From: Collinsella sp. BG-O-102
Lineage (GTDB): Bacteria; Actinomycetota; Coriobacteriia; Coriobacteriales; Coriobacteriaceae
Assembly: GCF_023656745.1 (NCBI RefSeq)
Contig: NZ_JAMOKO010000004.1
Coordinates: forward strand, 1 to 64,000
Length of the DNA stretch: 64,000 nucleotides
Direction of reading: 5' to 3'
The position numbers were made by a program, and so were the translations under genes. Positions within the stretch are counted from its first letter, which is position 1. Every line of letters starts with the position of its first letter. Positions 1 through 64,000 of the stretch are shown piece by piece. A model generated the notes under the pieces. That model was not told the DNA's origin and did not search any database. It saw only the letters and a list, made by a program, of their open reading frames with translations.

Positions 1-120
1 CCTCTACGGGGCAGGGGCTGACGGCCGTCCGGGGCGGTCGGCCAGCGACCACCGGTACGGCTCAATCGTATAGCCGTGCAACGGAAAAGAGCCGCCCTTT
101 CGGACGACTCAAACTGTAAT

Positions 121-175
121 GGGCTTTTTTGACTGGTATGATTGGTACGACCATTCGAACCAGCTAAAAGAGCCC
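121..175. promoter_or_regulatory. luxS upstream region with long imperfect stem-loop
   Basis: The first 206 bases hold no gene. Arms GGGCT..GACTGGT (121-137) and ACCAG..AGCCC (159-175) can pair, and a TATGAT box lies inside the loop, so this may be a leader hairpin or promoter for luxS. I could not match it to the SAM or SAH riboswitch consensus that I remember. Confidence 0.3.
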
Positions 176-206
176 CGTCCCAATTTGACTATCGAGAGGA
201 TCTGCC

Positions 207-695
207 ATGGAGCGCATCGCCAGCTTTTCCGTTGATCATCTGCTGCTTGAGCCCGGCGTGTATGTGAGCCGCATCGACCGCGATCCGGCGACCGGTGCTG
301 CCGTCACCACGTTTGACTTGCGCCTGACCACGCCCAACAAGGAGCCGGTCATGAACACCGCCGAGTGCCACACCATCGAGCACCTGGGTGCAACGTTCTT
401 GCGCAATCATGCCGAGTGGTCGGGCCGCATTGTCTACTTTGGCCCCATGGGCTGCCGCACGGGCTTTTACCTCGTTGTGTTTGGCGAGGTGACGAGCGAG
501 GAGATCCTGCCGCTCGTGCGTGAGCTGTTCGAGTTTGTCGCCGACTTTGAGGGCGATGTCCCCGGTGCCGCTCCCGAGGAGTGCGGCAACTACCTGGACC
601 AGAACCTTCCCATGGCTAACTGGCTCGCGCGCCGTTACCTCGACCGCGACCTGGCCGATATCGACGAGAAGCACCTGCACTATCAGCAGGCATAA
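207..695 (+). CDS. luxS: S-ribosylhomocysteine lyase LuxS
   Basis: This 162-residue protein is LuxS, which cleaves S-ribosylhomocysteine to homocysteine and the autoinducer-2 precursor DPD, recycling the product of SAM-dependent methylation in the cytoplasm. The metal site is visible as HTIEH (H55, E58, H59) and C126 in ECGNY, and the catalytic cysteine is C83 in MGCRTGFY. Length is normal for the family. The ATG follows AGAGGA with a good spacer. Its usual upstream partner, the Pfs nucleosidase, is not in the window. A hairpin terminator follows at 725-755, so it is probably monocistronic. Confidence 0.97.
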   Translation: MERIASFSVDHLLLEPGVYVSRIDRDPATGAAVTTFDLRLTTPNKEPVMNTAECHTIEHLGATFLRNHAEWSGRIVYFGPMGCRTGFYLVVFGEVTSEEILPLVRELFEFVADFEGDVPGAAPEECGNYLDQNLPMANWLARRYLDRDLADIDEKHLHYQQA

Positions 696-724
696 GGGCT
701 TTATCGCCCAAAACGCGCGCATTG

Positions 725-755
725 GGCGCCTTCGCTTATGCGGGGGCGCCTTTTT
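725..755 (+). terminator. Rho-independent terminator of luxS
   Basis: GGCGCCTTCGC (725-735) and GCGGGGGCGCC (740-750) form an 11-bp stem with two G-U pairs and a four-base loop, followed by five T. Confidence 0.8.
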
Positions 756-804
756 GTTGATTGGTCGGGACGAGCGTTCAAAATCGCTCATGTTTGTTCT
801 AGAA

Positions 805-830
805 TGTTCGTATAGTCACATTTACGAACA
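805..830. promoter_or_regulatory. Inverted repeat over the -10 region of the DUF4867 gene
   Basis: TGTTCGTA (805-812) and TACGAACA (823-830) are perfect inverted 8-mers ten bases apart. A TATAGT hexamer at 811-816 lies within. The right arm runs into the AGGAG ribosome site, so the repeat could be an operator or could sequester the site in a hairpin. Confidence 0.45.
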
Positions 831-839
831 GGAGTGAAC

Positions 840-1484
840 ATGCATATCTACTCTGTCAACGATCCCGAGTTCAAATCCTATGGCAACGTTTGGGATGACG
901 TTCCGTCCGAGCTCACGTCGTCTGTGCTCGAGGCGCTCTCTGCCACGCTCATCCCCGAGGGCAGCAAGTACGTAGCAAGCGCGCCGGAGCTCGAGGACGT
1001 CAAGGATGCCGACAAGCTTGGCTTTCTCATGTTTGGTGGCCGTCCCTTCCAGCTCGGCTGGTGCAACGGCCACAATACACGACTCAACTGCCTGGAGTAT
1101 CACCGCGCGAGCGAATTCAACCTGGGCGCTCGCGACTTTATTCTGCTCGTGGCGCATCGCTGGGAGGTCGAGGACGGCAAGCTCGACACCGCGTGCGTCA
1201 AGGCGTTCCGCGTGCCGGCGGGTACGGTCGTCGAAGTCTTCAACACCACGCTCCACTACACGCCGTGCATGGTCGACGACGGTGGCTTCCAGGTGATGGT
1301 GGCGCTGCCCGCCGGCACCAACGGTCCGCGCCCCGAGGCCGCGGCCGACATGCCTGCGGCCGGCGACAGCTACTGCCACTGGAAGGCCGACAAGTGGGTC
1401 CTCTGCCATGCTGACAGCCCCAAGGCAGCCGAAGGCGGCTACGTAGGCCTCATCGGCAAAAATATCGACATCACCGTGGACTAG
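840..1484 (+). CDS. DUF4867 family protein
   Basis: The product (about 214 residues) resembles the uncharacterised DUF4867 family, cytoplasmic proteins often found near sugar-metabolism genes. Features include HNTRLNCLEYHRASEFN near residue 77 and a cupin-like middle (VPAGTVVEVFNTTLHYTPC). I chose ATG 840 because AGGAG ends five bases before it; the in-frame GTG at 834 would overlap that site. The gene stands alone: terminator behind it, palindrome over its promoter, repeat element after it. No substrate can be assigned from sequence; a small-ligand or isomerase-like role is only a guess from the cupin-like segment. Confidence 0.75.
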   Translation: MHIYSVNDPEFKSYGNVWDDVPSELTSSVLEALSATLIPEGSKYVASAPELEDVKDADKLGFLMFGGRPFQLGWCNGHNTRLNCLEYHRASEFNLGARDFILLVAHRWEVEDGKLDTACVKAFRVPAGTVVEVFNTTLHYTPCMVDDGGFQVMVALPAGTNGPRPEAAADMPAAGDSYCHWKADKWVLCHADSPKAAEGGYVGLIGKNIDITVD

Positions 1485-1489
1485 CGCAT

Positions 1490-1540
1490 CGCCCCAAACC
1501 ACCACAAAGGTGCCTGTCCCCTTTGCGGTGGTTTGGGGCG
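1490..1540. repeat. GGGACAG-core palindromic repeat, copy A
   Basis: CGCCCCAAACCACCACAAAG and its near-complement enclose GTGCCTGTCCC. The same arms and core recur at 39224, 40091 and 40895. It is a dispersed REP-like element between genes and could also act as a hairpin terminator for the DUF4867 gene. Confidence 0.85.
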
Positions 1541-1653
1541 GGCGGATATCGGGAAGTGTCAGACGGGGGAGGCTGCCGGGCGCCTTGCCGTCTGCGGATT
1601 TTGGGACATGCGGCCCGCTTTTTCGACCCATCTGCCGGTACACTAAAAGCACT

Positions 1654-3537
1654 ATGGGTACCCGCGAGCGACATATCGGCCACGCGGCCGCCCGATCCGC
1701 ACCCGTGGCGGATCCCAGGGGCGGCAGGCTCTTCGCCATGCCGCGATTCCTTGTTGGCATAACACATCAGGTGTACCGCCACCGCGTCTTTGCTATCGCC
1801 GGTGTCATCACCGCGATGTTCCTCATGCTTTTGGCAGTCTTGCCGGCGCTGTTCGCCTTCGACCCCAAACTTTCTAACGCCGTGCCCGCCTATAGCGAGG
1901 TGTCCGAAGAGGTCGTGGATGCGCTCGTCCATTCGAGCTCTCTGCCGTTGCTTGTTGCCGCAATTGCATTTTCGATCTGGGGCGTATCGGTCTATCTGCG
2001 CTGTTTGGACTATGTGTTGCGCCGCCGTCTTGTTGCCATCGCCACCATCTGCGCCCTGTGGATGATCGAAGTCATTCTCAAGTACAAGTCGTTCACGCCG
2101 TTCTATGCCACCGTGCTGTGGTACCTGTACTACGTGCCCATGACGCTCATTCCGCTGCTCTACCAGTTGTGTGGTCTGCGCCTTGCGGGCCTGGAGCAAC
2201 ACCGCCTGGGTCGCCGCTACTGCGCTGCGCTGTGGATTATGGCTATCCTGCTTATCGGATTTGTGCTCACCAACGATTTTCACCAGCAGGTCTTCCACTT
2301 TGACCGTACAAGCGACACCTGGAGCAACGATTACACGTACGGCTGGGGTTATTTCGCCGTCCTCGTGTGGACGGCCTTTAACTTTGTGGCCTTTTTTATC
2401 CTGGTGGGCCGGTCCTCGTCCTTTCGCATCCAACGTTTCTCGGGCACGGCGGCGCTCGTGCTGCTGGGCGGCGCGTTCTTTGCCATCTCATATGCGTTGC
2501 GCGTGCCCTGGGCATGGAGGCTCAACTTCTCGCTCGTCTATTGCGTCTTGTGCGTGGTGGCGATGGAAATCTGTCTCGATTGCGGTGTCGTTCCGTCATA
2601 TCACGACATCGCCGGCATTTTCGACACCTTGCCGCTTGACCTCAAAGTTCTAACGCGCGACCTGCAGGAAGTCTATGCCACGCCAGTGTCAAAGCCAATG
2701 CCGGTAGGCGTGCGCGAGGAGTTGCGGACCCAGGCGCACAGCCGCGCCCATGCCTTTGCCGTGGCGTCCGATCCCGATGTGATGTACCGTGCCTTTCCAC
2801 TGCTGGGCGGATCGGCCCTGCTTGCCCAAGACGTGTCGGATCTCAACGAGCTTAACCGTGAACTGGCACATCGTCGTATGGAGCTGCAGCGTCAAAATGA
2901 GCTGCTCGCCGCCGACTACGACCTTAAGACGCACCTGGCAGACCAAGAGGCCGAGACCTTGCTGGTCCAAGACGTGGACCAGGCGCTTGCCCGCGCGCTC
3001 GAAGGGATGTACGACCTGCTGAGCTCGCTGCCGCCGTTGACCGATGAATCGTCTTCGCACGAGCGTTACCGCATGCTGCAGCGCGCCAAGATGCTTGTCG
3101 CCTATTGCAAGCGCAAGGGATCGCTCACGTTGGCGCAGCACGGGGAGAGCGGTTTTGATCGCGACCGCATTCAGCTCATCGCCAACGAGCTCGCAAGCGA
3201 CCTGCGCACCATCGATATCGATTGCGCCTCGATTATCGCCATACGGCGCCCGATGCACGCCAGTACGGTAAGCGCCCTGTACGACTGCGTGTATGACTTT
3301 GCGTTTTTTGCCTACACCACCGACCATCCGGCGCTTATGTATCACTTGGGCGATCATGACCGATGCAGTGTCGAGCTGCGTGCCGCGCTTTTTTCCAACG
3401 ATGATGCAGATCTTTCGCAGACGCCCGCTGCGCAAGAGCTCGAAAGCGCTCTGCAAGGGCGCAACGTGGCATACCGCCTTGAGGGCGAGCCCGGCCAGCT
3501 GCGCATGATCGTCTTGATGCCGAGGGCGGGTGAGTGA
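1654..3537 (+). CDS. Membrane protein with degenerate histidine-kinase-like C-terminus
   Basis: The protein (about 627 residues from ATG 1654) has an N-terminal block of some seven to eight hydrophobic segments, then a coiled coil rich in L, E and Q near residues 405-445, then a region with the layout of a DHp/ATPase module. I see no clear H-box histidine and no N/G boxes, so it probably cannot phosphorylate. It overlaps the next gene, a complete histidine kinase, which is followed by a response regulator; I infer a sensing or modulating partner. A TACACT box lies nine bases upstream of ATG 1654, and ATG 1738 is a plausible later start. An earlier in-frame GTG at 1510 lies inside repeat copy A and is unlikely. 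Confidence 0.7.
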   Translation: MGTRERHIGHAAARSAPVADPRGGRLFAMPRFLVGITHQVYRHRVFAIAGVITAMFLMLLAVLPALFAFDPKLSNAVPAYSEVSEEVVDALVHSSSLPLLVAAIAFSIWGVSVYLRCLDYVLRRRLVAIATICALWMIEVILKYKSFTPFYATVLWYLYYVPMTLIPLLYQLCGLRLAGLEQHRLGRRYCAALWIMAILLIGFVLTNDFHQQVFHFDRTSDTWSNDYTYGWGYFAVLVWTAFNFVAFFILVGRSSSFRIQRFSGTAALVLLGGAFFAISYALRVPWAWRLNFSLVYCVLCVVAMEICLDCGVVPSYHDIAGIFDTLPLDLKVLTRDLQEVYATPVSKPMPVGVREELRTQAHSRAHAFAVASDPDVMYRAFPLLGGSALLAQDVSDLNELNRELAHRRMELQRQNELLAADYDLKTHLADQEAETLLVQDVDQALARALEGMYDLLSSLPPLTDESSSHERYRMLQRAKMLVAYCKRKGSLTLAQHGESGFDRDRIQLIANELASDLRTIDIDCASIIAIRRPMHASTVSALYDCVYDFAFFAYTTDHPALMYHLGDHDRCSVELRAALFSNDDADLSQTPAAQELESALQGRNVAYRLEGEPGQLRMIVLMPRAGE

Positions 3538-5033
3538 CGATGCAGATTTCGCTCATTCTTCCCCAAATCGTTGCGCTCGATGTTGTCTTTGCCCTGGCTG
3601 CGTGTCTGCAGACGATCCACGTCCCGCTCATCGCATCGCGCCGCTCGTCCTATAACCGTAAGGTGATTTGTGCCTACGAGGCGAGCCTTGTGCTTCACCT
3701 AATTATTTCGGCGCTCATCTTGTTCGCGTCGTCTGGCTCATATCTGGTGGCGCCGCTTGACGTTTGCGCCAGGGCAATGGGCGGAGCGTTGTGGCTCAAT
3801 GCCGTGATCTTTGCCTACGGCATGGTGCTTATGGTGCACTATCGTCGCCCCGTCATGCTGGCCGAACTGTTGCTCGTAGTCGCCGTGACACCGCCGGTGG
3901 TGCTTGCCATGGGCTCGGCGTGGACCACGGTCCTTATCGCAGAGGGAGCGTTTTTCCTGTTCCGCTCCATTGCGGCGCTCTTGATGGATGTCCGCAACCG
4001 CCAGGAGGATATCACCGCGTTCTCGACGATCGAAACCATCAACGTGATTCCCGTGGGCATCCTGTATCTGGACCCGAGGGGCCGTCCGCTGCTCATGAAC
4101 CGCTGCATGCGAAAAAACCTGGTGGAGCTTCATATGCCCACCGACCTAGGCGATATGAGCGGTACATGGAACGACCTGCGCAAACTCAGCATGCAAATGC
4201 CCGAAAGCAGCCAGAACCGCGTGCGGATTAATCTGGACCGCTTTGGTGAGGCGCGGGCGGTGGTCGAGGTTTCTCCCGCCGAGATTCGCTTGTTTGTGCA
4301 CGATGACGTTATGGTTTCGGGCCGCCTCTTCGAGCGCATTATCGGCCTGGATGTAACAGAGTATGCGCATGCTCATGATCGCCTGGCGCAAGCCAACCAC
4401 CTGCTTGAGCTTGCGGGCCAAGAGCTCCAAGCCCAGATCGAAGAAGTCAAAAAAGTTGCTGATAATGCGGCCTATCTGCGTATGCGCGCTCGCGTGCACG
4501 ACGTGATCGGGCAGCGCCTGTCCATCCTCCATCGTTATCTGGAGGAGGGGCGCCTGGATGACGAGTCACTCGAGCAGATCGACCCGCTGCTGCGCTCAAT
4601 CGCTGCCGATCTGCGCAGCGGGGGCGACACCGAACCGGCAGAGCAACTGGGAGATATCGTCCATGCCTTTGGCCTGGTGTGTGTGCAGATCGATGTTGAG
4701 GGTGCGCTGCCTGAGGACGCGCGTGTCGCCGCCGCATTTTTGCAGATTATCCGCGAGGCCTCGACCAATGCCACCAAGCATGCACAGGCGCATCGGGTCC
4801 ACGTGCGTCTGTGGCAGGAGACGTCGGAAGACGGTGCTGTTGCGCGGATGACCGTTTCTAACGACGGCGTGCCTGCACCCGTATCGTATCGCGAGGGAAC
4901 GGGTGTCCCAGGTATGAGGCATGTCGCACAGAATCTGGGCGGCAGCCTGGAAGTCCACACCGCCCCGCCCTTCACGCTTACGGTGTCCATCCCGCTCGCC
5001 TCCAACGCCACGGTCCAAAGGAGAAGTTCATGA
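3534..5033 (+). CDS. Membrane sensor histidine kinase (NarL-pair type)
   Basis: This 499-residue kinase has about five hydrophobic segments in residues 1-155, a PAS-like linker (VIPVGILYLDPRGRPLLMN), a coiled coil near 283-310, an H-box around H322 (RARVHDVIGQRLS) and an ATPase domain with N-box REASTNATKHAQ and G-box GTGVPGM. The layout is typical of HPK7/NarX-type kinases that phosphorylate LuxR-family regulators, and one follows directly. Its GTG start shares bases with the stop of the upstream kinase-like gene, and its stop overlaps the regulator start, so the three are translationally coupled. ATG 3540 is an alternative start. The signal is unknown. Confidence 0.88.
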   Translation: MTMQISLILPQIVALDVVFALAACLQTIHVPLIASRRSSYNRKVICAYEASLVLHLIISALILFASSGSYLVAPLDVCARAMGGALWLNAVIFAYGMVLMVHYRRPVMLAELLLVVAVTPPVVLAMGSAWTTVLIAEGAFFLFRSIAALLMDVRNRQEDITAFSTIETINVIPVGILYLDPRGRPLLMNRCMRKNLVELHMPTDLGDMSGTWNDLRKLSMQMPESSQNRVRINLDRFGEARAVVEVSPAEIRLFVHDDVMVSGRLFERIIGLDVTEYAHAHDRLAQANHLLELAGQELQAQIEEVKKVADNAAYLRMRARVHDVIGQRLSILHRYLEEGRLDDESLEQIDPLLRSIAADLRSGGDTEPAEQLGDIVHAFGLVCVQIDVEGALPEDARVAAAFLQIIREASTNATKHAQAHRVHVRLWQETSEDGAVARMTVSNDGVPAPVSYREGTGVPGMRHVAQNLGGSLEVHTAPPFTLTVSIPLASNATVQRRSS

Positions 5034-5650
5034 TCCGCGTCCTTATAGTCGAAGACCAGGCCATCCTGCGCGAGAGCCTGGCGCGCTCCGTTGGCGACCA
5101 GCCCGATATGACCGTTGTTTCCGCCATTGCCGATGCTTCCGAGGCCTTGGGTGTCGCGCTCAAGGAGCGCCCGGACATGATACTGATGGACGTATGTACC
5201 GAGCATGATTCCAACGGCATCGTGGCGGCGGCGCGCATCAAAGAACAACTGCCCGAGTGCCGCGTCATTATCATGACGGGTATGCCCGAAATCACCTTTG
5301 TGGACCAGGCGCGCGAGGCGGGCGTCGACAGCTTTGTGTACAAGAACGTCGGTATCGACGAGCTATTCGCCGTGATGCGCTCCACGCTGGCGGGTTACTG
5401 CACGTTTCCCAAGCCGCCCGAGAGCATCTTCTCGGGCACGGCGGCCCTCGACGATGTCGAGCTGTCGATCTTGCGCCTTGCCTGCGAGGGCAAGAGCCGC
5501 CGCGAGATCGCGGCCGAGCTGTTTATGAGCGAGGGCACCATCAAACGCCGCATCTCGGAGATTCTCAATAAGACCGGCTACGACAACATCATGCGCTTGG
5601 CCGTGCGCGCAGTAACGGAGGGCAGCATCGTTCCCAACATGGAGCGCTAG
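5030..5650 (+). CDS. NarL/FixJ-type response regulator
   Basis: The product (206 residues) has a receiver domain with acidic pocket ED at 8-9, phospho-acceptor D54 and lysine in FVYKN, then a LuxR-type helix-turn-helix (LSILRLACEGKSRREIAAEL, then FMSEGTIKRRISEILNKTG). It is the cognate output of the overlapping kinase at 3534. AAAGGAG precedes the ATG. It probably binds promoters as a dimer after phosphorylation, but its targets cannot be read from the sequence. A strong hairpin follows at 5676-5710. Confidence 0.92.
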   Translation: MIRVLIVEDQAILRESLARSVGDQPDMTVVSAIADASEALGVALKERPDMILMDVCTEHDSNGIVAAARIKEQLPECRVIIMTGMPEITFVDQAREAGVDSFVYKNVGIDELFAVMRSTLAGYCTFPKPPESIFSGTAALDDVELSILRLACEGKSRREIAAELFMSEGTIKRRISEILNKTGYDNIMRLAVRAVTEGSIVPNMER

Positions 5651-5675
5651 CGCTCGTTACGCATCGGCATAAAGC

Positions 5676-5710
5676 GGCGGGGCCGCAGGATCAACTCCTG
5701 CGGCCCCGCC
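5676..5710. terminator. Hairpin between convergent genes
   Basis: GGCGGGGCCGCAGGA (5676-5690) and its exact complement (5696-5710) form a 15-bp stem with a five-base loop. There is no T-run, but it sits between the ends of two convergent genes and probably terminates both. Confidence 0.7.
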
Positions 5711-5760
5711 TGGCAAGTGCGCGGATGTGTCCGCCAATCCGCGGCTGATGTTACGTGCCG

Positions 5761-6603
5761 CTACGCGATGGTCGCGGTGTAGGAGGCGACGTCCTCATAG
5801 GAATCGGTCAGGTAGGCGTCGATGCCGATGGTCGTATTGACGAGGTCGTCAAGGCTGTCAAGCTCGCCGCTCGAGAACGTGAATTCCTCGGTGGCGTTGG
5901 TGCCGGGCATCAGGTGAGCCGAGAACCAGGGTTCCTTCATGGTGCCGTTGACGTTGGTCTTGCCGGAAGGAGCGTAGAAGGTCAGGTCCTTGTCGCTCTT
6001 GTTGGTGATGTTGACGACAAAGCCGATGTCGCCCCAGTCGTCCTTGAACTTCTCGGTGATGGTGATGGTGCACAGGTCGTCATCGGCGACGGTGACGGTG
6101 GGGGAGATTTCGACACTCTGGACATCTTCGTCTTCGACGGCCTCATCGATCTCCTCTTCCTTCTCGGCCGCCTCGCGATCCTTCTTCACCGTACCGGACA
6201 GATCCTTGTCGGACTTCGTAAAGATAAGCTTGTCGCCTTCCACCTCGAGGACGAGCTTGTCGTCCTTGAGCTTCAGGTCGTGCGACTCATCTTCGGCGGT
6301 AATCGTTACGGTGGTGGCGTCCTTGGCCTCCCATTTCAGGTCGGCGACCTCAAGGAACATGTCGAGGACGCCCGTGCCGTCTTCGTCGAGGATCAGGATA
6401 CAGTTGAGGCCCCACTCCTTGAGCATATCCATGTACTCATCGGTGAGCTCTTCGCCGTCCAAGGTTCCACCCGAGAGTTCCCAGCTGCCGACGAAGTTGG
6501 CCTTGGGGTCTTTGCCGCCGCCGCTGCAGCCCGTCAGGGCAAAGGCGAGCGCCAGGACGCATGTCAGAAATGCGAGTACGGACTTTTTGAACGTTGTCTT
6601 CAT
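5761..6603 (-). CDS. Secreted lipoprotein of unknown function
   Basis: A 280-residue lipoprotein: basic start MKTTFKKS, hydrophobic stretch, lipobox LTGC with the acylated cysteine near residue 26. The middle is strongly acidic, including an EKEEEIDEAVEDEDV segment. The C-terminal part (VTVADDDLCTITITEKFK onward, with FVVNITNKSDKDLTF) resembles the immunoglobulin-like DUF4352/DUF5067 fold common in Gram-positive gut lipoproteins. It probably sits on the outer face of the membrane. AGGAGG precedes the ATG. A terminator at 6643-6664 separates it from the SPFH operon upstream, so it has its own transcript. Confidence 0.8.
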   Translation of the reverse strand: MKTTFKKSVLAFLTCVLALAFALTGCSGGGKDPKANFVGSWELSGGTLDGEELTDEYMDMLKEWGLNCILILDEDGTGVLDMFLEVADLKWEAKDATTVTITAEDESHDLKLKDDKLVLEVEGDKLIFTKSDKDLSGTVKKDREAAEKEEEIDEAVEDEDVQSVEISPTVTVADDDLCTITITEKFKDDWGDIGFVVNITNKSDKDLTFYAPSGKTNVNGTMKEPWFSAHLMPGTNATEEFTFSSGELDSLDDLVNTTIGIDAYLTDSYEDVASYTATIA

Positions 6604-6642
6604 GGTGTCCTCCTTCGTGTGTGAAAACCCATAGAAGCAAAT

Positions 6643-6664
6643 GCGGGGGTGGCGGATCCCCCGC
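6643..6664 (-). terminator. Terminator of the SPFH operon
   Basis: On the minus strand GCGGGGG and CCCCCGC (7 bp) close an eight-base loop just after the SPFH stop codon, followed by ATTTG. Confidence 0.6.
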
Positions 6665-6683
6665 CAATTACCAGATGGAGGGG

Positions 6684-7925
6684 CTAGGGCCTGGGCGTTC
6701 CGCAGTTGCTGCAGAACTTGCCGCCGTTTTCGCTACCGCAGTTGGGGCAGAACCACTTGGCCGGTGCCGGGGCGGGCGCGGGGCTGCCGCACTCGGAGCA
6801 GAACTTGCCGGTGTTGGTGGCACCGCAGCTGCAGGTCCACGTGCCGGCCGCGGGTGCGGCGGCGGGGGCCGGTGCGGGGGCGGGCGCCGGAGCCGGCTGC
6901 GGGGCGGCCTGCTGCTGTGCCTGGCCGGCGGCGAACAGCTGGCTGGCGTTCATGCCGCCCATGCCACCTGCCATGCCCATGCCCATAAAGCCTGCCATCG
7001 CGCCGTTGGGGTTGGCGGCCGCCGCGCGCATCGCGTCGCTCTGGGCGCTGGCGATGTTGGCTGCTGCCATGGTGGGATCGCGCATGACCGCGGCCTTCTG
7101 CAGGTCCTTGATCATCTGCTCGTCTTCTTGCGAGGCGGCGATGGAGTTGACGCCAAAGCTCACGATCTCGACGCCGCGCAGGTCACGCCAGTCGGCAGAG
7201 AGGATCTCGTTGAGCGCGCGGGCGAGTTCGGTGGTGTGGCCGGGGATGGCGCTGTAGCGGATGCCCATCTCCGAGATCTTGGCAAAGGCGGGCTGCAGGG
7301 CGGTGAGCAGCTCGGACTTAAGCTGGCTGTCGATCTTGTCGCGCGTGTAGCTATCGGTCACGTTGCCGCATACGTTGGTGTAGAACAGCAGCGGGTTGGT
7401 GATGCGGTACGAATACTCGCCGTTGCAGCGCACGGAGATGTCGACGTCCAGGCCAATGTTGTTATCGACCACGCGGAAGGGCACGGGCGAGGCGGTGCCG
7501 TACTTGTTGCCGATGATCTCCTTGGTGTTGATGAAGTAGACGCGCTGGTCCTTGCCCGCGTCGCCGCCAAAGGTAAAGCGGCTGCCGATATTGGCGAAGG
7601 TCTCCTTGATGGAATCGCCCAGGTTGCCGCTAAAGACGCTCGGCTCGCTGCCGGTATCGAAGACGAACTCACCGGGCTCCAGCGCGACTTCGATGATCTT
7701 GCCGTTTTGCACCACGAGCATGCCCTGGCCGTCGTTGACGGCGATGACGGAGCCGTTGGAGATGACGTTATCCTCGCCGCGCGTGTTGGAGCTGCGGCCG
7801 CCGGTGCGCTTGCTGCCCTTGCAGGCCAAGACATCAGCGGGCATCGATTCGCAATAGATAAATTCCTTCCACTGGTCGGCCATGACGCCGCCGGCAGCAC
7901 CCAATCCAGCTTTCAAGAGTCCCAT
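6684..7925 (-). CDS. SPFH-domain protein with two C-terminal zinc ribbons
   Basis: This 413-residue protein has an SPFH/band-7-like domain over roughly residues 20-270 (starting DQWKEFIYCESMPADVLACKG), a glycine-methionine-rich then alanine-proline-rich linker, and two zinc ribbons (CSCGATNTGKFCSECG and CPNCGSENGGKFCSNCG). It resembles B. subtilis YdjI, encoded beside the PspA-like ydjF and the zinc-ribbon ydjG and linked to membrane stress. It is the last gene of a three-gene minus-strand operon whose other members also carry zinc ribbons. No signal peptide is seen, so peripheral membrane association is likely. AAAGGA precedes the ATG. Confidence 0.85.
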   Translation of the reverse strand: MGLLKAGLGAAGGVMADQWKEFIYCESMPADVLACKGSKRTGGRSSNTRGEDNVISNGSVIAVNDGQGMLVVQNGKIIEVALEPGEFVFDTGSEPSVFSGNLGDSIKETFANIGSRFTFGGDAGKDQRVYFINTKEIIGNKYGTASPVPFRVVDNNIGLDVDISVRCNGEYSYRITNPLLFYTNVCGNVTDSYTRDKIDSQLKSELLTALQPAFAKISEMGIRYSAIPGHTTELARALNEILSADWRDLRGVEIVSFGVNSIAASQEDEQMIKDLQKAAVMRDPTMAAANIASAQSDAMRAAAANPNGAMAGFMGMGMAGGMGGMNASQLFAAGQAQQQAAPQPAPAPAPAPAPAAAPAAGTWTCSCGATNTGKFCSECGSPAPAPAPAKWFCPNCGSENGGKFCSNCGTPRP

Positions 7926-7973
7926 GGTGATCTTCCTTTCTCGTCAAAGGCCGGGTGGTATTGGTCAGGATGG

Positions 7974-9296
7974 TTAGTCGTCCTTGTCGTCTTTCATGAC
8001 AACGGTGGTCTCGGTGTGGCTGAAGGTGTCGTGCTTCTCGGTCAGGTCGAGCTCGCCACAATACTCATCGGCATGGGTTGCTTCGTTGGCCGTCTTGAGC
8101 TGGCCTACCAGTAGCACGTCTCCGATAATCACGATGATCAGCGGCGCGATGATGTTGATGAGGATGCCCTCGATATCAAAGGTGAGGTAATCCGGATCGA
8201 AGGCGTATTCCCCCATAAAGAGAATCTGGGAGAGGATAAATCCGATCACGAAGAACAGCACCGAGGCGATGGCGAGCTTGGGCTTGGAGCAGGGGAGCTC
8301 GCCGACCAAGCGGCCGGTCTGGCCGTTCATGGCAAACAGGTAGCTCTTGCCGTTCCACGAGGTGGAGAGCATCCAGACGGGGAACAGGGCGTAGTCGCTG
8401 TCTTCCCAGGTGTAGTCGAGCTGCTTGCTTTCGACCGTGGCATCGTCGTATTCGTCGACGACGGTCTCGCGCAGGGCCGAGATCGTGCTTTCTTCCATAC
8501 GGCGCTCGGCGCGCGCCTTGCAAGTCTCGCAGTCCTCGTCGTAACGGTTGGCGATGTAGCCGGGCATATAGGCGACCGAGAACGGACGCAGCGCGTCGTA
8601 GTCAAACGGCTCGATGGCATCCATGTGGCCGTCGGGCATCTTGGATGATCCGTCGACGGGCACGCGCTTAAACGAGATATTGCCCTTGCGATAGGCATCG
8701 TAGTGGTCGGTGGTCGTGACGGTGCGGTCGGATTCCTCGGTCACGGTCTCGTTGGTCGCGTCAAAGTGCACTTCGCCGTCAACGCGGGCGCCGTAGAGCC
8801 AAAACGGTACGTAGACACCTTGGACCTCGTCGATGTGGTTGCCGGTGACAAAGCTCTTGGGCAGCAAGATCTTGCCCTTGTAGTGTTCCTTGAGTGCGGC
8901 CGTGACGTCGTCGCGCCCGAGCTTAAACGGAATCACCAGGTCGGGCGAGAAGTCGCCAGAGAGCTGGCCGGGCGCCACGGCGGAGTTGCCGCAGTACGGG
9001 CAGGTGGTGACGGCGACGGTGCCGTCGGACACGAGCTCGGCGCCGCACGACGAGCAGATGTAGCCGGCGTTTTGGGCGAGCTCCTGCACCGCAGCGTCGG
9101 TCGCGGGCTTGGGTGCCGCCGCTGCGGCGTCGGCTTTGGCGTCTGCCTTGTCCTGGCGCTCGCGATAGAGGGCCTCGACCTCTTCGACTTCAAAACGCGA
9201 ATCGCAGTAGTCGCAGACGAGCTTTTGCTCGGCACTGGCAAAATGCAGGGGGCCGCCACACGCGGGGCACTGATAGTTGACGCTCTCGAAGGCCAT
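7974..9296 (-). CDS. Zinc-ribbon membrane protein (YdjG-like)
   Basis: The 440-residue product opens with a zinc ribbon (CPACGGPLHF..CDYCDSRF), then an alanine-lysine helical linker, a second ribbon (CSSCGAEL..CPYCGNSAV), a globular middle, a third CX2C (CETCKARAE), and two membrane helices near residues 345-405 (LAIASVLFFVIGFILS and INIIAPLIIVIIGDVLLVG). Multi-ribbon proteins of this type are often mislabelled as PriA. It lies between the DUF4428-like gene and the SPFH gene, 48 bases before the latter, with an AAAGGA site. I infer an anchor or partner of the SPFH protein in a membrane complex. Confidence 0.8.
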   Translation of the reverse strand: MAFESVNYQCPACGGPLHFASAEQKLVCDYCDSRFEVEEVEALYRERQDKADAKADAAAAAPKPATDAAVQELAQNAGYICSSCGAELVSDGTVAVTTCPYCGNSAVAPGQLSGDFSPDLVIPFKLGRDDVTAALKEHYKGKILLPKSFVTGNHIDEVQGVYVPFWLYGARVDGEVHFDATNETVTEESDRTVTTTDHYDAYRKGNISFKRVPVDGSSKMPDGHMDAIEPFDYDALRPFSVAYMPGYIANRYDEDCETCKARAERRMEESTISALRETVVDEYDDATVESKQLDYTWEDSDYALFPVWMLSTSWNGKSYLFAMNGQTGRLVGELPCSKPKLAIASVLFFVIGFILSQILFMGEYAFDPDYLTFDIEGILINIIAPLIIVIIGDVLLVGQLKTANEATHADEYCGELDLTEKHDTFSHTETTVVMKDDKDD

Positions 9297-9320
9297 GATC
9301 GGTCCTTTCGCTGCCGGAGG

Positions 9321-10058
9321 CTATGCGCCGATGGCGCCGCCGCAGTATTCGCAGCGCCCACTGGCATCGGGAATGGTGGTGGCTCCGCAGAAGGGGCAGG
9401 TGACCGCGGTCTTGGGAGCCTTGGCGGCCACGACACTGTCGCGCGTTTCCTGACGCAGCTGCACCAAGGCGTCGCGAACTTCGGTTGCCTGGCGCTTGGC
9501 CTCGCGGTATTCGATGGAACCGCGCTGATCGATGGTGGAGTCGTTCACGCGCAGGTTGATCTCGGTAAAGTACGGCGTGTTGACGTGGATGGTCAGATTA
9601 AAGTCGTAATCCAGGTCGTAGCGCGGCGGGTTGTAGCTCTCGCGCTCGCCGTCCTTGGTCTCGCGATAGATCTCGGTGCGCTGCTCGTCGATATCCATAT
9701 CGCAGCCGAGTACCTGCGAGAACTCGATGATGTCGGGATTGGCGTCGCGCCAGCGGCTCTGCGAAGTGATGATCAGCAGGCCCGCGTCTTCATCGAGCAT
9801 AATATTGGTGCGCCCGGCAGAAAGCGTGCGCGTGGGGTTGAACGAAGACAGGCGCTCGGCGTTGGCCTCGCGGTAGGCGAGTTGCTCACGGATATCGTCC
9901 GCGGTGCTGGAGCGATAGCCGTGAAAGTAGGGGGAGAGCTTGCCGGCGCACTCTTTGCACAGGTAGCCTTCATTGATTTTTGTCTTACCTAGAAGTCCCA
10001 GCTCGGTACCGCAAATCGCGCACTCTTTCTTCTCGAACATCTTGTCAAAGAAGCCCAT
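9321..10058 (-). CDS. DUF4428-type zinc-ribbon protein
   Basis: The 245-residue protein starts with a treble-clef/ribbon motif (CAICGTELGLLGKTKI..CKECAGKL) typical of DUF4428, contains a beta-rich middle (YDLDYDFNLTIHVNTPYFTEI), a coiled stretch (YREAKRQATEVRDALVQL), and ends in another ribbon (CPFCGATTIPD..CEYCGGAIGA). It is the first gene of the minus-strand operon and follows GGGAGG. All three proteins share zinc ribbons, which suggests they interact. No enzymatic motif is visible. Confidence 0.8.
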   Translation of the reverse strand: MGFFDKMFEKKECAICGTELGLLGKTKINEGYLCKECAGKLSPYFHGYRSSTADDIREQLAYREANAERLSSFNPTRTLSAGRTNIMLDEDAGLLIITSQSRWRDANPDIIEFSQVLGCDMDIDEQRTEIYRETKDGERESYNPPRYDLDYDFNLTIHVNTPYFTEINLRVNDSTIDQRGSIEYREAKRQATEVRDALVQLRQETRDSVVAAKAPKTAVTCPFCGATTIPDASGRCEYCGGAIGA

Positions 10059-10176
10059 GGCTGCCTCCCATCAACAGGTAGCGTGTGTCACTTTTGATGA
10101 TGGGGGAGTGTGCGATTCTTCGCGATACCCAGACGGCTCAAGGAGTCTCCACAACTGGGACACATGGCCCATTTTT

Positions 10177-10280
10177 GACTAGTCATTGGGGACGTTCTTA
10201 AACGACTAGTCGCGGGGGACACTCTTCGGCCACTCATTGGGGACGTGCTTAAATGAGTGGCAGTTGGAGACACTCCTGGC
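10177..10280. repeat. Two CATTGGGGAC palindromes plus a CAGTTGGRGACACTCC box
   Basis: The 386-base spacer 10059-10444 holds no gene. Unit 1 (10177-10210) has arms GACTAGTC/GACTAGTC; unit 2 (10230-10260) has arms CCACTCATT/AATGAGTGG. Both enclose GGGGACGTKCTTAA. CAGTTGGAGACACTCCTGG (10261-10279) has a near copy at 16681-16699. Confidence 0.8.
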
Positions 10281-10444
10281 CGAGCTAGAGGTCGCGCGTG
10301 CCCCATCTGGTCCATGCGGCTCAAAATCGCGGCGTGATGTGGACGACTGGGGTCGAATTGGCAGCATTTCGAGCTTGGCTTTGATATTGAGATTGATTCT
10401 TTATTAAAATAGATTCCAGACAATTGAGCGGCCGGGGGTTAACC

Positions 10445-11989
10445 GTGAGGGGCATGGGAGACACGACCGCATATTTGCGTCGGGGCATTCGGGAGATTAT
10501 ATGCCTGGCGCTGTTCTTCTTCACGTTTTTGGCGTGCGAGTATCTTTTTGATGTGCGCATGGCCGAGTTCGTGTCTCCAAACGAGGTCGTTATTTATGAG
10601 AGCCTTGTTATCGGCGCGAGCGTGATTGGCTTCTTTGTGCGTCCCATTCTGTACTATCGCCGTCCCCATGCTATCGACGCAACGAGTGACGTCACGGGTG
10701 TTTTGCTGGTGGCGGCATTGCTGCTGTTGATTATGGCGGTTCAGGTTGAGGTGGTAATTGCCGGCGGTTTGGTGGCGTGCTGCGCGCTGGGCTACTGCGG
10801 ATCGACTGCCCATGCAAATTTTGCGAGGCGCTTTGCGCGAACGCCCTGCTTGGCGCGCGCCGCCGCACTTTCTTACGCCATGGGCGTTCTGGTGCAGGTT
10901 CTCAACCACATGGTGATGCCTGTCGGCATTCCTCAGCAGACTGTTCTGGTCGTCTGTGCGATCGCGCAGGTGGCGTTGCTCCACGGTGCCCGACGCGCCA
11001 AGCTGCGCGACGAGTCCGATCCCAACTTTGAACCCAGTGCTGCCGGGCTTTCGGTAGATGCTCTGGAATATGGCGCCAAGTGGCATGACGATCCCGAGGC
11101 AAAGGCGGCATTCCGTCGCGCCGTAGTTCGCCTGACCGTGGCGACGGCGTATCTTTCCAGCGTATTCGCCGCTCTCAACGCGGGCTTCACGACCCTGCAT
11201 GCTGTCGGAGCCGTCGATTTGGGCGATTGGCCGCGCCTGCTGCTTGTCGTGAGCTCGTTGGTCGCTGGCGCGCTATTTGACCTGCACGGCCGCTCGTATA
11301 TGAATATCGGCATGACATGTTCCGCCATACTGTCCACGCTTTCGTTCTTTGTGCTTATCGTCGATGGCAACGGCGGCAACGAGCTTGCTGCCACGATCAT
11401 CTTTTATCTGGGCTCGGGCTTCTTTGTGGTGTTCTTTACCACAAAATATGCCGCCGTCTCGCTCTATGCGCGCTGGTCATATTTTTGGCCGTGCATGGGT
11501 CGCGTCGTCAACAACGTGTGCTCGATGCTCGTGACGGCGCCGGCGGTGGCGATTATCTCGAGTCAAAACGTGCTGGCTGCGGTCGGTGCGGCGCTCGTGA
11601 TGTTTGTGGGCATTGTGATTACGCTGCTGGGGCAGTTGGGGCAACGAGCCGATGATGCCGTGATGCAGGATGGCCTGCCGCTTGCCACCGACGATCTTGG
11701 TGGGGATCTTGCGCCCACATGCTCCGACCCCGAGCCCGTGGAGGCAGCGGAGCTCACGTCCGATGAACGCCTCGATGCTTTCGTCGCCACCTTTGGGCTT
11801 ACAGAGCGCGAGCGCGATATTCTTGAGGTATTGGTCGTTTCGGACCAGAGCGTTCAGGACATCGCCACAACGCTCTTCCTTTCGCGCTCCACGCTCTATC
11901 GCCACATTTCCTCAATCAACAAGAAGACCGATACCGCCTCGCGTGTGGCCCTTATCAACTTCTTCTGGTCCTGGACGCCCAAGGACTAG
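10445..11989 (+). CDS. Membrane-anchored LuxR-family regulator
   Basis: The protein (about 514 residues) has roughly twelve hydrophobic segments over residues 15-405, resembling an MFS-like or 7TM sensor fold, then a polar linker and a C-terminal LuxR helix-turn-helix (LTERERDILEVLVVSDQSVQ, then TLFLSRSTLYRHISSINKKT). Such membrane-tethered LuxR proteins are abundant in Coriobacteriia. I infer that the membrane part senses a small molecule or the membrane state. GTG 10445 is chosen because GGGGG lies six bases before it; ATG 10454 and TTG 10424 are in frame but less well placed. No neighbour indicates a target. Confidence 0.82.
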   Translation: MRGMGDTTAYLRRGIREIICLALFFFTFLACEYLFDVRMAEFVSPNEVVIYESLVIGASVIGFFVRPILYYRRPHAIDATSDVTGVLLVAALLLLIMAVQVEVVIAGGLVACCALGYCGSTAHANFARRFARTPCLARAAALSYAMGVLVQVLNHMVMPVGIPQQTVLVVCAIAQVALLHGARRAKLRDESDPNFEPSAAGLSVDALEYGAKWHDDPEAKAAFRRAVVRLTVATAYLSSVFAALNAGFTTLHAVGAVDLGDWPRLLLVVSSLVAGALFDLHGRSYMNIGMTCSAILSTLSFFVLIVDGNGGNELAATIIFYLGSGFFVVFFTTKYAAVSLYARWSYFWPCMGRVVNNVCSMLVTAPAVAIISSQNVLAAVGAALVMFVGIVITLLGQLGQRADDAVMQDGLPLATDDLGGDLAPTCSDPEPVEAAELTSDERLDAFVATFGLTERERDILEVLVVSDQSVQDIATTLFLSRSTLYRHISSINKKTDTASRVALINFFWSWTPKD

Positions 11990-12110
11990 CGTATGAGCCG
12001 CCGCCCAGTTCCTTACTCTAACGGGGGGATGTGGCCTCAAAGCGCGCCCGCATCTACGCTTCGCCTGCGCTAAACTGGAAGGCACGTACGCGATTACGAG
12101 AGGAGCCCGC

Positions 12111-12791
12111 ATGGAGGCTTACAAGCAAGAGTTCATCAAGTTTATGGTTGAGTCCGACGTTCTTAAGTTCGGCAGCTTTACGCTCAAGAGCGGCCGTCAG
12201 TCCCCGTTCTTTATGAACGCCGGCGCTTACGTGACGGGCTATCAGCTCAAGAAGCTGGGCGAGTATTACGCCCAAGCCATCCACGATAACTTTGGCGACG
12301 ACTTTGATGTGCTGTTTGGACCGGCCTACAAGGGTATTCCGCTGGCCGTCGTGACCGCAATTGCCTACCACGAGCTGTACGGCAAGGAGGTCAAGTACTG
12401 CTGCGACCGCAAGGAGGCCAAGGACCACGGTGCCGATAAGGGCAACCTGCTGGGTTATGAGCCCAAGGACGGCGACCGTGTGGTCATGGTCGAGGACGTT
12501 ACCACCAGCGGCAAGTCCATCGACGAGACCTATCCCAAGGTCAAGGCTGCTGCCGATGTCGAGATCAAGGGCCTGATCGTGTCCCTCAACCGCATGGAGG
12601 TCGGCAAGGGCGGTGTGACCACCGCGCAGAAGGAGATCGAGGCCAAGTACGGTTTCCCCGTCGCGAGCATCGTCTCCATGGCTGAGGTCGTCGAGACCCT
12701 CTACAACCACGAGATCGACGGCAAGGTTGTCATCGACGACGAGCTCAAGACCGCCATCGACGCCTACTACGAGCAGTACGGAGTCAAGTAG
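12111..12791 (+). CDS. pyrE: Orotate phosphoribosyltransferase PyrE
   Basis: PyrE (226 residues) joins orotate to PRPP to give orotidine 5'-phosphate, the fifth step of pyrimidine synthesis. The PRPP-binding motif VVMVEDVTTSGKS is at residues 124-136, with the flexible-loop RKEAKDHG near 100-107 and KYCCDRKEAK before it. Length fits the family. GAGAGGAG precedes the ATG, and a TAAACT box lies near 12070. No other pyr gene is adjacent. A hairpin without a T-run (12795-12816) follows, then a dense run of palindromic repeats. Confidence 0.96.
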   Translation: MEAYKQEFIKFMVESDVLKFGSFTLKSGRQSPFFMNAGAYVTGYQLKKLGEYYAQAIHDNFGDDFDVLFGPAYKGIPLAVVTAIAYHELYGKEVKYCCDRKEAKDHGADKGNLLGYEPKDGDRVVMVEDVTTSGKSIDETYPKVKAAADVEIKGLIVSLNRMEVGKGGVTTAQKEIEAKYGFPVASIVSMAEVVETLYNHEIDGKVVIDDELKTAIDAYYEQYGVK

Positions 12792-12794
12792 GTT

Positions 12795-12816
12795 CCGCCG
12801 TTCTGCCGAACGGCGG
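12795..12816. terminator. Hairpin after pyrE
   Basis: CCGCCGTT (12795-12802) and AACGGCGG (12809-12816) pair exactly around six bases. There is no T-run, so termination is uncertain. Confidence 0.45.
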
Positions 12817-12832
12817 ACCGGTCGACGCTGTG

Positions 12833-12929
12833 CGGGCCGCATTTGGACAATCTGACGTTCAACTTCAAGGGCGCGACCAGAAGGTCAGCGCCCTTTCGTT
12901 TCACGTCACCTTGCCTCAAATGCGACCCG
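12833..12929. repeat. Structured dispersed element, copy 1
   Basis: Outer arms CGGGCCGCATTTG and CAAATGCGACCCG enclose CAATCTGACGTTCAA, an inner hairpin (AAGGGCGC..GCGCCCTT), and TTTCACGTCACCTTGC. The two blocks are nearly identical in copy 2 (31135-31232) and pair with each other through TGACGT/ACGTCA, while the outer and inner stems differ in sequence. Confidence 0.75.
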
Positions 12930-12964
12930 CTCGCTGGCGTTGCCAAAACATCGGCGATGCCGGA

Positions 12965-13022
12965 GTAGTCATTGGGGACGTTCTTGTTTGACTGGTCGTT
13001 TAAGAGCGTCCCCAATGACTAC
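12965..13022. repeat. Head-to-head pair of CATTGGGGAC repeat halves
   Basis: GTAGTCATTGGGGACGTTCTT (12965-12985) and its near-exact complement (13002-13022) flank a 16-base centre. It belongs to the same family as the units at 10177, 10230, 13281 and 36471. Confidence 0.85.
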
Positions 13023-13026
13023 TTAG

Positions 13027-13097
13027 GAATGAGCGTGGATAATCTCCCGTTTTTGGCCCCCGTGTGGGCTCAAAGTGGGAGATTATTCACGCTCGTT
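13027..13097. repeat. Long palindrome around GTGGATAATCTCCC, copy 1
   Basis: GAGCGTGGATAATCTCCC and GGGAGATTATTCACGCTC form an 18-bp arm with one G-T pair. An inner short stem GGCCC/GGGCT sits in the loop. Copy 2 is at 36512-36575 with compensating changes in both stems. Confidence 0.85.
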
Positions 13098-13194
13098 GGA
13101 TAGGTGTCCGAAAATCAACGCTCATTCGGTTGGCGCAGGGGCAAGCTGTTTTCCGCTGTGGTGCCACATGTGAGCCTGGCCTCCTGTGCCAGAT

Positions 13195-13305
13195 TCTAAT
13201 AACGAGTTTACGGAATAAATAGTTATTAGAGCTGAAATGGCCGACCTAATGACGAGAAGTCGTTATTAGGTCGGCCATTGGTCATTGGGGACGTTCTTAA
13301 ATGAC
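13195..13305. repeat. Three adjacent palindromes before the SIS gene
   Basis: TCTAATAAC/GTTATTAGA (13195-13230) is followed by a 20-bp perfect stem with a four-base loop (13236-13279; arm start AATGGCCGACC), then another CATTGGGGAC unit (13281-13305). The second palindrome repeats the ctAATAACga theme of the first. One or more could terminate the minus-strand SIS gene poorly or not at all, since that gene ends at 13305. Confidence 0.75.
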
Positions 13306-13934
13306 TACTTGAGCCCGGGTAGGCGGGTGTAGGGGAATGAGCGCTCTGGGAATTCGGCGCAGCGGGCGTAGTCTTTGGCGAAGTAGCTGCTGTAGAGCGA
13401 ATCGAGTACGTATTGCACGGCGATGTGGCTGGCGAACTGTGTGATGCGATACGTCATGCTCTCGTGATCGCTCACCGTAAGGTAGGCGGCAAAGCCGGGG
13501 TGAATGCGCGCGCAATAAGGCGTGCCGATGACGATGACCGGGGCATGCTGGCTGCTGAGGATCGGCAAGATTTCCTTGAGGTTGGGCGCAAGGCCGCTGT
13601 AGGAGATAACGATCGCCGCGCGGTCTGAATCCGAGGTAAGCGCCGTGCGCACCTGTGCCTCGATGTTGCCGTAGCATGTGGCGCTCTTGCCGACCGAGAG
13701 CAGGCGGTCGCGGAACATTCCCGCTGGATAGAGGTTGTGAGAGCCCGTGTAGATGTCGACCTGTCGGGCGTTCGCGATGAGCTTGGCGGCGTGGTCAAGC
13801 TGCGTGGGGTCGAGCAGCTCCTGCGTTTCGGCCAGCGTGGTCTGGTAGAGCCCCTCCATGCGCTCCATAACCTGCGCAGGCGATACTCGGCTTATCGACC
13901 CGCGATGCAAAGGAGATGCTCGCCCCACGAACAC
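13305..13934 (-). CDS. RpiR-type SIS-domain protein lacking its HTH domain
   Basis: The readable 209 residues contain the SIS sugar-phosphate-binding domain of RpiR-family regulators (ARQVDIYTGSHNLYPAGMF near 56, AAIVISYSGLAPNLKEILPI near 106). RpiR proteins normally carry about 80 residues of helix-turn-helix first; here the upstream DNA instead holds the crr promoter, so the 5' end is missing. The start is uncertain: GTG 13934 is the earliest, and translation may begin at the methionines in VMERMEG. It lies divergent to crr, where a sugar-phosphate-sensing repressor would be expected. It is probably a decayed regulator, possibly still able to bind ligand. Confidence 0.6.
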   Translation of the reverse strand: MFVGRASPLHRGSISRVSPAQVMERMEGLYQTTLAETQELLDPTQLDHAAKLIANARQVDIYTGSHNLYPAGMFRDRLLSVGKSATCYGNIEAQVRTALTSDSDRAAIVISYSGLAPNLKEILPILSSQHAPVIVIGTPYCARIHPGFAAYLTVSDHESMTYRITQFASHIAVQYVLDSLYSSYFAKDYARCAEFPERSFPYTRLPGLK

Positions 13935-13967
13935 TACCGGGAAGGGCTCGCGATTCGAGTCCCCACC

Positions 13968-13996
13968 TTAGCATTTGAACCATTTGGCACTATAAT
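13968..13996 (+). promoter_or_regulatory. Promoter of crr
   Basis: TTAGCA (13968-13973), a 17-base spacer and a consensus TATAAT (13991-13996) lie about 50 bases before the crr start. Confidence 0.6.
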
Positions 13997-14045
13997 CACC
14001 ATAGGCATGCGCATAACGTTGCGCTTAATCAAGAGGAGAAAACGT

Positions 14046-14582
14046 ATGGGTCTGTTTGACATGTTCAAGAAGAAGGCTGAGCCCGCGACTGCCGCTGCTC
14101 CGTCCTCCATCTCTGCTTCTGCCGGCGCCGACGTGCTGTGCTCGCCCGTCAAGGGCAAGGTCATCAAGATGGCCGACGTGCCCGATCCCGTCTTTGGCGG
14201 CGAGGTCCTGGGCAAGGGCTGCGCCGTGTGGCCCGAGGACGATCTGGTCTACGCTCCCTGCGACGGCAAGGTGACCGTCACCATGGGTCACGCCGTGGGC
14301 CTGCAGTCCGATAGCGGCATCGAGGTTCTGGTGCACGTTGGCGTCGATACCGTCAACATGAACGGCGACGGCTTCGAGGGCTTCGTCAAGGCCGACGACG
14401 TCGTGAAGGCCGGCCAGCCCATGCTCAAGATCGACCGCGCCAAGATCGCCGCTGCCGGCTACAAGGACTGCGTCGTCGTTGCTGTGTCCAACACCGCCGA
14501 GTTTGCCGATGTCGAACTCGCCGTCGAGGCCGACTCCGCTGTCGCCGCCGGTGACGCCATCGTTAAGGTCGTCCGCAAGTAA
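14046..14582 (+). CDS. crr: PTS glucose-type EIIA component
   Basis: This 178-residue protein is EIIA-Glc/Crr. It carries phosphate from HPr to EIIB of glucose-family permeases and signals carbon status. The histidine motifs are visible: TMGHAVGL and the phosphorylated histidine in GIEVLVHVGVDTV; a C-terminal repeat-like region EADSAVAAGDAIVKV follows. ATG 14046 has AGGAG five bases ahead; longer in-frame readings run into the promoter. It stands alone, so it must serve EIIBC partners elsewhere. A good terminator follows. Confidence 0.93.
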   Translation: MGLFDMFKKKAEPATAAAPSSISASAGADVLCSPVKGKVIKMADVPDPVFGGEVLGKGCAVWPEDDLVYAPCDGKVTVTMGHAVGLQSDSGIEVLVHVGVDTVNMNGDGFEGFVKADDVVKAGQPMLKIDRAKIAAAGYKDCVVVAVSNTAEFADVELAVEADSAVAAGDAIVKVVRK

Positions 14583-14608
14583 ACTGCGACATCATAAGGA
14601 TGTGCAAG

Positions 14609-14637
14609 GGTGGTCGGGTTGTCCGGCCACCTTTTTT
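14609..14637 (+). terminator. Terminator of crr
   Basis: GGTGGTCGG (14609-14617) pairs with CCGGCCACC (14623-14631) with one G-U, followed by six T. Confidence 0.9.
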
Positions 14638-14894
14638 AATGGGCCAAGCAGGTGCGTTTTATTGCAGGGGGCTTGCTTTACGGGCCATTCGTTCATCAAA
14701 TTGAGCCGCCTGCGCGGTTGTGGCCTCGATTCGTTTTGAATCTAATTGTTGACCTCTCCATACGATCGAGGTTTTTTATTGGATAAAAACGCTTGCCATG
14801 CAAGTTCTACCGTTCGTATTTGTTGCTCAACAACTTGCCAATGCTTCTCTGTAATCTAGGTATGAAATTGGCGTACGCATAAGGGGAGGAATTG
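14638..14894. other. A+T-rich spacer before a foreign-looking lipoprotein gene
   Basis: Apart from a GGGGAGGA ribosome site at its end, I see nothing certain here. A TTGACC at 14749 is a possible -35 box, but no good -10 is paired with it. Base composition falls well below the window average. Confidence 0.4.
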
Positions 14895-15638
14895 ATGAAA
14901 GATATCTCGAGAAGGGACTTTCTAGCCGGAATTGCAACGCTGGGCCTTGCTGGATGTTCGGGCAAACCTGATAAGACGGACAGTTCCACGCTAAAACCGA
15001 AAAAGGGCACGCTTAAGAATGAAAGTAGTCCACAGAGTTCCGATATTGTAGTAACCATGGACCCTATTTACAACTATCAGGTTGGTCAAAGCGGCTGTGG
15101 CTATATTACAAAAATCAAAAACACTAGTGATCAAGTTGCTGTCGATTGGGGAGTTGATGGCATCGCAAAGAAGGCGGATGGCACACTGTGTGGCACCGTG
15201 AGTAGCACAATATCTAGCTGCTGTGCTCTTCTTCCGGGGCAAGAAATATGGTACTTCGGCGCAATCGATGGCATAGATGAACTACCGGTGTCACTTGAGC
15301 TTACGTTTAGGGTTAATTGCTTTAAGAAGGTCACCGAAAAAGACACCTATGAGTTCACAGTGTTAAATGAACGATTAGAACAAATCGCTACTAACATGTA
15401 TCGTTTTGATGTCGAAATTCAAAATGATTCGCCGTATGACTATGGTATGGGCACGACGCTCATGGGCGTATTGAAAGATGATATGGGGAACGTCGTGAAC
15501 GGATTTGCGGGTGGCTCTGATGTTCTTGAAGCGGGCTGCCATACGATAATCTCCGCCAATAGTGGTCTCGATTTGACTGGATCTCCCTATGCATCGTATG
15601 AGTACAGCATTTTGAAGAACGTTCTTGAACCGTGCTAA
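14895..15638 (+). CDS. Tat-type lipoprotein of unknown function
   Basis: The 247-residue protein starts MKDISRRDFLAGIATL with a twin-arginine motif (SRRDFLA) and a lipobox LAGC, so it should be exported by Tat and lipidated. The mature part has no recognised domain; it is beta-rich with paired cysteines (SSCCALL, NCFKK) and a DUF4352-like flavour (FDVEIQNDSPYDYGMGTTL). ATG 14895 follows GGGGAGGA. Base composition is clearly more A+T-rich than its neighbours and codon use differs, which suggests acquisition. A tRNA 3' fragment lies 218 bases downstream. Confidence 0.78.
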   Translation: MKDISRRDFLAGIATLGLAGCSGKPDKTDSSTLKPKKGTLKNESSPQSSDIVVTMDPIYNYQVGQSGCGYITKIKNTSDQVAVDWGVDGIAKKADGTLCGTVSSTISSCCALLPGQEIWYFGAIDGIDELPVSLELTFRVNCFKKVTEKDTYEFTVLNERLEQIATNMYRFDVEIQNDSPYDYGMGTTLMGVLKDDMGNVVNGFAGGSDVLEAGCHTIISANSGLDLTGSPYASYEYSILKNVLEPC

Positions 15639-15855
15639 GCAGATGAAAATCAACAGCGTTTCTTAGTTTGCAGCATCCGGTTATCGTTCTCCCCCCGCAA
15701 CTTCATCACAACGGAAAGAATCTCGTATGTTTCAGGATCGACGTGAACAAGCGTGTATCGAATATCACAGCATCTGAGCGCTTTTACATTATCCTAGTCA
15801 ATTGGAATATCATCGCTATTTTGAACCTGTCCCAAGCCTGAGGGGTTAAGGGGCC

Positions 15856-15883
15856 GCCGGTTCGAATCCGGTCGTCCCGGCCA
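15856..15883 (+). tRNA. 3' fragment of a tRNA gene (T arm to CCA)
   Basis: GCCGG-TTCGAAT-CCGGT forms a T arm and is followed by acceptor strand CGTCCCG, discriminator G and CCA. The matching 5' strand CGGGACG, D arm and anticodon arm are absent upstream, so this is not a working tRNA. It is probably an attachment-site remnant or a truncated gene. The rest of 15639-15991 holds nothing I can name. Confidence 0.65.
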
Positions 15884-15991
15884 GAAGCCCGTTTTTGCGA
15901 CTCAGGGGTTTGGGTCGAGCCGTTAATATGGACTTACTGTCACAACGTGCGTTGCGCATGGAACGCAGCGCCGCTTGTTTGGAGGAATGTC

Positions 15992-16549
15992 ATGAAAAAG
16001 AAGCCGCTGCTTGCGCTCATGTTGGCTGTAGTGGTTGCATGCTTGATCTCTCTTTCCGGTTGCGGTGATCCCACAGTCGAGCAACTTATTAACGAAGATC
16101 TGATCAATCAGCTTGATGAGATTAAAAATAACGACGAGTCATTTCTGGATGGCTTGGATAAGGCTGCAGGGAAAGAGTTTAAAAGGGTCGGCATCAATAC
16201 CGAGGAATACGCCAAGAGCTATCTCGAGGGCTTCGACTATAAAATCGGCGACATTGTAGTCGATGAAGATAAGGGTACCGCTACTGCCGAAGTGACCGTT
16301 TCTTGTAAGTCGATGGCTCAAATTCAAGGGGATTTTGCCACCAAATACCAAGAGAAGGTTGCTGCTCTTGATGGGTCGCCTTCCGAAGATGAGTTGTACA
16401 AGCTGGCTGGACAGGTAATGCTCGATGTGACCAAGGCCGCCAAGCCCAAGGACACCAAGGTTACCTTTAAGTATTCTGCTAACGATGACAACGAATGGTC
16501 GGGGGACGACTCTAATATCTCCGAGATGATGAGCGCTCTGCAAGGGTAG
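15992..16549 (+). CDS. Small secreted lipoprotein
   Basis: The product (185 residues) begins MKKKPLLALMLAVVVAC and has lipobox LSGC, so it is a Sec-exported lipoprotein. The mature region is helical and acidic (VEQLINEDLINQLDEIKNND) and resembles DUF5105-like lipoproteins of Firmicutes and Coriobacteriia (GTATAEVTVSCKSM in the middle). ATG 15992 follows GGAGG; the longer reading from 15947 lacks a ribosome site. It follows the tRNA fragment and is followed by a hairpin. Function unknown. Confidence 0.78.
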   Translation: MKKKPLLALMLAVVVACLISLSGCGDPTVEQLINEDLINQLDEIKNNDESFLDGLDKAAGKEFKRVGINTEEYAKSYLEGFDYKIGDIVVDEDKGTATAEVTVSCKSMAQIQGDFATKYQEKVAALDGSPSEDELYKLAGQVMLDVTKAAKPKDTKVTFKYSANDDNEWSGDDSNISEMMSALQG

Positions 16550-16594
16550 CGCTTTATATTTAGGTTGCCATGCGACAAACAGTTCGTTATGCAA

Positions 16595-16628
16595 TAAAGG
16601 GAGGATCGTTGGGGCGACCCTCCCTTTA
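16595..16628 (+). terminator. Hairpin after the lipoprotein gene
   Basis: TAAAGGGAGG (16595-16604) and CCTCCCTTTA (16619-16628) are exact complements; there is only a short T-run, which lies within the stem. Confidence 0.6.
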
Positions 16629-16680
16629 GGACAACCAAAGCCAAGTGTGTCTGCGATATTGGTAAGCGTTATTCTGCCGG

Positions 16681-16905
16681 CAGTTGGGGACACTCCTTGT
16701 GCCAGCGTTGCATCGAGTGCTTGGGAAACCGCGACCCGGTTTTTGGCCGAATAGTGGGTCGCATTTTCCGGATGGGGTGGGTTGCGGAAAGTGCGACCCG
16801 GAATATTGCTCTGAAACGGGATGCGGTTTCCCTGATGCGCCTCAAACGGAAAGCATATCCCATTCCGGAGCTCCAAAACGGGATGCGCTTTCCGCGCGGA
16901 AGAAT
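16681..16905. repeat. Array of six GGAAA-nn-GCRWCCCG half-sites
   Basis: After a CAGTTGGGGACACTCC box (16681-16696), six copies in changing orientation fill the spacer: GGGAAACCGCGACCCGG at 16723, an inverted copy ending TTTTCCGGA at 16771, GCGGAAAGTGCGACCCGG at 16784, inverted GGGATGCGGTTTCCC at 16818, CGGAAAGCATATCCC at 16847, and inverted CGGGATGCGCTTTCC at 16879. The same unit recurs at 31771-31882 and 56226-56273. Confidence 0.8.
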
Positions 16906-16935
16906 TGTCGCAGCTGCGTTAAGCAGTGTCGCTCG

Positions 16936-17604
16936 TTACTCGCCCAGAATCAGCGCCGCTAGCTCGTCCTGGGTGTCCACCACGTAGTCGGCGCCGGCGG
17001 CCTCCAGCTCTGCGCGGCCGCGGAAGCCCCAGCTGACGCCCGCGCTCTTAAGGCCGGCGTTGTGGCCGGTCAGGATATCGACATTGGAATCGCCCACATA
17101 GAGCGTGGTTGCCGGATTGGCGCCCAGCTCCTCCATCACATGTAGCGTGACGGGTGCTTCGGGCTTGGGCGGAAACGCATCGACACGGCCCTGTACCAGC
17201 GCAAAGCGCTCGGAACCAAAATACTTCTCGATAAGCGGAGCCGCCGAGACGTGGTCCTTGTTGGTGAGCACGGCAAGCTGCACGCCCGCGGCACGCAGGC
17301 GGTCGAGCATCTCGATCGTGCCGGCATAGGGAGCGGTGTGGTCCTCCTTGTGCTCGCCGTAGTAAGCCCTAAACTCGGCAAGCGTCTGCTCAAACATACG
17401 GCCGTCGCCCGCATACTCGGCAGGCATAAAGCGCTCAACCAGCTTGAGCATGCCGTTTCCCACCTTGTAGCGGTACTCGTCTACGGCAAACGTGGGCCAG
17501 CCGTGCGTCTCGCAGGTATGGTTGCCGGCGGCCGCCAGGTCCTCGAGCGTGTTGAGAATGGTGCCGTCCAGGTCAAAGATCACATGGGAAAAAGCTGCTG
17601 CCAT
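16936..17604 (-). CDS. HAD-family phosphatase, phosphoglycolate phosphatase-like
   Basis: The protein (222 residues) is a HAD hydrolase with nucleophile motif I VIFDLDGTILNT, motif II VLTNKD, a motif III lysine in PPKPEAP, and motif IV LYVGDSNVDI. The helical cap between motifs I and II matches the Gph/PGP subgroup that dephosphorylates phosphoglycolate or similar small phosphates. ATG 17604 follows AGGAG; earlier in-frame starts lack a site. It is downstream of the hyp genes on the same strand, but a 105-base gap and no functional link suggest separate expression. The real substrate is uncertain. Confidence 0.88.
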   Translation of the reverse strand: MAAAFSHVIFDLDGTILNTLEDLAAAGNHTCETHGWPTFAVDEYRYKVGNGMLKLVERFMPAEYAGDGRMFEQTLAEFRAYYGEHKEDHTAPYAGTIEMLDRLRAAGVQLAVLTNKDHVSAAPLIEKYFGSERFALVQGRVDAFPPKPEAPVTLHVMEELGANPATTLYVGDSNVDILTGHNAGLKSAGVSWGFRGRAELEAAGADYVVDTQDELAALILGE

Positions 17605-17709
17605 GGGTGCTCCTGCCGCTTGAGTTGTAAAACGCACCCCATGATACTGGGCATGCGTGCCGGGCATGTTTGGAATCTGAATATCTTTAATAGCCCTGAG
17701 CCTTTGTCG

Positions 17710-18744
17710 TTAGCAAATCCTCGGCAGCTGCTCTCCTACGAGCATGTCGAGGATACGGGTCGAGCCCCAGCCGGTGCGTACGCGCACGGCGTGACGGGCG
17801 CCCTCGGCAAGCGGCAGCACGCGGCCGATGATGGCGGCGTTCTCGCCGTAGCGGGCGGCGCGCATGGCGGCCAGTGCGGCATCGGCCTGCTCGGCCGGCA
17901 CCACGGCGACCATCTTGCCCTCGTTTGCCACCTGCAGCACATCGTAGCCGAGCATCTCGCAGGCTGCCTGCACGTCGGGGCGCACGGGTACATCGTCCTC
18001 GTCGATTTCCATGGTAACGCCGCTGGCCTGAGCAAACTCGTTGAGTGTGGACGCCAGGCCACCGCGCGTGGGGTCGCGGAGGCAGCGCGTGTCGGGCGCT
18101 GCGGCCAGTACGTCGGCGATCAGGTGGTTGAGCGGCGCGGCATCGCTTTCGATGGTGCTCGAAAACGCCAGACCCTCGCGTTGGCTCATGATGGCGATGC
18201 CGTGGTCGCCGAGTGTACCCGACACCAGGATGACATCGCCAGGCTGGCAGTTGGCGCCGCTGAGCGCCACGCCCTCGGGCACCTCGCCCACGCCGGCGGT
18301 ATTGATGTAGATGCCGTCGGCCCCGCCGCGCTCGACCACCTTGGTGTCGCCCGTGATGATCGCCACGTCCGCCTCGCGTGCCGTTTCGGCCATCGTCTGC
18401 ACAATCTGGTGGAGCTTGTCCATGGGGTAGCCCTCTTCGAGGATAAAACCGCACGATAGGTAGCGCACGTTGGCGCCCGAGGTCGCGACGTCGTTGACGG
18501 TTCCGCACACGGCGAGGCGGCCGATGTTGCCACCGGGGAAGAACTGCGGCGAGACCACAAAGCTGTCGGTCGACATGGCGATACGCCCGCTCGTGGGCAG
18601 CGCGGCGACGCCGGCATCGTTGCCCGCGAGCAGCTCGGGCGACCCAAAGGCATCCAAAAAGACCTCATCGATGATGCGTTTCATCATCTGACCGCCAGAG
18701 CCGTGGCCCAACAGGACAGTGCTATCGGTGATGCTATGGGACAT
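17710..18744 (-). CDS. hypE: Hydrogenase maturation protein HypE
   Basis: HypE (344 residues) dehydrates the carbamoyl group passed from HypF to its C-terminal cysteine, making the thiocyanate that supplies CN ligands to the NiFe centre. The required C-terminal PRIC is present. N-terminal GHGSGGQMMKR and the ATP-binding GNDAGVAAL/STDSFVVSP motifs mark the PurM-like fold. ATG 18744 follows GGAG by eight bases; TTG 18750 would be too close. It is the last gene of the hypF-hypC-hypD-hypE series. Confidence 0.96.
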   Translation of the reverse strand: MSHSITDSTVLLGHGSGGQMMKRIIDEVFLDAFGSPELLAGNDAGVAALPTSGRIAMSTDSFVVSPQFFPGGNIGRLAVCGTVNDVATSGANVRYLSCGFILEEGYPMDKLHQIVQTMAETAREADVAIITGDTKVVERGGADGIYINTAGVGEVPEGVALSGANCQPGDVILVSGTLGDHGIAIMSQREGLAFSSTIESDAAPLNHLIADVLAAAPDTRCLRDPTRGGLASTLNEFAQASGVTMEIDEDDVPVRPDVQAACEMLGYDVLQVANEGKMVAVVPAEQADAALAAMRAARYGENAAIIGRVLPLAEGARHAVRVRTGWGSTRILDMLVGEQLPRIC

Positions 18745-18792
18745 ATCCAAAACTCCAATCGTGGGTGGTGCCAGTATGTGGGTGTGTCCGGG

Positions 18793-19905
18793 CTAGTCGC
18801 GGTAGCGGTAGTACGCCGCGCAGCTGCCCTCGGAGCTCACCATGCACGGGCCGACGGGGTGCTCGGGCGTGCAGGTGCGGCCAAAGAGCGGGCAGCTGCT
18901 CGGCGTAATGGCCCCGCGCAGCACGTCGCCGCAGCGGCATCCGCGCGGCTCGACCGTCGCCTCAACGGGCACGTCAAAGCGAACGCGGGCATCAAAGCGC
19001 GAGAACTCGGGGCGGATGGAAAGGCCCGAGTTGGCAATCGGCCCCAATCCGCGCCATGTGGTATCGCACGGCTCAAATACCTGCTCGACCAGCTGGCGCG
19101 CCACGGGATTGCCGTCGGCATTGACGCCACGGCGGTAGGCGTTGTCGATCGCGGGCCTGTCCTCGACAACCATCTGGACCAGCATGCAGATTCCCTGCAA
19201 GATGTCGACCGGCTCAAATCCCGTTACCACGCCTGGAGTCTTAAACTCGTCGACCAAAAAGCCAAAGGGGGCCAAGCCCGTGATGGTGGCGACGTGGCCC
19301 GGCAGGATAAAGCCGTCGATGGTGGTCTCGGGATCGTTGGCAATCGCGCATAGCGCCGGCGGCGTGGTCTTGTGGGCGCAATAGACCGAGAAGTTTTGGA
19401 GTCCGCGTGCATCGGCCTCCAAAATGGCGGCGGCGATGGTGGGCGTCGTGGTCTCAAAGCCGACGCCCATAAAGATGACCGGGCGATCGGGGTTGTGTTC
19501 GGCGATATCGAGTGCATCGAGTGGGGAGTACACAATGCGAATATCGCGCCCCGCGGCCTTTTGCGCGGCAAGCGAGGTGGACGATCCGGGCACGCGCATC
19601 ATGTCGCCAAAGGTGGTGATGATGGCGCCGTCCATCTTGGCGAGCGCGATTGCATGGTCGATATCGCGGTTGGCGGTAACGCAGACGGGGCAACCCGGAC
19701 CGCTCAGCAGTTTGAGCCCGGCAGGCATAATGGAGCGAAAGCCATAGCGCCCGATGCTCGCGGTATGCGTGCCGCAGACTTCCATAAGGTTGATGGCGCG
19801 GTCGCCGACGAGTTCACGGATGTGCTCGATGAGCTCGCGAGCCAGCTTGGGATCGCGGAATGCCGAGAAGTCGATACCGGAGCGAGCCGGCTGTCCGGCC
19901 GCCAC
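18793..19905 (-). CDS. hypD: Hydrogenase maturation protein HypD
   Basis: HypD (370 residues) is the iron-sulfur scaffold on which the Fe(CN)2CO unit is assembled with HypC. Signature motifs are visible: MEVCGTHT near 41-48, GPGCPVCVT near 69-77, the GFETTTP loop, and C-terminal cysteines for the 4Fe-4S cluster (GCRCGDVLRG, CPLFGRTCTPEHPVGPC). The GTG start overlaps the stop of hypC by one base, a typical coupling. Length is normal. Confidence 0.97.
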   Translation of the reverse strand: MAAGQPARSGIDFSAFRDPKLARELIEHIRELVGDRAINLMEVCGTHTASIGRYGFRSIMPAGLKLLSGPGCPVCVTANRDIDHAIALAKMDGAIITTFGDMMRVPGSSTSLAAQKAAGRDIRIVYSPLDALDIAEHNPDRPVIFMGVGFETTTPTIAAAILEADARGLQNFSVYCAHKTTPPALCAIANDPETTIDGFILPGHVATITGLAPFGFLVDEFKTPGVVTGFEPVDILQGICMLVQMVVEDRPAIDNAYRRGVNADGNPVARQLVEQVFEPCDTTWRGLGPIANSGLSIRPEFSRFDARVRFDVPVEATVEPRGCRCGDVLRGAITPSSCPLFGRTCTPEHPVGPCMVSSEGSCAAYYRYRD

Positions 19906-20165
19906 TAGTAAGCCTCCGCCGGGTTGGTGGCCAGCTGGTCTTCTTCGACCAGTTCGGTCATGGTGTTGACCAGGTCGAGCGTCTCCTGCGCCTCCTGCTC
20001 GTCGACAATCTGAATGCCAAAGCCGGCGTGCACGAGAATATAGTCGCCTACCTGTGCCGTCGGCACGAGGCGCAGCGAAACGGGGCGCTCGATGCCCATC
20101 ATGTCGACGGTCGCCTTAAGGTCGTCGTCGCGTTTGACCACTTTACCGGGAACGGCAAGGCACAT
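19905..20165 (-). CDS. hypC: Hydrogenase assembly chaperone HypC
   Basis: HypC (86 residues) begins MCLAVPGKVV; the second-residue cysteine carries the iron complex between HypD and the hydrogenase large subunit. The conserved GDYILVHAGFGIQIVDEQEA segment confirms the family. The C-terminal tail is slightly long and acidic. It overlaps hypD by one base and follows hypF by 131 bases on the same strand, where no terminator is evident. Confidence 0.96.
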   Translation of the reverse strand: MCLAVPGKVVKRDDDLKATVDMMGIERPVSLRLVPTAQVGDYILVHAGFGIQIVDEQEAQETLDLVNTMTELVEEDQLATNPAEAY

Positions 20166-20296
20166 AATGTTCCCCTTTTATACGTTTTGCGCTGGATAGG
20201 CGCCTAATTACCCATCAGTTGATGGTAGCGCTCGCGGAAGTCACGAGCAAACGCGTTACACCTGTGAGACGGCGGCGCGCAGGCTGGCAAAACAGC

Positions 20297-22768
20297 CTAT
20301 CGCGATGCTGTCTGCGCGAGGCGGGCGCGAGCGATGGCGGCCTGACCGTAGGCGATGCAGCCGTCGTTAACGGGCACGGTTTGGGGAATCAAGACCGTAA
20401 GGCCTGCGTCTTTAAGATTGCGGGTGAGGAGCTGAAGCAAAAGTCGGTTCATGAACACGCCGCCCGAGAGCGCGACGGTATCGATGCCTTCGCGCGCGCA
20501 GATTTCGTGTGCGATTCGTGCCGAAGAGCGCGCGATGGCGATGTGGAACCCGAGCGCGAGCCTGCCGGCGGGCACGCCGGTCCTGATTCCCTCCAAAAGC
20601 GCCTCAAAAAGCGGTCTGGAGTTCAGAACATGGCAGTCGTCCGGACGGGATGATTCGGTTACGGAAAAGCTGGCCATATTGCCGGTAGGGCAGGCACTTT
20701 CACTGCTGAGCGCGCGCCAGGCGGCGGCTTCGAATTCTATGGCGGGTTCGCCCTCGTAGGTTGCCTTGTCGCAGATGCCCAGAATTGCTGCCGCGGCATC
20801 AAAGAGACGCCCCATGCTGCTGGTATGCGGGCTGTTGATGCCGCGCTCGATCATGGTGGCTGTCACGCTGCGCGTTTGCTCGTCGAGGCTGTCCAAAAGC
20901 CGAGCGGCGCCTGGGTGCTCGAGCAGGCCGAGCTCACTGAGCAGGGCAAAGGCGTTGCGGCGGGCGTCGCGCACGGAGGCCGCCCCGCCGGGGAGCGCCC
21001 AGGTGCGCAAATGCGCGGCGCGCTCAAAGCCGCCAAGGCCGGCGACAAGAAACTCGCCGCCCCAAATGGTCCCATCGGTGCCGGCGCCGGTGCCGTCAAA
21101 GGCGATGCCAAGGACGCGCGCGTCGGTTGTAAGCTGGCCCGCGGCGATGGCCTCGGCCATTACGCTCGCGATATGCGCATGATGGTGCTGCACCTCGACG
21201 AGCGGCAGATTGCATTTTCGCGCCTGCTCGCGCGCCCACTGGCCCGATAGATAGCTGGGGTGTACATCGCAGGCCAAGGCGGCGGGCGCCAAGTCAAAGA
21301 GATCTTCCAAGCGCGTGCGCGCGGCGTTCCAGGCATCGAAGGTCCCGCCGTTTTCAACATCGCCGATATGCTGCGACACAAAACAGGTTGCCTCGCCGTT
21401 CGTCCCTTCGCGCGTGAGCGCAATCGTGGCCTTTTGTTGTGGCCCGCAGGCGAGCACGCAGGACGGAGCGCCGTCGAGCGCCGGCAACGGCAGCGGCTGG
21501 GGTGCATATCCGCGAGCGCGGCGCACGGGCATAACGGCGCCGCCGACCACGCGCACTACAGAGTCGTCGTAGCGCGAGAGGATCGCGCGGTCGTTACCGA
21601 GCAACGCGTCGGCGATGCCGGCGGCAACGAGGTGTTCCCAGGCAAGATCGTCATCGGTCTCGATGGGCTCTTCGCTCAGGTTGCCGCTGGTCATGACGAG
21701 CGCGTGCATACCGCAGGCTTCTGCCACGGCAAGCAACAGATGTTGAAGCGGCGTATAGGGGAGCATGACGCCGAGCTCGGGCAAGTCGTGCGCGACAGAT
21801 GGCGCGAGGGCGAGGATGTCGGGGGAACCGCCGTTGCCCTCGCCAGCAGTGCGCTGGCGCAGCAGCACAATGGGGCGGATACTGCCGGCGAGCAGATCGC
21901 GTTCAGCATCGTCGATATGACACAGGCGCCCGGCATCGGCAAGACTGCGCACCATGACGGCAAGCGGCTTATTGCTGCGGCGTTTGCGACGGCGCAACTC
22001 GGCCACCGCCTGCTCGTTGGCAGCGTCACAGGCTAGATGGAATCCGCCCAGGCCCTTGATGGCGACGATGCCACCGCTGGCCAGCAGCTCAACGCAGCGC
22101 TCGATGATAGCGTCGCTGGCCTCGCGTGTGGTGCCGACGGCCGGTGTCGCGGACGAATTCCCGCACGCATCGCCGTTCACAGCCTCGCGCCACGTAATAT
22201 GCGGCCCGCAATCAAAGCAGGCATCGGGCTGTGCGTGAAAGCGACGGTCGAGTGGATTGGCATACTCTGCGGCGCAGGCGGGGCACATGGGGAAACGGTC
22301 CATCGAGGTAGCCGCTCGGTCATACGGCAGCGACCGGATGATGGTAAAGCGTGGGCCGCAGTTGGTGCAGTTGATAAAAGGGTAGTGATAGCGCTGATCG
22401 GCGGGGTCGAACAGCTCGCGCAGGCAATCGTCACAGGTGGCGATATCGGGCGAGACGAGAGTCGTGTGCGCGGTCTGATCCTGCGACGCTACGATGCGAA
22501 AGCCCTGCTCATTGGCAGTGCTCCAGCCGCTAGGCTCCAAATCCGCAATATCGACTCGCTCAACGTGAGCTGCCGCAGGCGCATGCTCAGAAAGCGCGGC
22601 AACAAAAGCATCGAGCGCATCGGCCGGAGCGTGCGCCTCGATATGCACGCCGTCGCCCGCGTTGAGCACCCATCCGCAAATGCCATGCGCCATGGCCTCG
22701 CGATACACAAACGGTCGCATGCCAACGCCCTGCACAATGCCCGTCACATGAATATGCACATGCCGCAT
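20297..22768 (-). CDS. hypF: Carbamoyltransferase HypF
   Basis: HypF (823 residues) makes carbamoyl-adenylate from carbamoyl phosphate and transfers it to HypE. Domains in order: acylphosphatase-like (HVTGIVQGVGMRPFVYREA, residues 5-23), two zinc fingers with paired CX2C (CDDC..CTNC, CPAC..CFDC) near 110-185, a YrdC-like domain (AIKGLGGFHLACDA), and a Kae1-like C-terminal domain (VEVQHHHAHIASVMAE; FDGTGAGTDGTIWGGEF; LSGGVFMNRLL). ATG 22768 follows GAGGGG. A large palindrome lies immediately upstream. Confidence 0.97.
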   Translation of the reverse strand: MRHVHIHVTGIVQGVGMRPFVYREAMAHGICGWVLNAGDGVHIEAHAPADALDAFVAALSEHAPAAAHVERVDIADLEPSGWSTANEQGFRIVASQDQTAHTTLVSPDIATCDDCLRELFDPADQRYHYPFINCTNCGPRFTIIRSLPYDRAATSMDRFPMCPACAAEYANPLDRRFHAQPDACFDCGPHITWREAVNGDACGNSSATPAVGTTREASDAIIERCVELLASGGIVAIKGLGGFHLACDAANEQAVAELRRRKRRSNKPLAVMVRSLADAGRLCHIDDAERDLLAGSIRPIVLLRQRTAGEGNGGSPDILALAPSVAHDLPELGVMLPYTPLQHLLLAVAEACGMHALVMTSGNLSEEPIETDDDLAWEHLVAAGIADALLGNDRAILSRYDDSVVRVVGGAVMPVRRARGYAPQPLPLPALDGAPSCVLACGPQQKATIALTREGTNGEATCFVSQHIGDVENGGTFDAWNAARTRLEDLFDLAPAALACDVHPSYLSGQWAREQARKCNLPLVEVQHHHAHIASVMAEAIAAGQLTTDARVLGIAFDGTGAGTDGTIWGGEFLVAGLGGFERAAHLRTWALPGGAASVRDARRNAFALLSELGLLEHPGAARLLDSLDEQTRSVTATMIERGINSPHTSSMGRLFDAAAAILGICDKATYEGEPAIEFEAAAWRALSSESACPTGNMASFSVTESSRPDDCHVLNSRPLFEALLEGIRTGVPAGRLALGFHIAIARSSARIAHEICAREGIDTVALSGGVFMNRLLLQLLTRNLKDAGLTVLIPQTVPVNDGCIAYGQAAIARARLAQTASR

Positions 22769-22791
22769 GCGACACCCCTCATCAAAACCGA

Positions 22792-22862
22792 CCAAAAAGG
22801 GACAGGTTTATTTTGGTAGGTAAAACTTCTAAACCTGCCAAAACAAACCTGTCCCTTTTTGG
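22792..22862. repeat. Long GGGACAGG palindrome between hypF and nikR
   Basis: CCAAAAAGGGACAGGTTT at 22792 and its complement ending at 22862 extend to 30-bp arms with two G-T pairs around an 11-base centre. It shares the GGGACAG core with the elements at 1490, 28289, 40091 and 40895, and could terminate nikR transcription. Confidence 0.85.
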
Positions 22863-22885
22863 CAGGTGCGCTGCGGGAAATCCCG

Positions 22886-23398
22886 CTACAGCCCCAGGCT
22901 CTGCTTGGTGGCGGCGCACGTGAGCTCGCCGTGCTTAACGCCGCGCAGGCCCAGCAGGCGGTCGGACAGTTCGTAGACGCGCTCGTCGCGACCCTTGAGC
23001 GCCAGGATCTCCAAGCAGTTGTGGTGATCCAGATGTACGTGCATGGTCGATACGATCTCGTCGGTGTAGTCGTGCTGCACTTCGTCCAGACGGCGCGTCA
23101 GGTCGCCGGTATGGTGGTCGTAGATCATGGTGAGCGACCCGATAACATGCTCATCGGGCGTGCGCATCTGCTCTTTGGCGATCGAGGCGCGAATCAGGTC
23201 GCGCACGGCCTCGGAGCGGTTGGCCACGTCGCCGCGGCGCGCGATCTGTTCGTCAAAACGGCGCAGCAGGTCGTCCGGTGCGGTAACCGAAAAGCGGACC
23301 AGCTCGGAGCCGGAGCCACTACAGTGGCAGCCTGCGTCACCGTCCGCCCCGTGCGGATGCTCGTGCTCGTACCCGCAGCCGTGCTCATGTTCGGCCAC
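22886..23398 (-). CDS. nikR: Nickel-responsive regulator NikR with His-rich N-terminus
   Basis: The product (170 residues) has a ribbon-helix-helix DNA-binding domain (VRFSVTAPDDLLRRFDEQIARR) and an ACT-like nickel domain with the ligand cluster of the family (STMHVHLDHHNCLEIL). It should repress nickel uptake or hydrogenase genes when nickel is ample. Unusually, about 33 residues precede the DNA-binding domain, rich in His and Cys (HEHGCGYEHEHPHG, CHC). It starts one base after the small gene upstream, so the two are cotranscribed, and it lies next to hypF. Confidence 0.9.
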   Translation of the reverse strand: MAEHEHGCGYEHEHPHGADGDAGCHCSGSGSELVRFSVTAPDDLLRRFDEQIARRGDVANRSEAVRDLIRASIAKEQMRTPDEHVIGSLTMIYDHHTGDLTRRLDEVQHDYTDEIVSTMHVHLDHHNCLEILALKGRDERVYELSDRLLGLRGVKHGELTCAATKQSLGL

Positions 23399-23399
23399 G

Positions 23400-23648
23400 T
23401 TACACCAGCTTCACGGAGCCGACGGAGTTGTGGTCGGCCTCGATGGCTTCCTCGTAGCCCTCGAGCGCGTCATGCGCCTCGTGCAGCGCGGCCATGGCGG
23501 CCTCGAGCTTGGCGCCGATGCGCTCCATGTCAAAATTCTCGGTCGCATGCAGCAGCTGATGGCTCCACTCATGAGCGAGCTCGATGGTGTCGTCGACCTG
23601 TTTGACGCTCATGGCAAGCTGACTCATGTTCATTCCAACATCATGCAT
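23400..23648 (-). CDS. Small helical protein cotranscribed with nikR
   Basis: An 82-residue protein predicted almost entirely helical (LEAAMAALHEAHDALEGYEEA), with several histidines and acidic residues (ELAHEWSHQLLHATENFD) that could bind metal. I do not recognise a family. It has a clear AAAGGAG site seven bases before the ATG and directly precedes nikR with a one-base gap, so a role in nickel handling is likely but inferred from position alone. Confidence 0.75.
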   Translation of the reverse strand: MHDVGMNMSQLAMSVKQVDDTIELAHEWSHQLLHATENFDMERIGAKLEAAMAALHEAHDALEGYEEAIEADHNSVGSVKLV

Positions 23649-23725
23649 GGGAAATCTCCTTTTGTATGGGGCAGTTCAGTGGTTCAGATTTTACTACGCC
23701 CGCTCTGCGCGCAGTTGCATAAGAA

Positions 23726-23758
23726 AACGGGTACGAGTCTGTGCGACCCGCACCCGTT
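23726..23758 (-). terminator. Terminator of trxA
   Basis: On the minus strand AACGGGTGCGGGT and ACTCGTACCCGTT pair with one mismatch and one G-T pair around a seven-base loop, and the stem ends in TTTTC. It lies about 110 bases after the trxA stop. Confidence 0.75.
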
Positions 23759-23869
23759 CACTGGGGGCTGTTTGTGACTACCATACTATCCGTGGTTGCA
23801 CTCGGTGCATCCAGAAGTCCGGCGAGCGGTGCAAAAGCGCTCATAGACGGCGAGTAAGTAACAAGCGTA

Positions 23870-24190
23870 TTACAGATGCTTCTCCAGCAGCGCCTGCAGC
23901 CTCGCCTTGGGTAGAGCGCCAACCGAGCGGTCAATCTCCTCGCCGTTCTTAAACACAATCAGCGTGGGGATGCTCATGACGCCATACTTCATGGCCAGGT
24001 CCTGGTTGTCGTCGACATTGCATTTGGCAACGGCAAGCTTGCCCGCCAGCTCATCGGCAACCTCGTCAACGATGGGCGAGAGGGATCGACAGGGACCGCA
24101 CCACGGTGCCCAAAAATCAACCAGCACGGGCAGGCTGTCGTTAACGATGGAATCGAAGTTCTCGGGGGTAATCTGATTAATGCCAGCCAT
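23870..24190 (-). CDS. trxA: Thioredoxin
   Basis: This 106-residue thioredoxin has the redox motif WCGPC (C31, C34), the cis-proline loop SIPTLIVFKNGEEI and a normal length. It reduces protein disulfides in the cytoplasm using electrons from thioredoxin reductase, which is not in the window. ATG 24190 follows GGAGG; longer in-frame readings extend into the divergent promoter region. It is transcribed alone, with a terminator at 23726-23758. Confidence 0.96.
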   Translation of the reverse strand: MAGINQITPENFDSIVNDSLPVLVDFWAPWCGPCRSLSPIVDEVADELAGKLAVAKCNVDDNQDLAMKYGVMSIPTLIVFKNGEEIDRSVGALPKARLQALLEKHL

Positions 24191-24292
24191 GGTGACCTCC
24201 ATAATGCGACGCGGCTCGGCCGCGTAAAACTCAGTACGACCGTGCTTATACCCAGCCGCCCGCAAAGCAACCACTCGCGGGCAGCTCTTTTA

Positions 24293-24298
24293 TATAAT
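24293..24298 (+). promoter_or_regulatory. -10 box of the orphan gene at 24327
   Basis: A consensus TATAAT lies 28 bases before the chosen ATG, in the divergent region with trxA. No convincing -35 box is seen. Confidence 0.5.
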
Positions 24299-24326
24299 GG
24301 TGGGCACGCAAACGATTGGAGAGCGC

Positions 24327-24902
24327 ATGTCCACGTCACAAAGCCAGAAAAAAGAAGCCATCGCCCAGGCGGCCGAGCAGGAGCTCACATCGCTTGCGGT
24401 CCGTGGCGTGCGTATCGCGGGCAACGCGTGCTCGCCGATCGTTCTGGTCAAAGGCGATTTGGACGACGCCGAGCGTTCGGGTGGCGAGCTTGCTGCCGGC
24501 CCGGATGGCACGGCGTTGCGCAAGGCGCTTGGGGCCATCGGCTACGCGCCCGAGGATTTTTGCGTGCTGGCAAGCGTCGCCGGCGTGGGTGACGGAGCGG
24601 TCGCGGTGGGCGAGACTCTGCCGTGCGAGCTGTTCCGCGAGGCGCTTGAGGCTTTGGATCCCGAGGCGGTGCTACTGCTCGACAACAACGCGGCTGACGC
24701 CATGCGCGAGACCTACGCCGATATGCTCGTGGCGATCGATGACTTCGACACCGCCATGCTCAAGCCCGGCTTGGTCGCCCATGTGCAGGGTCGCCGCGTG
24801 CTCGCGCTCGACGGTTTTGAGGCGGCGCTAACTGACAAAGCCGCCAAGCAGCGCATGTGGGCATACATCAAGCAGCTGACCCCGGCGGCCGCTCCGCTGT
24901 AG
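24327..24902 (+). CDS. Conserved hypothetical protein, possibly uracil-glycosylase-like fold
   Basis: The 191-residue protein has no motif I can assign firmly. Its order of segments (SPIVLVKGDLDDAERSGGEL, GTALRKALGAIGY, ELFREALEALDPEAVLLLD, NAADAM) recalls the type-4 uracil-DNA glycosylase layout, but the catalytic loops and FeS cysteines are missing, so activity is doubtful. No signal peptide. ATG 24327 follows GGAGAG and a TATAAT box; an earlier ATG at 24297 overlaps that box and is rejected. It is divergent from trxA and is probably monocistronic. Confidence 0.7.
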   Translation: MSTSQSQKKEAIAQAAEQELTSLAVRGVRIAGNACSPIVLVKGDLDDAERSGGELAAGPDGTALRKALGAIGYAPEDFCVLASVAGVGDGAVAVGETLPCELFREALEALDPEAVLLLDNNAADAMRETYADMLVAIDDFDTAMLKPGLVAHVQGRRVLALDGFEAALTDKAAKQRMWAYIKQLTPAAAPL

Positions 24903-24966
24903 CGGATTAGCGCCGGCGAGCGATTGTCTGGCGGGCAAGGCACGCCTCGAGATCGGCGCCGCACTT

Positions 24967-26244
24967 CTACATCACAGCGCGCAGCTCAAACCGATCGCCG
25001 TTAATGCGGAACTGGCAGTTGCCGTTCATGCGTTCGACGGCAAGCTTAATGCTCTTGGTGCCAAAGCCGTGACCGGCGTGCTGAGCCACGGGCATGCCGT
25101 CGACCATGTGCGGCGCCCGTCCAAATGTGTTGGAAACCGAAAGCAGCAGCTGCCCGTCCTCAAACCGCAGATCAAGATCGACAAAGCGCTTGCCCTCGGG
25201 GGCGGTGCTCGCCGCGGCAATGGCGTTTTCCAAGGCATTTGAGAGCACGCTAAACAGGTCGGCGTCACCTACGTGGATGGTTTCGGGTACGGCGGCGCGC
25301 AGGTTGGCGGTAATGCCGTTTCTATTGATATCCGAGTTAAATGACGAAAGCGCGATGTTTACGGTCTCGTTGGCGCAGAAGCGGCGTACGGCGGTGCGAT
25401 CGCCGACTTCGCAGAGTTCATCGATGCGTTTGAGCGCCTCGTCGGTGTGGCCCTCCTCAATTAAAGCGGCCAGGCCGCGTAGGAAGTGGCGCATATCGTG
25501 GCGAAGAATCGACAGCTCGCGCCCAGATTGACGCCAAGCCTCGAGCTCTTTGATGGCGGCGCTGTCGCGGGTTTCGAGCATCCAGCGCTCTCGCTCGGCG
25601 GTTTCCTTTTCTTCGTATTCGCGCAGGTAAACGGCAAGAAACATAAGATAGAAGGCACAGAGCGCAAATGCCAAAAACTCAACCGTCACCACCGAGCCCG
25701 AGTGGAACAGCGTGGTGTAGACGTTGGTGGCATAGTCAAAGACGTAATAGACGAGCGGCAGGATTAAAAGGATGCCCAGCTCGGTGGTGCTTTTAATCGC
25801 CAAGCGCGGACCGATGTCGCCGGCCCAATGCAACAGGACGGCAAAGACGGCGAGTGTGGTCGCGATGCGCGCCAGATAGTACGCGATCTGAGAATCGGTT
25901 GCGGCAAATGCGGCAATGCCCATCCAATTGCTGAACTGGCAGCTCAGATAGGCACTCGTAATGCCGAGTACGGCAAGCAGCGGGCTCAGGCGGTAGCGCG
26001 CGCACAAATAGATGACGAGCGGCAGATGCACGACGAGTGGATATACCTGGCGGGCGAAAAGCTCGCCGCCGACGGCATTGGCGAGGCCAAATGCGCATCC
26101 AGTTACGGCACCGACCAGCACCAGTTCAAGCGCATGACGCCGGTTGATCTCGACACCGCACAGCGCCGCCGAGGCAAAGACGCCAAAGAGCAGCGTCGTG
26201 GCGTGGTGGATTGCCCAAAGGATCATTTCGACCGTGGAGACCAT
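24967..26244 (-). CDS. AgrC-like GHKL sensor histidine kinase
   Basis: The 425-residue kinase has about six membrane helices in residues 1-205, a short coiled linker, the H-box LSILRHDMRHFLRGLAALIE with the phospho-histidine, and a GHKL ATPase domain (N-box VLSNALENAIAAAS, G-box GHGFGTKSIKLAVERM). This is the architecture of AgrC/ComD-type peptide sensors. Its first base coincides with the last base of the upstream LytTR regulator, so they are coupled. No pheromone precursor gene is visible nearby. The ligand is unknown. Confidence 0.9.
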   Translation of the reverse strand: MVSTVEMILWAIHHATTLLFGVFASAALCGVEINRRHALELVLVGAVTGCAFGLANAVGGELFARQVYPLVVHLPLVIYLCARYRLSPLLAVLGITSAYLSCQFSNWMGIAAFAATDSQIAYYLARIATTLAVFAVLLHWAGDIGPRLAIKSTTELGILLILPLVYYVFDYATNVYTTLFHSGSVVTVEFLAFALCAFYLMFLAVYLREYEEKETAERERWMLETRDSAAIKELEAWRQSGRELSILRHDMRHFLRGLAALIEEGHTDEALKRIDELCEVGDRTAVRRFCANETVNIALSSFNSDINRNGITANLRAAVPETIHVGDADLFSVLSNALENAIAAASTAPEGKRFVDLDLRFEDGQLLLSVSNTFGRAPHMVDGMPVAQHAGHGFGTKSIKLAVERMNGNCQFRINGDRFELRAVM

Positions 26245-26966
26245 CAGTGTCTCCCACCCTCAAAGCGCACCGCAAAGTAGGCGTCTTGGAATCCCTGCTT
26301 GCAGCTGCGCGAAAGCGGGATGCACGCGCCCGAGCGCATGACGATGTCCGTGCGGTCAAAGTGATCGATATTGCGCAGGTTGACCTGGTAGCTGCGGTGG
26401 CATTTAAAGAAGGTGGCATTTTGCGCCAAACGGTCTTCGACGCTGCGGAACGACTCAAGTGCCTCGATATCGCGTCCGTCGCGCAGGTGGAAGACCACGT
26501 GCTTGTTGCGCGCCTCGGCATATTCGATGTCGGACAGGCGCAGGGCGTGGTAGCCAAAGGAAGTTTTGATCACGAGCTCGTCGGTTGCCGCCGGGCGCAT
26601 GCTCGAAAGCTCGTCGAGCAACTGCGCTAGGCGTTCGTAAGCCACGGGCTTGAGCAGATAATCGAAGGCGCGGACCTCGTAGGACTCCAGTGCAAACTCG
26701 GGCGATGAGGTGAGAAACACCAGACGCACGGCGGTATCGGCCTGGCGCAATTCGCGCGCGGTGTCCATGCCGTTGACGAGCGGCATGATCATATCGAGCA
26801 AGATGATGTCGGCGCGCGATGCGGCATGGCGGGCCAGCAGGTCCTCGCCGCGCGTGACGAGCGCAACATCGACCGCCGTGCCCGTCTCGCTCGACCAACG
26901 GTCGATCATCCGGTGCAGTCTATCTAGAAAAGCGACGTCGTCGTCGCAGGCAATAATCTTGAGCAT
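26244..26966 (-). CDS. LytTR-family response regulator
   Basis: The 240-residue protein has a receiver domain (MLKIIACDDD, phospho-acceptor in IILLDMIMP near residue 52, lysine in DYLLKPV) and a LytTR DNA-binding domain (EARNKHVVFHLRDGRDIEAL; FFKCHRSYQVNLRNI). It works with the overlapping kinase. ATG 26966 follows GGGGG; an earlier start would add residues without a site. LytTR regulators usually bind paired 9-mers upstream of targets; none is obvious in this window. Confidence 0.91.
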   Translation of the reverse strand: MLKIIACDDDVAFLDRLHRMIDRWSSETGTAVDVALVTRGEDLLARHAASRADIILLDMIMPLVNGMDTARELRQADTAVRLVFLTSSPEFALESYEVRAFDYLLKPVAYERLAQLLDELSSMRPAATDELVIKTSFGYHALRLSDIEYAEARNKHVVFHLRDGRDIEALESFRSVEDRLAQNATFFKCHRSYQVNLRNIDHFDRTDIVMRSGACIPLSRSCKQGFQDAYFAVRFEGGRH

Positions 26967-27174
26967 TCTGAGCCCCCTTAGTAGTTCGATTTTGCCACAT
27001 TGGGTGCGGACCGCTCGCGGAGGCGTGTCCCATTTGCGCCCCACGTCGCGCAACTCGCGCCGAGCGGTATTGCGGTGGCGAAAGATGCCTCCTGCGCTAT
27101 CGAGAGCTCGGCTATCCTCAGCTTGCCAGTTCGAAAATGGACCTGCCGCATGATTGAATCTTTATTTCAACTTT

Positions 27175-27218
27175 ACACCTAGGTTTACAGCTGTCTTGTC
27201 AGCTGTAAACCTAGGTGT
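27175..27218. promoter_or_regulatory. Large palindromic operator before the nad operon (probable NiaR site)
   Basis: ACACCTAGGTTTACAGCTG (27175-27193) and its perfect complement (27200-27218) flank six bases. A -10-like CATACT overlaps the right end, 40 bases before nadA. The operon ends in niaR, so autorepression by NiaR with nicotinate is the simplest reading; the site was inferred from position and symmetry. Confidence 0.65.
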
Positions 27219-27259
27219 CATACTAAAGCCCCAAGATTCGCCAAAAGAGAGGGGCCTTG

Positions 27260-28285
27260 ATGGCACAGAGCGCGAACATGGATGCGTCGGAGCTTGCACG
27301 CGATATCGCGGCCGGCCTAGCATCGGCAACGACGGCAACGGAGCGCGCGGCACTGGTGCCCGCAGAGCTTGTCGAGGCCATTCAACAACTAAAAACCCAA
27401 CGTGACGCGGTGATCCTAGCGCACTATTACGTGGCGCCCGAGGTACAGGCCGTGGCTGATTACGTCGGCGACAGCTTTTACCTGGCAAAGCTTGCCAAGA
27501 GCCTGCCGCAGCAGACCATCGTGCTGTGCGGCGTGGAGTTTATGGGCGAGAGTGCCAAGCTGCTCAGCCCCACCAAGACCGTGCTGCTGCCCGAGCCGGG
27601 CGCGGACTGCCCCATGGCGCACATGGTCAAGCGTGAGACGGTCGACGCGGCGCGCGCCGAGTATGGTGACGACCTTGCCGTGGTCTGCTACGTCAACTCC
27701 ACGGTCGAGATCAAGAGCTGGAGCGACGTGTGCGTCACCAGTTCCAACGCCGTTAAGATCGTGTCCGAGCTGCCGCAGCAGCATATCCTGTTCATTCCCG
27801 ACCAAAACCTGGGACGCTTCGTAGCCGAGCAGGTGCCGCAAAAGCACGTCATCCTCAACAACGGCTACTGCCCACGCCATCACATCATCACCGTCGAGCA
27901 GATCGTCGACGCGACGGAGGCCCACCCCGACGCGCTCGTGCTGGCGCACCCCGAGTGCAAGGCCGACGTTCTGGCCGAGGCCGACTACATCGGCTCCACC
28001 GCCGGCATCATCAGGTATGCCGAGGAGTCCGACGCGAGCGAGTTCATTATCGTGACGGTCCGCGGCGTGCTCTACGAGCTCGAGCGCCGCTGCCGGGGCA
28101 CCGGCAAGAAGTTCTACTTCCCCGCGGTGCAGCCCACCTGCGTCAACATGGATCTCATCACGCTCGAAAAGCTCGTGCGCTGCCTGGAGACGGGCGAGGG
28201 CGAGGTGCAGATCGGCGTGTCGGACGAGGCTGCCGACCAGGCCAAACTCACGCTCGACCGCATGCTCGAGTACGCAGCGCGCTAG
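27260..28285 (+). CDS. nadA: Quinolinate synthase NadA
   Basis: NadA (341 residues) condenses iminoaspartate with dihydroxyacetone phosphate to quinolinate, using a 4Fe-4S cluster. Family motifs are visible: AHYYVAPEVQAVADYVGDS near 47-65, GVEFMGESAKLL, the LPEPGADCPMA cysteine, VCYVNSTVEIKSWSD, and C-terminal CXXC-type region with PAVQPTCVNM. ATG 27260 follows GAGAGGGG; TTG 27257 is one codon earlier. First gene of nadA-nadB-nadC-niaR. Confidence 0.96.
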   Translation: MAQSANMDASELARDIAAGLASATTATERAALVPAELVEAIQQLKTQRDAVILAHYYVAPEVQAVADYVGDSFYLAKLAKSLPQQTIVLCGVEFMGESAKLLSPTKTVLLPEPGADCPMAHMVKRETVDAARAEYGDDLAVVCYVNSTVEIKSWSDVCVTSSNAVKIVSELPQQHILFIPDQNLGRFVAEQVPQKHVILNNGYCPRHHIITVEQIVDATEAHPDALVLAHPECKADVLAEADYIGSTAGIIRYAEESDASEFIIVTVRGVLYELERRCRGTGKKFYFPAVQPTCVNMDLITLEKLVRCLETGEGEVQIGVSDEAADQAKLTLDRMLEYAAR

Positions 28286-28288
28286 AAC

Positions 28289-28321
28289 AATGTGACAAAG
28301 GGACAGTCCCTTTGTCACATT
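28289..28321. repeat. GGGACAG palindrome between nadA and nadB
   Basis: AATGTGACAAAGGGAC and its exact complement flank a single base. It belongs to the GGGACAG-core group. It sits inside the operon, only 18 bases before nadB, and could modulate nadB translation or transcript stability. Confidence 0.85.
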
Positions 28322-28338
28322 CAAGGGAAAGGATTCCT

Positions 28339-29715
28339 GTGGAAACCAAGCAATACCCCGATATGGAGTGCGACGTCGTCATTGCCGGCTGCGGCGTGGC
28401 AGGCCTGTACGCGGCCCTCAATCTGCCGACGAGCACGCGCGTGATCATGCTCTCCAAGGGCGCTGTCGACGAGTGCGATTCGATGCTCGCGCAGGGCGGC
28501 ATTTGCGTGCTGCCCGAGGGCTCGGACTACGATGCCTTCTTTGAGGACACCATGCACGCCGGCCACTACGAGAACCGCCGCGAGAGCGTCGACATCATGA
28601 TCCGCTCGAGCCGCTCGGTCATCAACGACCTGCTGGCGATGGGCGTGGACTTTGAGCGCAAGGCCGACGGCAGCCTCGACTTTACCCGCGAGGGTGCGCA
28701 CAGCCGCCCCCGCATTGCCTTCCATGCCGACATTACGGGCAAGGAGATCACGACCAAGCTGCTTCAGGCCGTTCGCAAACTGGATAACGTGCAGATTTTG
28801 GAGCACGTGGCCATGACCGACATCCTGACGGGCGAGCGTGACGGCGCCACGGTGTGTGCCGGTGTCGTCGCCGTTCCCGTGGACGAGGACAACTCGGTCC
28901 GCCCCGCCGACGAGCTGATAAATGCCGCCGAGGGCGCGCATGCCGGCGAGCCGTTTAAGATCCATGCCCGCCACACGCTGTGGGCAACGGGCGGCATCGG
29001 CGGCATATACGACCACTCGACCAACTATCCGCAGCTCACGGGCGATGCCTGCTACATCGCTCAGGAGCATGGCATTAAGATGGAGCACCTGGACTACGTG
29101 CAGATCCACCCCACGGGACTGTTCTCGCCGCAGCCAGGCCGCACCTTCCTGATCAGCGAGAGCTGCCGCGGCGAGGGCGCGATTTTGCTCAACGCCGCCG
29201 GTGAGCGCTTTACCGACGAGCTTCAGCCGCGCGATGTGGTCGCTGCCGCTATTCGCGAGCAGATGAAGCGGGACGGTACCGAGCACGAGTGGCTGAGCTT
29301 TGCCCCCGTCGAGCGCGATGTAGTGACCGGGCACTTTGCCAACATTCGCGCACGCTGCTTGGAGGACGGCCGCGACATCTTGGACGAGCCCATCCCCGTT
29401 ACGCCTACGCAGCACTACTTTATGGGCGGCGTGTGGGTCGACAAGGACGGCCGCACCTCGATGCCCGAGCTCTACGCAGCCGGTGAGACGGCCTGCAACG
29501 GCGTGCACGGCAAGAATCGCCTGGCTTCCAACAGCCTGCTCGAGGCGCTGGTCTGGGGTCGTCGCGCCGCGTGGTACATGCGCACCGGCGAGTCGCTCGC
29601 CGTGGAGCAGGCGGGCGAGCCCGCGCTCGACGGGCGTCATCGCGCCCTGAGCGCCGACTCCCTGGCAATCGATGATTTGGCCCGTGCCGCCGGCACGCAG
29701 GCCGTGGAGGAGTAG
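28339..29715 (+). CDS. nadB: L-aspartate oxidase NadB (short form)
   Basis: NadB oxidises L-aspartate to iminoaspartate for NadA. The FAD-binding start DVVIAGCGVAGLYAALN, the active-site HPTGLF segment, SESCRGEGAILLN and the C-terminal FAD motif GETACNGVHGKNRLASNSLLE are present. At 458 residues it lacks most of the roughly 80-residue C-terminal helical domain of the E. coli enzyme; short forms are known in clostridia. GTG 28339 is chosen because AAAGGA lies five bases ahead; upstream in-frame reading crosses the palindrome and nadA. Confidence 0.94.
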   Translation: METKQYPDMECDVVIAGCGVAGLYAALNLPTSTRVIMLSKGAVDECDSMLAQGGICVLPEGSDYDAFFEDTMHAGHYENRRESVDIMIRSSRSVINDLLAMGVDFERKADGSLDFTREGAHSRPRIAFHADITGKEITTKLLQAVRKLDNVQILEHVAMTDILTGERDGATVCAGVVAVPVDEDNSVRPADELINAAEGAHAGEPFKIHARHTLWATGGIGGIYDHSTNYPQLTGDACYIAQEHGIKMEHLDYVQIHPTGLFSPQPGRTFLISESCRGEGAILLNAAGERFTDELQPRDVVAAAIREQMKRDGTEHEWLSFAPVERDVVTGHFANIRARCLEDGRDILDEPIPVTPTQHYFMGGVWVDKDGRTSMPELYAAGETACNGVHGKNRLASNSLLEALVWGRRAAWYMRTGESLAVEQAGEPALDGRHRALSADSLAIDDLARAAGTQAVEE

Positions 29716-29718
29716 ACC

Positions 29719-30579
29719 ATGAATCCCATTACCATGAAGCTCGTCGTCGATGATCTGATTCTGCAGGCTCTACGCGAGGACATTACGTTTGAGGACGTGA
29801 GCACGGCGAGCGTGTGCCCCACGGCGCGCCCCGCCACGGTGGAGCTCATCGCCAAGGCCGATGGCATCATCGCGGGCTTGGATGTGTTCGCCCGCACCTT
29901 TGAGCTGCTGGATTCGCAGAGCTCGGTGCTGTTTGATGTTGCCGACGGTGACGAGGTGCACGCCGGCGACCACGTGGGCCAGGTGCGCGGCGATGCGCGC
30001 GTGCTGCTTTCGGGCGAGCGCGTGGCGCTCAACTACCTGCAGCGCATGAGCGGTATCGCTACCTATACGCACAGAATGGCAGCGGCGCTCGAGGGTACCA
30101 AGACCGTGCTTGTCGACACACGCAAGACCACGCCGGGCATGCGCGTTTTCGAGAAGGCGGCGGTTGAGATCGGCGGCGGCAGCAACCATCGCTACAACCT
30201 GTCGACGGCCGTCATGCTCAAGGACAACCACATCGACGCCGCCGGTGGCGTGGCGCGCGCGATTGAGATGGCGCGCGCCCATGCATCGTTTACCACGACG
30301 GTCGAGATCGAGTGCGAGAACCTGGACATGGTGCGCGAGGCCGTGGAAGCCGGCGCCGACATCATCATGTTCGACAACATGACCCACGACGACATGGCCG
30401 CCGCTATCGAGCTTATCGCCGGTCGCGCCAAGACTGAGTGTTCGGGCAATGTGGACGCCAGCAATATTCGCGCCCTGGCCGATCTGGGCGTCGACTTTAT
30501 TAGCTCGGGCGCGCTGACACACTCCGCCCCGATCCTCGACCTCTCGCTTAAGCACCTGCGTCTGCTGGACGGTAAATAA
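29719..30579 (+). CDS. nadC: Nicotinate-nucleotide pyrophosphorylase NadC
   Basis: NadC (286 residues) converts quinolinate and PRPP to nicotinate mononucleotide, releasing CO2. Motifs include VALNYLQRMSGIATYT, the substrate-binding DTRKTTPGMRVFEKAAVEIGG (split here as DTRKTTPGMR and EKAAV), HRYNLSTAVMLKDNHI, VEIECENL and IMFDNM. Length is normal. It begins three bases after the nadB stop and its stop overlaps the niaR start, so the operon is tightly coupled. Confidence 0.96.
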   Translation: MNPITMKLVVDDLILQALREDITFEDVSTASVCPTARPATVELIAKADGIIAGLDVFARTFELLDSQSSVLFDVADGDEVHAGDHVGQVRGDARVLLSGERVALNYLQRMSGIATYTHRMAAALEGTKTVLVDTRKTTPGMRVFEKAAVEIGGGSNHRYNLSTAVMLKDNHIDAAGGVARAIEMARAHASFTTTVEIECENLDMVREAVEAGADIIMFDNMTHDDMAAAIELIAGRAKTECSGNVDASNIRALADLGVDFISSGALTHSAPILDLSLKHLRLLDGK

Positions 30580-31124
30580 TGAACGCCCGCGAGCGCCGTC
30601 GTGCCATCATGGGCGTGCTCGAGGGAGCCAGGGAGCCCGTTTCGGGCAGCGCACTTGCCCGCGAGGTTGGCGTGAGCCGCCAGGTCGTGGTTCAGGATAT
30701 TGCCCTGTTGCGCGCCGATGGGCACGATGTCGTGGCAACCAACCGCGGCTACGTGCTGCAGGAGGCCCCCAGCAGCCCCGCCGTGCCCACGCGCTTGGTC
30801 AAGGTTCGCCACAGCGTGGAGCAGGCAGGCGATGAGCTCACGAGTATCGTCGACGCCGGCGGCGCCGTGCTCAACGTGATCGTCAATCACCGCGTGTACG
30901 GTAAGATCACGGCCGACCTGGACATTCGCAATCGTCGCGATGTTGAGCGCTACCTGCACGATATCGAGAGCGGCAAGAGCTTTCCACTACTAACGGTGAC
31001 GAGCGGCTATCACTTCCACCGCATTGCGGCAGAGGATGAGCAAACCCTCGACGAGATCGAGGCCATACTCAAGGAGAAAGGCTATTTGGCAGACCTGATG
31101 CCCTACGAGGACGATCTGTCGTAG
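30579..31124 (+). CDS. niaR: NiaR-family NAD-biosynthesis repressor
   Basis: The 181-residue protein has an N-terminal HTH_11 winged helix (SGSALAREVGVSRQVVVQDI) and a 3H domain (HHH-type; KVRHSVEQAGDEL, VNHRVYGKI, VTSGYHFHRI) that binds nicotinate. NiaR/YrxA proteins repress NAD synthesis and niacin transport when niacin is ample. Its ATG overlaps the nadC stop. Being last in the nad operon, with a large palindrome at the operon promoter, it probably autoregulates. Confidence 0.92.
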   Translation: MNARERRRAIMGVLEGAREPVSGSALAREVGVSRQVVVQDIALLRADGHDVVATNRGYVLQEAPSSPAVPTRLVKVRHSVEQAGDELTSIVDAGGAVLNVIVNHRVYGKITADLDIRNRRDVERYLHDIESGKSFPLLTVTSGYHFHRIAAEDEQTLDEIEAILKEKGYLADLMPYEDDLS

Positions 31125-31134
31125 CCGATGCTGC

Positions 31135-31232
31135 AAACGTCCCTAAGCGGCAATCTGACGTTCAATCGTCGGTCGCGTACCAAAGTACGCTTCCCTCCTC
31201 TTTCACGTCACCTTGCTCGCTTAGGGACGTTT
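31135..31232. repeat. Structured dispersed element, copy 2
   Basis: Outer arms AAACGTCCCTAAGC and GCTTAGGGACGTTT enclose CAATCTGACGTTCAA, an inner hairpin GCGTAC-caaa-GTACGC, and TTTCACGTCACCTTGC. The blocks match copy 1 at 12833-12929; the arms do not, yet pair within the copy. Confidence 0.75.
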
Positions 31233-31277
31233 TCGCTGACGTGAGCTCAACCTGCGATGGTGCCTAATTGGTTATCC

Positions 31278-31327
31278 GCACAAAAAAGGAGGCCTCCGCG
31301 GCGATGCGGAGGCCTCCTTTTTTGTGC
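31278..31327. terminator. Bidirectional terminator between niaR and ferredoxin
   Basis: GCACAAAAAAGGAGGCCTCC and its complement form a 22-bp stem with a six-base loop; A-rich and T-rich sides serve both strands. Confidence 0.92.
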
Positions 31328-31362
31328 ACGGTGTACTTTTGAGTGTGCAAGTGCGGGAGTTG

Positions 31363-31548
31363 TTACTCCTCGACGATCTCGGTGATCGCGCCAGCGGGGC
31401 AAGCGTCCTGGCAAGCGCCACAGGCGACGCAGGAGTCCTCGTCAGCGACGGTGGCGACGTCCTGGAGCTCCAGAACGCCAGCGGGGCAGGAGTCGACGCA
31501 AACGCCACAAGCGATGCACTCGTCGGCATCAATTACGGGATGAGCCAT
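31363..31548 (-). CDS. 2[4Fe-4S] ferredoxin
   Basis: A 61-residue bacterial ferredoxin with two CX2CX2CX3C cluster motifs (CIACGVCVDSCPAG and CVACGACQDACPAG), internally duplicated as usual. It carries low-potential electrons between cytoplasmic oxidoreductases and, in anaerobes, hydrogenase. ATG 31548 follows AGAGGAAA; upstream in-frame residues have no site. It is transcribed alone, converging on niaR. Confidence 0.95.
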   Translation of the reverse strand: MAHPVIDADECIACGVCVDSCPAGVLELQDVATVADEDSCVACGACQDACPAGAITEIVEE

Positions 31549-31770
31549 GGTAGTTTCCTCTCTGTTGACCGACGCTACAGGCGATGCGCGTCGGTTTGAT
31601 TCGGGCAAAAACATACCACGGGAGCGACCGTTTGCAATACCCTCTGACCGGCATCTTCATACCGTTCGCCGAGTATGCCATGGCTTACTAAAAAACATGC
31701 AGGTGAGGCCGTTGAGCTGCGCAAATGTTAGCTACAGGTGACTTGAAATATAGGGCGATTGAGCGTGTTT

Positions 31771-31882
31771 GCGGAAACCGCATCCCGTAATCCACGTCCA
31801 AAACGGGACACGGTTTCCGGTTGGACCGCCCGGCGGAAACTGCGTCCCGGAATTTACGCTCAGACTGGGTCGCGCTTCCCCC
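31771..31882. repeat. Array of four GGAAA-nn-GCRWCCCG half-sites
   Basis: The 605-base spacer 31549-32153 contains GCGGAAACCGCATCCCG (31771), inverted CGGGACACGGTTTCCGG (31804), GCGGAAACTGCGTCCCGG (31833) and inverted GGGTCGCGCTTCCCC (31867), a second array of the unit at 16723. The dnaK promoter lies further right. Confidence 0.8.
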
Positions 31883-32018
31883 GGGGTCGCCTCAAGCCAC
31901 CCCATGCGGCCTCGGGCCCAAACCTCAGCCATCTCTACATAGATCTCGATAGATTTGCCGAGAACTCAATCAGTGCGTCTACCTGCGCATTTGTGAACCT
32001 AAACTCTCAGCAATAAGA

Positions 32019-32052
32019 AATCTTATATGAATTGACTTAGATTTTGTATATT
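32019..32052 (+). promoter_or_regulatory. HAIR-like operator/promoter of the dnaK operon
   Basis: AATCTTATATGAATTGACTT with following AGATTTTGTATATT nearly matches the clpB upstream motif at 40955-40989. CTTATAT..ACTTAG is a loose version of the HspR inverted repeat CTTGAGT-N7-ACTCAAG. Since hspR ends this operon, HspR binding is likely. Confidence 0.6.
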
Positions 32053-32153
32053 CCGGCCCATAAGGGGATACACTACATCCTGAAAGACAAGCCGAAACAC
32101 CGCGCGGCAGACCGCCGAGTCGGTGCAAACGCACAAGAGAGAGGGAATTTCTA

Positions 32154-34046
<1,893 letters not shown>

Positions 34047-34048
34047 TC

Positions 34049-34891
34049 ATGTCCGCCCGTAAAGCTCGCACGGAGGCGGCTGCCGCTGGCGCCGCCCCCG
34101 TTGACTCTGAGGAGAAGGACGTGAAGATTCCCGTAGAGGCCGCAGACGATACCGAGGCCAACGAGGCCCCGGCCGCCGAGGCTGCCGAGAACCAGGTAGA
34201 GGATTCCAACAAGGAGGCGACGATGACCGAGGACGAGATGGTGGAAGCCGCTATCCGCGCCGGTGAGGAAGCCGCCGACAACGACTTTAAGCTCAAGTTC
34301 GAGCAGGCCCAAAAGGAGCTTGCCGACGTGCGCAATGAGCTCGATGCTGCGGCAGAGGCCCAGAAGGCCGCCGAGGACAAGGCGAAGGACGCTACCGAGC
34401 GAACCGCTCGTCTGCAGGCCGACTGGGAGAACTTCCGTCGCCGCACCGCCAATGAGCGTATCGCCGAGCGCGAGCGCGCGACCGAGAAGCTTGTTACCGC
34501 GCTGTTGCCGGTGATTGACGATATCGAGCGCGCGATCGACCATGCCCGTAGCCAGGAGCTTTCCGACGACTTTAAGCAGTTCGTCGATGGCGTCGATGCG
34601 GTGCATGCCAAGCTGCTCGATGTGTTTGCGCACGAGGGCGTTGAGCCCATCGACCCCAAGGGCGAGGCGTTCGATCCGCTCGAGCACCAGGCCGTGGGGC
34701 GTGTCGAGGACGCATCGCAGTACGACGAGACTGTCAACGACGTGTACCAGAAGGGCTACCGCATGGCGGATCGCATCCTGCGTTCCGCGATGGTGACGGT
34801 GACCTACGGTGGCGAGAAGCGCCCCGCACCGGAGCCCGAAGCGGCGCCCGAGGATGCTACGGCCGATACGGCCGAGAGCACCGAGGAGTAA
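34049..34891 (+). CDS. grpE: Nucleotide exchange factor GrpE
   Basis: GrpE (280 residues) releases ADP from DnaK. The long N-terminal region is acidic and disordered, then a coiled coil (KFEQAQKELADVRNELDAAA), the DWENFRRRTANER hinge and the beta-wing domain (GVEPIDPKGEAFDPLEHQAV, VYQKGYRMADRILRSAMVTV). It is longer than typical (about 200) because of extensions at both ends. ATG 34049 lies two bases after dnaK; a later ATG at 34223 has an AAGGAGG ahead and could give a shorter form. Confidence 0.95.
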   Translation: MSARKARTEAAAAGAAPVDSEEKDVKIPVEAADDTEANEAPAAEAAENQVEDSNKEATMTEDEMVEAAIRAGEEAADNDFKLKFEQAQKELADVRNELDAAAEAQKAAEDKAKDATERTARLQADWENFRRRTANERIAERERATEKLVTALLPVIDDIERAIDHARSQELSDDFKQFVDGVDAVHAKLLDVFAHEGVEPIDPKGEAFDPLEHQAVGRVEDASQYDETVNDVYQKGYRMADRILRSAMVTVTYGGEKRPAPEPEAAPEDATADTAESTEE

Positions 34892-34896
34892 TTGAG

Positions 34897-34929
34897 AAGG
34901 GCCCCGGGGCAACACCCGGGGCCCTTTCT
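34897..34929 (+). terminator. Hairpin between grpE and dnaJ
   Basis: AAGGGCCCCGGG (34897-34908) and its exact complement (34915-34926) flank six bases and run into a short T-tract, so part of the transcript probably stops before dnaJ. Confidence 0.75.
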
Positions 34930-34998
34930 GGCCTAGTGCCATATGAAAGCATGAGCCGCCGCCCGCTGGGCGGCGGATGAAACAGGAGAGGAGCTACG

Positions 34999-35964
34999 AT
35001 GGCTGCAGGCAAAACCTTCTATGACATCCTGGGCGTATCCAAGAGCGCCTCCGACAAAGAGATCAAGAGCGCGTTTCGCAAGCTCGCGCAAAAATATCAC
35101 CCCGATGCCGGAGGCGACGAGGCCAAGTTCAAGGAGATTAGCGAGGCCTACGAGACGCTTTCGGACGAGAAGAAGCGCAAAGAGTACGACCAGATGCTCA
35201 TGTTTGGCGGCATGCCGGGCGCGGGCGGCGCGTATGGCGGCGGCTACGGTGCCGGCGCTGGTGCCAGCGGCTGGGGCGACATCTTCGACAGCATCTTTAG
35301 CGGCAACGGCGCCTGGGGCAGCGATTGGGGCTCGGGCTTTGCCGGGGCTGCGGGCGCTGCCGGTGCCGGCGCTGGCCGCAGCCGCGCTCGCAAGGGCGGC
35401 GACCTGTCGCTGACCGTCGATGTGACGGCCGAGGACGCGTTTCGCGGTGTGACGCACAAGGTCACCTACCGCATTCCCTCGACAGGCGAGCAGCAGACCA
35501 TTACGGTCTCGGTGCCTGCAGGCGCGGTCGACGGCGGCAAGCTGCGTTACAAACGTCGCGGCGAGTATGGCGTTGCCGGCGGCGAGCGCGGCGACCTGGT
35601 CGTGACCACGCATGTGGAGGAGCATCCGCTGTTTAGGCGCAAAGGCGCCGACGTGACCATGGAGGTACCGGTCTCGGTCTACGAGGCGGCGCTCGGCTGC
35701 ACGGTGGACGTGCCCACGCCCGGCGGTGCGACGGTCCGTTTGAAAGTGCCCGCGGGTACCCAGACGGGCAAGAAGTTCCGCTTTAAGGAGATGGGCGCGC
35801 CCGATGTTAAGCACCGTGGCCGCACGGGCGCGCTGCTCGTCGAGATCAAGGTGCAGGTTCCCACGAACCTGTCCGACGATGAGCGCGATGCCATGACCAA
35901 GCTGCGCGAGGCCGACACGCGCGACTATCGCGAGAAGGTCAATCGTTACAAGGCGACGTACTAG
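34999..35964 (+). CDS. dnaJ: DnaJ/CbpA-type co-chaperone without zinc fingers
   Basis: The 321-residue protein has a J domain with the HPD motif ([18 protein letters not shown]), a glycine-alanine-rich G/F region near 70-125, and two C-terminal beta domains ([34 protein letters not shown]). No CXXCXGXG repeats are present, so it is the CbpA/type-II form. It stimulates DnaK ATPase and delivers substrates. AGGAGAGGAG precedes the ATG; a hairpin separates it from grpE, and hspR follows 72 bases later. Confidence 0.94.
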
Positions 35965-36036
35965 GGCGGTCGCGGCGCACGCCCACGCCCGCGGGCTTAT
36001 GATGGACGATAACGAGACGGAAAGGGGTCAGGTAGC

Positions 36037-36453
36037 ATGGCCGAGGACAATAGGAACAAACCGCTGTACATGATCAGCGTGGCGGCCGAGCTGACCGGCA
36101 TGCACCCGCAGACTCTGCGCGTCTACGAGTCCAAGGGCCTGGTGAATCCTCAGCGCTCGGGCGGTAACACGCGCCTGTATTCGCGTGCCGATATCGAGCG
36201 TCTGGAACTCATCAACCAACTGACCGACGAGGGCATCAACCTTGCCGGCGTGGTGCGCATCCTCGATATGAAGGAGCGTTCCGAGGAGCGCGAGCGCGAG
36301 AACGAGAAGCTCCGCGCTCGCGTGCGCCAGCTCGAGGACGAGCTGCACGAGTATAAGATGCAGAAGAAGATCACCGCCCTGGCCCCGCGCGACGGCTCGG
36401 TCAACCCCGAGCAAGTCATGCGCAAGCTGCTAGGTACGGGTAGCGACCTATAG
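36037..36453 (+). CDS. hspR: Heat-shock repressor HspR (MerR family)
   Basis: HspR (138 residues) has a MerR-type winged helix (MISVAAELTGMHPQTLRVYE, SGGNTRLYSRADIERL), the INLAGVVRILDM segment and a C-terminal coiled coil (RERENEKLRARVRQLEDEL). In Streptomyces and other actinobacteria it represses dnaK and clpB with DnaK as corepressor. Its place at the end of the dnaK operon, and the shared promoter motif before dnaK and clpB, fit this model. Confidence 0.94.
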   Translation: MAEDNRNKPLYMISVAAELTGMHPQTLRVYESKGLVNPQRSGGNTRLYSRADIERLELINQLTDEGINLAGVVRILDMKERSEERERENEKLRARVRQLEDELHEYKMQKKITALAPRDGSVNPEQVMRKLLGTGSDL

Positions 36454-36470
36454 CTCCGCCGACGCTGCCG

Positions 36471-36503
36471 GGCACTCATTGGGGACAGACTTAAATGAGT
36501 GCC
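36471..36503. repeat. CATTGGGGAC-family palindrome
   Basis: GGCACTCATT and AATGAGTGCC enclose GGGGACAGACTTA. The outer arm differs from the units at 10177, 10230 and 13281 but stays complementary. Confidence 0.85.
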
Positions 36504-36511
36504 CGCAGAAT

Positions 36512-36575
36512 GAGAGTGGATAATCTCCCGTTTTTGGCCTGTTTGCAGGCTCAAAGTGGGAGATTATCCACTCTC
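36512..36575. repeat. Long palindrome around GTGGATAATCTCCC, copy 2
   Basis: GAGAGTGGATAATCTCCC and GGGAGATTATCCACTCTC are exact complements with inner stem GCCTG/CAGGC. Compared with copy 1 (13027-13097), changes in the outer arm (CG to AT) and the inner stem are compensated. Confidence 0.88.
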
Positions 36576-36739
36576 GTCATTTCGGCGTCTAAGTCTGCCC
36601 CCGGCACCCAACTCGTTCTTTGCTTTACCTAGATAAAGTGAACGTGCAGATTCGTAACCCACTCGCAACCGTTCTATGGCACGATATTGAACGAATGTAT
36701 GCTATGCGCCCAAATCTTTTGGGCAGAGTGGGAGACAGT

Positions 36740-39040
36740 ATGGTCAAGCTGTACGAGGACGGCATCTACCTGCGCGGCGGCAGCGAGGTCGTGCCTGCGG
36801 CCGAGGCTGCTGAGCGCGGCATTACGAAGACGCCCGAGGATGCCAAGCGCGGAACCATCGCGTATTCGATCCTCCAAGCACACAATACGTCCGGCGACCC
36901 CGAGGCACTCAAGATTCGCTTCGACGCCATGGCGAGCCACGACATCACCTTTGTCGGCATCATCCAAACGGCGCGTGCCTCGGGCATGGAGCAGTTCCCG
37001 CTGCCCTACGTGCTCACCAACTGCCATAACTCGCTGTGCGCCGTGGGCGGCACCATCAACGAGGACGACCACGTCTTTGGCCTCTCCGCGGCCAAGAAGT
37101 ACGGCGGCATCTTCGTCCCGCCGCACATCGCCGTTATCCACTCCTTTATGCGTGAGAACTTTGCCGGTTGCGGCAAGATGATCCTGGGTTCCGACTCGCA
37201 CACCCGCTACGGCGCCCTAGGCACCATGGCCGTGGGTGAGGGCGGCGGCGAGCTGGCCAAGCAGTTGCTGCGCGACACCTACGATGTCGCCTATCCCGGC
37301 GTCGTTGCCATCTACCTCACGGGTGCCCCGCGCCCCGGCGTCGGCCCGCACGACGTGGCGCTCGCCATCATCCGCGCCGTCTTTGCCAAGGGCTACGTTA
37401 AGAACAAGGTCATGGAGTTCGTGGGCCCCGGCATCTCGAGCATGACGACCGACTACCGCAACGGCGTCGACGTCATGACCACCGAGACCACCTGCCTTTC
37501 CTCAATCTGGGCAACCGACGAGGACACGCACGCGTTTTTGACCATGCACGGCCGCGGCGACGACTACCGCGAGCTCAAGCCCGCCGATGTCGCCTACTAC
37601 GACGGCTGCGTCGAGGTCGACTTGTCGAGCATCAAGCCCATGATCGCGCTGCCGTTCCATCCTTCCAACGGCTTTGAGATCGACGAGCTCAATGAGAACC
37701 TCGAGGACATCCTTCACGAGGTGGAGCTCGAGGCCGCCAAGATCGGCGAGGGTAAGACGCACTTTAGCCTGCTCGACAAGATCGTCGACGGCAAACTGCA
37801 CGTGCAGCAGGGCGTTATCGCCGGCTGCTCGGGCGGCAACTACGACTCCGTGGTCCAGGCTGCCCGCGTGCTCAAGGGCGCCAACACCGGCTGCGGCGAG
37901 TTCTCGCTGTCGGTCTATCCCACGAGCCAGCCCGTGGCGCTCGAACTTACACGCCGCGGCTATATCTACGACCTTATGGAGGCCGGCGCGATCGTGCGCA
38001 CGGCGTTCTGCGGCCCGTGCTTTGGCGCTGGCGACACGCCCGCCAACAACGGCCTTTCGATCCGCCACACCACGCGCAACTTCCCCAACCGCGAGGGTTC
38101 CAAGCCGGGTAATGGCCAGCTGAGCGCCGTGGCCCTGATGGACGCCCGCTCCATCGCGGCGACGGCTGCCAACGGCGGCGTCCTGACGCCGGCGACCGAC
38201 CTGCCCGAGGAGACTTGGGACGAGGCCTGCGAGTACACCTTTGACGACGTGCCGTACAAAAAGCGCGTGTACTGGGGCTTTGGCAAGGCGGAGCCTGCCG
38301 ACGAGCTGGTCGAAGGCCCCAACATCAAGCCGTGGCCCGCGATGGAGCCCCTCGGCGACGATATCCTGCTCAAGGTGTGCTCCAAGATCATGGACCCGGT
38401 CACCACGACCGACGAGCTGATCCCATCGGGCGAGACGAGCTCCTTCCGCTCCAACCCGCTGGGCCTGGCCGAGTTTACGCTGAGCCGTCGCGACCCGGCC
38501 TACGTGGGCCGCTCCAAGGAGGTCGACGCCGTGGAGAAGCGTCGCGTGGCCGGCGAGGCCGCGGGCGACCTGGCGGCACTCGATGCCGAGCTTGCCGGTG
38601 TGTTCGAGGCACTGGCCGGCGTGGGTGTCGCGGCCGATGCCAAGGCGACCGAGTACGGCTCCATGCTCTATGCCAAGAAGCCCGGTGACGGTTCCGCCCG
38701 CGAGCAGGCCGCGAGCTGCCAGCGCGTAATTGGCGGCCTGGCCAACATCGTCCACGAGTACGCCACCAAGCGCTATCGCTCCAACGTCATGAACTGGGGC
38801 ATGGTGCCCTTCCAGATGGAGGCCGAGCCCAACTTTGAGGTGGGCGACTACGTCTTTGTGCCGGGTATCCGTGCCGCGCTCGATGGCGATCTCAAGAACA
38901 TCGCCGCCTACGTGGTGCGCGCCGATGGTGCGGTTGAGCAGATTGAGCTCTATATTGCCGATATGACGGCAGAGGAGCGCGCCATCGTCAAGGCCGGCTG
39001 CCTGATCAACTACAACAAGTTCAAGGCCGCTGCCGAGTAA
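36740..39040 (+). CDS. Aconitase-family hydratase (YbhJ-like)
   Basis: The protein (766 residues) belongs to the aconitase superfamily: [20 protein letters not shown] is the characteristic segment, cysteines for a 4Fe-4S cluster occur in GCSGGNYDS and [12 protein letters not shown], and a C-terminal swivel-like domain follows. It is closest in outline to the uncharacterised E. coli YbhJ group rather than AcnA/AcnB, so the substrate is uncertain. ATG 36740 follows GGGAGA; earlier in-frame codons (TTG 36620, ATG 36695) lack a site. No TCA-cycle neighbours. A large hairpin lies just after the stop. Confidence 0.85.
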
Positions 39041-39055
39041 CGCACTTAATTGTCC

Positions 39056-39128
39056 GCCCGGGGCTTACCCTTTCCCGCCCGCTCACGCGCTTCGCGAGGG
39101 TCGCGTTCGGCAAAGGGTGGCCCCGGGC
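39056..39128 (+). other. Large structured hairpin after the hydratase gene
   Basis: GCCCGGGGC..ACCCTTT (from 39056) pairs with AAAGGGT..GCCCCGGGC (to 39128), and the loop holds a further ACGCG/CGCGT pairing. No T-run follows. It could be a transcript-stabilising 3' structure or a small RNA. Confidence 0.5.
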
Positions 39129-39185
39129 TACATTTCTGCGTTCTCGTTGGGTCTTGAGGGATGCTAATAAATAGACTTGCTTGAT

Positions 39186-39215
39186 GCCGCCTCTTTTATT
39201 GGGGCGGCTTCTTTT
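39186..39215 (+). terminator. Terminator downstream of the hydratase gene
   Basis: GCCGCC (39186-39191) and GGCGGC (39203-39208) close an 11-base loop and are followed by TTCTTTTT. Confidence 0.75.
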
Positions 39216-39223
39216 TGTCGAAA

Positions 39224-39262
39224 CCCACCACATTGGGGTCAGGCACCTTTGTGGTGGTGGGG
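39224..39262. repeat. GGGACAG-core palindromic repeat, copy B (inverted)
   Basis: CCACCACA..GGGGTCAGGCACC..TTTGTGGTGG matches the complement of copy A at 1490, with a T in the core. Confidence 0.8.
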
Positions 39263-39311
39263 GTGAGCTCAATGTCGGTGTGCACGTTGAGCGACATTCC
39301 AATAAGCGCCT

Positions 39312-39980
39312 CTACAGGATTTCATCCGGGTTGGCGGGTTTGGTTGTTTTGGGGATGCCGAGTTTGGAGGACGCGAAATCGTCAACATTGTCCTTAATTC
39401 CGTCTTTGGTGTAGACAGTGACCATATAGGTGCTGTGTCCGAATTCGCCCTTGTCGCGTGTTGCCCAGGCATCCCAGTAGGCGGCCCCGTTTCGCCCTTT
39501 GATTTTTCCGACACGGCGGAGTTCTGTTCGCTTTAATTTCTGGTTGCTATAGATGGTTCGACCGGCCTCCTCGGTGAGCCCGCACTGTCCAAGCATCTTG
39601 TCGAGGACTTGGTTCATGTGGCGCTCATCGGTGTTTGGTGCGTAGTCGTAGGCGAGGGTGATGGAGTCGAGTGGCTGGTCGTCGATTAGATAGTTTAGCG
39701 CCTGAGGTCCAAGGCAGAAATAGGGGGAGCATCCGTCGATCTGACCGAGCAGTGGCAACTTTGACTGCCAAATTCCGGTGGGAATTCCATCTTCGTAAAA
39801 CACGCCGCGACAGATAAAGGAGAGCGAGGTGGCACGCGAGCCGGCGTCGACCATTCCGCATAAATCGAAGGGCGAGGTGATACCAAGGGAAAAGGGCGTG
39901 ATGACGATAAGGAAGAGCATCACGATGGGTATGGCGAGAATGGCGATGACGTTGCGACCGGTGGAATGAGACGGCTTCAT
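39312..39980 (-). CDS. Membrane-anchored protein of unknown function
   Basis: The product (222 residues) has one N-terminal membrane helix (VIAILAIPIVMLFLIVITPF) after a short basic start, then an extracytoplasmic domain with four cysteines (DLCGMV, FICRGV, GCSPYFCLG, GQCGLTE) that may form disulfides. I recognise no family. ATG 39980 follows GAGGAG. It is the only minus-strand gene between the hydratase and clpB genes and is flanked by GGGACAG repeats on both sides. Confidence 0.72.
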   Translation of the reverse strand: MKPSHSTGRNVIAILAIPIVMLFLIVITPFSLGITSPFDLCGMVDAGSRATSLSFICRGVFYEDGIPTGIWQSKLPLLGQIDGCSPYFCLGPQALNYLIDDQPLDSITLAYDYAPNTDERHMNQVLDKMLGQCGLTEEAGRTIYSNQKLKRTELRRVGKIKGRNGAAYWDAWATRDKGEFGHSTYMVTVYTKDGIKDNVDDFASSKLGIPKTTKPANPDEIL

Positions 39981-40090
39981 ATGCGCTCCTCGAGACAAAG
40001 AGCTGTTGAGGATAGGCAGAAATGGATATGTTCAGAGAACAATTCAAGTTTAATCTCATGGCGTGAGATGGTCGACCGTTAGCGTCGAAA

Positions 40091-40125
40091 ACCACCACAA
40101 AGGTGCCTGTCCCCTTTGTGGTGGT
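40091..40125. repeat. GGGACAG-core palindromic repeat, copy C
   Basis: ACCACCACAAAG and CTTTGTGGTGGT enclose GTGCCTGTCCC, with the same orientation as copy A. Confidence 0.88.
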
Positions 40126-40144
40126 GGGGAGCGCGCGGCTTCTT

Positions 40145-40173
40145 TTGGTGATAGTGTTAGCCGGCGGTATCAT
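40145..40173 (+). promoter_or_regulatory. Promoter directly before the gene at 40182
   Basis: TTGGTG (40145-40150), 17 bases, TATCAT (40168-40173). Transcription should start near 40180, so an mRNA starting at ATG 40182 would be nearly leaderless. Confidence 0.5.
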
Positions 40174-40181
40174 TAGGACAA

Positions 40182-40886
40182 ATGGCGCGGGTTTGCATTG
40201 TGAGGTGCTTTGCTGTGAGAAGTCCTGCCCGTATTGGATTGATTGTCTTGGCGCTTGCGATCGCTGTGGTTGGCGCGGGCGCTGTCGGTATGGCATTTCT
40301 ACCTGCTGCGGTGACGGAGCCGGTGGTCAAGCCTGTGACTCAATCTGTCGAACTTCTGACCGGCGACGACAAGCCTGAGACCATTACCGTTGATTTTGAT
40401 GAGCAACCGGCTGCGCTGGGCATTAGTAATTATCCACGCATTCAGCTTGGGGCTATGCGCTATACCACGGATTCTGGTCTGATCGACAGGGCGTCCGAGC
40501 TGCTCAAGGGCAAAATCTTTAAGCGCTGGTATGGATATGCGTCCTATCGGGCAAAAGCGAACGACATGGTTGGCGGATGCCACTCTTCCATCGAGCTGGA
40601 CACTGCAAACGGCGCAAAGTTATGTGATGTCTCGTACGATCCGGGCTACGAGGACAATGAGGGTCCGGGCATCTACATCATGGACGGCGATGTCGCCTAT
40701 GTCATGGAGGGCGACCAGACCGAGCTCAACGATTTTATGGGCCAGTGTATCCAAGATGCCTATAAACAGACCTGCTTGCCTGACCCGCAGGCTGCACGCG
40801 ATAGTGGGTCTGCCCGTACATGGCTGTTCGAGGATGAGATGCCCTGGACCGTCGAATCGGGAAGTACGGGTCCGGCGAAGGAGTAG
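40182..40886 (+). CDS. Exported or membrane-anchored protein of unknown function
   Basis: The 234-residue protein has a basic start and one hydrophobic helix (IGLIVLALAIAVVGAGAVGM) that acts as signal or anchor, then an acidic domain with cysteines (GGCHSS, LCDVSYD, GQCIQDAYKQTCL). No family recognised. ATG 40182 suits the promoter; GTG 40215 is an alternative with GAGGTG seven bases ahead and would shorten the cytoplasmic start. It lies between two GGGACAG repeats. Confidence 0.7.
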   Translation: MARVCIVRCFAVRSPARIGLIVLALAIAVVGAGAVGMAFLPAAVTEPVVKPVTQSVELLTGDDKPETITVDFDEQPAALGISNYPRIQLGAMRYTTDSGLIDRASELLKGKIFKRWYGYASYRAKANDMVGGCHSSIELDTANGAKLCDVSYDPGYEDNEGPGIYIMDGDVAYVMEGDQTELNDFMGQCIQDAYKQTCLPDPQAARDSGSARTWLFEDEMPWTVESGSTGPAKE

Positions 40887-40894
40887 AGACCGCG

Positions 40895-40929
40895 ACCACC
40901 ACAAAGGTGTCTGTCCCCTTTGTGGTGGT
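40895..40929. repeat. GGGACAG-core palindromic repeat, copy D
   Basis: ACCACCACAAAG and CTTTGTGGTGGT enclose GTGTCTGTCCC, 800 bases from copy C and in the same orientation. Confidence 0.88.
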
Positions 40930-40954
40930 TTGCATGTCGTGGGAACACTCAGAA

Positions 40955-40989
40955 AATCTTATATATAGAGACTTAGATTTATGTATAAG
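40955..40989 (+). promoter_or_regulatory. HAIR-like operator/promoter of clpB
   Basis: AATCTTATATATAGAGACTT followed by AGATTTATGTATAAG is a near copy of the motif before dnaK (32019-32052). A TATAAG box lies at its right end, about 80 bases before clpB. Probable HspR target. Confidence 0.6.
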
Positions 40990-41069
40990 ATCGCACAAAG
41001 CTGGCAACAATACTTCTCGAACAACGTGAAGCCGCCCCGTAGGGCGGCCGCCCCAAGAGAGGTGATTCC

Positions 41070-43697
41070 ATGAGAATCGATAAGCTAGCAATGACGTCGC
41101 GCGAGGCGTTGCAGACCGCCATGAGCACGGCTGCCGATGCGCAGGCCGGCGCGGTGGAGCCGATTCACCTGCTGTCTGCCCTGCTCGGTGCCGGCGAGCG
41201 CAATATCTCCGTGATCATCGAGCGCATCGGCGCTGATCCGGCCCAGCTCGCACGCTCCACGCAGGATGCCGTCGACCGCGCGCCCAAGGTTTCGGGCGAG
41301 GGTCAGCAGATGGGCCTGTCCAACGAGCTCGTCCGCGTCATCGAGAAGGCCGAGAAGAAGGCCACCAAGATGGGCGACAGCTTTGTGGTGACCGAGCATC
41401 TGCTGATGGCGCTTGCCGAGGACAAGGGCGAGGCGGGCCGTGTGCTGCGCGACGCCGGCGTCACCAAGGAGCGCATCGAGCAGGTCTACGAGGAGCTGCG
41501 CGGCGATGACCGCGTGACGTCCGCCGAGGACAAGACCCAGTTTGAGGCGCTGGAACAGTACGGCCGCAATATCTGCGACCTTGCCCGCGCCGGCAAGCTC
41601 GACCCGGTCATTGGCCGTACCGACGAGATCCGTCGCACCATTCAGGTCCTGTCCCGCCGCACCAAGAACAACCCCGTGCTCATCGGCGAGCCGGGTGTCG
41701 GCAAGACGGCCATCGTCGAGGGCATCGCCCAGCGTATCGTGGCCGGCGACGTGCCGAGTACCCTGCGCGACCGCGACCTTATCGAGCTCGACATGAGCGC
41801 GCTGGTCGCCGGCGCTAAGTACCGCGGCGAGTTCGAGGACCGCTTGAAGGCTGTGCTCAAGGAGGTACAGAAGTCCGAAGGCAAGGTCATCCTGTTCATC
41901 GATGAGCTCCACACCATCGTGGGCGCTGGTGCCACCGAGGGCTCCATGGACGCCGGCAACATCCTCAAGCCGGCGCTTGCCCGTGGCGACTTGCACGCGA
42001 TCGGCGCGACCACGCTCGACGAGTATCGCAAGTACATCGAGAAGGACGCGGCGCTCGCCCGTCGTTTCCAGACCGTTATGGTGAGCGAGCCTACCGTCGA
42101 GGACACCATCTCGATCCTGCGTGGCCTCAAGGAGAAGTACGAGATCTTCCACGGTGTGCACATCACCGATAGCGCGCTCGTGGCCGCTGCTGACCTCTCC
42201 GATCGCTATATCGCCGACCGCTTTCTGCCCGACAAGGCCATCGACCTGGTCGATGAGGCCGCAAGCCGCCTGCGCATGGAACTCGACAGCATGCCGGTCG
42301 AGATTGACGCCACCACGCGTCAGCTCACCCAGCTGCAGATCGAGGAGCAGGCGCTCATGAAGGAGACCGACGACGCCTCCAAGGAGCGTCTGGAGGCCCT
42401 GCGCCAAGAGATCGCCGAGGTCCAAGAAAAGCTCAACGTGCAAAAGGCCGGCTGGCTCAACCAGAAGAACGCCATCGACCACGTGCAGGAGCTTAAGGGA
42501 CAGCTCGACGAGGCCAGAAGCGAAGAGGAGCGCGCGACGCGCAACGGCGACCTGGGCCGTGCGTCCGAGCTGCGCTACTCCGTGATTCCGGGTCTGCAGC
42601 AGCAGATTCAGGATTCCGAGGCTGCGCTCGAGGCACAAAAGCAGAAGGACGGCGAGGGTCTCAACGAGCAGGTGACCTCCGATGAGATCGCCGAGGTCGT
42701 GAGTGCCTGGACCGGCGTGCCCGTGTCCAAGATGATGCAGGGCGAGCTCGACAAGCTGAAGGGCCTGGAGGGTGAGCTGCATAAGCGCGTCATCGGCCAG
42801 GACGAGGCCGTCTCCGCCGTCGCCGCGGCTGTGCGCCGCAGCCGTGCGGGCCTCTCCGATCCGGACAAGCCCATCGGCAGCTTCTTCTTCCTGGGCCCCA
42901 CCGGCGTGGGCAAGACCGAGCTCGCCAAGGCACTTGCCGAGTGCCTGTTCGACGACGAGCGCGCGCTCGTGCGTATCGACATGTCCGAGTACATGGAGAA
43001 GTTCAGCGTCCAGCGTCTGATCGGTGCGCCCCCAGGATACGTGGGTTACGACGAGGGCGGCCAGCTCACTGAGGCCGTGCGCCGTCGTCCGTACTCCGTG
43101 ATCTTGCTCGACGAGATGGAGAAGGCTCATCCTGATGTCTTCAACGTGCTGCTGCAGGTGCTCGACGACGGCCGTCTGACCGATGGCCAGGGTCGCCAGG
43201 TGTCCTTCAAGAACACGATTATCATCATGACGTCCAACGTGGGCTCCAAGGCCATCGCCGATCTGTCCGGTAAGGACGAGGAGGAGATGCGCCATCAGGT
43301 CGACGCCGCCATGGCTCAGACCTTCCGCCCCGAGTTCCTCAACCGTATCGACGATATCGTGGTGTTCCATCCGCTCGGCATGGCGCAGATCGAGAAGATT
43401 GTCGACATCCAGCTTGCCGACGTTCGCGCACGCCTGGCCAAGGAGCGCATGACGCTTGCCATCACCCCGGCGGCCAAGCAGATGCTCGCCGTGGGTGGCC
43501 TGGACCCCGTGTTCGGTGCCCGTCCGCTCAAGCGCCTGGTTCAGCGCGAGGTCGTGGATGCCATCGCCGCCGCTATCATCGACGGCACGGTGCGCGAGGG
43601 CGATCAGGTGACGGTCGATGCCGACAAGGACGGCGGCTTTACCGTCGTGTGCGACAACACGCCGGCGGCCACCTACGAGGTCCCCGACGCCGAGTAG
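41070..43697 (+). CDS. clpB: Disaggregase ClpB (Hsp100)
   Basis: ClpB (875 residues) is a ring-shaped AAA+ unfoldase that rescues aggregated proteins with DnaK. Domains: N domain (repeat of Clp_N), first AAA+ with GEPGVGKT at 206-213 and [12 protein letters not shown], the long coiled-coil middle domain (about 405-525) that marks ClpB rather than ClpA/C, second AAA+ with GPTGVGKT near 610, and the small C-terminal domain. AGAGAGGTG precedes the ATG. It is alone, and shares a promoter motif with dnaK. Confidence 0.97.
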
Positions 43698-43741
43698 GTT
43701 TTGGGCCATGCCTTAAAATCTACCAGCCGTCTCTAAACGCC

Positions 43742-43777
43742 AAGGGCGGCGGATCCAATTGGGTCCGCCGCCCTTTT
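43742..43777 (+). terminator. Terminator of clpB
   Basis: AAGGGCGGCGGA and TCCGCCGCCCTT (12 bp, exact) enclose eight bases and are followed by TTT. Confidence 0.9.
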
Positions 43778-43828
43778 TCGTGCGACAATCGATGATATTG
43801 AACGGATGCGATGCGAGGAGCTATGCAG

Positions 43829-44023
43829 ATGAAAGACGAGATCAAGACAAGCGCGCCGGCGACCGATGCCGCACCCGCCGCACCCAAGCCTGTGCCTAAG
43901 CCGGCGCCCAAGCCGCGCGACCCCTACATCCGTGCCGAGAACGAGGACGATGACGGCTACGATCCCTACAGCGATCGCCGCCCCGAGCGCGAGCCGCTGT
44001 TCGAAGCCGACCCCTGGCGCTAG
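43829..44023 (+). CDS. Small proline-rich acidic protein
   Basis: A 64-residue product with an alanine-proline-lysine stretch (PAAPKPVPKPAPKP) and an acidic end (ENEDDDGYDPYSD). It has no hydrophobic segment or known motif and is probably disordered. ATG 43829 is eight bases after GGAG; ATG 43811 and 43823 are in frame. The ribosome site and the position right after a terminator support a real gene, but nothing shows its role. Confidence 0.55.
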   Translation: MKDEIKTSAPATDAAPAAPKPVPKPAPKPRDPYIRAENEDDDGYDPYSDRRPEREPLFEADPWR

Positions 44024-44056
44024 TTGCATCAAGTAGCTAATTTGGCGATGATTTCC

Positions 44057-44088
44057 TGGGACGGGGTAGTCAAAAAAGTCCCGTCCCA
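44057..44088. terminator. Hairpin after the small gene
   Basis: TGGGACGGG (44057-44065) and CCCGTCCCA (44080-44088) are exact complements with an A-run in the loop. It resembles sequence near 124-190 upstream of luxS. Confidence 0.55.
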
Positions 44089-44182
44089 AATCGACTGTCC
44101 AGGGAGTCGCATTCGAGCTTGGTTGCCCTCTCAGCCACTCGGCATCCTTCGAGCAGTAATAGTGAAAAAACTTGCTTAAGTG

Positions 44183-44243
44183 TTAATCAAGTCAGACATA
44201 ATCTTGATCTCTAATTAATCAAGAATCGCTATAATTTTGATTA
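44183..44243. promoter_or_regulatory. Four AATCAAG half-sites around the promoter of the DUF4143 gene
   Basis: TTAATCAAG at 44183 and 44215, inverted CTTGAT at 44203 and TTTTGATTAG at 44234 surround a TATAAT box (44230-44235). They look like an operator array. Confidence 0.5.
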
Positions 44244-44267
44244 GCTAGAGAGCAAGATTGGAGAATC

Positions 44268-45620
44268 ATGGCATTCAACGACTTGATCGCCCAGAAAATA
44301 AAGGACTTTGAACAGCAGGGGGTTCCGCAGGTCTTTGAGCGAGACCTTGATCTAGGAAACCCACAGGAGCCAAAGCGCGACAACATCGTAAATGTGATTG
44401 TGGGGGCCCGCCGTTGTGGAAAGACGTATCGCCTGTATCAGGAGATGCGGCGGCTTCAGAGCCGGGGCGTCGAGCTTGACCGGATGCTTTACTTCAATTT
44501 TGAGGATGAGCGCTTGCGCCCGTATGAGCCATCGCTGCTGGCGGACGTGCTCGACACGTTCTATGCGCTGTATCCTGTTGCTCGAACCGAGGGCGCTTAC
44601 ATTTTCTTTGACGAGATCCAGGAAATTCCCGAATGGGGTGCGTTTCTGCGGCGTGTAGTCGATACGGAGAAAGCGACCGTCTATGTGACGGGATCTTCTT
44701 CTAAGATGCTGTCCTCAGAACTTAAGAGCGAGTTCAGGGGTCGTTCTCTTGTGCGAGAGCTTTTTCCGTTGAGTTTTTCGGAATACGTTCGATATAAGAC
44801 GGGGAGCGTTCTCGAGTCAGATGCGACCTTTTCCCCGAGCGATGCAGCGCTGCTTCGACATCATCTGATCGGGTATCTTGAACGAGGGGGATTCATCGCG
44901 ACACTTGAGCAGACGCCTGCAGACGCGATTCAGCTGCTACAGGAATATGCTTCGCGAACGGTCGCCATGGACGTCGTTGAACGTTACGACGTCAAGAACC
45001 CTCGCCTGGCATCGCTGTTCTTGACGCGGTGTATGGCATCTTCGGGACGAGAGCTGTCAGTGAACAAAGTGTACAACGAGTTCAAGAGCAGACAGATACC
45101 CGTCAGTCGTAATTCGCTCAGCGACTTACTTGAGTATTATGAGGACGCCTACCTGTTATTTTCTGTGCCGGAGTTCACGCGTTCACTGGCAAATAACATG
45201 CGGTCTGCGTCTAAGGTCTACGCTGTCGACCCTGCGATGTTTGGAGCATTCTCTCCCGCATCGGCATTGGACCAGGGCCAGAGGCTCGAGACCGCAGTGT
45301 TCAATGCGCTAAGAAGAAGGACTCCCGCGGTGAGGACCGGCTCGGTCTGCCGCCTGCTAATCAAAGAGAAGAGCAAAAGCCATGAGGTGGACTTTGTGGC
45401 TGGGGATGCGCTTCTCATGCGGGCTTATAGCCTGATTCAGGTGAGTGCGGATATGGCAAGTGAGAAAACGCGCGAGCGCGAAATCGCCGCGCTTGATGCC
45501 TCGATGGCCCAGTTTGATCTTGGCGAGTCGGCAATCGTTACCATGGATGAACAGACCGATATTCCATGCGAGCACGGTGTGGTACACGTTATGCCCGCAT
45601 GGAAGTGGCTCCTTGCCTAA
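44268..45620 (+). CDS. AAA_14/DUF4143 ATP-binding protein
   Basis: This 450-residue protein has an AAA_14 ATPase with Walker A VGARRCGKT (45-53), Walker B YIFFDEIQEI near 110, sensor-like VYVTGSSS, and a C-terminal DUF4143 domain with the nuclease-like motif SHEVDFVAGD preceded by RLETAVFNALRRR. Such proteins are common, often lineage-specific, and sometimes lie near defence or mobile genes; their activity is unclear. GGAG precedes the ATG. Lower G+C than its neighbours suggests transfer. Confidence 0.88.
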   Translation: MAFNDLIAQKIKDFEQQGVPQVFERDLDLGNPQEPKRDNIVNVIVGARRCGKTYRLYQEMRRLQSRGVELDRMLYFNFEDERLRPYEPSLLADVLDTFYALYPVARTEGAYIFFDEIQEIPEWGAFLRRVVDTEKATVYVTGSSSKMLSSELKSEFRGRSLVRELFPLSFSEYVRYKTGSVLESDATFSPSDAALLRHHLIGYLERGGFIATLEQTPADAIQLLQEYASRTVAMDVVERYDVKNPRLASLFLTRCMASSGRELSVNKVYNEFKSRQIPVSRNSLSDLLEYYEDAYLLFSVPEFTRSLANNMRSASKVYAVDPAMFGAFSPASALDQGQRLETAVFNALRRRTPAVRTGSVCRLLIKEKSKSHEVDFVAGDALLMRAYSLIQVSADMASEKTREREIAALDASMAQFDLGESAIVTMDEQTDIPCEHGVVHVMPAWKWLLA

Positions 45621-45693
45621 TCATCTATGGGCCTGTGGGGTCAGGACCTCCTGGCTCCTTCATCACGGTTGGGGAGCACCTTGCTGCGCCAGG

Positions 45694-47196
45694 CTAGTCC
45701 TGGGCTTTGATACTCGGCAGCAGGATCTGCGCGAGGTAGTCGGTTTCGAGCTTAGTGGCACCATCGGCCTTGCCGTCTTTACCGACCAGGTCGTTTTTGA
45801 TCTGGCTGTATGTGTAGCGGTTGCCGGTCGTGAGCTCGACAAGCTCAATCGCCGTGTCCATGGGGTAGGTCGACACGGGGTTCTGCGTGCGCCCGTTGAT
45901 GGTTTGCGGAATCACGTACGGATAGACAGGGCCGCTGGCGTAGACGGTGTAGCCGTTGCCCAGGCTGACCGTGCCCAAAACCGTATCGCCGTCATCGGGG
46001 GTAAAGGTCTCGCCGTCGCGCACTGCGACAAGCGTCACGAGCGGTGTGTTGGTGTCGCTGTCCAGATAAATGCACAGCGTGCTGCCGTTTTGCCAGGTTG
46101 CGACCTTGCCATACCACTCAACCGGAATATCGAGCTGATACAGGTTCGTCGCCTTGTGCCGAGCGTCGGCATCGCGGGCGGACTGAGCCTCGCTTGCGCT
46201 TACGGCGTTGGCGGCGGCATCGCGGCGCGTAATTGCCGCCTGCTGGAGTATCTTTGCCGCGGCGGCAGAGCTTGCGCCCCCTTCCTCGGCATACTTGGCG
46301 GCGGCATCGATCTGGTCGTCAGTCACCGTGTCGGCCGAAGGTACCTTGAGCTTAAAGGTGGCTTGAGCGCGCAGATCCTGCCCATCGCTCTTAATGGTGA
46401 CCTGCGCCTTGGTGGTCGGGACGGTGTAGATGGTGCCGTCTTCCGCGATGGGGGATCCAGCAATGGAGAGCGTGTAATCGCCGGGCAGCAGCTTAATGCC
46501 GCGACCGTGCTCGTCAACGTAGAGCGTTTCGCTCACAGAAGAGCCGTCGGAGTCCTGGCCACTCACCTGCACGGGGATCTTTGAGCCGGTGGAGCAGTCG
46601 AGCCCCGCGGCATGTACGCCAATTTGCACCGACATCATGGTATGGGCGTTTGCGGCAACCACGGCGGCCCGCTCTTGCTGGTATCCGTTCCAAGCCGCAT
46701 AGCCCGCGCCGCCGGCGACGAGCGCGATGGCAACAACGCCTGCCACCATCAGGTTGCGTCGCCTGGGCGACATCTTGCGATGGCGAACCTCGGCCTCGCG
46801 TGCCGAGGGAACGGACGGCAGGGGAATATCGCCCATGGCGATGGTCTCGTCTACGGCAGGCGCAGAGCCTAAGCCAGGGAGCTCGCGGGTCAGCGAATCT
46901 TCGGCGGGCAAGCTGTCGAGCAAGATGGTTTCCTCGCTCGTGTCGGATTCGGGCTGGTCGTCGGCCTCGCATTCGGATTCCTCGTGCCCCGCCTCGTCTT
47001 CGGTGGGCGCGGCGCCATCGTCTTTTGCATCCTGATCATCGGGCTGCGCTTCGATTTCCGGCTCATCTCGCACATCAACGCTCGAATCGTCAAACGCAAT
47101 CTCGGCCAGTGCAATCTGGTCAAGGCTCTCCAGGGCCTCGGCACACGCTTCTGCATCTTGGGCCGCATCCTCTTGGCCCATCGTCTCATCTTTCAT
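45694..47196 (-). CDS. Single-pass membrane protein with acidic cytoplasmic region
   Basis: The product (500 residues) has a long acidic N-terminal part (residues 1-140; DQPESDTSEETILLDSL, DETIAMGDIPLP), one helix (RRRNLMVAGVVAIALVAGGAGYAAW near 147-171) and an extracytoplasmic domain of beta-sandwich character with an alanine-rich helical insert (GGASSAAAAKILQQAA) before a C-terminal domain that may bind a ligand. No family recognised. ATG 47196 follows GGGGGAT. It may be a surface sensor or scaffold; the two Thr-containing ETI motifs could be kinase targets, but that is a guess. Confidence 0.72.
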   Translation of the reverse strand: MKDETMGQEDAAQDAEACAEALESLDQIALAEIAFDDSSVDVRDEPEIEAQPDDQDAKDDGAAPTEDEAGHEESECEADDQPESDTSEETILLDSLPAEDSLTRELPGLGSAPAVDETIAMGDIPLPSVPSAREAEVRHRKMSPRRRNLMVAGVVAIALVAGGAGYAAWNGYQQERAAVVAANAHTMMSVQIGVHAAGLDCSTGSKIPVQVSGQDSDGSSVSETLYVDEHGRGIKLLPGDYTLSIAGSPIAEDGTIYTVPTTKAQVTIKSDGQDLRAQATFKLKVPSADTVTDDQIDAAAKYAEEGGASSAAAAKILQQAAITRRDAAANAVSASEAQSARDADARHKATNLYQLDIPVEWYGKVATWQNGSTLCIYLDSDTNTPLVTLVAVRDGETFTPDDGDTVLGTVSLGNGYTVYASGPVYPYVIPQTINGRTQNPVSTYPMDTAIELVELTTGNRYTYSQIKNDLVGKDGKADGATKLETDYLAQILLPSIKAQD

Positions 47197-47318
47197 ATAT
47201 CCCCCAAGCTCAATATCGGGACAACACTGTACCCAAAAATGGAGCCATATAAAGCGCATGCGAAATATAAGATCCGATTTAACCCGAGTGCATCGTTTAG
47301 CCGCATCCTCGCGGCAGC

Positions 47319-47358
47319 AAAAAGCCCCCGGAACGTGAACGAATCACATTCCGGGGGC
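47319..47358 (-). terminator. Terminator of the DUF5692 gene
   Basis: On the minus strand GCCCCCGGAATGTG and CACGTTCCGGGGGC pair with one mismatch around seven bases and are followed by TTTTTGC. Confidence 0.85.
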
Positions 47359-47429
47359 CCTGCAATGCGTTGAGTTGCGCGGAGCCGGTTATGCGGCTTC
47401 GTACTCAAGCGATGTTTGCGTCAGGCGCG

Positions 47430-48383
47430 TTACTCAGCGTGCGCGTAATCAACCTTGGCGCGGCGAGCGGTGGCCTTCTCCCAGTCGCTGGTGCCCTCAA
47501 AGACGTCCTGCTTGTAGGGATTGCGGCCGAGCTTCTTGGCACGGTAGACGATGTAGATGATCGCGGCGACGTTGGCGACCAGCGCGGCGATCGAGACCGC
47601 GGTAGCGGCGCCGGGGTCGAGCGTGGAGTGGGTCACAAAGATGGACTCCTCCTGGAAGTACGGGAATACCTGGGCAAACATGCACCAAATAGCCAGCGTA
47701 AAGGCACGGTTCTGGATCCAGCCGCCCTTGTTCCAGATAAAGGCGGCGACGGTGGGCGCCAGCAGCAGTGCAAAGCCGCAGAACCAGGAGTGGGTGGGCA
47801 AGCAGTTGTAGGTGTAGCAGAAGTTCCAGATATCGTAGGCGATGATGTAGACCCAGGTCATGTCGGGCCACAGCATGTCGGTCTTGTCCTCAGAGGCGTA
47901 GACACTCCACCAACCGGTCATGCAGAAGATGTTGATGATACCGGCGATGCCGTTGAACACGTTGTTCCAGCCGGCGAGCTGCGTGGCGCCCTCGGAGGTG
48001 ACCCAGGTGGACTCGCCCAGGACAAAGAAGTGATAGGCGCTCTCAAAGTCGGACACGACGGCGATCATGATGTTGATGGCGACGATCACAAACGGCCACG
48101 CGCGGAACCAATGCGCCTTGCCGATCTTGCCCCACTGGTACTTAATGGCAATGAAGCCCCAGCAACCGGCCAGCGCCGCGTATACCTTGGCGTAGTGGAA
48201 CCAGCTGTTCTGGTACACATGGGTGGGGTTGGTGAGCGCCCACTCGGCACCCTGTGAGACGCCGATGGCGATAGCGACGCAGTAGATGGTCATGGCCAGC
48301 GGAGCCACGCCAAAGATGATGGCCGCGCCCAGCTTGGTGCGGCGGCCGACCTCGTTGAGCACGATCAGGCCAATAAAGACCAT
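47430..48383 (-). CDS. DUF5692 integral membrane protein, 5' part interrupted
   Basis: The 317-residue reading has about eight to nine membrane helices and conserved WN and YDIWNFCYTYNCLPTHSWFC segments that I associate with DUF5692 proteins of gut bacteria. No function is known. The natural start is probably ATG 48437, which has AAAGGAG six bases ahead, but its sixth codon is TAG (see next entry). ATG 48383 is the first in-frame methionine after that stop but lacks a ribosome site and cuts the first membrane helix. It follows tetR on the same strand, so it may be regulated with it. The gene is either reinitiated, suppressed or inactive. Confidence 0.75.
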   Translation of the reverse strand: MVFIGLIVLNEVGRRTKLGAAIIFGVAPLAMTIYCVAIAIGVSQGAEWALTNPTHVYQNSWFHYAKVYAALAGCWGFIAIKYQWGKIGKAHWFRAWPFVIVAINIMIAVVSDFESAYHFFVLGESTWVTSEGATQLAGWNNVFNGIAGIINIFCMTGWWSVYASEDKTDMLWPDMTWVYIIAYDIWNFCYTYNCLPTHSWFCGFALLLAPTVAAFIWNKGGWIQNRAFTLAIWCMFAQVFPYFQEESIFVTHSTLDPGAATAVSIAALVANVAAIIYIVYRAKKLGRNPYKQDVFEGTSDWEKATARRAKVDYAHAE

Positions 48384-48437
48384 GGCCCAGCCGGCCCAGT
48401 GGATAAGGGTATTGCTACCCTAAACATCGAACAGCAT
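48384..48437 (-). pseudogene. Interrupted 5' end of the DUF5692 gene with in-frame TAG
   Basis: From ATG 48437 the frame reads MLFDV, TAG, GSNTLIHWAGWA and then joins the long frame at 48383 without a shift. The residues after the stop continue naturally into the first helix. A single change from TGG, TAT or TAC would explain the stop. Confidence 0.7.
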
Positions 48438-48455
48438 GCTGCTCTCCTTTCACAA

Positions 48456-48483
48456 GCCCGCGGCCCCTCTTCTGATCGCGGGC
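48456..48483 (-). terminator. Hairpin between tetR and the DUF5692 gene
   Basis: GCCCGCG and CGCGGGC (7 bp, exact) close a 14-base loop. Without a T-run it may be an attenuator rather than a full stop. Confidence 0.5.
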
Positions 48484-48500
48484 AGTTTGGCCAAATGTCG

Positions 48501-49163
48501 TCAGTTCTGGGGCTTGCGCTCCTGATACTTGGCGGTATAGCCCTCGATATGGAGCGTCGAGGCGATGATTTCCTTGACTGTCTCGTCGGGCACATCGGGG
48601 TGCGTGCGGATATACATCAGCAGCCCCATGATGAGGGTGTAGAACGTCTCGTAGACATGGTCGATGCGTAGCTCGTGATGGGCGACAAAATCCACCACGG
48701 TGGTATCGCAGATATACTGCGCCACGCGCTGGACCACGTTGTGCAAAAAGCCGCCGTAGAGCGCGCCGCTGCTCGAGGTGAGCGTGCTCGGCAACTCGTG
48801 GCCGCTCACGACCAGGCGCTTAAAGAGCGGAGCAACGGTGTCGAGTGCGCCTTCGATGTCGCCAACCGTGCGGCTGGCGTTCCACTGCTCGAGCTCGGCG
48901 ATAAAGCCGTCGATTGCCTCGTCCATAACGGCGGTGACGGCGGCATCCATATCGGCAAAGTAGTGGTAGAACAGCGAACGCGCGCAGCCAGCCCGCTTGG
49001 TCACGGCCGATACCGAAAGATGGGACACACCAAGCTCGGCGCTCACGGCGCGCACAGCGGCGAGGATCTCGCGACGGCGCTCGTCGCCCGTCAGGCGTTT
49101 TGCCGCGCTATCGGATGCGGGGACGGCATCGACCACAGAGATATCTGCTGCGTTGTTGCCCAT
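48501..49163 (-). CDS. TetR-family transcriptional regulator
   Basis: The 220-residue regulator has a TetR DNA-binding domain (RRREILAAVRAVSAELGVSHLSV, TKRAGCARSLFYHYFADMDA) and a helical ligand domain. It is divergent from the FeS/FAD oxidoreductase at 49351, and two identical-pattern palindromes (49222-49259) lie between them, so it probably represses both directions. The ligand is unknown. Confidence 0.9.
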   Translation of the reverse strand: MGNNAADISVVDAVPASDSAAKRLTGDERRREILAAVRAVSAELGVSHLSVSAVTKRAGCARSLFYHYFADMDAAVTAVMDEAIDGFIAELEQWNASRTVGDIEGALDTVAPLFKRLVVSGHELPSTLTSSSGALYGGFLHNVVQRVAQYICDTTVVDFVAHHELRIDHVYETFYTLIMGLLMYIRTHPDVPDETVKEIIASTLHIEGYTAKYQERKPQN

Positions 49164-49221
49164 GTTTTGCCGCCTTTCATCCTCTTTTGCCTGACCGTTC
49201 GCCTAACAGTCTTGAATATTG

Positions 49222-49259
49222 TTGACGGTTCGTCAATACTGTTTTTGACACAATGTCAA
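49222..49259. promoter_or_regulatory. Two TTGAC-N5-GTCAA operators
   Basis: TTGACGGTTCGTCAA (49222-49236) and TTGACACAATGTCAA (49245-49259) share half-sites and spacing, with centres 23 bp apart, in the divergent spacer. They are probable TetR operators. Confidence 0.7.
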
Positions 49260-49350
49260 CAATAGCGGGTGAACGGCATGGGGGCATGTCGAACCCGTAC
49301 AAAGAGGGGCGCCGCGGTCTCGCCGGGCTGTGGCAAGAGAAGGGACGACT

Positions 49351-52128
49351 ATGATTCTCAGCGGACCGGGGATTAGCTATACCGAGCCCGATATCGGCGC
49401 GGAGTTCGTGCCGCCGATACCGGAGCATCCGCGCGAGGCCATCGTCAAACTGTGTGAGCACTGCACCAACCGCCTGCTGCACCGCGACGAGCTGCTGGGC
49501 TACGAGTACTGGTCGTTTGCCGAGGCCGCAACCGACGAGCAGGCCGAAGTGCTCTGCAAGATGAAGATGCGCCGTCCCTATACGCTGCCCGAGATGGTCA
49601 AGCTCACCGGCATGCCCGAGGCCGATATCGAAAAAATGCTCGACGACATGAGCTACACGGGTCTGCTCGAGTACAACTGGGAAAACCCCGAGCGCGCCAA
49701 GCAGTGGGTGCTGCCCATGCTGGTGCCGGGTTCCGCCGAGTTCCTCAACATGCGCGTGAGCCAGCTCGAGGAGCATCCGGTCTATGCCAAGTTCTTTGAG
49801 CAGGCGTCCAAGGGACCGCTGTCCAAGGCCACGCCGATGGTGCCGCCCGGCGGTGCCGGCATCGGCATGCATGTCATTCCGGTCGAGAAGGCCATCGATG
49901 CTGCGAGCACCTCGGTGCCGATCGAGCATATCGAGCATTGGCTCGACAAATACGAAGGTAAGTATGCCGCTAGCACCTGCAGCTGCCGCGCGAGCCGTCG
50001 CGTGATGGGAGAGGGCTGCGCCGACGACCCGGCCGATTGGTGCATCGCCGTGGGCGATATGGCCGACTACGTGGTCGAGACCGACCGCGGCCATTATGTG
50101 ACGCGCGAGGAGGTCTACGACATCCTGCGCCAGGCCGAGGACAACGGCTTTGTGCACCAGATCACCAACATCGACGGTGAGAACAAAATCTTCGCCATCT
50201 GCAACTGCAACGTCAACGTGTGCTACGCCCTGCGCACTTCGCAGCTGTTCAACACGCCCAACCTGTCGCGCTCGGCCTACGTCGCCAAGGTCGAGAAGGA
50301 CAAGTGCGTGGCCTGCGGTCGCTGCGTTGAGGTGTGTCCGGCCGGCGCCGCCAAACTGGGCCAGAAGCTCTGTAGCAAAAAGGCTGGCGGACAGGTGCCC
50401 GAGTATCCGCGCCAGGAGCTGCCCGATGCCACCAAGTGGGACCACACCAAGTGGTCGCCCAACTACCGCAACGACAACCGTATCGAGACGCATGAGTCCG
50501 GCACCGCTCCCTGCAAGACGGCCTGCCCCGCGCACGTTGCCGTTCAGGGCTATTTGAAGCTCGCGGCGCAGGGCCGCTATGACGAGGCGTTGGCGCTCAT
50601 CAAGCGCGAGAACCCGTTGCCCGCTATCTGCGGCCGTGTGTGCAACCGCCGCTGTGAGGATGCCTGCACCCGCGGTCGCGTGGACGAGGCCGTGGCCATC
50701 GACGAGGTCAAGAAGTTTATCGCCCAGCGCGATCTGGATGCCGCGACTCGCTATGTCCCACCTGTGGTGACCCCGACGCGTGCCGGCGGCTTCGACCAGA
50801 AGATCGCCATCATCGGCGCCGGTCCGGCCGGTCTGTCCTGCGCCTTCTATCTGGCCGAGAAGGGCTACAAGCCCGTCGTGTTCGAGAAAAACGAGCGCCC
50901 GGGCGGCATGCTCACCTACGGCATTCCCAGCTTTAAGCTGCAGAAGGACGTTATCGAGGCCGAGGTCGAGGTCATTCGCCTGATGGGCGCCGAGTTCCGC
51001 TATGGCGTGGAGGTCGGTCGCGATGTGACGCTCGACGAGCTTCGCGCGCAGGGCTTTAAAGCCTTTTACGTGGCCATTGGCTGCCAGGGTGGCCGCCTTG
51101 CCGGTATTCCGGGCGAGGATGCCGAGGACGTGACCGTGGCCGTCGACTTTTTGCGCGAGGTCAACAGCGGCAAGATCGACGCGCTGCCCGGGCGCACCAT
51201 CGTGGTGGGCGGCGGCAACGTGGCCATCGATGTCGCGCGCAACGCCTGCCGTCTGGGTTCCGAGCACGTTGAGATGTTCTGCCCGGAGAGCGAGGTCAAG
51301 ATGCCTGCCAGCGAGGAGGAGCGTCGCGAGGCCATTGAGGACGGCGCGCACATTAGCTGCGGCTGGGCCCCCAAGGAGATTCACCTGGACGAGGCCGGTC
51401 GTGTGTGCGGTATCACCTTTAAGCGCTGCACGCGTGTCTTTGACGACGAGGGCCGTTTTGCGCCCGAGTATGACGAGAACGACTTGCGCCGTGTCGATGC
51501 CGACCGTGTCGTCATGTCGATTGGCCAGTCCATTGTGTGGGGCGACCTGCTGGCTGGCTCCAAGGTGGAGCTCGGCCGCAGCCAGGGTGCCCTTGCCGAT
51601 CCGCAGACGTACCAGACCGCCGAGCCCGACATCTTTGTGGGCGGCGACGTCTACACCGGTCCCAGCTTTGCTATCGACGCCATCGCCGCCGGTCACGAGG
51701 CCGCCGTGTCCATCCATCGCTTTGTGCAGCCGGGCTCCACGCTCACCATCGGCCGCAACCAGCGCCGCTACACCGCGCTTGACCGCGACGATGTTGTGAT
51801 TGAGAGCTACGACAACGCGAGCCGCGAGGTGGCGCATGTCGACCGCGAGCGCGAGAAGGCTGCACCCTTTAGCGAGTACGTCGAGACCTTTACCGAGGAG
51901 CAGGTGCGCGCCGAGACCGCCCGCTGCCTGGGCTGCGGTGCCTCGATCGTCGACCCCAACAAGTGCATCGGCTGTGGCCTGTGCACCACCAAGTGCGCGT
52001 TTGACGCCATCCATCTGGATCGCGACCGCCCCGAGTGCTCAACGATGGTCAAATACGAGCAAAAGCTCCCAAGCCTGGGCAAGTATGCTTTGAAGCGCGC
52101 CATCAAGATTAAATTTGGTAGGAAATAA
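49351..52128 (+). CDS. Fused iron-sulfur/FAD oxidoreductase (GltD-like)
   Basis: This 925-residue protein joins several electron-transfer modules. Residues 1-200 are a helical/winged region; CSCRASRRVMGEGC (about 210-223) and CNCNVNVC form a cysteine-rich domain; CVACGRCVEVC (about 319) is a 4Fe-4S site; CKTACPAH to CRVCNRRC-like cysteines (about 387-440) and the FAD motif GAGPAGLSCAFYLAE (about 488) match glutamate synthase small subunit; GGGNVAIDVARNA (about 619) binds NAD(P)H; CLGCGA and CIGCGLCTTKC (about 860-880) end the chain. It may move electrons between NAD(P)H and ferredoxin. ATG 49351 follows AGAAGGG. hypA follows after 33 bases. Confidence 0.88.
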   Translation: MILSGPGISYTEPDIGAEFVPPIPEHPREAIVKLCEHCTNRLLHRDELLGYEYWSFAEAATDEQAEVLCKMKMRRPYTLPEMVKLTGMPEADIEKMLDDMSYTGLLEYNWENPERAKQWVLPMLVPGSAEFLNMRVSQLEEHPVYAKFFEQASKGPLSKATPMVPPGGAGIGMHVIPVEKAIDAASTSVPIEHIEHWLDKYEGKYAASTCSCRASRRVMGEGCADDPADWCIAVGDMADYVVETDRGHYVTREEVYDILRQAEDNGFVHQITNIDGENKIFAICNCNVNVCYALRTSQLFNTPNLSRSAYVAKVEKDKCVACGRCVEVCPAGAAKLGQKLCSKKAGGQVPEYPRQELPDATKWDHTKWSPNYRNDNRIETHESGTAPCKTACPAHVAVQGYLKLAAQGRYDEALALIKRENPLPAICGRVCNRRCEDACTRGRVDEAVAIDEVKKFIAQRDLDAATRYVPPVVTPTRAGGFDQKIAIIGAGPAGLSCAFYLAEKGYKPVVFEKNERPGGMLTYGIPSFKLQKDVIEAEVEVIRLMGAEFRYGVEVGRDVTLDELRAQGFKAFYVAIGCQGGRLAGIPGEDAEDVTVAVDFLREVNSGKIDALPGRTIVVGGGNVAIDVARNACRLGSEHVEMFCPESEVKMPASEEERREAIEDGAHISCGWAPKEIHLDEAGRVCGITFKRCTRVFDDEGRFAPEYDENDLRRVDADRVVMSIGQSIVWGDLLAGSKVELGRSQGALADPQTYQTAEPDIFVGGDVYTGPSFAIDAIAAGHEAAVSIHRFVQPGSTLTIGRNQRRYTALDRDDVVIESYDNASREVAHVDREREKAAPFSEYVETFTEEQVRAETARCLGCGASIVDPNKCIGCGLCTTKCAFDAIHLDRDRPECSTMVKYEQKLPSLGKYALKRAIKIKFGRK

Positions 52129-52161
52129 GTAGCCATAACGGGAACGGCGAAAGGATTAATA

Positions 52162-52590
52162 GTGCACGAGCTCGGGATTGTGTATCACATCATTCGTGAT
52201 GTTGAGAACGTGGCGCGTGCCAATGGCGTGCGTCGCGTTTCGAGCGTGACGTTGCTGCTGGGCGAGGTCTCGGGCGTCGTTCCCGAGTTGCTGCTCGACG
52301 CTTGGCGCTGGGCGGCAGATAAAAAGCCCATCGCGCAGGGCGCGGAGCTTGTTGTGGAGCCCGTCGAGGCCGTGACGCATTGCGAGGCATGTGGCCGCGA
52401 CTATGCGACGGTCGAGCACGGCAAGACCTGTCCCCATTGCGGTAGCGGCGAGACATACCTGCTGCAGGGCCAGGAGGTCATGATCAAGCAGATCGAGACC
52501 CCCGACGAGGACCCGGCAGACGCTGCTCCTGACGGCCTCTCCGACGCCCCCGATGCCGTCGACGCCGCCGACCCTCTCCACATCGCCTAA
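52162..52590 (+). CDS. hypA: Hydrogenase nickel-incorporation protein HypA
   Basis: HypA (142 residues) delivers nickel to the hydrogenase large subunit with HypB. The N-terminal MHELGIV supplies the nickel ligand His2, and the zinc site is CEAC..CPHC. The C-terminal acidic tail (about 25 residues, DEDPADAAPDGLSDAPD) is an unusual extension. GTG 52162 follows AAAGGA. It is 30 kb from the other hyp genes and sits in an apparent operon with the FeS/FAD oxidoreductase. Confidence 0.94.
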   Translation: MHELGIVYHIIRDVENVARANGVRRVSSVTLLLGEVSGVVPELLLDAWRWAADKKPIAQGAELVVEPVEAVTHCEACGRDYATVEHGKTCPHCGSGETYLLQGQEVMIKQIETPDEDPADAAPDGLSDAPDAVDAADPLHIA

Positions 52591-52653
52591 CATCTAATGT
52601 CTACATGGGCTAGAGTTCTAAACATATTTGCTTCGGTTAGTCAAGTCATGTCT

Positions 52654-52880
52654 GTTTAAACAAAATGGTGGCACGCAGACGCATTGGGATTCACCTAAAA
52701 GCGGTCTTAACGAACGGTGCACCTTTATATGTCTTTGAAAACAATCAGCAAATCACGTTTTAGCAGGCAATGAGCTATAAGCCAGCAACGTAATCAATTT
52801 GTAACAAACATAGACGTTTAAACAAATAATCCAACCTTTTGCGGATTTAGCTATAATTCCACAAACCAAACAGGTATACT
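52654..52880 (+). promoter_or_regulatory. Regulatory region of the mannose PTS operon
   Basis: The 337-base A+T-rich spacer contains GTTTAAACAAA twice (52654 and 52816), a TATAAT box at 52852 and a TATACT box at 52875. The second repeat lies about where a -35 element would be, so it may be an activator or repressor site. AGGAGG lies at 52915. Confidence 0.5.
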
Positions 52881-52927
52881 CCTTTCATGTCATGTAGGAA
52901 TTACGTAGACAAAAAGGAGGTTATGTG

Positions 52928-53917
52928 ATGGTAAGTATTGTTCTTGCTAGCCACGGGGACTTGGCAGCTGGAATCAAGCAGACGGGCTCGATGGTCTTTG
53001 GCGATCAGCCGTCTGTGGCCGTGGTCTCGCTCGAGCCGAGCATGGGCCCCGACGACTTCCGTGCTAAGGTCGAGGAAGCAATCGCTTCCTTCGAGGACCA
53101 GGAGCAGGTGCTCTTCCTCGTTGATCTGTGGGGCGGCACGCCGTTCAACCAGATTAGCGGGCTCATCGAGGGCCATGATTCCTGGGCTATCGTCACCGGT
53201 GTCAACCTGCCTATGCTCATCGAGGCATATTCGCAGCGCTTTGATGCAAAGAACACTGCACATGCGATCGCAAAACATCTCGTGACTGAGGCTAAGGCCG
53301 GCGTGCGCGTCAAGCCCGAGTCTCTGGAGCCCGAGGAGAAGAAGCCGGCTGCGGCCGCCGCTGCTCCTGCAGGCGCCATCCCTCCGGGAACGGTCATCGG
53401 CGACGGGCACATCAAGATTGCCCACGTCCGTATCGACACCCGTCTGCTGCATGGTCAGGTGGCCACCACGTGGACCAAGCAGATCAACCCCAACCGCATC
53501 ATCGTGGTTTCCGACGGCGTTGCTCACGACGAGCTCCGCAAGACCATGATCGAGCAGGCTGCCCCTCCGGGAGTCCATGCCAACGTCGTGCCTATCAAGA
53601 AGATGGCCGAGGTCGTCAAGGACACGCGTTTTGGTGACACCAAGGCCATGCTGCTCTTCGAGAACCCGCAGGATCTGCTCAAGGCCATCGAGGCCGGCGT
53701 CGACATCAAGGAAGTCAACATCGGTTCCATGGCTCACTCCAAGGGCAAGGTCGTCGTCACCAACGCCGTCGCTATGGGCGATGACGACGTTAAGACCCTC
53801 GAGGCCCTCAAGGCCAAGGGCGTCAAGTTCGAGGTCCGCAAGGTTCCTTCGGATGCCTCCGAGGATCTCGATGCCATGTTGAAGAAAGCTAAGGCCGAAC
53901 TGGCCGCTCAAGCATAG
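52928..53917 (+). CDS. manL: Mannose-family PTS EIIAB component
   Basis: ManL (329 residues) takes phosphate from HPr on EIIA His9 (VSIVLASHGDLAAG), passes it to the EIIB histidine (RIDTRLLHGQVATTW) and then to the incoming sugar. The two domains are joined by an alanine-proline linker near 135-155. It is cytoplasmic and docks with ManM/ManN. ATG 52928 follows AAAAAGGAGG; GTG 52925 is adjacent. First gene of manLMN. The family carries mannose, glucose, glucosamine or fructose. Confidence 0.94.
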   Translation: MVSIVLASHGDLAAGIKQTGSMVFGDQPSVAVVSLEPSMGPDDFRAKVEEAIASFEDQEQVLFLVDLWGGTPFNQISGLIEGHDSWAIVTGVNLPMLIEAYSQRFDAKNTAHAIAKHLVTEAKAGVRVKPESLEPEEKKPAAAAAAPAGAIPPGTVIGDGHIKIAHVRIDTRLLHGQVATTWTKQINPNRIIVVSDGVAHDELRKTMIEQAAPPGVHANVVPIKKMAEVVKDTRFGDTKAMLLFENPQDLLKAIEAGVDIKEVNIGSMAHSKGKVVVTNAVAMGDDDVKTLEALKAKGVKFEVRKVPSDASEDLDAMLKKAKAELAAQA

Positions 53918-53935
53918 TAAAGGAGGGTCCGATAC

Positions 53936-54754
53936 ATGTCTGCAATCACTATTCTGCTTGTTGCGATTGTCGCGTTGCTTGCCGGTATGGAAGGCATTCT
54001 GGATGAGTTCCAGTTCCATCAGCCGCTCGTGGCATGCACGCTTATCGGTCTCGTAACCGGTCACCTTCAGGAGGGCATCCTCCTGGGCGGTTCGCTCCAG
54101 ATGATGGCCCTTGGCTGGGCTAACGTCGGCGCCGCCGTCGCGCCTGACGCCGCTCTGGCCTCGGTCGCTTCTTCGATCATCATGGTGCTCGCCCTCAACG
54201 GCGGCGCCACTGATTCGGCCAAGGCCGTTACCGCGGCCATCGCCGTCGCCGTCCCGCTGTCGGTCGCTGGTCTGTTCCTGACCATGATCTGCCGTACCAT
54301 TGCTACCGCTATCGCTCACGCCATGGACGGTTGCGCCGAGAAGGGCGACTTCTCCGGCATCGAGCGCTGGCAGTACGCTGCCATCCTCATGCAGGGCCTT
54401 CGTATCGCCATCCCGGCAGTACTTCTGTGTGTTATCCCGGCCGAGGCTGTTACCAACGCGCTTAACGCTATGCCCGACTGGCTGTCCGGCGGCATGGCCG
54501 TCGGCGGCGGCATGGTCGCTTCCGTCGGTTACGCCATGGTCATCAACATGATGGCCACCAAGGAGACCTGGCCGTTCTTCATCCTCGGCTTTGTCCTTGC
54601 TGCCATCCCTCAGCTCACGCTGATCGCCCTTGGCCTCATCGGCATCTCCCTTGCCCTCATCTACCTTGGCCTTAAGGATCTGGCCAAGCAGGGTGGCGGC
54701 ACGGGCGGTGGCTCCGGCGACCCGCTCGGCGACATTCTGAACGATTACGAGTAG
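53936..54754 (+). CDS. manM: Mannose-family PTS EIIC component
   Basis: ManM (272 residues) is one of the two membrane subunits that form the sugar channel. It has about seven to eight hydrophobic helices and the EIIC signature GLVTGHLQEGILLGGSLQMM, then GWANVGAAVAPDAALASV. The glycine-rich tail (KQGGGTGGGSGDPLGD) is disordered. AGGAGGG precedes the ATG, 18 bases after manL. Confidence 0.94.
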   Translation: MSAITILLVAIVALLAGMEGILDEFQFHQPLVACTLIGLVTGHLQEGILLGGSLQMMALGWANVGAAVAPDAALASVASSIIMVLALNGGATDSAKAVTAAIAVAVPLSVAGLFLTMICRTIATAIAHAMDGCAEKGDFSGIERWQYAAILMQGLRIAIPAVLLCVIPAEAVTNALNAMPDWLSGGMAVGGGMVASVGYAMVINMMATKETWPFFILGFVLAAIPQLTLIALGLIGISLALIYLGLKDLAKQGGGTGGGSGDPLGDILNDYE

Positions 54755-54770
54755 GAGGGGAGTGATACAT

Positions 54771-55691
54771 ATGGCAGAGAACAAGATTCAGCTCACCAAG
54801 GCTGACCGTAAGAAGGTTTGCTTCCGTCATCAGTTCCTTCAGGGCTCGTGGAACTACGAGCGTATGCAGAACGGCGGCTGGTGCTTCGCAATGATCCCTG
54901 CGATCAAGAAGCTCTACACCAGCAAGGATGACCAGATTGCCGCGCTTAAGCGCCACCTGGAGTTCTATAACACCCACCCCTATGTTTCCGCCCCCGTCAT
55001 TGGCGTTACCCTCGCCCTCGAGGAGGAGCGCGCCAACGGTGCTCCGATCGATGACGTCGCCATCCAGGGCGTCAAGGTCGGTATGATGGGCCCGCTCGCC
55101 GGCGTCGGTGACCCCGTCTTCTGGTTCACCCTTCGCCCGATTCTGGGCGCTCTGGGCGCTTCCCTGGCCATGTCCGGCAGCATCGTCGGTCCGTTGCTGT
55201 TCTTCTTCGCGTGGAACATCATCCGTTACGCTTTCCTGTGGTACACACAGGAGTTTGGCTACAAGGTCGGCTCCTCTATCGCCAAGGACCTCTCCGGCGG
55301 TCTGATGGGCAAGGTCACCGAGGGCGCTTCCATCCTGGGTATGTTCATCATCGGCGCCCTGGTCGAGCGCTGGGTGTCCATTTCCTTCACCCCGATCGTC
55401 TCCACGGTCAAGCAGTCTGCTGGCGCCTTTATCGACTGGGCTAGCCTGCCTTCCGGTTCCGAGGGTATCAAGGAAGCGCTGACGATGTACAACTCCGTCG
55501 GTGCTACCGCCCTTGATCAGATGAAGGTCACCACGCTCCAGGGTAACCTCGATCAGCTCATCCCCGGCCTTGCCGCCGTGTGCCTGACCCTGCTGGTCTG
55601 CAAGCTCCTCAAGAAGAAGGTCAGCCCGATCGTCATCATCCTGGCTCTCTTCGCCGTCGGCATCATCGGTCGCTTCTGCGGCTTCATGTAA
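54771..55691 (+). CDS. manN: Mannose-family PTS EIID component
   Basis: ManN (306 residues) pairs with ManM in the membrane. Conserved EIID segments are FLQGSWNYERMQNGGWCFAM, FYNTHPYVSAPVIGVTLALE and VGMMGPLAGVGDPVFWFTLRP; the rest is several membrane helices, ending hydrophobic. ATG 54771 lies eight bases after GGAGGGGA; a GTG nine bases earlier is in frame but overlaps that site. A terminator-like hairpin follows before manO. Confidence 0.94.
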   Translation: MAENKIQLTKADRKKVCFRHQFLQGSWNYERMQNGGWCFAMIPAIKKLYTSKDDQIAALKRHLEFYNTHPYVSAPVIGVTLALEEERANGAPIDDVAIQGVKVGMMGPLAGVGDPVFWFTLRPILGALGASLAMSGSIVGPLLFFFAWNIIRYAFLWYTQEFGYKVGSSIAKDLSGGLMGKVTEGASILGMFIIGALVERWVSISFTPIVSTVKQSAGAFIDWASLPSGSEGIKEALTMYNSVGATALDQMKVTTLQGNLDQLIPGLAAVCLTLLVCKLLKKKVSPIVIILALFAVGIIGRFCGFM

Positions 55692-55748
55692 GCACGCTTC
55701 GGCTTAAGACCGAGAGTTGCTAGGTAAGGGCTTTTGAGCCATTGAAAC

Positions 55749-55794
55749 GGACCGCACCCGGTGGGTACACTGGATGCGGTCCGATTGTTTTTAT
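55749..55794 (+). terminator. Terminator between manN and manO
   Basis: GGACCGCA (55749-55756) pairs with TGCGGTCC (55775-55782), followed by GATTGTTTTTATT. The loop holds a TACACT box, so a promoter for manO may overlap. Confidence 0.7.
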
Positions 55795-55811
55795 TGGAGG
55801 GCGAGGCGCGT

Positions 55812-56210
55812 ATGGCGCAATCTCAGAACAGCACGGTCGATCTGGCAACGCCGGCAACCTGCCTGATGGGGCTTACCAGCCACGGTAACGTGATGGTGGG
55901 CAATAAGGCGTTTGAGTACTATAACGAGCGCAATCCCGAGGATTATATTCAAATCCCGTGGGACGAGGTCGACTATATTGCCGCCGAGGTTTTGCGCGGC
56001 ACCAAGAAGATTACGCGTTTTGCCATCTTCACCAAGGACAACGGTCACTTTACGTTTTCGACGCGCGACGACAAAGAGACGCTTCGCGCGGTCCGCAAGT
56101 ACGTCGACGAGAATAAGCTCGTGCGTTCGCCCGACTTTATCGATGTGACGGCCAAGGGCGCCAAGAGCATCCCCGCTGCCATCAAGAGCCTTTTCCACAG
56201 AGACAGCTAA
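55812..56210 (+). CDS. manO: DUF956 protein ManO
   Basis: This 132-residue protein is the DUF956/ManO family, nearly always next to mannose PTS genes and thought to adjust their expression or activity. Features include CLMGLTSHGNVMVGNKAFEYY and IQIPWDEVDYIAAEV. No membrane segment. ATG 55812 follows GGAGG about ten bases ahead and GAGGCG closer. It is separated from manN by a hairpin. Confidence 0.9.
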   Translation: MAQSQNSTVDLATPATCLMGLTSHGNVMVGNKAFEYYNERNPEDYIQIPWDEVDYIAAEVLRGTKKITRFAIFTKDNGHFTFSTRDDKETLRAVRKYVDENKLVRSPDFIDVTAKGAKSIPAAIKSLFHRDS

Positions 56211-56225
56211 TCGTTGGCGATAGAT

Positions 56226-56273
56226 GGCGGAAAATGCATCCCGGAATTTGTTCTCATTCCGGGATGCATTTTC
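56226..56273. repeat. Palindrome of two GGAAA-nn-GCRWCCCG units
   Basis: GCGGAAAATGCATCCCGGAA (56227-56246) and inverted TTCCGGGATGCATTTTCC (56256-56273) pair over 18 bp. This is the clearest single copy of the unit arrayed at 16723 and 31771. Confidence 0.88.
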
Positions 56274-56439
56274 CTTTTGAGGGCCAGTTGGGAAAGCTTG
56301 TCCCATTATTTCGCGTTATTCCGGGTTATTCTTTCCGATATTGAGGATTGCCCTCGGAAACTATTCGCTATAGAGCCTTCTCGATGAGTGGCCATGCGCT
56401 ACATGGCAAAGGGGTAAATCTGCTACACTAGTACAACAT

Positions 56440-56515
56440 GCCTCCGTAGCTCAGGGGATAGAGCACCGCTCTCCTAAAGCGGGTGTCGACGGTTCGAATC
56501 CGCCCGGGGGCACCA
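56440..56515 (+). tRNA. tRNA-Arg (anticodon CCU)
   Basis: A 76-base tRNA with acceptor GCCTCCG/CGGGGGC, D loop TAGCTCAGGGGATAGAGCA, anticodon stem CCGCT/AGCGG with loop CTCCTAA (CCT, reading AGG), T loop TTCGAAT and encoded CCA. One T-stem A-C mismatch. A TACACT box lies at 56424. The decayed lev region begins just beyond it. Confidence 0.96.
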
Positions 56516-56604
56516 GGGAATATGACGGCGTCGCGGGAGCGGCGCCGTTTCTGGTTTGCGGGGGCCGCCGTGCTGCTCGCCCGTGGGGGACTGGCATCTG
56601 TTTC

Positions 56605-57805
56605 CTAGAGTGCGCTGCGGTAAATCTTTCTCGCGTTGTCCAGCGTGAGCTTCCTGAAGCTGCCGAAGAGCTCTCCGCGGTTGATCTTGAGGCCCGGAAT
56701 CATCTTTTCGATATCGTCCTCGGTGACTCCGAACTCCGATAGCGCGCGCGGCATTCCCAGCGAGACGAAGAAATCCTGCAGCTCGTCGATGGTCGCTTCG
56801 ACCGCGTACTCGATTGCCTGCTCGGGGGTTACCTCCACATCGAGCTCGTCCGCGTCCGAATCGATGGGTTCGATGCCAAGGGCCTGGGCGCTGAACTCCA
56901 GGAAGCGCTCAGGGTGCTCTCGCCATACGTAGCGCATCCAGGCGGGGAAGATGACGGCGAGGCCGGCGCCGTGCGTGATCTTGGTGTCCAGTGCGGATAG
57001 CTCGTGCTCAAGGCCGCGGCAGGTCCAATCGCCGTCGCGCAGGGCGTTATGGGCGAGCGTACCCACCCACATGATCTCGGCGCGGGCGTCGTAGTCATCG
57101 GGGTTCTCCATCACCTTGGGCGCCGCCTCCCTCGCGGCGCGCACTAGCCCGCAGGCGATGTTGTCGGTTACGCCCACGGCGGGCTCGCCGGAGAAGAGTC
57201 GCTCCATGATATGGGCGATCATGTCGGTCACTCCCGCGGCGGTCTGGCAGGCGGGCAGGCTGAAGGTCAGCTCCGGGTCGAGGAAGGCGATGGCCGGGCG
57301 GTTGAGGTCCGTGTTAATGCTGCATTTGAGGTGCTCCTCGTCGTTGCTGATAACGCAGGAGTTAGAGGCCTCGGAACCGGATGCGGGGATGGTCACCACG
57401 CAGGCGACGTCGATGCGGTCGGCGGGAACGGCGCGCTTGCGGAAGAAGTCCCATACGTCGCCGTCGTATACCGCCCCAGTGCGATGGCCTTCGCGCAGTC
57501 CATGACGGAGCCGCCGCCCACGGGCAGGATGATGTCGGCGTCGTTTGCCCGTGCGAGCTCGACGCCTTCTCGTGCCAAGCCTATTTCGGGGTTTGGACGC
57601 ACCCCTCCAAGCCCGATGTGCTCCACGCCCGCGGCATCGAGCGATGCCCTCACGCGGACGAGCGTTCCGCAGCGAACTGCGGAACCCCTGCCGTAGACAA
57701 TGAGCGCTCAGCGGTAGCCGGAGGCGGACAGAGTCCCCCAACCTTGTCGGTCGCTTTTCGCCCAAAGACAAAGCGGGTGGGGGAGTAGAAGGAGAAATCG
57801 TTCAT
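56605..57805 (-). pseudogene. Broken iron-containing alcohol dehydrogenase
   Basis: The natural start is ATG 57805 (MNDFSFYSPTRFVFGRKATD). The reading then needs a shift in a G-run near 57735, meets TGA near 57710 (GYR-stop-ALIVYG), continues as VRASLDAAGVEHIGLGGVRP with ILPVGGGSVMDCAKAIALG, and needs another shift at a GGGG run near 57474 to reach AVYDGDVWDFF and a complete C-terminal half with iron ligands (TDMIAH, HELSALDTKITHGAGLAVIFP region). The family (BdhA-like) reduces aldehydes with NAD(P)H. Three lesions mean no full enzyme can form. Confidence 0.88.
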
Positions 57806-57829
57806 GGAGCTCCAATCTGGCGTTTCGCC

Positions 57830-58372
57830 CTACATGCGCGGAGGAGTTTTTCGGGCGCATCGCCTGCGTTCGCGTCGCAATCTCGGCGGCGCGGTGCGGT
57901 CCGCGGATTCCATCGTATCGCCCGCGGCACCCCTTACCGACGATTGAGGCGAGTCTGCATTTCGCGGCGCGACGTCCACCTGGCGGACGATATCCGTTCG
58001 CGACACGTGGCCGTCCCGGTCGCAATAGCGTATGCGCACCGGGTTGCCGAGATGGGCCTGCGACCCCTTCTCCTGATGCGAGCGCGCGAGACGGGTGAGC
58101 AGCGGCGCGAGCACCTGCTCGACCGTCTCCTCCCGATACCACGCCGCCACGGGCAACCCGTTCACGTCAAACCCGTACGTTCGCCATGCCATTCGCCTCG
58201 CCGCCTTCGCCGAACGAAACCGCGTATCCAGACCGCCGGTCCCCCACCCAGCACTTCGACGAGCCTTCGCGCTCACTTCTGCGGTCGGGATGCGCCCGCG
58301 AGGCGCTCGGCAGGCAGCGCCATTTCCGCTCGCTGTGTCGAGCGCGAGTGTCGAGAAGTCGCCATATGCCAC
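57830..58372 (-). pseudogene. Decayed gene remnant, possibly P-loop kinase-like
   Basis: A minus-strand reading of 180 codons lacks a ribosome site and normal composition. One stretch (YGFDVNGLPVAAWYREETVE followed by QVLAPLLTRLARSHQEKG) recalls the N-terminus of P-loop sugar/nucleoside kinases, but no Walker A follows. Its first codons lie in the 232-bp duplicated block. It is probably a remnant of a gene once divergent from the LevR-type gene whose remnant is at 58486. Confidence 0.35.
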
Positions 58373-58506
58373 TCAGATGTAGCATGGAGTGCCGAAGTGC
58401 ACGCGCCCGTGACGAAACACTGGCGCCAACCCGTTCCGCGCACCACCCCGCCCGTAAGGTGTGTGGCGAAAGGAGGACCAGCCGCATGAACATCCCCGAG
58501 ACACAG
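58275..58506. repeat. Duplicated block, left copy
   Basis: About 232 bp match 63111-63343 at most positions, including a GTCGAGAAGTCGCCATATGC segment, the ribosome site AAAGGAGGACCAGCC and the first seven codons of the LevR-type gene. Confidence 0.85.
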
Positions 58507-58676
58507 AGCCTACCTCGATCGCATTCCGCACGAGCTTCTCTGACATTTCCGCCCATTACCACGTGGAGGTCCCCGTCGCGGAGATCGCCTACGCATACGA
58601 CTACATCAATTCCCGGCATGCCCCGCGCAGGCAGGCCACGCTGAACGACGGGTCCGCGGCCCGGCAGGACGAATGA
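58486..58676 (+). pseudogene. Remnant of a LevR-type activator gene
   Basis: Starting at ATG 58486 the first seven codons (MNIPETQ) and a short following stretch match the intact gene at 63323 apart from an 11-base gap. The sequence then jumps, in another frame, to ISAHYHVEVPVAEIAYAYDY, which resembles the end of a PRD domain, and stops at 58676. So an internal deletion removed the AAA+ and most regulatory domains. Confidence 0.7.
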
Positions 58677-58708
58677 CGCGCTTCGGCACAGGCCATGCCG
58701 AAACGCGT
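58676..58708 (+). promoter_or_regulatory. Possible sigma-54 promoter inside a palindrome, lev-like operon
   Basis: CGGCACAGGCCATGCC (58684-58699) has GG and GC exactly ten bases apart as in -24/-12 promoters, and lies 40 bases before EIIB. It also forms the centre of a palindrome with 13-base arms and one mismatch (58676-58708), so a terminator reading is possible. Confidence 0.45.
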
Positions 58709-58739
58709 CACGCAAGCAAAGGAAGGAAGCCAACATCAC

Positions 58740-59228
58740 ATGAGCATCATCGCAGCACGCATCGACAACCGCCTGCTACACGGCATAGTGGCAACCCAGT
58801 GGGTACCCGAGTTCCGTCCGCAGCGTCTCATGGTCATCGATGACATCGTCGCCAACGACCCGACCAAGAAGGCCGCCATGCGGATGGCAAAGCCCTCGGG
58901 AGTCGCCCTCTCCATTATCAACAAGGAGACGGCTCTCACGAACTATCGGGCGGGCAAGTACGACGACCACACGGTCTTCATCGTGGCGCGAGACCCCCAG
59001 ACCATCCTCGACGTCATACAGACGGGCCAGGTTGTTCCCACACTCGTGGTCGGAGGCACAGTCTTTCCCGAAGAGGGGTCAGACGCCGTCCAGGTGAGCA
59101 GTCGCGCCTACGTCACCAAAGACGAGCTGCCCGCATATCGAGCGATTGCTGGCACCGGCTGCGACATCACCGTTCGCTATGTGCCGGCCGACAAGCCCGT
59201 AGAGCTCTCCAGCATCATCACGCTTTAG
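58740..59228 (+). CDS. Mannose-family PTS EIIB component (LevE-like)
   Basis: The 162-residue EIIB carries the phospho-histidine in ARIDNRLLHGIVATQW (His14) and passes phosphate to the incoming sugar. Remaining motifs (VIDDIVANDPTKKAAMRMA) fit the mannose/fructose/sorbose family. It is a separate protein here, unlike ManL. ATG 58740 lies about eleven bases after GGAAGGAAG. First gene of a five-gene operon ending with GH32, similar in content to levDEFG-sacC. Confidence 0.92.
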   Translation: MSIIAARIDNRLLHGIVATQWVPEFRPQRLMVIDDIVANDPTKKAAMRMAKPSGVALSIINKETALTNYRAGKYDDHTVFIVARDPQTILDVIQTGQVVPTLVVGGTVFPEEGSDAVQVSSRAYVTKDELPAYRAIAGTGCDITVRYVPADKPVELSSIITL

Positions 59229-59243
59229 CAAGGGAGTGAACTT

Positions 59244-60017
59244 ATGACACCATCCATCATCCAGATAGCCGTCGTTACACTCATCGCCTTCATCTACGGA
59301 GCCGAGAAGAACGCGGGACAAATTCTCACGAACATGTCCGTCACGCCAGCATGGTTCGTCGGACTTGCGCTCGGCGACCCCGTAACCGGCCTCGCCGTCG
59401 GCGCCATCGTCCAACTCATGAGCCTGGGCGTGGCGGCCATGGGAGGAGCCTCCGTCCCCGACTATCCCACTGCCGCCATCATTGGCGCCGTCGTTGCCAT
59501 CACCTCGGGTCAGGAGGCGAGCGTCGGCGTTGCCGCCGGAATCGCAGTCGGCATGCTCGGCCTTCAGCTCGACGTCATCGCCAAGACGGCAAACGGCTTC
59601 CTCGGGCGTACCTCGCAGCGCTTTGCCGAAGAGGGCAAGTACTCGCAGATGAAGAGCGTACTTTTCCTCGGTCCGGTCTTCTATGGCCTTACGGCGGCCA
59701 TCCCCACGTTTGCCGTACTGCTCTTTGGCGCCGATGCCGTCAACGCTTTCCTCTCCGTCATGCCCTCCTGGTTCACGACCGGCCTCTCCATCGCCGCCGG
59801 TATCCTCCCCGTCGTCGGCCTTGCGATGCTTCTGTCCTTCATGCCAATGAAGAAATTCATCGCCTACGCCATCGTTGGCTTCGTTCTGGCCGCCTACCTG
59901 CAGATAAGCATTCTCCCCATTGCCCTGCTCGGTGCCGCCGCGGCCATCGAGTACTACAAGTCGCACAGCAATCCGTCCGTAAACGCCCTCGACGCTGGAG
60001 GTCTGGAAGATGAGTAA
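59244..60017 (+). CDS. Mannose-family PTS EIIC component (LevF-like)
   Basis: The 257-residue membrane protein has about seven hydrophobic helices. The EIIC signature is in VGLALGDPVTGLAVGAIVQL, followed by MSLGVAAMGGASVPDYPTAA. It forms the translocation unit with EIID. AGGGAG precedes the ATG. Its end overlaps the EIID start by eight bases. Confidence 0.93.
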   Translation: MTPSIIQIAVVTLIAFIYGAEKNAGQILTNMSVTPAWFVGLALGDPVTGLAVGAIVQLMSLGVAAMGGASVPDYPTAAIIGAVVAITSGQEASVGVAAGIAVGMLGLQLDVIAKTANGFLGRTSQRFAEEGKYSQMKSVLFLGPVFYGLTAAIPTFAVLLFGADAVNAFLSVMPSWFTTGLSIAAGILPVVGLAMLLSFMPMKKFIAYAIVGFVLAAYLQISILPIALLGAAAAIEYYKSHSNPSVNALDAGGLEDE

Positions 60018-60870
60018 CGAAGTTAACGCCACCAAGGCAAACGAAGCGCCAACCCGCCTGGCAGACGGAACGTACCAGCCAGTCCTCACCGTTTCCGATC
60101 TCGACCGTTGCGGCCGCCGCTGGATGCTCGGCGCGTCCATCTATAACTATGAGTCCCAGTGTGCCCCGGCGGTCATGTTCGCAACCGAACCCGCCCTGCG
60201 CAAGATCTATGCAGGAGACGAGGAGGGCTACCGCAGGTCACTTCTGAGCACCTATCGCTATTACAATGCGACTCCCCAGGTAAGCGGCCTGCTCCTCGGC
60301 GCCGGCCTAGCCTTGGAGGACAAGGGGCACAATGACGCCATCGACGCGGTCCAAGACCTTAAGATTGGCCTCATGGGCTCCCTCTCAGGAGTCGGCGATA
60401 CGATCTTCGCCATCCTCATTCCCACCATCTTCGGCTCCATCGCCGCCTACATGGGACAGGCGGGAAACCCCGTCGGCGTGCTTCTCTGGCTCGCCGTCGC
60501 CATCGCCATCTTCGTATGGAAGCTCTTTGACTGGCGCATAGGCTATAAGTTCGGCGACAAGCTCTTCACGACCCTTGCCGAGAAGATGTCCGTTTTCACC
60601 GAGTCGACGTCGGCACTTGGCATGATGGTCGTCGGTGCGCTCATCCCCACCGTCATCAAGGTCTCGTGTGGTCTCACGTTCACCATGGGTGACGTCACGC
60701 TCGACGTCCAGACGGGCATCCTCGACCAAATCATGGTCGGCATGCTGCCCGTAATAGCCACAGCCATCGTCTACGCCCTCGTCAAGCGCAAGGTCAGCAT
60801 CAACAAGATTGTCCTCGGCATCCTCATCATCTCGTGGGTGTGCGCGGCTTTCGGCATTCTTGCTGCCTAG
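60010..60870 (+). CDS. Mannose-family PTS EIID component (LevG-like)
   Basis: The 286-residue EIID has the usual segments GASIYNYESQCAPAVMFATE, YYNATPQVSGLLLGAGLALE and GLMGSLSGVGDTIFAILIPT, then membrane helices. It begins inside the end of the EIIC gene, with GGAGGT ahead. The N-terminal 30 residues are polar and extend beyond the usual start. Confidence 0.93.
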   Translation: MSNEVNATKANEAPTRLADGTYQPVLTVSDLDRCGRRWMLGASIYNYESQCAPAVMFATEPALRKIYAGDEEGYRRSLLSTYRYYNATPQVSGLLLGAGLALEDKGHNDAIDAVQDLKIGLMGSLSGVGDTIFAILIPTIFGSIAAYMGQAGNPVGVLLWLAVAIAIFVWKLFDWRIGYKFGDKLFTTLAEKMSVFTESTSALGMMVVGALIPTVIKVSCGLTFTMGDVTLDVQTGILDQIMVGMLPVIATAIVYALVKRKVSINKIVLGILIISWVCAAFGILAA

Positions 60871-60903
60871 CCTAGGGCTAGACCAACCCACAAAGGACGC
60901 ATT

Positions 60904-61308
60904 ATGAGGCACATCATCATTGCATCGCACTACGGCCTGGCAGCCGGACTCGGAGACACGCTCAAGGCCATCATAGGACCGGGGCACGACATCAGGGTTG
61001 TCTGCGCGTTTACAGACGAAACCCCGCTCGAGGAGAAGCTCGCCAGCGCATTCGAGGGCATCGCCGAAGATGACGAGACCCTCGTTCTCACCGACATCCT
61101 TCAGGGCAGCGTAAACCAGCTCGTAGCCTGCTCGGCTCCGCGAGGCGCGTTCATAGTGACCGGCGTAAACCTTCCCGTGGCCCTCGAGCTCTCGCTCCAC
61201 GCCGGACAGCTTACTCCCGATGTGGTGAGGCATGTCGTCACCCAAGCCAAAGAGCAGCTCGTCTACCTCGGAGATCTTACTCCGGACGTTGACGAAGAAG
61301 ACGAATAG
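60904..61308 (+). CDS. Mannose-family PTS EIIA component (LevD-like)
   Basis: The 134-residue EIIA has the phospho-histidine in HIIIASHYGLAAGLGDTL (His9) and DILQGSVNQLV, where family members usually have D..GGTP. It transfers phosphate from HPr to EIIB at 58740. It ends in an acidic tail. Order B-C-D-A differs from the B. subtilis lev order (A-B-C-D). Confidence 0.92.
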   Translation: MRHIIIASHYGLAAGLGDTLKAIIGPGHDIRVVCAFTDETPLEEKLASAFEGIAEDDETLVLTDILQGSVNQLVACSAPRGAFIVTGVNLPVALELSLHAGQLTPDVVRHVVTQAKEQLVYLGDLTPDVDEEDE

Positions 61309-61337
61309 GAAAGACGCGACAGTAAGGAGGACGAGAC

Positions 61338-62774
61338 ATGCGCAAAGTCCCGACCAATAACCAGCACCTGTTCTACCAACCGAAGGACGTGTGGGTGGGA
61401 GACGTCATGCCCTTCGGCAAGGACGGCACGTTCTATCTATACCACCAGCGTGACACGCGCGACCCCGCTCCGCTTGCCGAAGGACAGCCCTTTGGGTGGT
61501 CGCTCGCGACCACCCAGGACTTCGTGACGTACCAGGAACACGGAACGGCGATCCCCCACGGCGGAGAAGACGACCAAGACCAGTTCATCTACGCCGGAAC
61601 CGTTTACGAGGCAAAAGGGGAGGTACGCGCTTTCTATACCGGGTTTAACCGCAACTACCTGCGAGAAGGCAAAACGTCCCAGGTGCTCATGCAGGCGAAG
61701 GCCTGCTCGGATGATTATGCGACGTGGAAAAAGACGGGCGTTGCAGTAGAGCTCACGCCTCAGCCAGGATACGATGGGCGCAACTGGCGCGACCCTTTCG
61801 TAATATGGGATGACGACCGGAAGGAATACCTCCTCGTACTGGGCACGCGTAAGGGAGACGACCCCTCCAAAACCCTCCAAACTGGCAGGCTCGTTCACTT
61901 TACGTCGAAGGACCTCGAGCACTGGCAGTTCAAGGGCGACTTCTGGGCCCCCGGCCTCTACACCATGTTCGAAATGCCAGACATTTTTAAAATTGGCGAT
62001 TGGTGGTACCTGGTCTACTCTGAGTACAGCGACGAGAACAAGATCGTCTACCGCATGAGCCGCGATCTCTACGGTCCGTGGGAGAAGCCGAGAGATGACG
62101 CCTTCGACGGGAGGGCGTATTACGCCGGACGGACCGCCTTCGACGGATCGCGCAGGATTCTGTCCGGCTGGGTCCCCACGCGCGAGAACGACGATGACCG
62201 GGCCAACTGGCTTTGGGGTGGCTCGTTTATGCCCCATGAGGTGTACCAGCGCCCCAATGGCACCCTCGGCGTTCGCCCTCCCCAAAGCATAAAGGATGCG
62301 TTCGAGTGCCCTGATGCCGTCCCGGATATCGAGCTTCGCGGAGACCACGAACGAACGGAGTGCGTAATCACCGAAAACGCAGGCGAGATCTTCTGCTTCG
62401 AGGCAGACGTGACGTTCAGGGACGCTTGCGACTTCTCAATTCGAGCCTACAAGAATCTCGAGACCGACGAGTCGTACGAATACCGCTTCGACCTCGACGC
62501 GAATCGGCTCTCGTTCGACAAGAGCCCCTGTTACAAGTGGTTCCGCGTAATGGATAAGGGGCTTTGGAGGCCAGTCTGGCTCGAGTCCGGGCGTTCTTAC
62601 CACCTGCAGCTCATCGTTGACGACAACATCCTCGTCCTCTACCTCGACGGTACCGCACTCACGACACGCGTCTGCGAGAAGTTCGGCCACTCGCTTGCTG
62701 TTACGGTAACGAATGGCGAACTCAAACTGTCCAACATAGCCTTGGCGAAGGGGCTGCGCGAACAGGAAAAGTAA
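61338..62774 (+). CDS. Glycoside hydrolase family 32, cytoplasmic fructosidase-like
   Basis: The 478-residue protein is a GH32 enzyme: a five-bladed propeller to about residue 320 and a beta-sandwich to the end. The nucleophile aspartate is D22 in VWVGDVMPF (WMNDPNG in most members), the transition-state RDP is at 151-153 and the acid/base glutamate is E212 in FEMPD (ECP in most). No signal peptide, unlike the secreted SacC levanase. I infer cleavage of a fructose-containing sugar imported by the preceding PTS. AAGGAGG precedes the ATG. Confidence 0.9.
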   Translation: MRKVPTNNQHLFYQPKDVWVGDVMPFGKDGTFYLYHQRDTRDPAPLAEGQPFGWSLATTQDFVTYQEHGTAIPHGGEDDQDQFIYAGTVYEAKGEVRAFYTGFNRNYLREGKTSQVLMQAKACSDDYATWKKTGVAVELTPQPGYDGRNWRDPFVIWDDDRKEYLLVLGTRKGDDPSKTLQTGRLVHFTSKDLEHWQFKGDFWAPGLYTMFEMPDIFKIGDWWYLVYSEYSDENKIVYRMSRDLYGPWEKPRDDAFDGRAYYAGRTAFDGSRRILSGWVPTRENDDDRANWLWGGSFMPHEVYQRPNGTLGVRPPQSIKDAFECPDAVPDIELRGDHERTECVITENAGEIFCFEADVTFRDACDFSIRAYKNLETDESYEYRFDLDANRLSFDKSPCYKWFRVMDKGLWRPVWLESGRSYHLQLIVDDNILVLYLDGTALTTRVCEKFGHSLAVTVTNGELKLSNIALAKGLREQEK

Positions 62775-63110
62775 GCCAGTGAACCTCGTCGCCACAGCGA
62801 CTCCCCCAGCAAAACACGCGAACAACGGGTCCGGCCGCATTCCGGCGACCGGACTCGTCCTGTGCCCTGATGGCACATGGCCCCGGGCTGCCGACAGCGA
62901 GGCGGCCTTAGGGGCCTCGCCTACAGATTCCTGAGTGCGTCGACGAGGGAGACCTTGCCCGCGGTGACCTCGTCGGCCTGCTTGATGACCTTTGCGGGCA
63001 CGACGGCCACCACAGCGCCGGCGGCAGAGTCGATTCGAGCGATGTGGTCAGAGACGGAGCGAACGGCGAGCCGCTTGCCGACAGGGAGGCAGTCAAAGGT
63101 GGCAAAGCGC
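62775..63110. other. Spacer after GH32 with a hairpin and a decayed reading
   Basis: GCGAGGC/GCCTCGC (near 62897-62921) forms a hairpin. The remainder is covered by the uncertain minus-strand reading below. I see no other gene. Confidence 0.5.
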
Positions 63111-63208
63111 ACTCCTACGGTTGGGATACGCCCGTGAGGCGCTCGGCGGACAGCGCTGTTGCCGCTCGCTGTGTCGAGCGCAGGTGTCGAGAAGTCGCCA
63201 TATGCCAC
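62921..63208 (-). pseudogene. Unidentified short minus-strand reading, probably a remnant
   Basis: A 95-codon reading starts MAYGDFST in the duplicated block and continues with a different, protein-like sequence (ARIDSAAGAVVAVVPAKVIK, ending SLVDALRNL). No ribosome site precedes it and I recognise no family. It may be the tail of a deleted gene joined to the duplicated promoter block. Confidence 0.35.
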
Positions 63209-63343
63209 TACAGATGTATCATGGAGTGCCGAAGTTCACGTGCCCGTGACAAAACGCGGGCGCCAACCCGTCCCGAGCACCACCCCGCCCGTAAGGTGTG
63301 GGACGAAAGGAGGACCAGCCGCATGAACATCCCCGAGACACAG
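63111..63343. repeat. Duplicated block, right copy
   Basis: This matches 58275-58506 and carries the upstream region, ribosome site and first codons of the intact LevR-type gene. A TATCAT box lies near 63217; the left copy has TAGCAT there. Confidence 0.85.
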
Positions 63344-64000
63344 AAAGACCTGCTTGCCTACCTCGATCGCATCACGCGCGAGCTTGGCAGCACGCGGGGC
63401 GGGCGCATCCAGAACCGTCTCGACCACTTCACCACGGCATCTATAACCGACTCGCTCGCCATCTCGCGCAGCCTGGCAAGTCAGTATCTCAACGAGCTCG
63501 TGCGCGCTGGCCTCGTGGTGAAAGCAGGGGCACGACCGGTGTGCTACTTCCACCGCCGCTCCCTCGAACGCTTCTTCCAGTCTCGCATTGAGCGTAGCAC
63601 CTACCCTTCGGTCGAGCAGCTCTTCGCCACGCTCGGAAACGGCGAGCGACTCGACTTCGACCGCGCAATCGGTCACGAGCTGAGCCTTGCGCCCTGCATC
63701 AGCCAGCTCTGCGCCGCGCTCAAGTACCCGCCAGCTGGCCTGCCCATCCTGCTCTGTGGCGCCTCGGGAACCGGCAAGGGTCTACTCGCCGAACTTGCCC
63801 TCGAATACGGCAAGAACGTCGGCGTCCTGCAGCAGGAAGCCAAGCTTGTGAGCATCGACTGCTCGCATTACGCAGACGATGCCCGCGCGCTCACTCACGA
63901 CCTGTGCGCAGATGGCGGGCCTGCAGATCGGGCGAGCGGCGGCATCGTTTATCTCAAGGACGTCGACGCCCTCTCACCCGCTGCCCAGGACGCGCTCTTG
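63323..64000 (+). CDS. LevR-type sigma-54 activator with PTS-regulated domains (partial)
   Basis: The first 226 residues are in the window and the gene runs off the end. They contain an N-terminal winged-helix region (ASITDSLAISRSLASQYLNE) and the start of an AAA+ sigma-54 interaction domain with Walker A CGASGTGKGLLAE (about 150-162) and GIVYLKDVDALSP, a Walker-B-like segment. LevR proteins also carry EIIA/EIIB-like and PRD domains further on, so PTS phosphorylation adjusts activity. It follows the lev-like operon, which it probably activates. AAAGGAGG precedes the ATG. Confidence 0.88.
   Translation, partial: MNIPETQKDLLAYLDRITRELGSTRGGRIQNRLDHFTTASITDSLAISRSLASQYLNELVRAGLVVKAGARPVCYFHRRSLERFFQSRIERSTYPSVEQLFATLGNGERLDFDRAIGHELSLAPCISQLCAALKYPPAGLPILLCGASGTGKGLLAELALEYGKNVGVLQQEAKLVSIDCSHYADDARALTHDLCADGGPADRASGGIVYLKDVDALSPAAQDALL

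Follow-up and report, generated by a model that had tools for sequence, protein, structure and literature searches.

The closest described systems are REPs and REPINs with RAYT (TnpA-REP), which are short dispersed hairpins, solo or in inverted doublets, that flank a Y1 HuH transposase gene, and BIMEs, in which several repeat types form a strain-variable mosaic within one spacer. Inverted REP doublets, RAYT-flanking REPs, hybrid BIMEs and complementary stem changes have already been described (PMC2817692, PMC3733652, PMC6006769), and the hybrid BIMEs can contain the REPs of two RAYTs (PMC2817692). The name Collinsella has no occurrence in the text available for these three papers. A survey of structured RNAs in the human microbiome reported 250 palindromic candidates, some of which are possibly REPs, and the one Collinsella candidate named in its main text, to which the comparison refers, is located upstream of L7/L12 (PMC8040213). 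The repeats analyzed here are of this known kind, a REP/BIME mosaic, in a lineage for which no description of REP or palindromic repeats was found in the titles and listed abstracts of the open-access papers searched, and the one unexpected result is the polarity of the longer repeat.

The window, a 64,000-nucleotide stretch of DNA, is contig C34 of a 2.27-Mb genome and contains two real composite loci, at 12965–13097 and 36470–36577, in each of which a short GGGGAC hairpin, A, is followed by a long hairpin, B. The coordinates and sequences given in the initial annotation were borne out at both loci when the letters were re-read, as was the statement that the long palindrome follows the short one within about ten bases; a gap of 4–10 nt separates the A hairpin from the 14+14 nt GTGGATAATCTCCC palindrome. 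The CATTGGGGAC palindrome that had been assigned to both loci is not one and the same structure, being an inverted doublet at 12965–13022 and a single hairpin at 36470–36504.

The solo A hairpin at 36470–36504 (plus strand, from sequence and folding) has the stem GGGCACTCATT/AAATGAGTGCCC and the loop GGGGACAGACTT, in which GGGGAC is located, and its core matches the hairpins beside a RAYT gene at G000:C44. The B hairpin at 36509–36577 (plus strand, from sequence, genome copies, covariance model and folding) reads GTGGATAATCTCCC...GGGAGATTATCCAC with an outer pair of the A-T type; it is identical in G030 and G034 and one base short in the orthologous spacer of G019. At the other locus, the REPIN-like inverted doublet GTAGTCATTGGGGAC...GTCCCCAATGACTAC (12965–13022, plus strand, from sequence and folding) precedes a B hairpin with an outer pair of the C-G type (13028–13097, plus strand, from the same four lines of evidence as the B copy above). 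The folding z-scores were −10.5 for 36466–36580 and −10.2 for 13027–13098. Beyond this B copy lie the C unit GAGCGTTGATTTTCGGAC (13106–13123, minus strand, from the genome search), an accessory half-repeat with the GAGCGTGGAT core common to the B arms, and a second A hairpin (13281–13305, plus strand, from spacer comparison), which is a direct repeat of the first. The C unit has 11 matches in the genome, nine of them beside a B copy. Upstream of A at 12792–12960 (plus strand, from repeat matches, spacer comparison and fold) is the D cassette, a strongly folded repeat of about 150–170 nt with a very stable fold of −95 kcal/mol, which includes a hairpin followed by a T-rich stretch. It is abundant, with dozens of matches across Collinsella genomes, its stems differ between orthologous spacers with pairing kept, and it has no Rfam match at the gathering level. 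A comparison of L136 (G000:C3) with 12845–13022 of the window shows an IS200-type element inside a D cassette copy, just ahead of an A doublet. The insertions at L159 and L183/L184, whose positions within or next to the D cassette (ATATGACCCAATCCGCTGTCAAGAGCC...) are similar, are likely to be a transposon targeting these repeats.

The A core was found at 48 places in its own genome at up to 3 mismatches, and none of the 44 A elements that were placed lies inside a called gene; A is thus a dispersed intergenic hairpin of tens of copies. The GGGAC loop is constant and the stem is variable with pairing kept, as in the REPs of Stenotrophomonas, the stem changes of which were described as "suggesting selection for complementary mutations" (PMC2817692). 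When the arms of A were shuffled, at least 6 pairs were formed in a mean of 39.6 and a maximum of 49 contexts, compared with 69 of the 99 real ones, which is weak evidence since there are few stem types. A differs from classical REPs, which have a 5' GTAG/GTGG foot and a loop of 2–5 nt (PMC6006769), in that its conserved block is GGGAC, located in the loop or adjacent to it; the sequence of the doublets is GTAGTCATT...AATGACTAC, but the solo form at 36470 does not begin with GTAG.

A search of the genome with PF01797 gave five genes, two of the IS200 type and three RAYT-like with a C-terminal extension, the latter scoring 40–60 bits against NCBIfam REP_Tyr_transpos, under its cut-off of 80. 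The C44-type RAYT was examined in ten genomes, and a GGGACAGAC-type core was present downstream of it in all ten and upstream in nine, the upstream flank of the tenth locus holding other DNA; A therefore flanks the RAYT gene on both sides at nine of the ten loci. RAYT types at other loci are accompanied by their own hairpins, which likewise have GGGAC in the loop and differ in the stem, and one type has none. Six loci (L133, L203, L207, L219, L220 and L221) carry different RAYT types, partly at apparently the same chromosomal locus, each with its own GGGAC-loop hairpin of distinct stem. The type without flanking GGGAC hairpins, which is RAYT-like and possibly domesticated (L134, L141, L218 and L222), has only a GGCCGAA...TTCGGCC hairpin downstream. 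A and B are also present in genomes where the C44-type RAYT was not seen. A is accordingly classed as REP-like, occurring singly or as inverted doublets and resembling the elements on which resident RAYT/TnpA-REP single-strand nucleases act. The known range of REP/RAYT/BIME systems would thereby come to include an actinobacterium of the gut, with a REP type whose loop is conserved and whose stem varies, and with several RAYT types having hairpins of their own.

About 10 copies of B are present in its own genome. In the genome collection, 70 stretches contain the exact B arms, and every one of them is from Collinsella, mostly from C. aerofaciens; both the copy number and this restriction to one genus show that the palindrome did not arise by chance. 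Because these loci were selected by exact arms, arm conservation is inflated in the alignment built on them. A covariance model built from 42 sequences had matches in 23 of 43 Collinsella genomes and none in the other 20; 21 genomes had 10–38 matches each, corresponding to about 5–19 hairpins as most hairpins are counted on both strands, and two further genomes had only one or two. The 21 genomes with many matches also contain two types of A core, which are additionally present in G032 (72% complete, A only, no B match), a shared range that may simply be that of one clade. No B copy was found in the flanks of 25 RAYT loci (two of which overlap), so that no transposase is linked to B and B is not classed as a REP. 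A known Rfam RNA was rejected because no match reached the gathering threshold: the window yielded one tRNA only, and the repeats gave just weak matches to miRNA models, far below gathering. A phage or plasmid origin was also rejected, as no phage match was obtained and the sole match in the plasmid collection is to a Collinsella replicon of 900 kb that carries a diverged copy of B.

For the analysis of sites, pairing and polarity, 117 distinct B contexts with 60 nt on both sides were used, which came from 231 matches; a separate earlier count gave 92 contexts with 90 nt on both sides from 133 regex matches. The B regions were drawn from the best matches listed, whereby diverged copies are under-represented. 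Since the D cassette and A are repeats too, clustering by near flanks merged different B sites, and the sites were grouped by flanks 380–1300 nt away. The largest group was divided into four communities by modularity, and the resulting number of 23 sites is therefore partly a judgement. At 20 of these 23 sites B lies downstream of a gene reading into it, and the best reading of B is a longer and rarer companion hairpin that follows genes, in most cases with an A or some other repeat on its 5' side and frequently with the half-repeat C on its 3' side.

The initial annotation had proposed a comparison of orthologous spacers between strains, and the strains do differ in A and B at both loci. For the spacer at 36454–36613, with flanks 92–100% identical, 18 genomes were resolved (for 3 more loci the downstream side only, and for 9 more distant loci the upstream gene only). 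The A and B of this genome are present in G000, G030, G034 and G019; G012 has a different B, G031 has a different doublet, and the remaining 12 of the 18 have D plus A or longer mosaics, one of them with an inserted element. Among the spacers listed for 13.0 kb, G031 has a single A and no B in place of the A-B-C-A order seen here, the junction falling within the direct repeat of A, whereas G033 has retained A and the end with C but has no B hairpin. Between orthologous spacers, A, B and other modules are thus gained, lost or exchanged, and B-bearing segments are gained and lost between repeats, where insertion and deletion look alike in this unrooted comparison. Several modules per spacer in a mosaic order that varies between strains correspond to a BIME. 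As regards evenly spaced REPs in alternating orientation, A does form inverted doublets, but A and B together do not make up such an array. Differences from BIMEs are that B is longer, rarer and oriented with transcription, and that the mosaic includes the structured D cassette.

The inner arm was used to orient B, the side with GTTTTTGGC being taken as 5' and ties being settled by fold energy, and genes were called using a codon-usage script, the gene context requiring a flank of at least 500 nt. Relative to tandem genes, B has the same orientation at 13 of the 23 sites and the opposite orientation at none, the other sites being convergent (7) or divergent (3); a two-sided sign test on 13:0 gives about 0.0002. 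Counted by tandem copies, 52 of 56 have the same orientation and 4 the opposite one. A first grouping into 42 groups by right flank gave 14 tandem-same, 4 opposite, 13 convergent, 4 divergent and 7 unassigned. As a control, the same script was applied to 44 A elements, of which 13 had the same and 10 the opposite orientation (9 and 6 for the solo form), adjacent copies being non-independent in this count. The idea that these repeats are polarized in general was rejected, as A is unpolarized.

In the B orientation, the mismatched cells comprise 407 of G-T compared with 70 of A-C, and 85 compared with 29 site-by-pair cells when the two orientation-defining pairs are removed, which is the asymmetry expected if one strand folds; this asymmetry and the polarity rest on one shared orientation call. 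In combination, the two measures suggest that it is B rather than A whose folding in the transcript is the reason for its retention. Because B is oriented with transcription and A is not, A and B probably do different things, and this contrast provides a within-genome control for separating the DNA-level spread of repeats from their RNA-level use.

We consider it probable that A and B together make up a BIME-like mosaic, built from non-coding hairpin repeats that are dispersed in genomes of the Collinsella aerofaciens group. In this mosaic A is of the REP type, and B probably forms a 3'-UTR structure by folding on the transcribed strand. A would be moved by the resident RAYT, and recombination between direct A copies, or A-bounded transfer, may add or remove a B-bearing segment. 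B would then be retained as a hairpin through folding on the transcribed strand, possibly for 3'-end protection or as a pause without a U-tract, and template switching may perfect its arms to some extent. Several observations count against this explanation: none of the 25 RAYT loci shows B in its flanks, A and B are present in genomes where the C44-type RAYT was not seen, the solo A core appears to lack the 5' GTAG/GTGG foot of classical REPs, B lacks a U-tract, at 13.0 kb the gene is separated from B by a strong D hairpin so that B may be little transcribed there, and the polarity depends on an orientation by the inner arm, on sites split partly by judgement, and on tandem copies of which 4 in 56 are opposite. 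A bolder proposal, which we regard as possible and hold only tentatively, is that B is a dispersed, strand-polar 3'-UTR RNA element, that is, a hairpin cargo spread among the gene ends of the C. aerofaciens group in REP mosaics and kept by transcript selection for mRNA 3'-end protection or processing. If this is true, a repeat that travelled along with REPs now serves genes as a portable 3' end with a regulatory role.

The changes between the two B copies in the window had been described as compensated in each case. This holds for two pairs, the outer C-G/A-T (alignment columns 8/67) and the inner C-G/T-A (columns 35/42), which are changed on both sides and still paired, but not for columns 12/63, where a change on one side gives a G-T wobble versus G-C, or for columns 36/41, which are paired in just one copy. 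Over 42 copies, 92% of the cells pair, and 32 cells with a two-sided change were obtained, compared with a shuffled mean of 19.9 (reached in 0 of 500 shuffles), an excess that relatedness alone can give; the pairs that show a two-sided change are unremarkable in number (116 of 500 shuffles). Within orthologous sites, based on 111 of the 117 contexts (56-nt copies only), 15 site-by-pair cells are two-sided and paired and 50 are one-sided and paired, compared with 50 that are only broken and a further 18 that are broken in part. When the partner was slid by 1 or 2, the corresponding values were 1–6 two-sided, 10–19 one-sided and 65–91 broken, where the slid controls cover 26 pairs and the real pairing 30. 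The excess of paired changes over the slid controls indicates that the pairing of B is kept beyond chance, albeit loosely, with many broken pairs, and mostly in the inner stem. That broken pairs are as frequent as one-sided paired changes is a further point against the BIME-like mosaic with a folded B.

Template-switch correction of quasi-palindromes is a known process, and the B copies could in principle be neutral palindromes in which replication has produced the paired changes in this way, with their placement reflecting the tolerance of intergenic DNA. The numerous uncompensated changes would fit such an origin, as would two-sided single-pair changes between orthologues, for example at one site with A-T in 9 copies and C-G in 1. 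It predicts neither the large excess of G-T over A-C on one strand nor the 13:0 orientation with transcription, and we regard it as unlikely.

The initial annotation further supposed that the two units probably move or function together, which stands as a tendency and fails as a fixed unit. Among the best matches listed, 54 of 117 B copies and 14 of 23 sites have an A-type motif at a distance of up to 60 nt on the 5' side; for the 3' side, the corresponding values are 19 of 117 copies and 7 of 23 sites. The background, 366 of 6914 intergenic 60-nt windows (5.3%), was obtained from the window away from the two composites, with a broad list of A-type motifs that includes other REP types. Three of the 10 B copies in the own genome have a CATTGGGGAC-type A on the 5' side. 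A often occurs without B, and B also occurs without A. The pairing of A with B is thus common but not obligatory. Uncompensated arm changes together with a lack of joint occurrence had been named as what would speak against the annotation, and each was found in part, as uncompensated changes are about as common as compensated ones and joint occurrence is frequent without being constant. The joint occurrence above background and the recurrence of one A-B junction, CCCGCAGAATGAGA, in 3 orthology groups would also be expected if A and B were one fixed composite mobile element, a MITE or REPIN with two hairpins that inserts as a unit. This is improbable, since 9 of 23 sites have B without A, most A cores are without B (48 A places and 10 B copies in the own genome), several different A-B junctions exist, and neither a target-site duplication nor a constant outer end was noticed in an unsystematic look. 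An intrinsic terminator repeat, to which the very stable stem and the position downstream of genes reading into B would be suited, is very improbable and was rejected, because no T-run follows the stem and the terminator scan of 36400–36700 and 12780–13330 was empty.

Two other groups of repeats were observed in the window. Another hairpin family, ACCACCACAAAGGTGCCTGTCCCCTTTGTGGTGGT, with GGGGACAGG on the other strand in the loop, is located at 1496–1545, 39222–39271, 40089–40138 and 40893–40942. Two adjoining direct repeats of 103 and 134 nt, which are 87% and 93% identical, respectively, occur at 58271–58507 and 63107–63344, about 4.8 kb apart.
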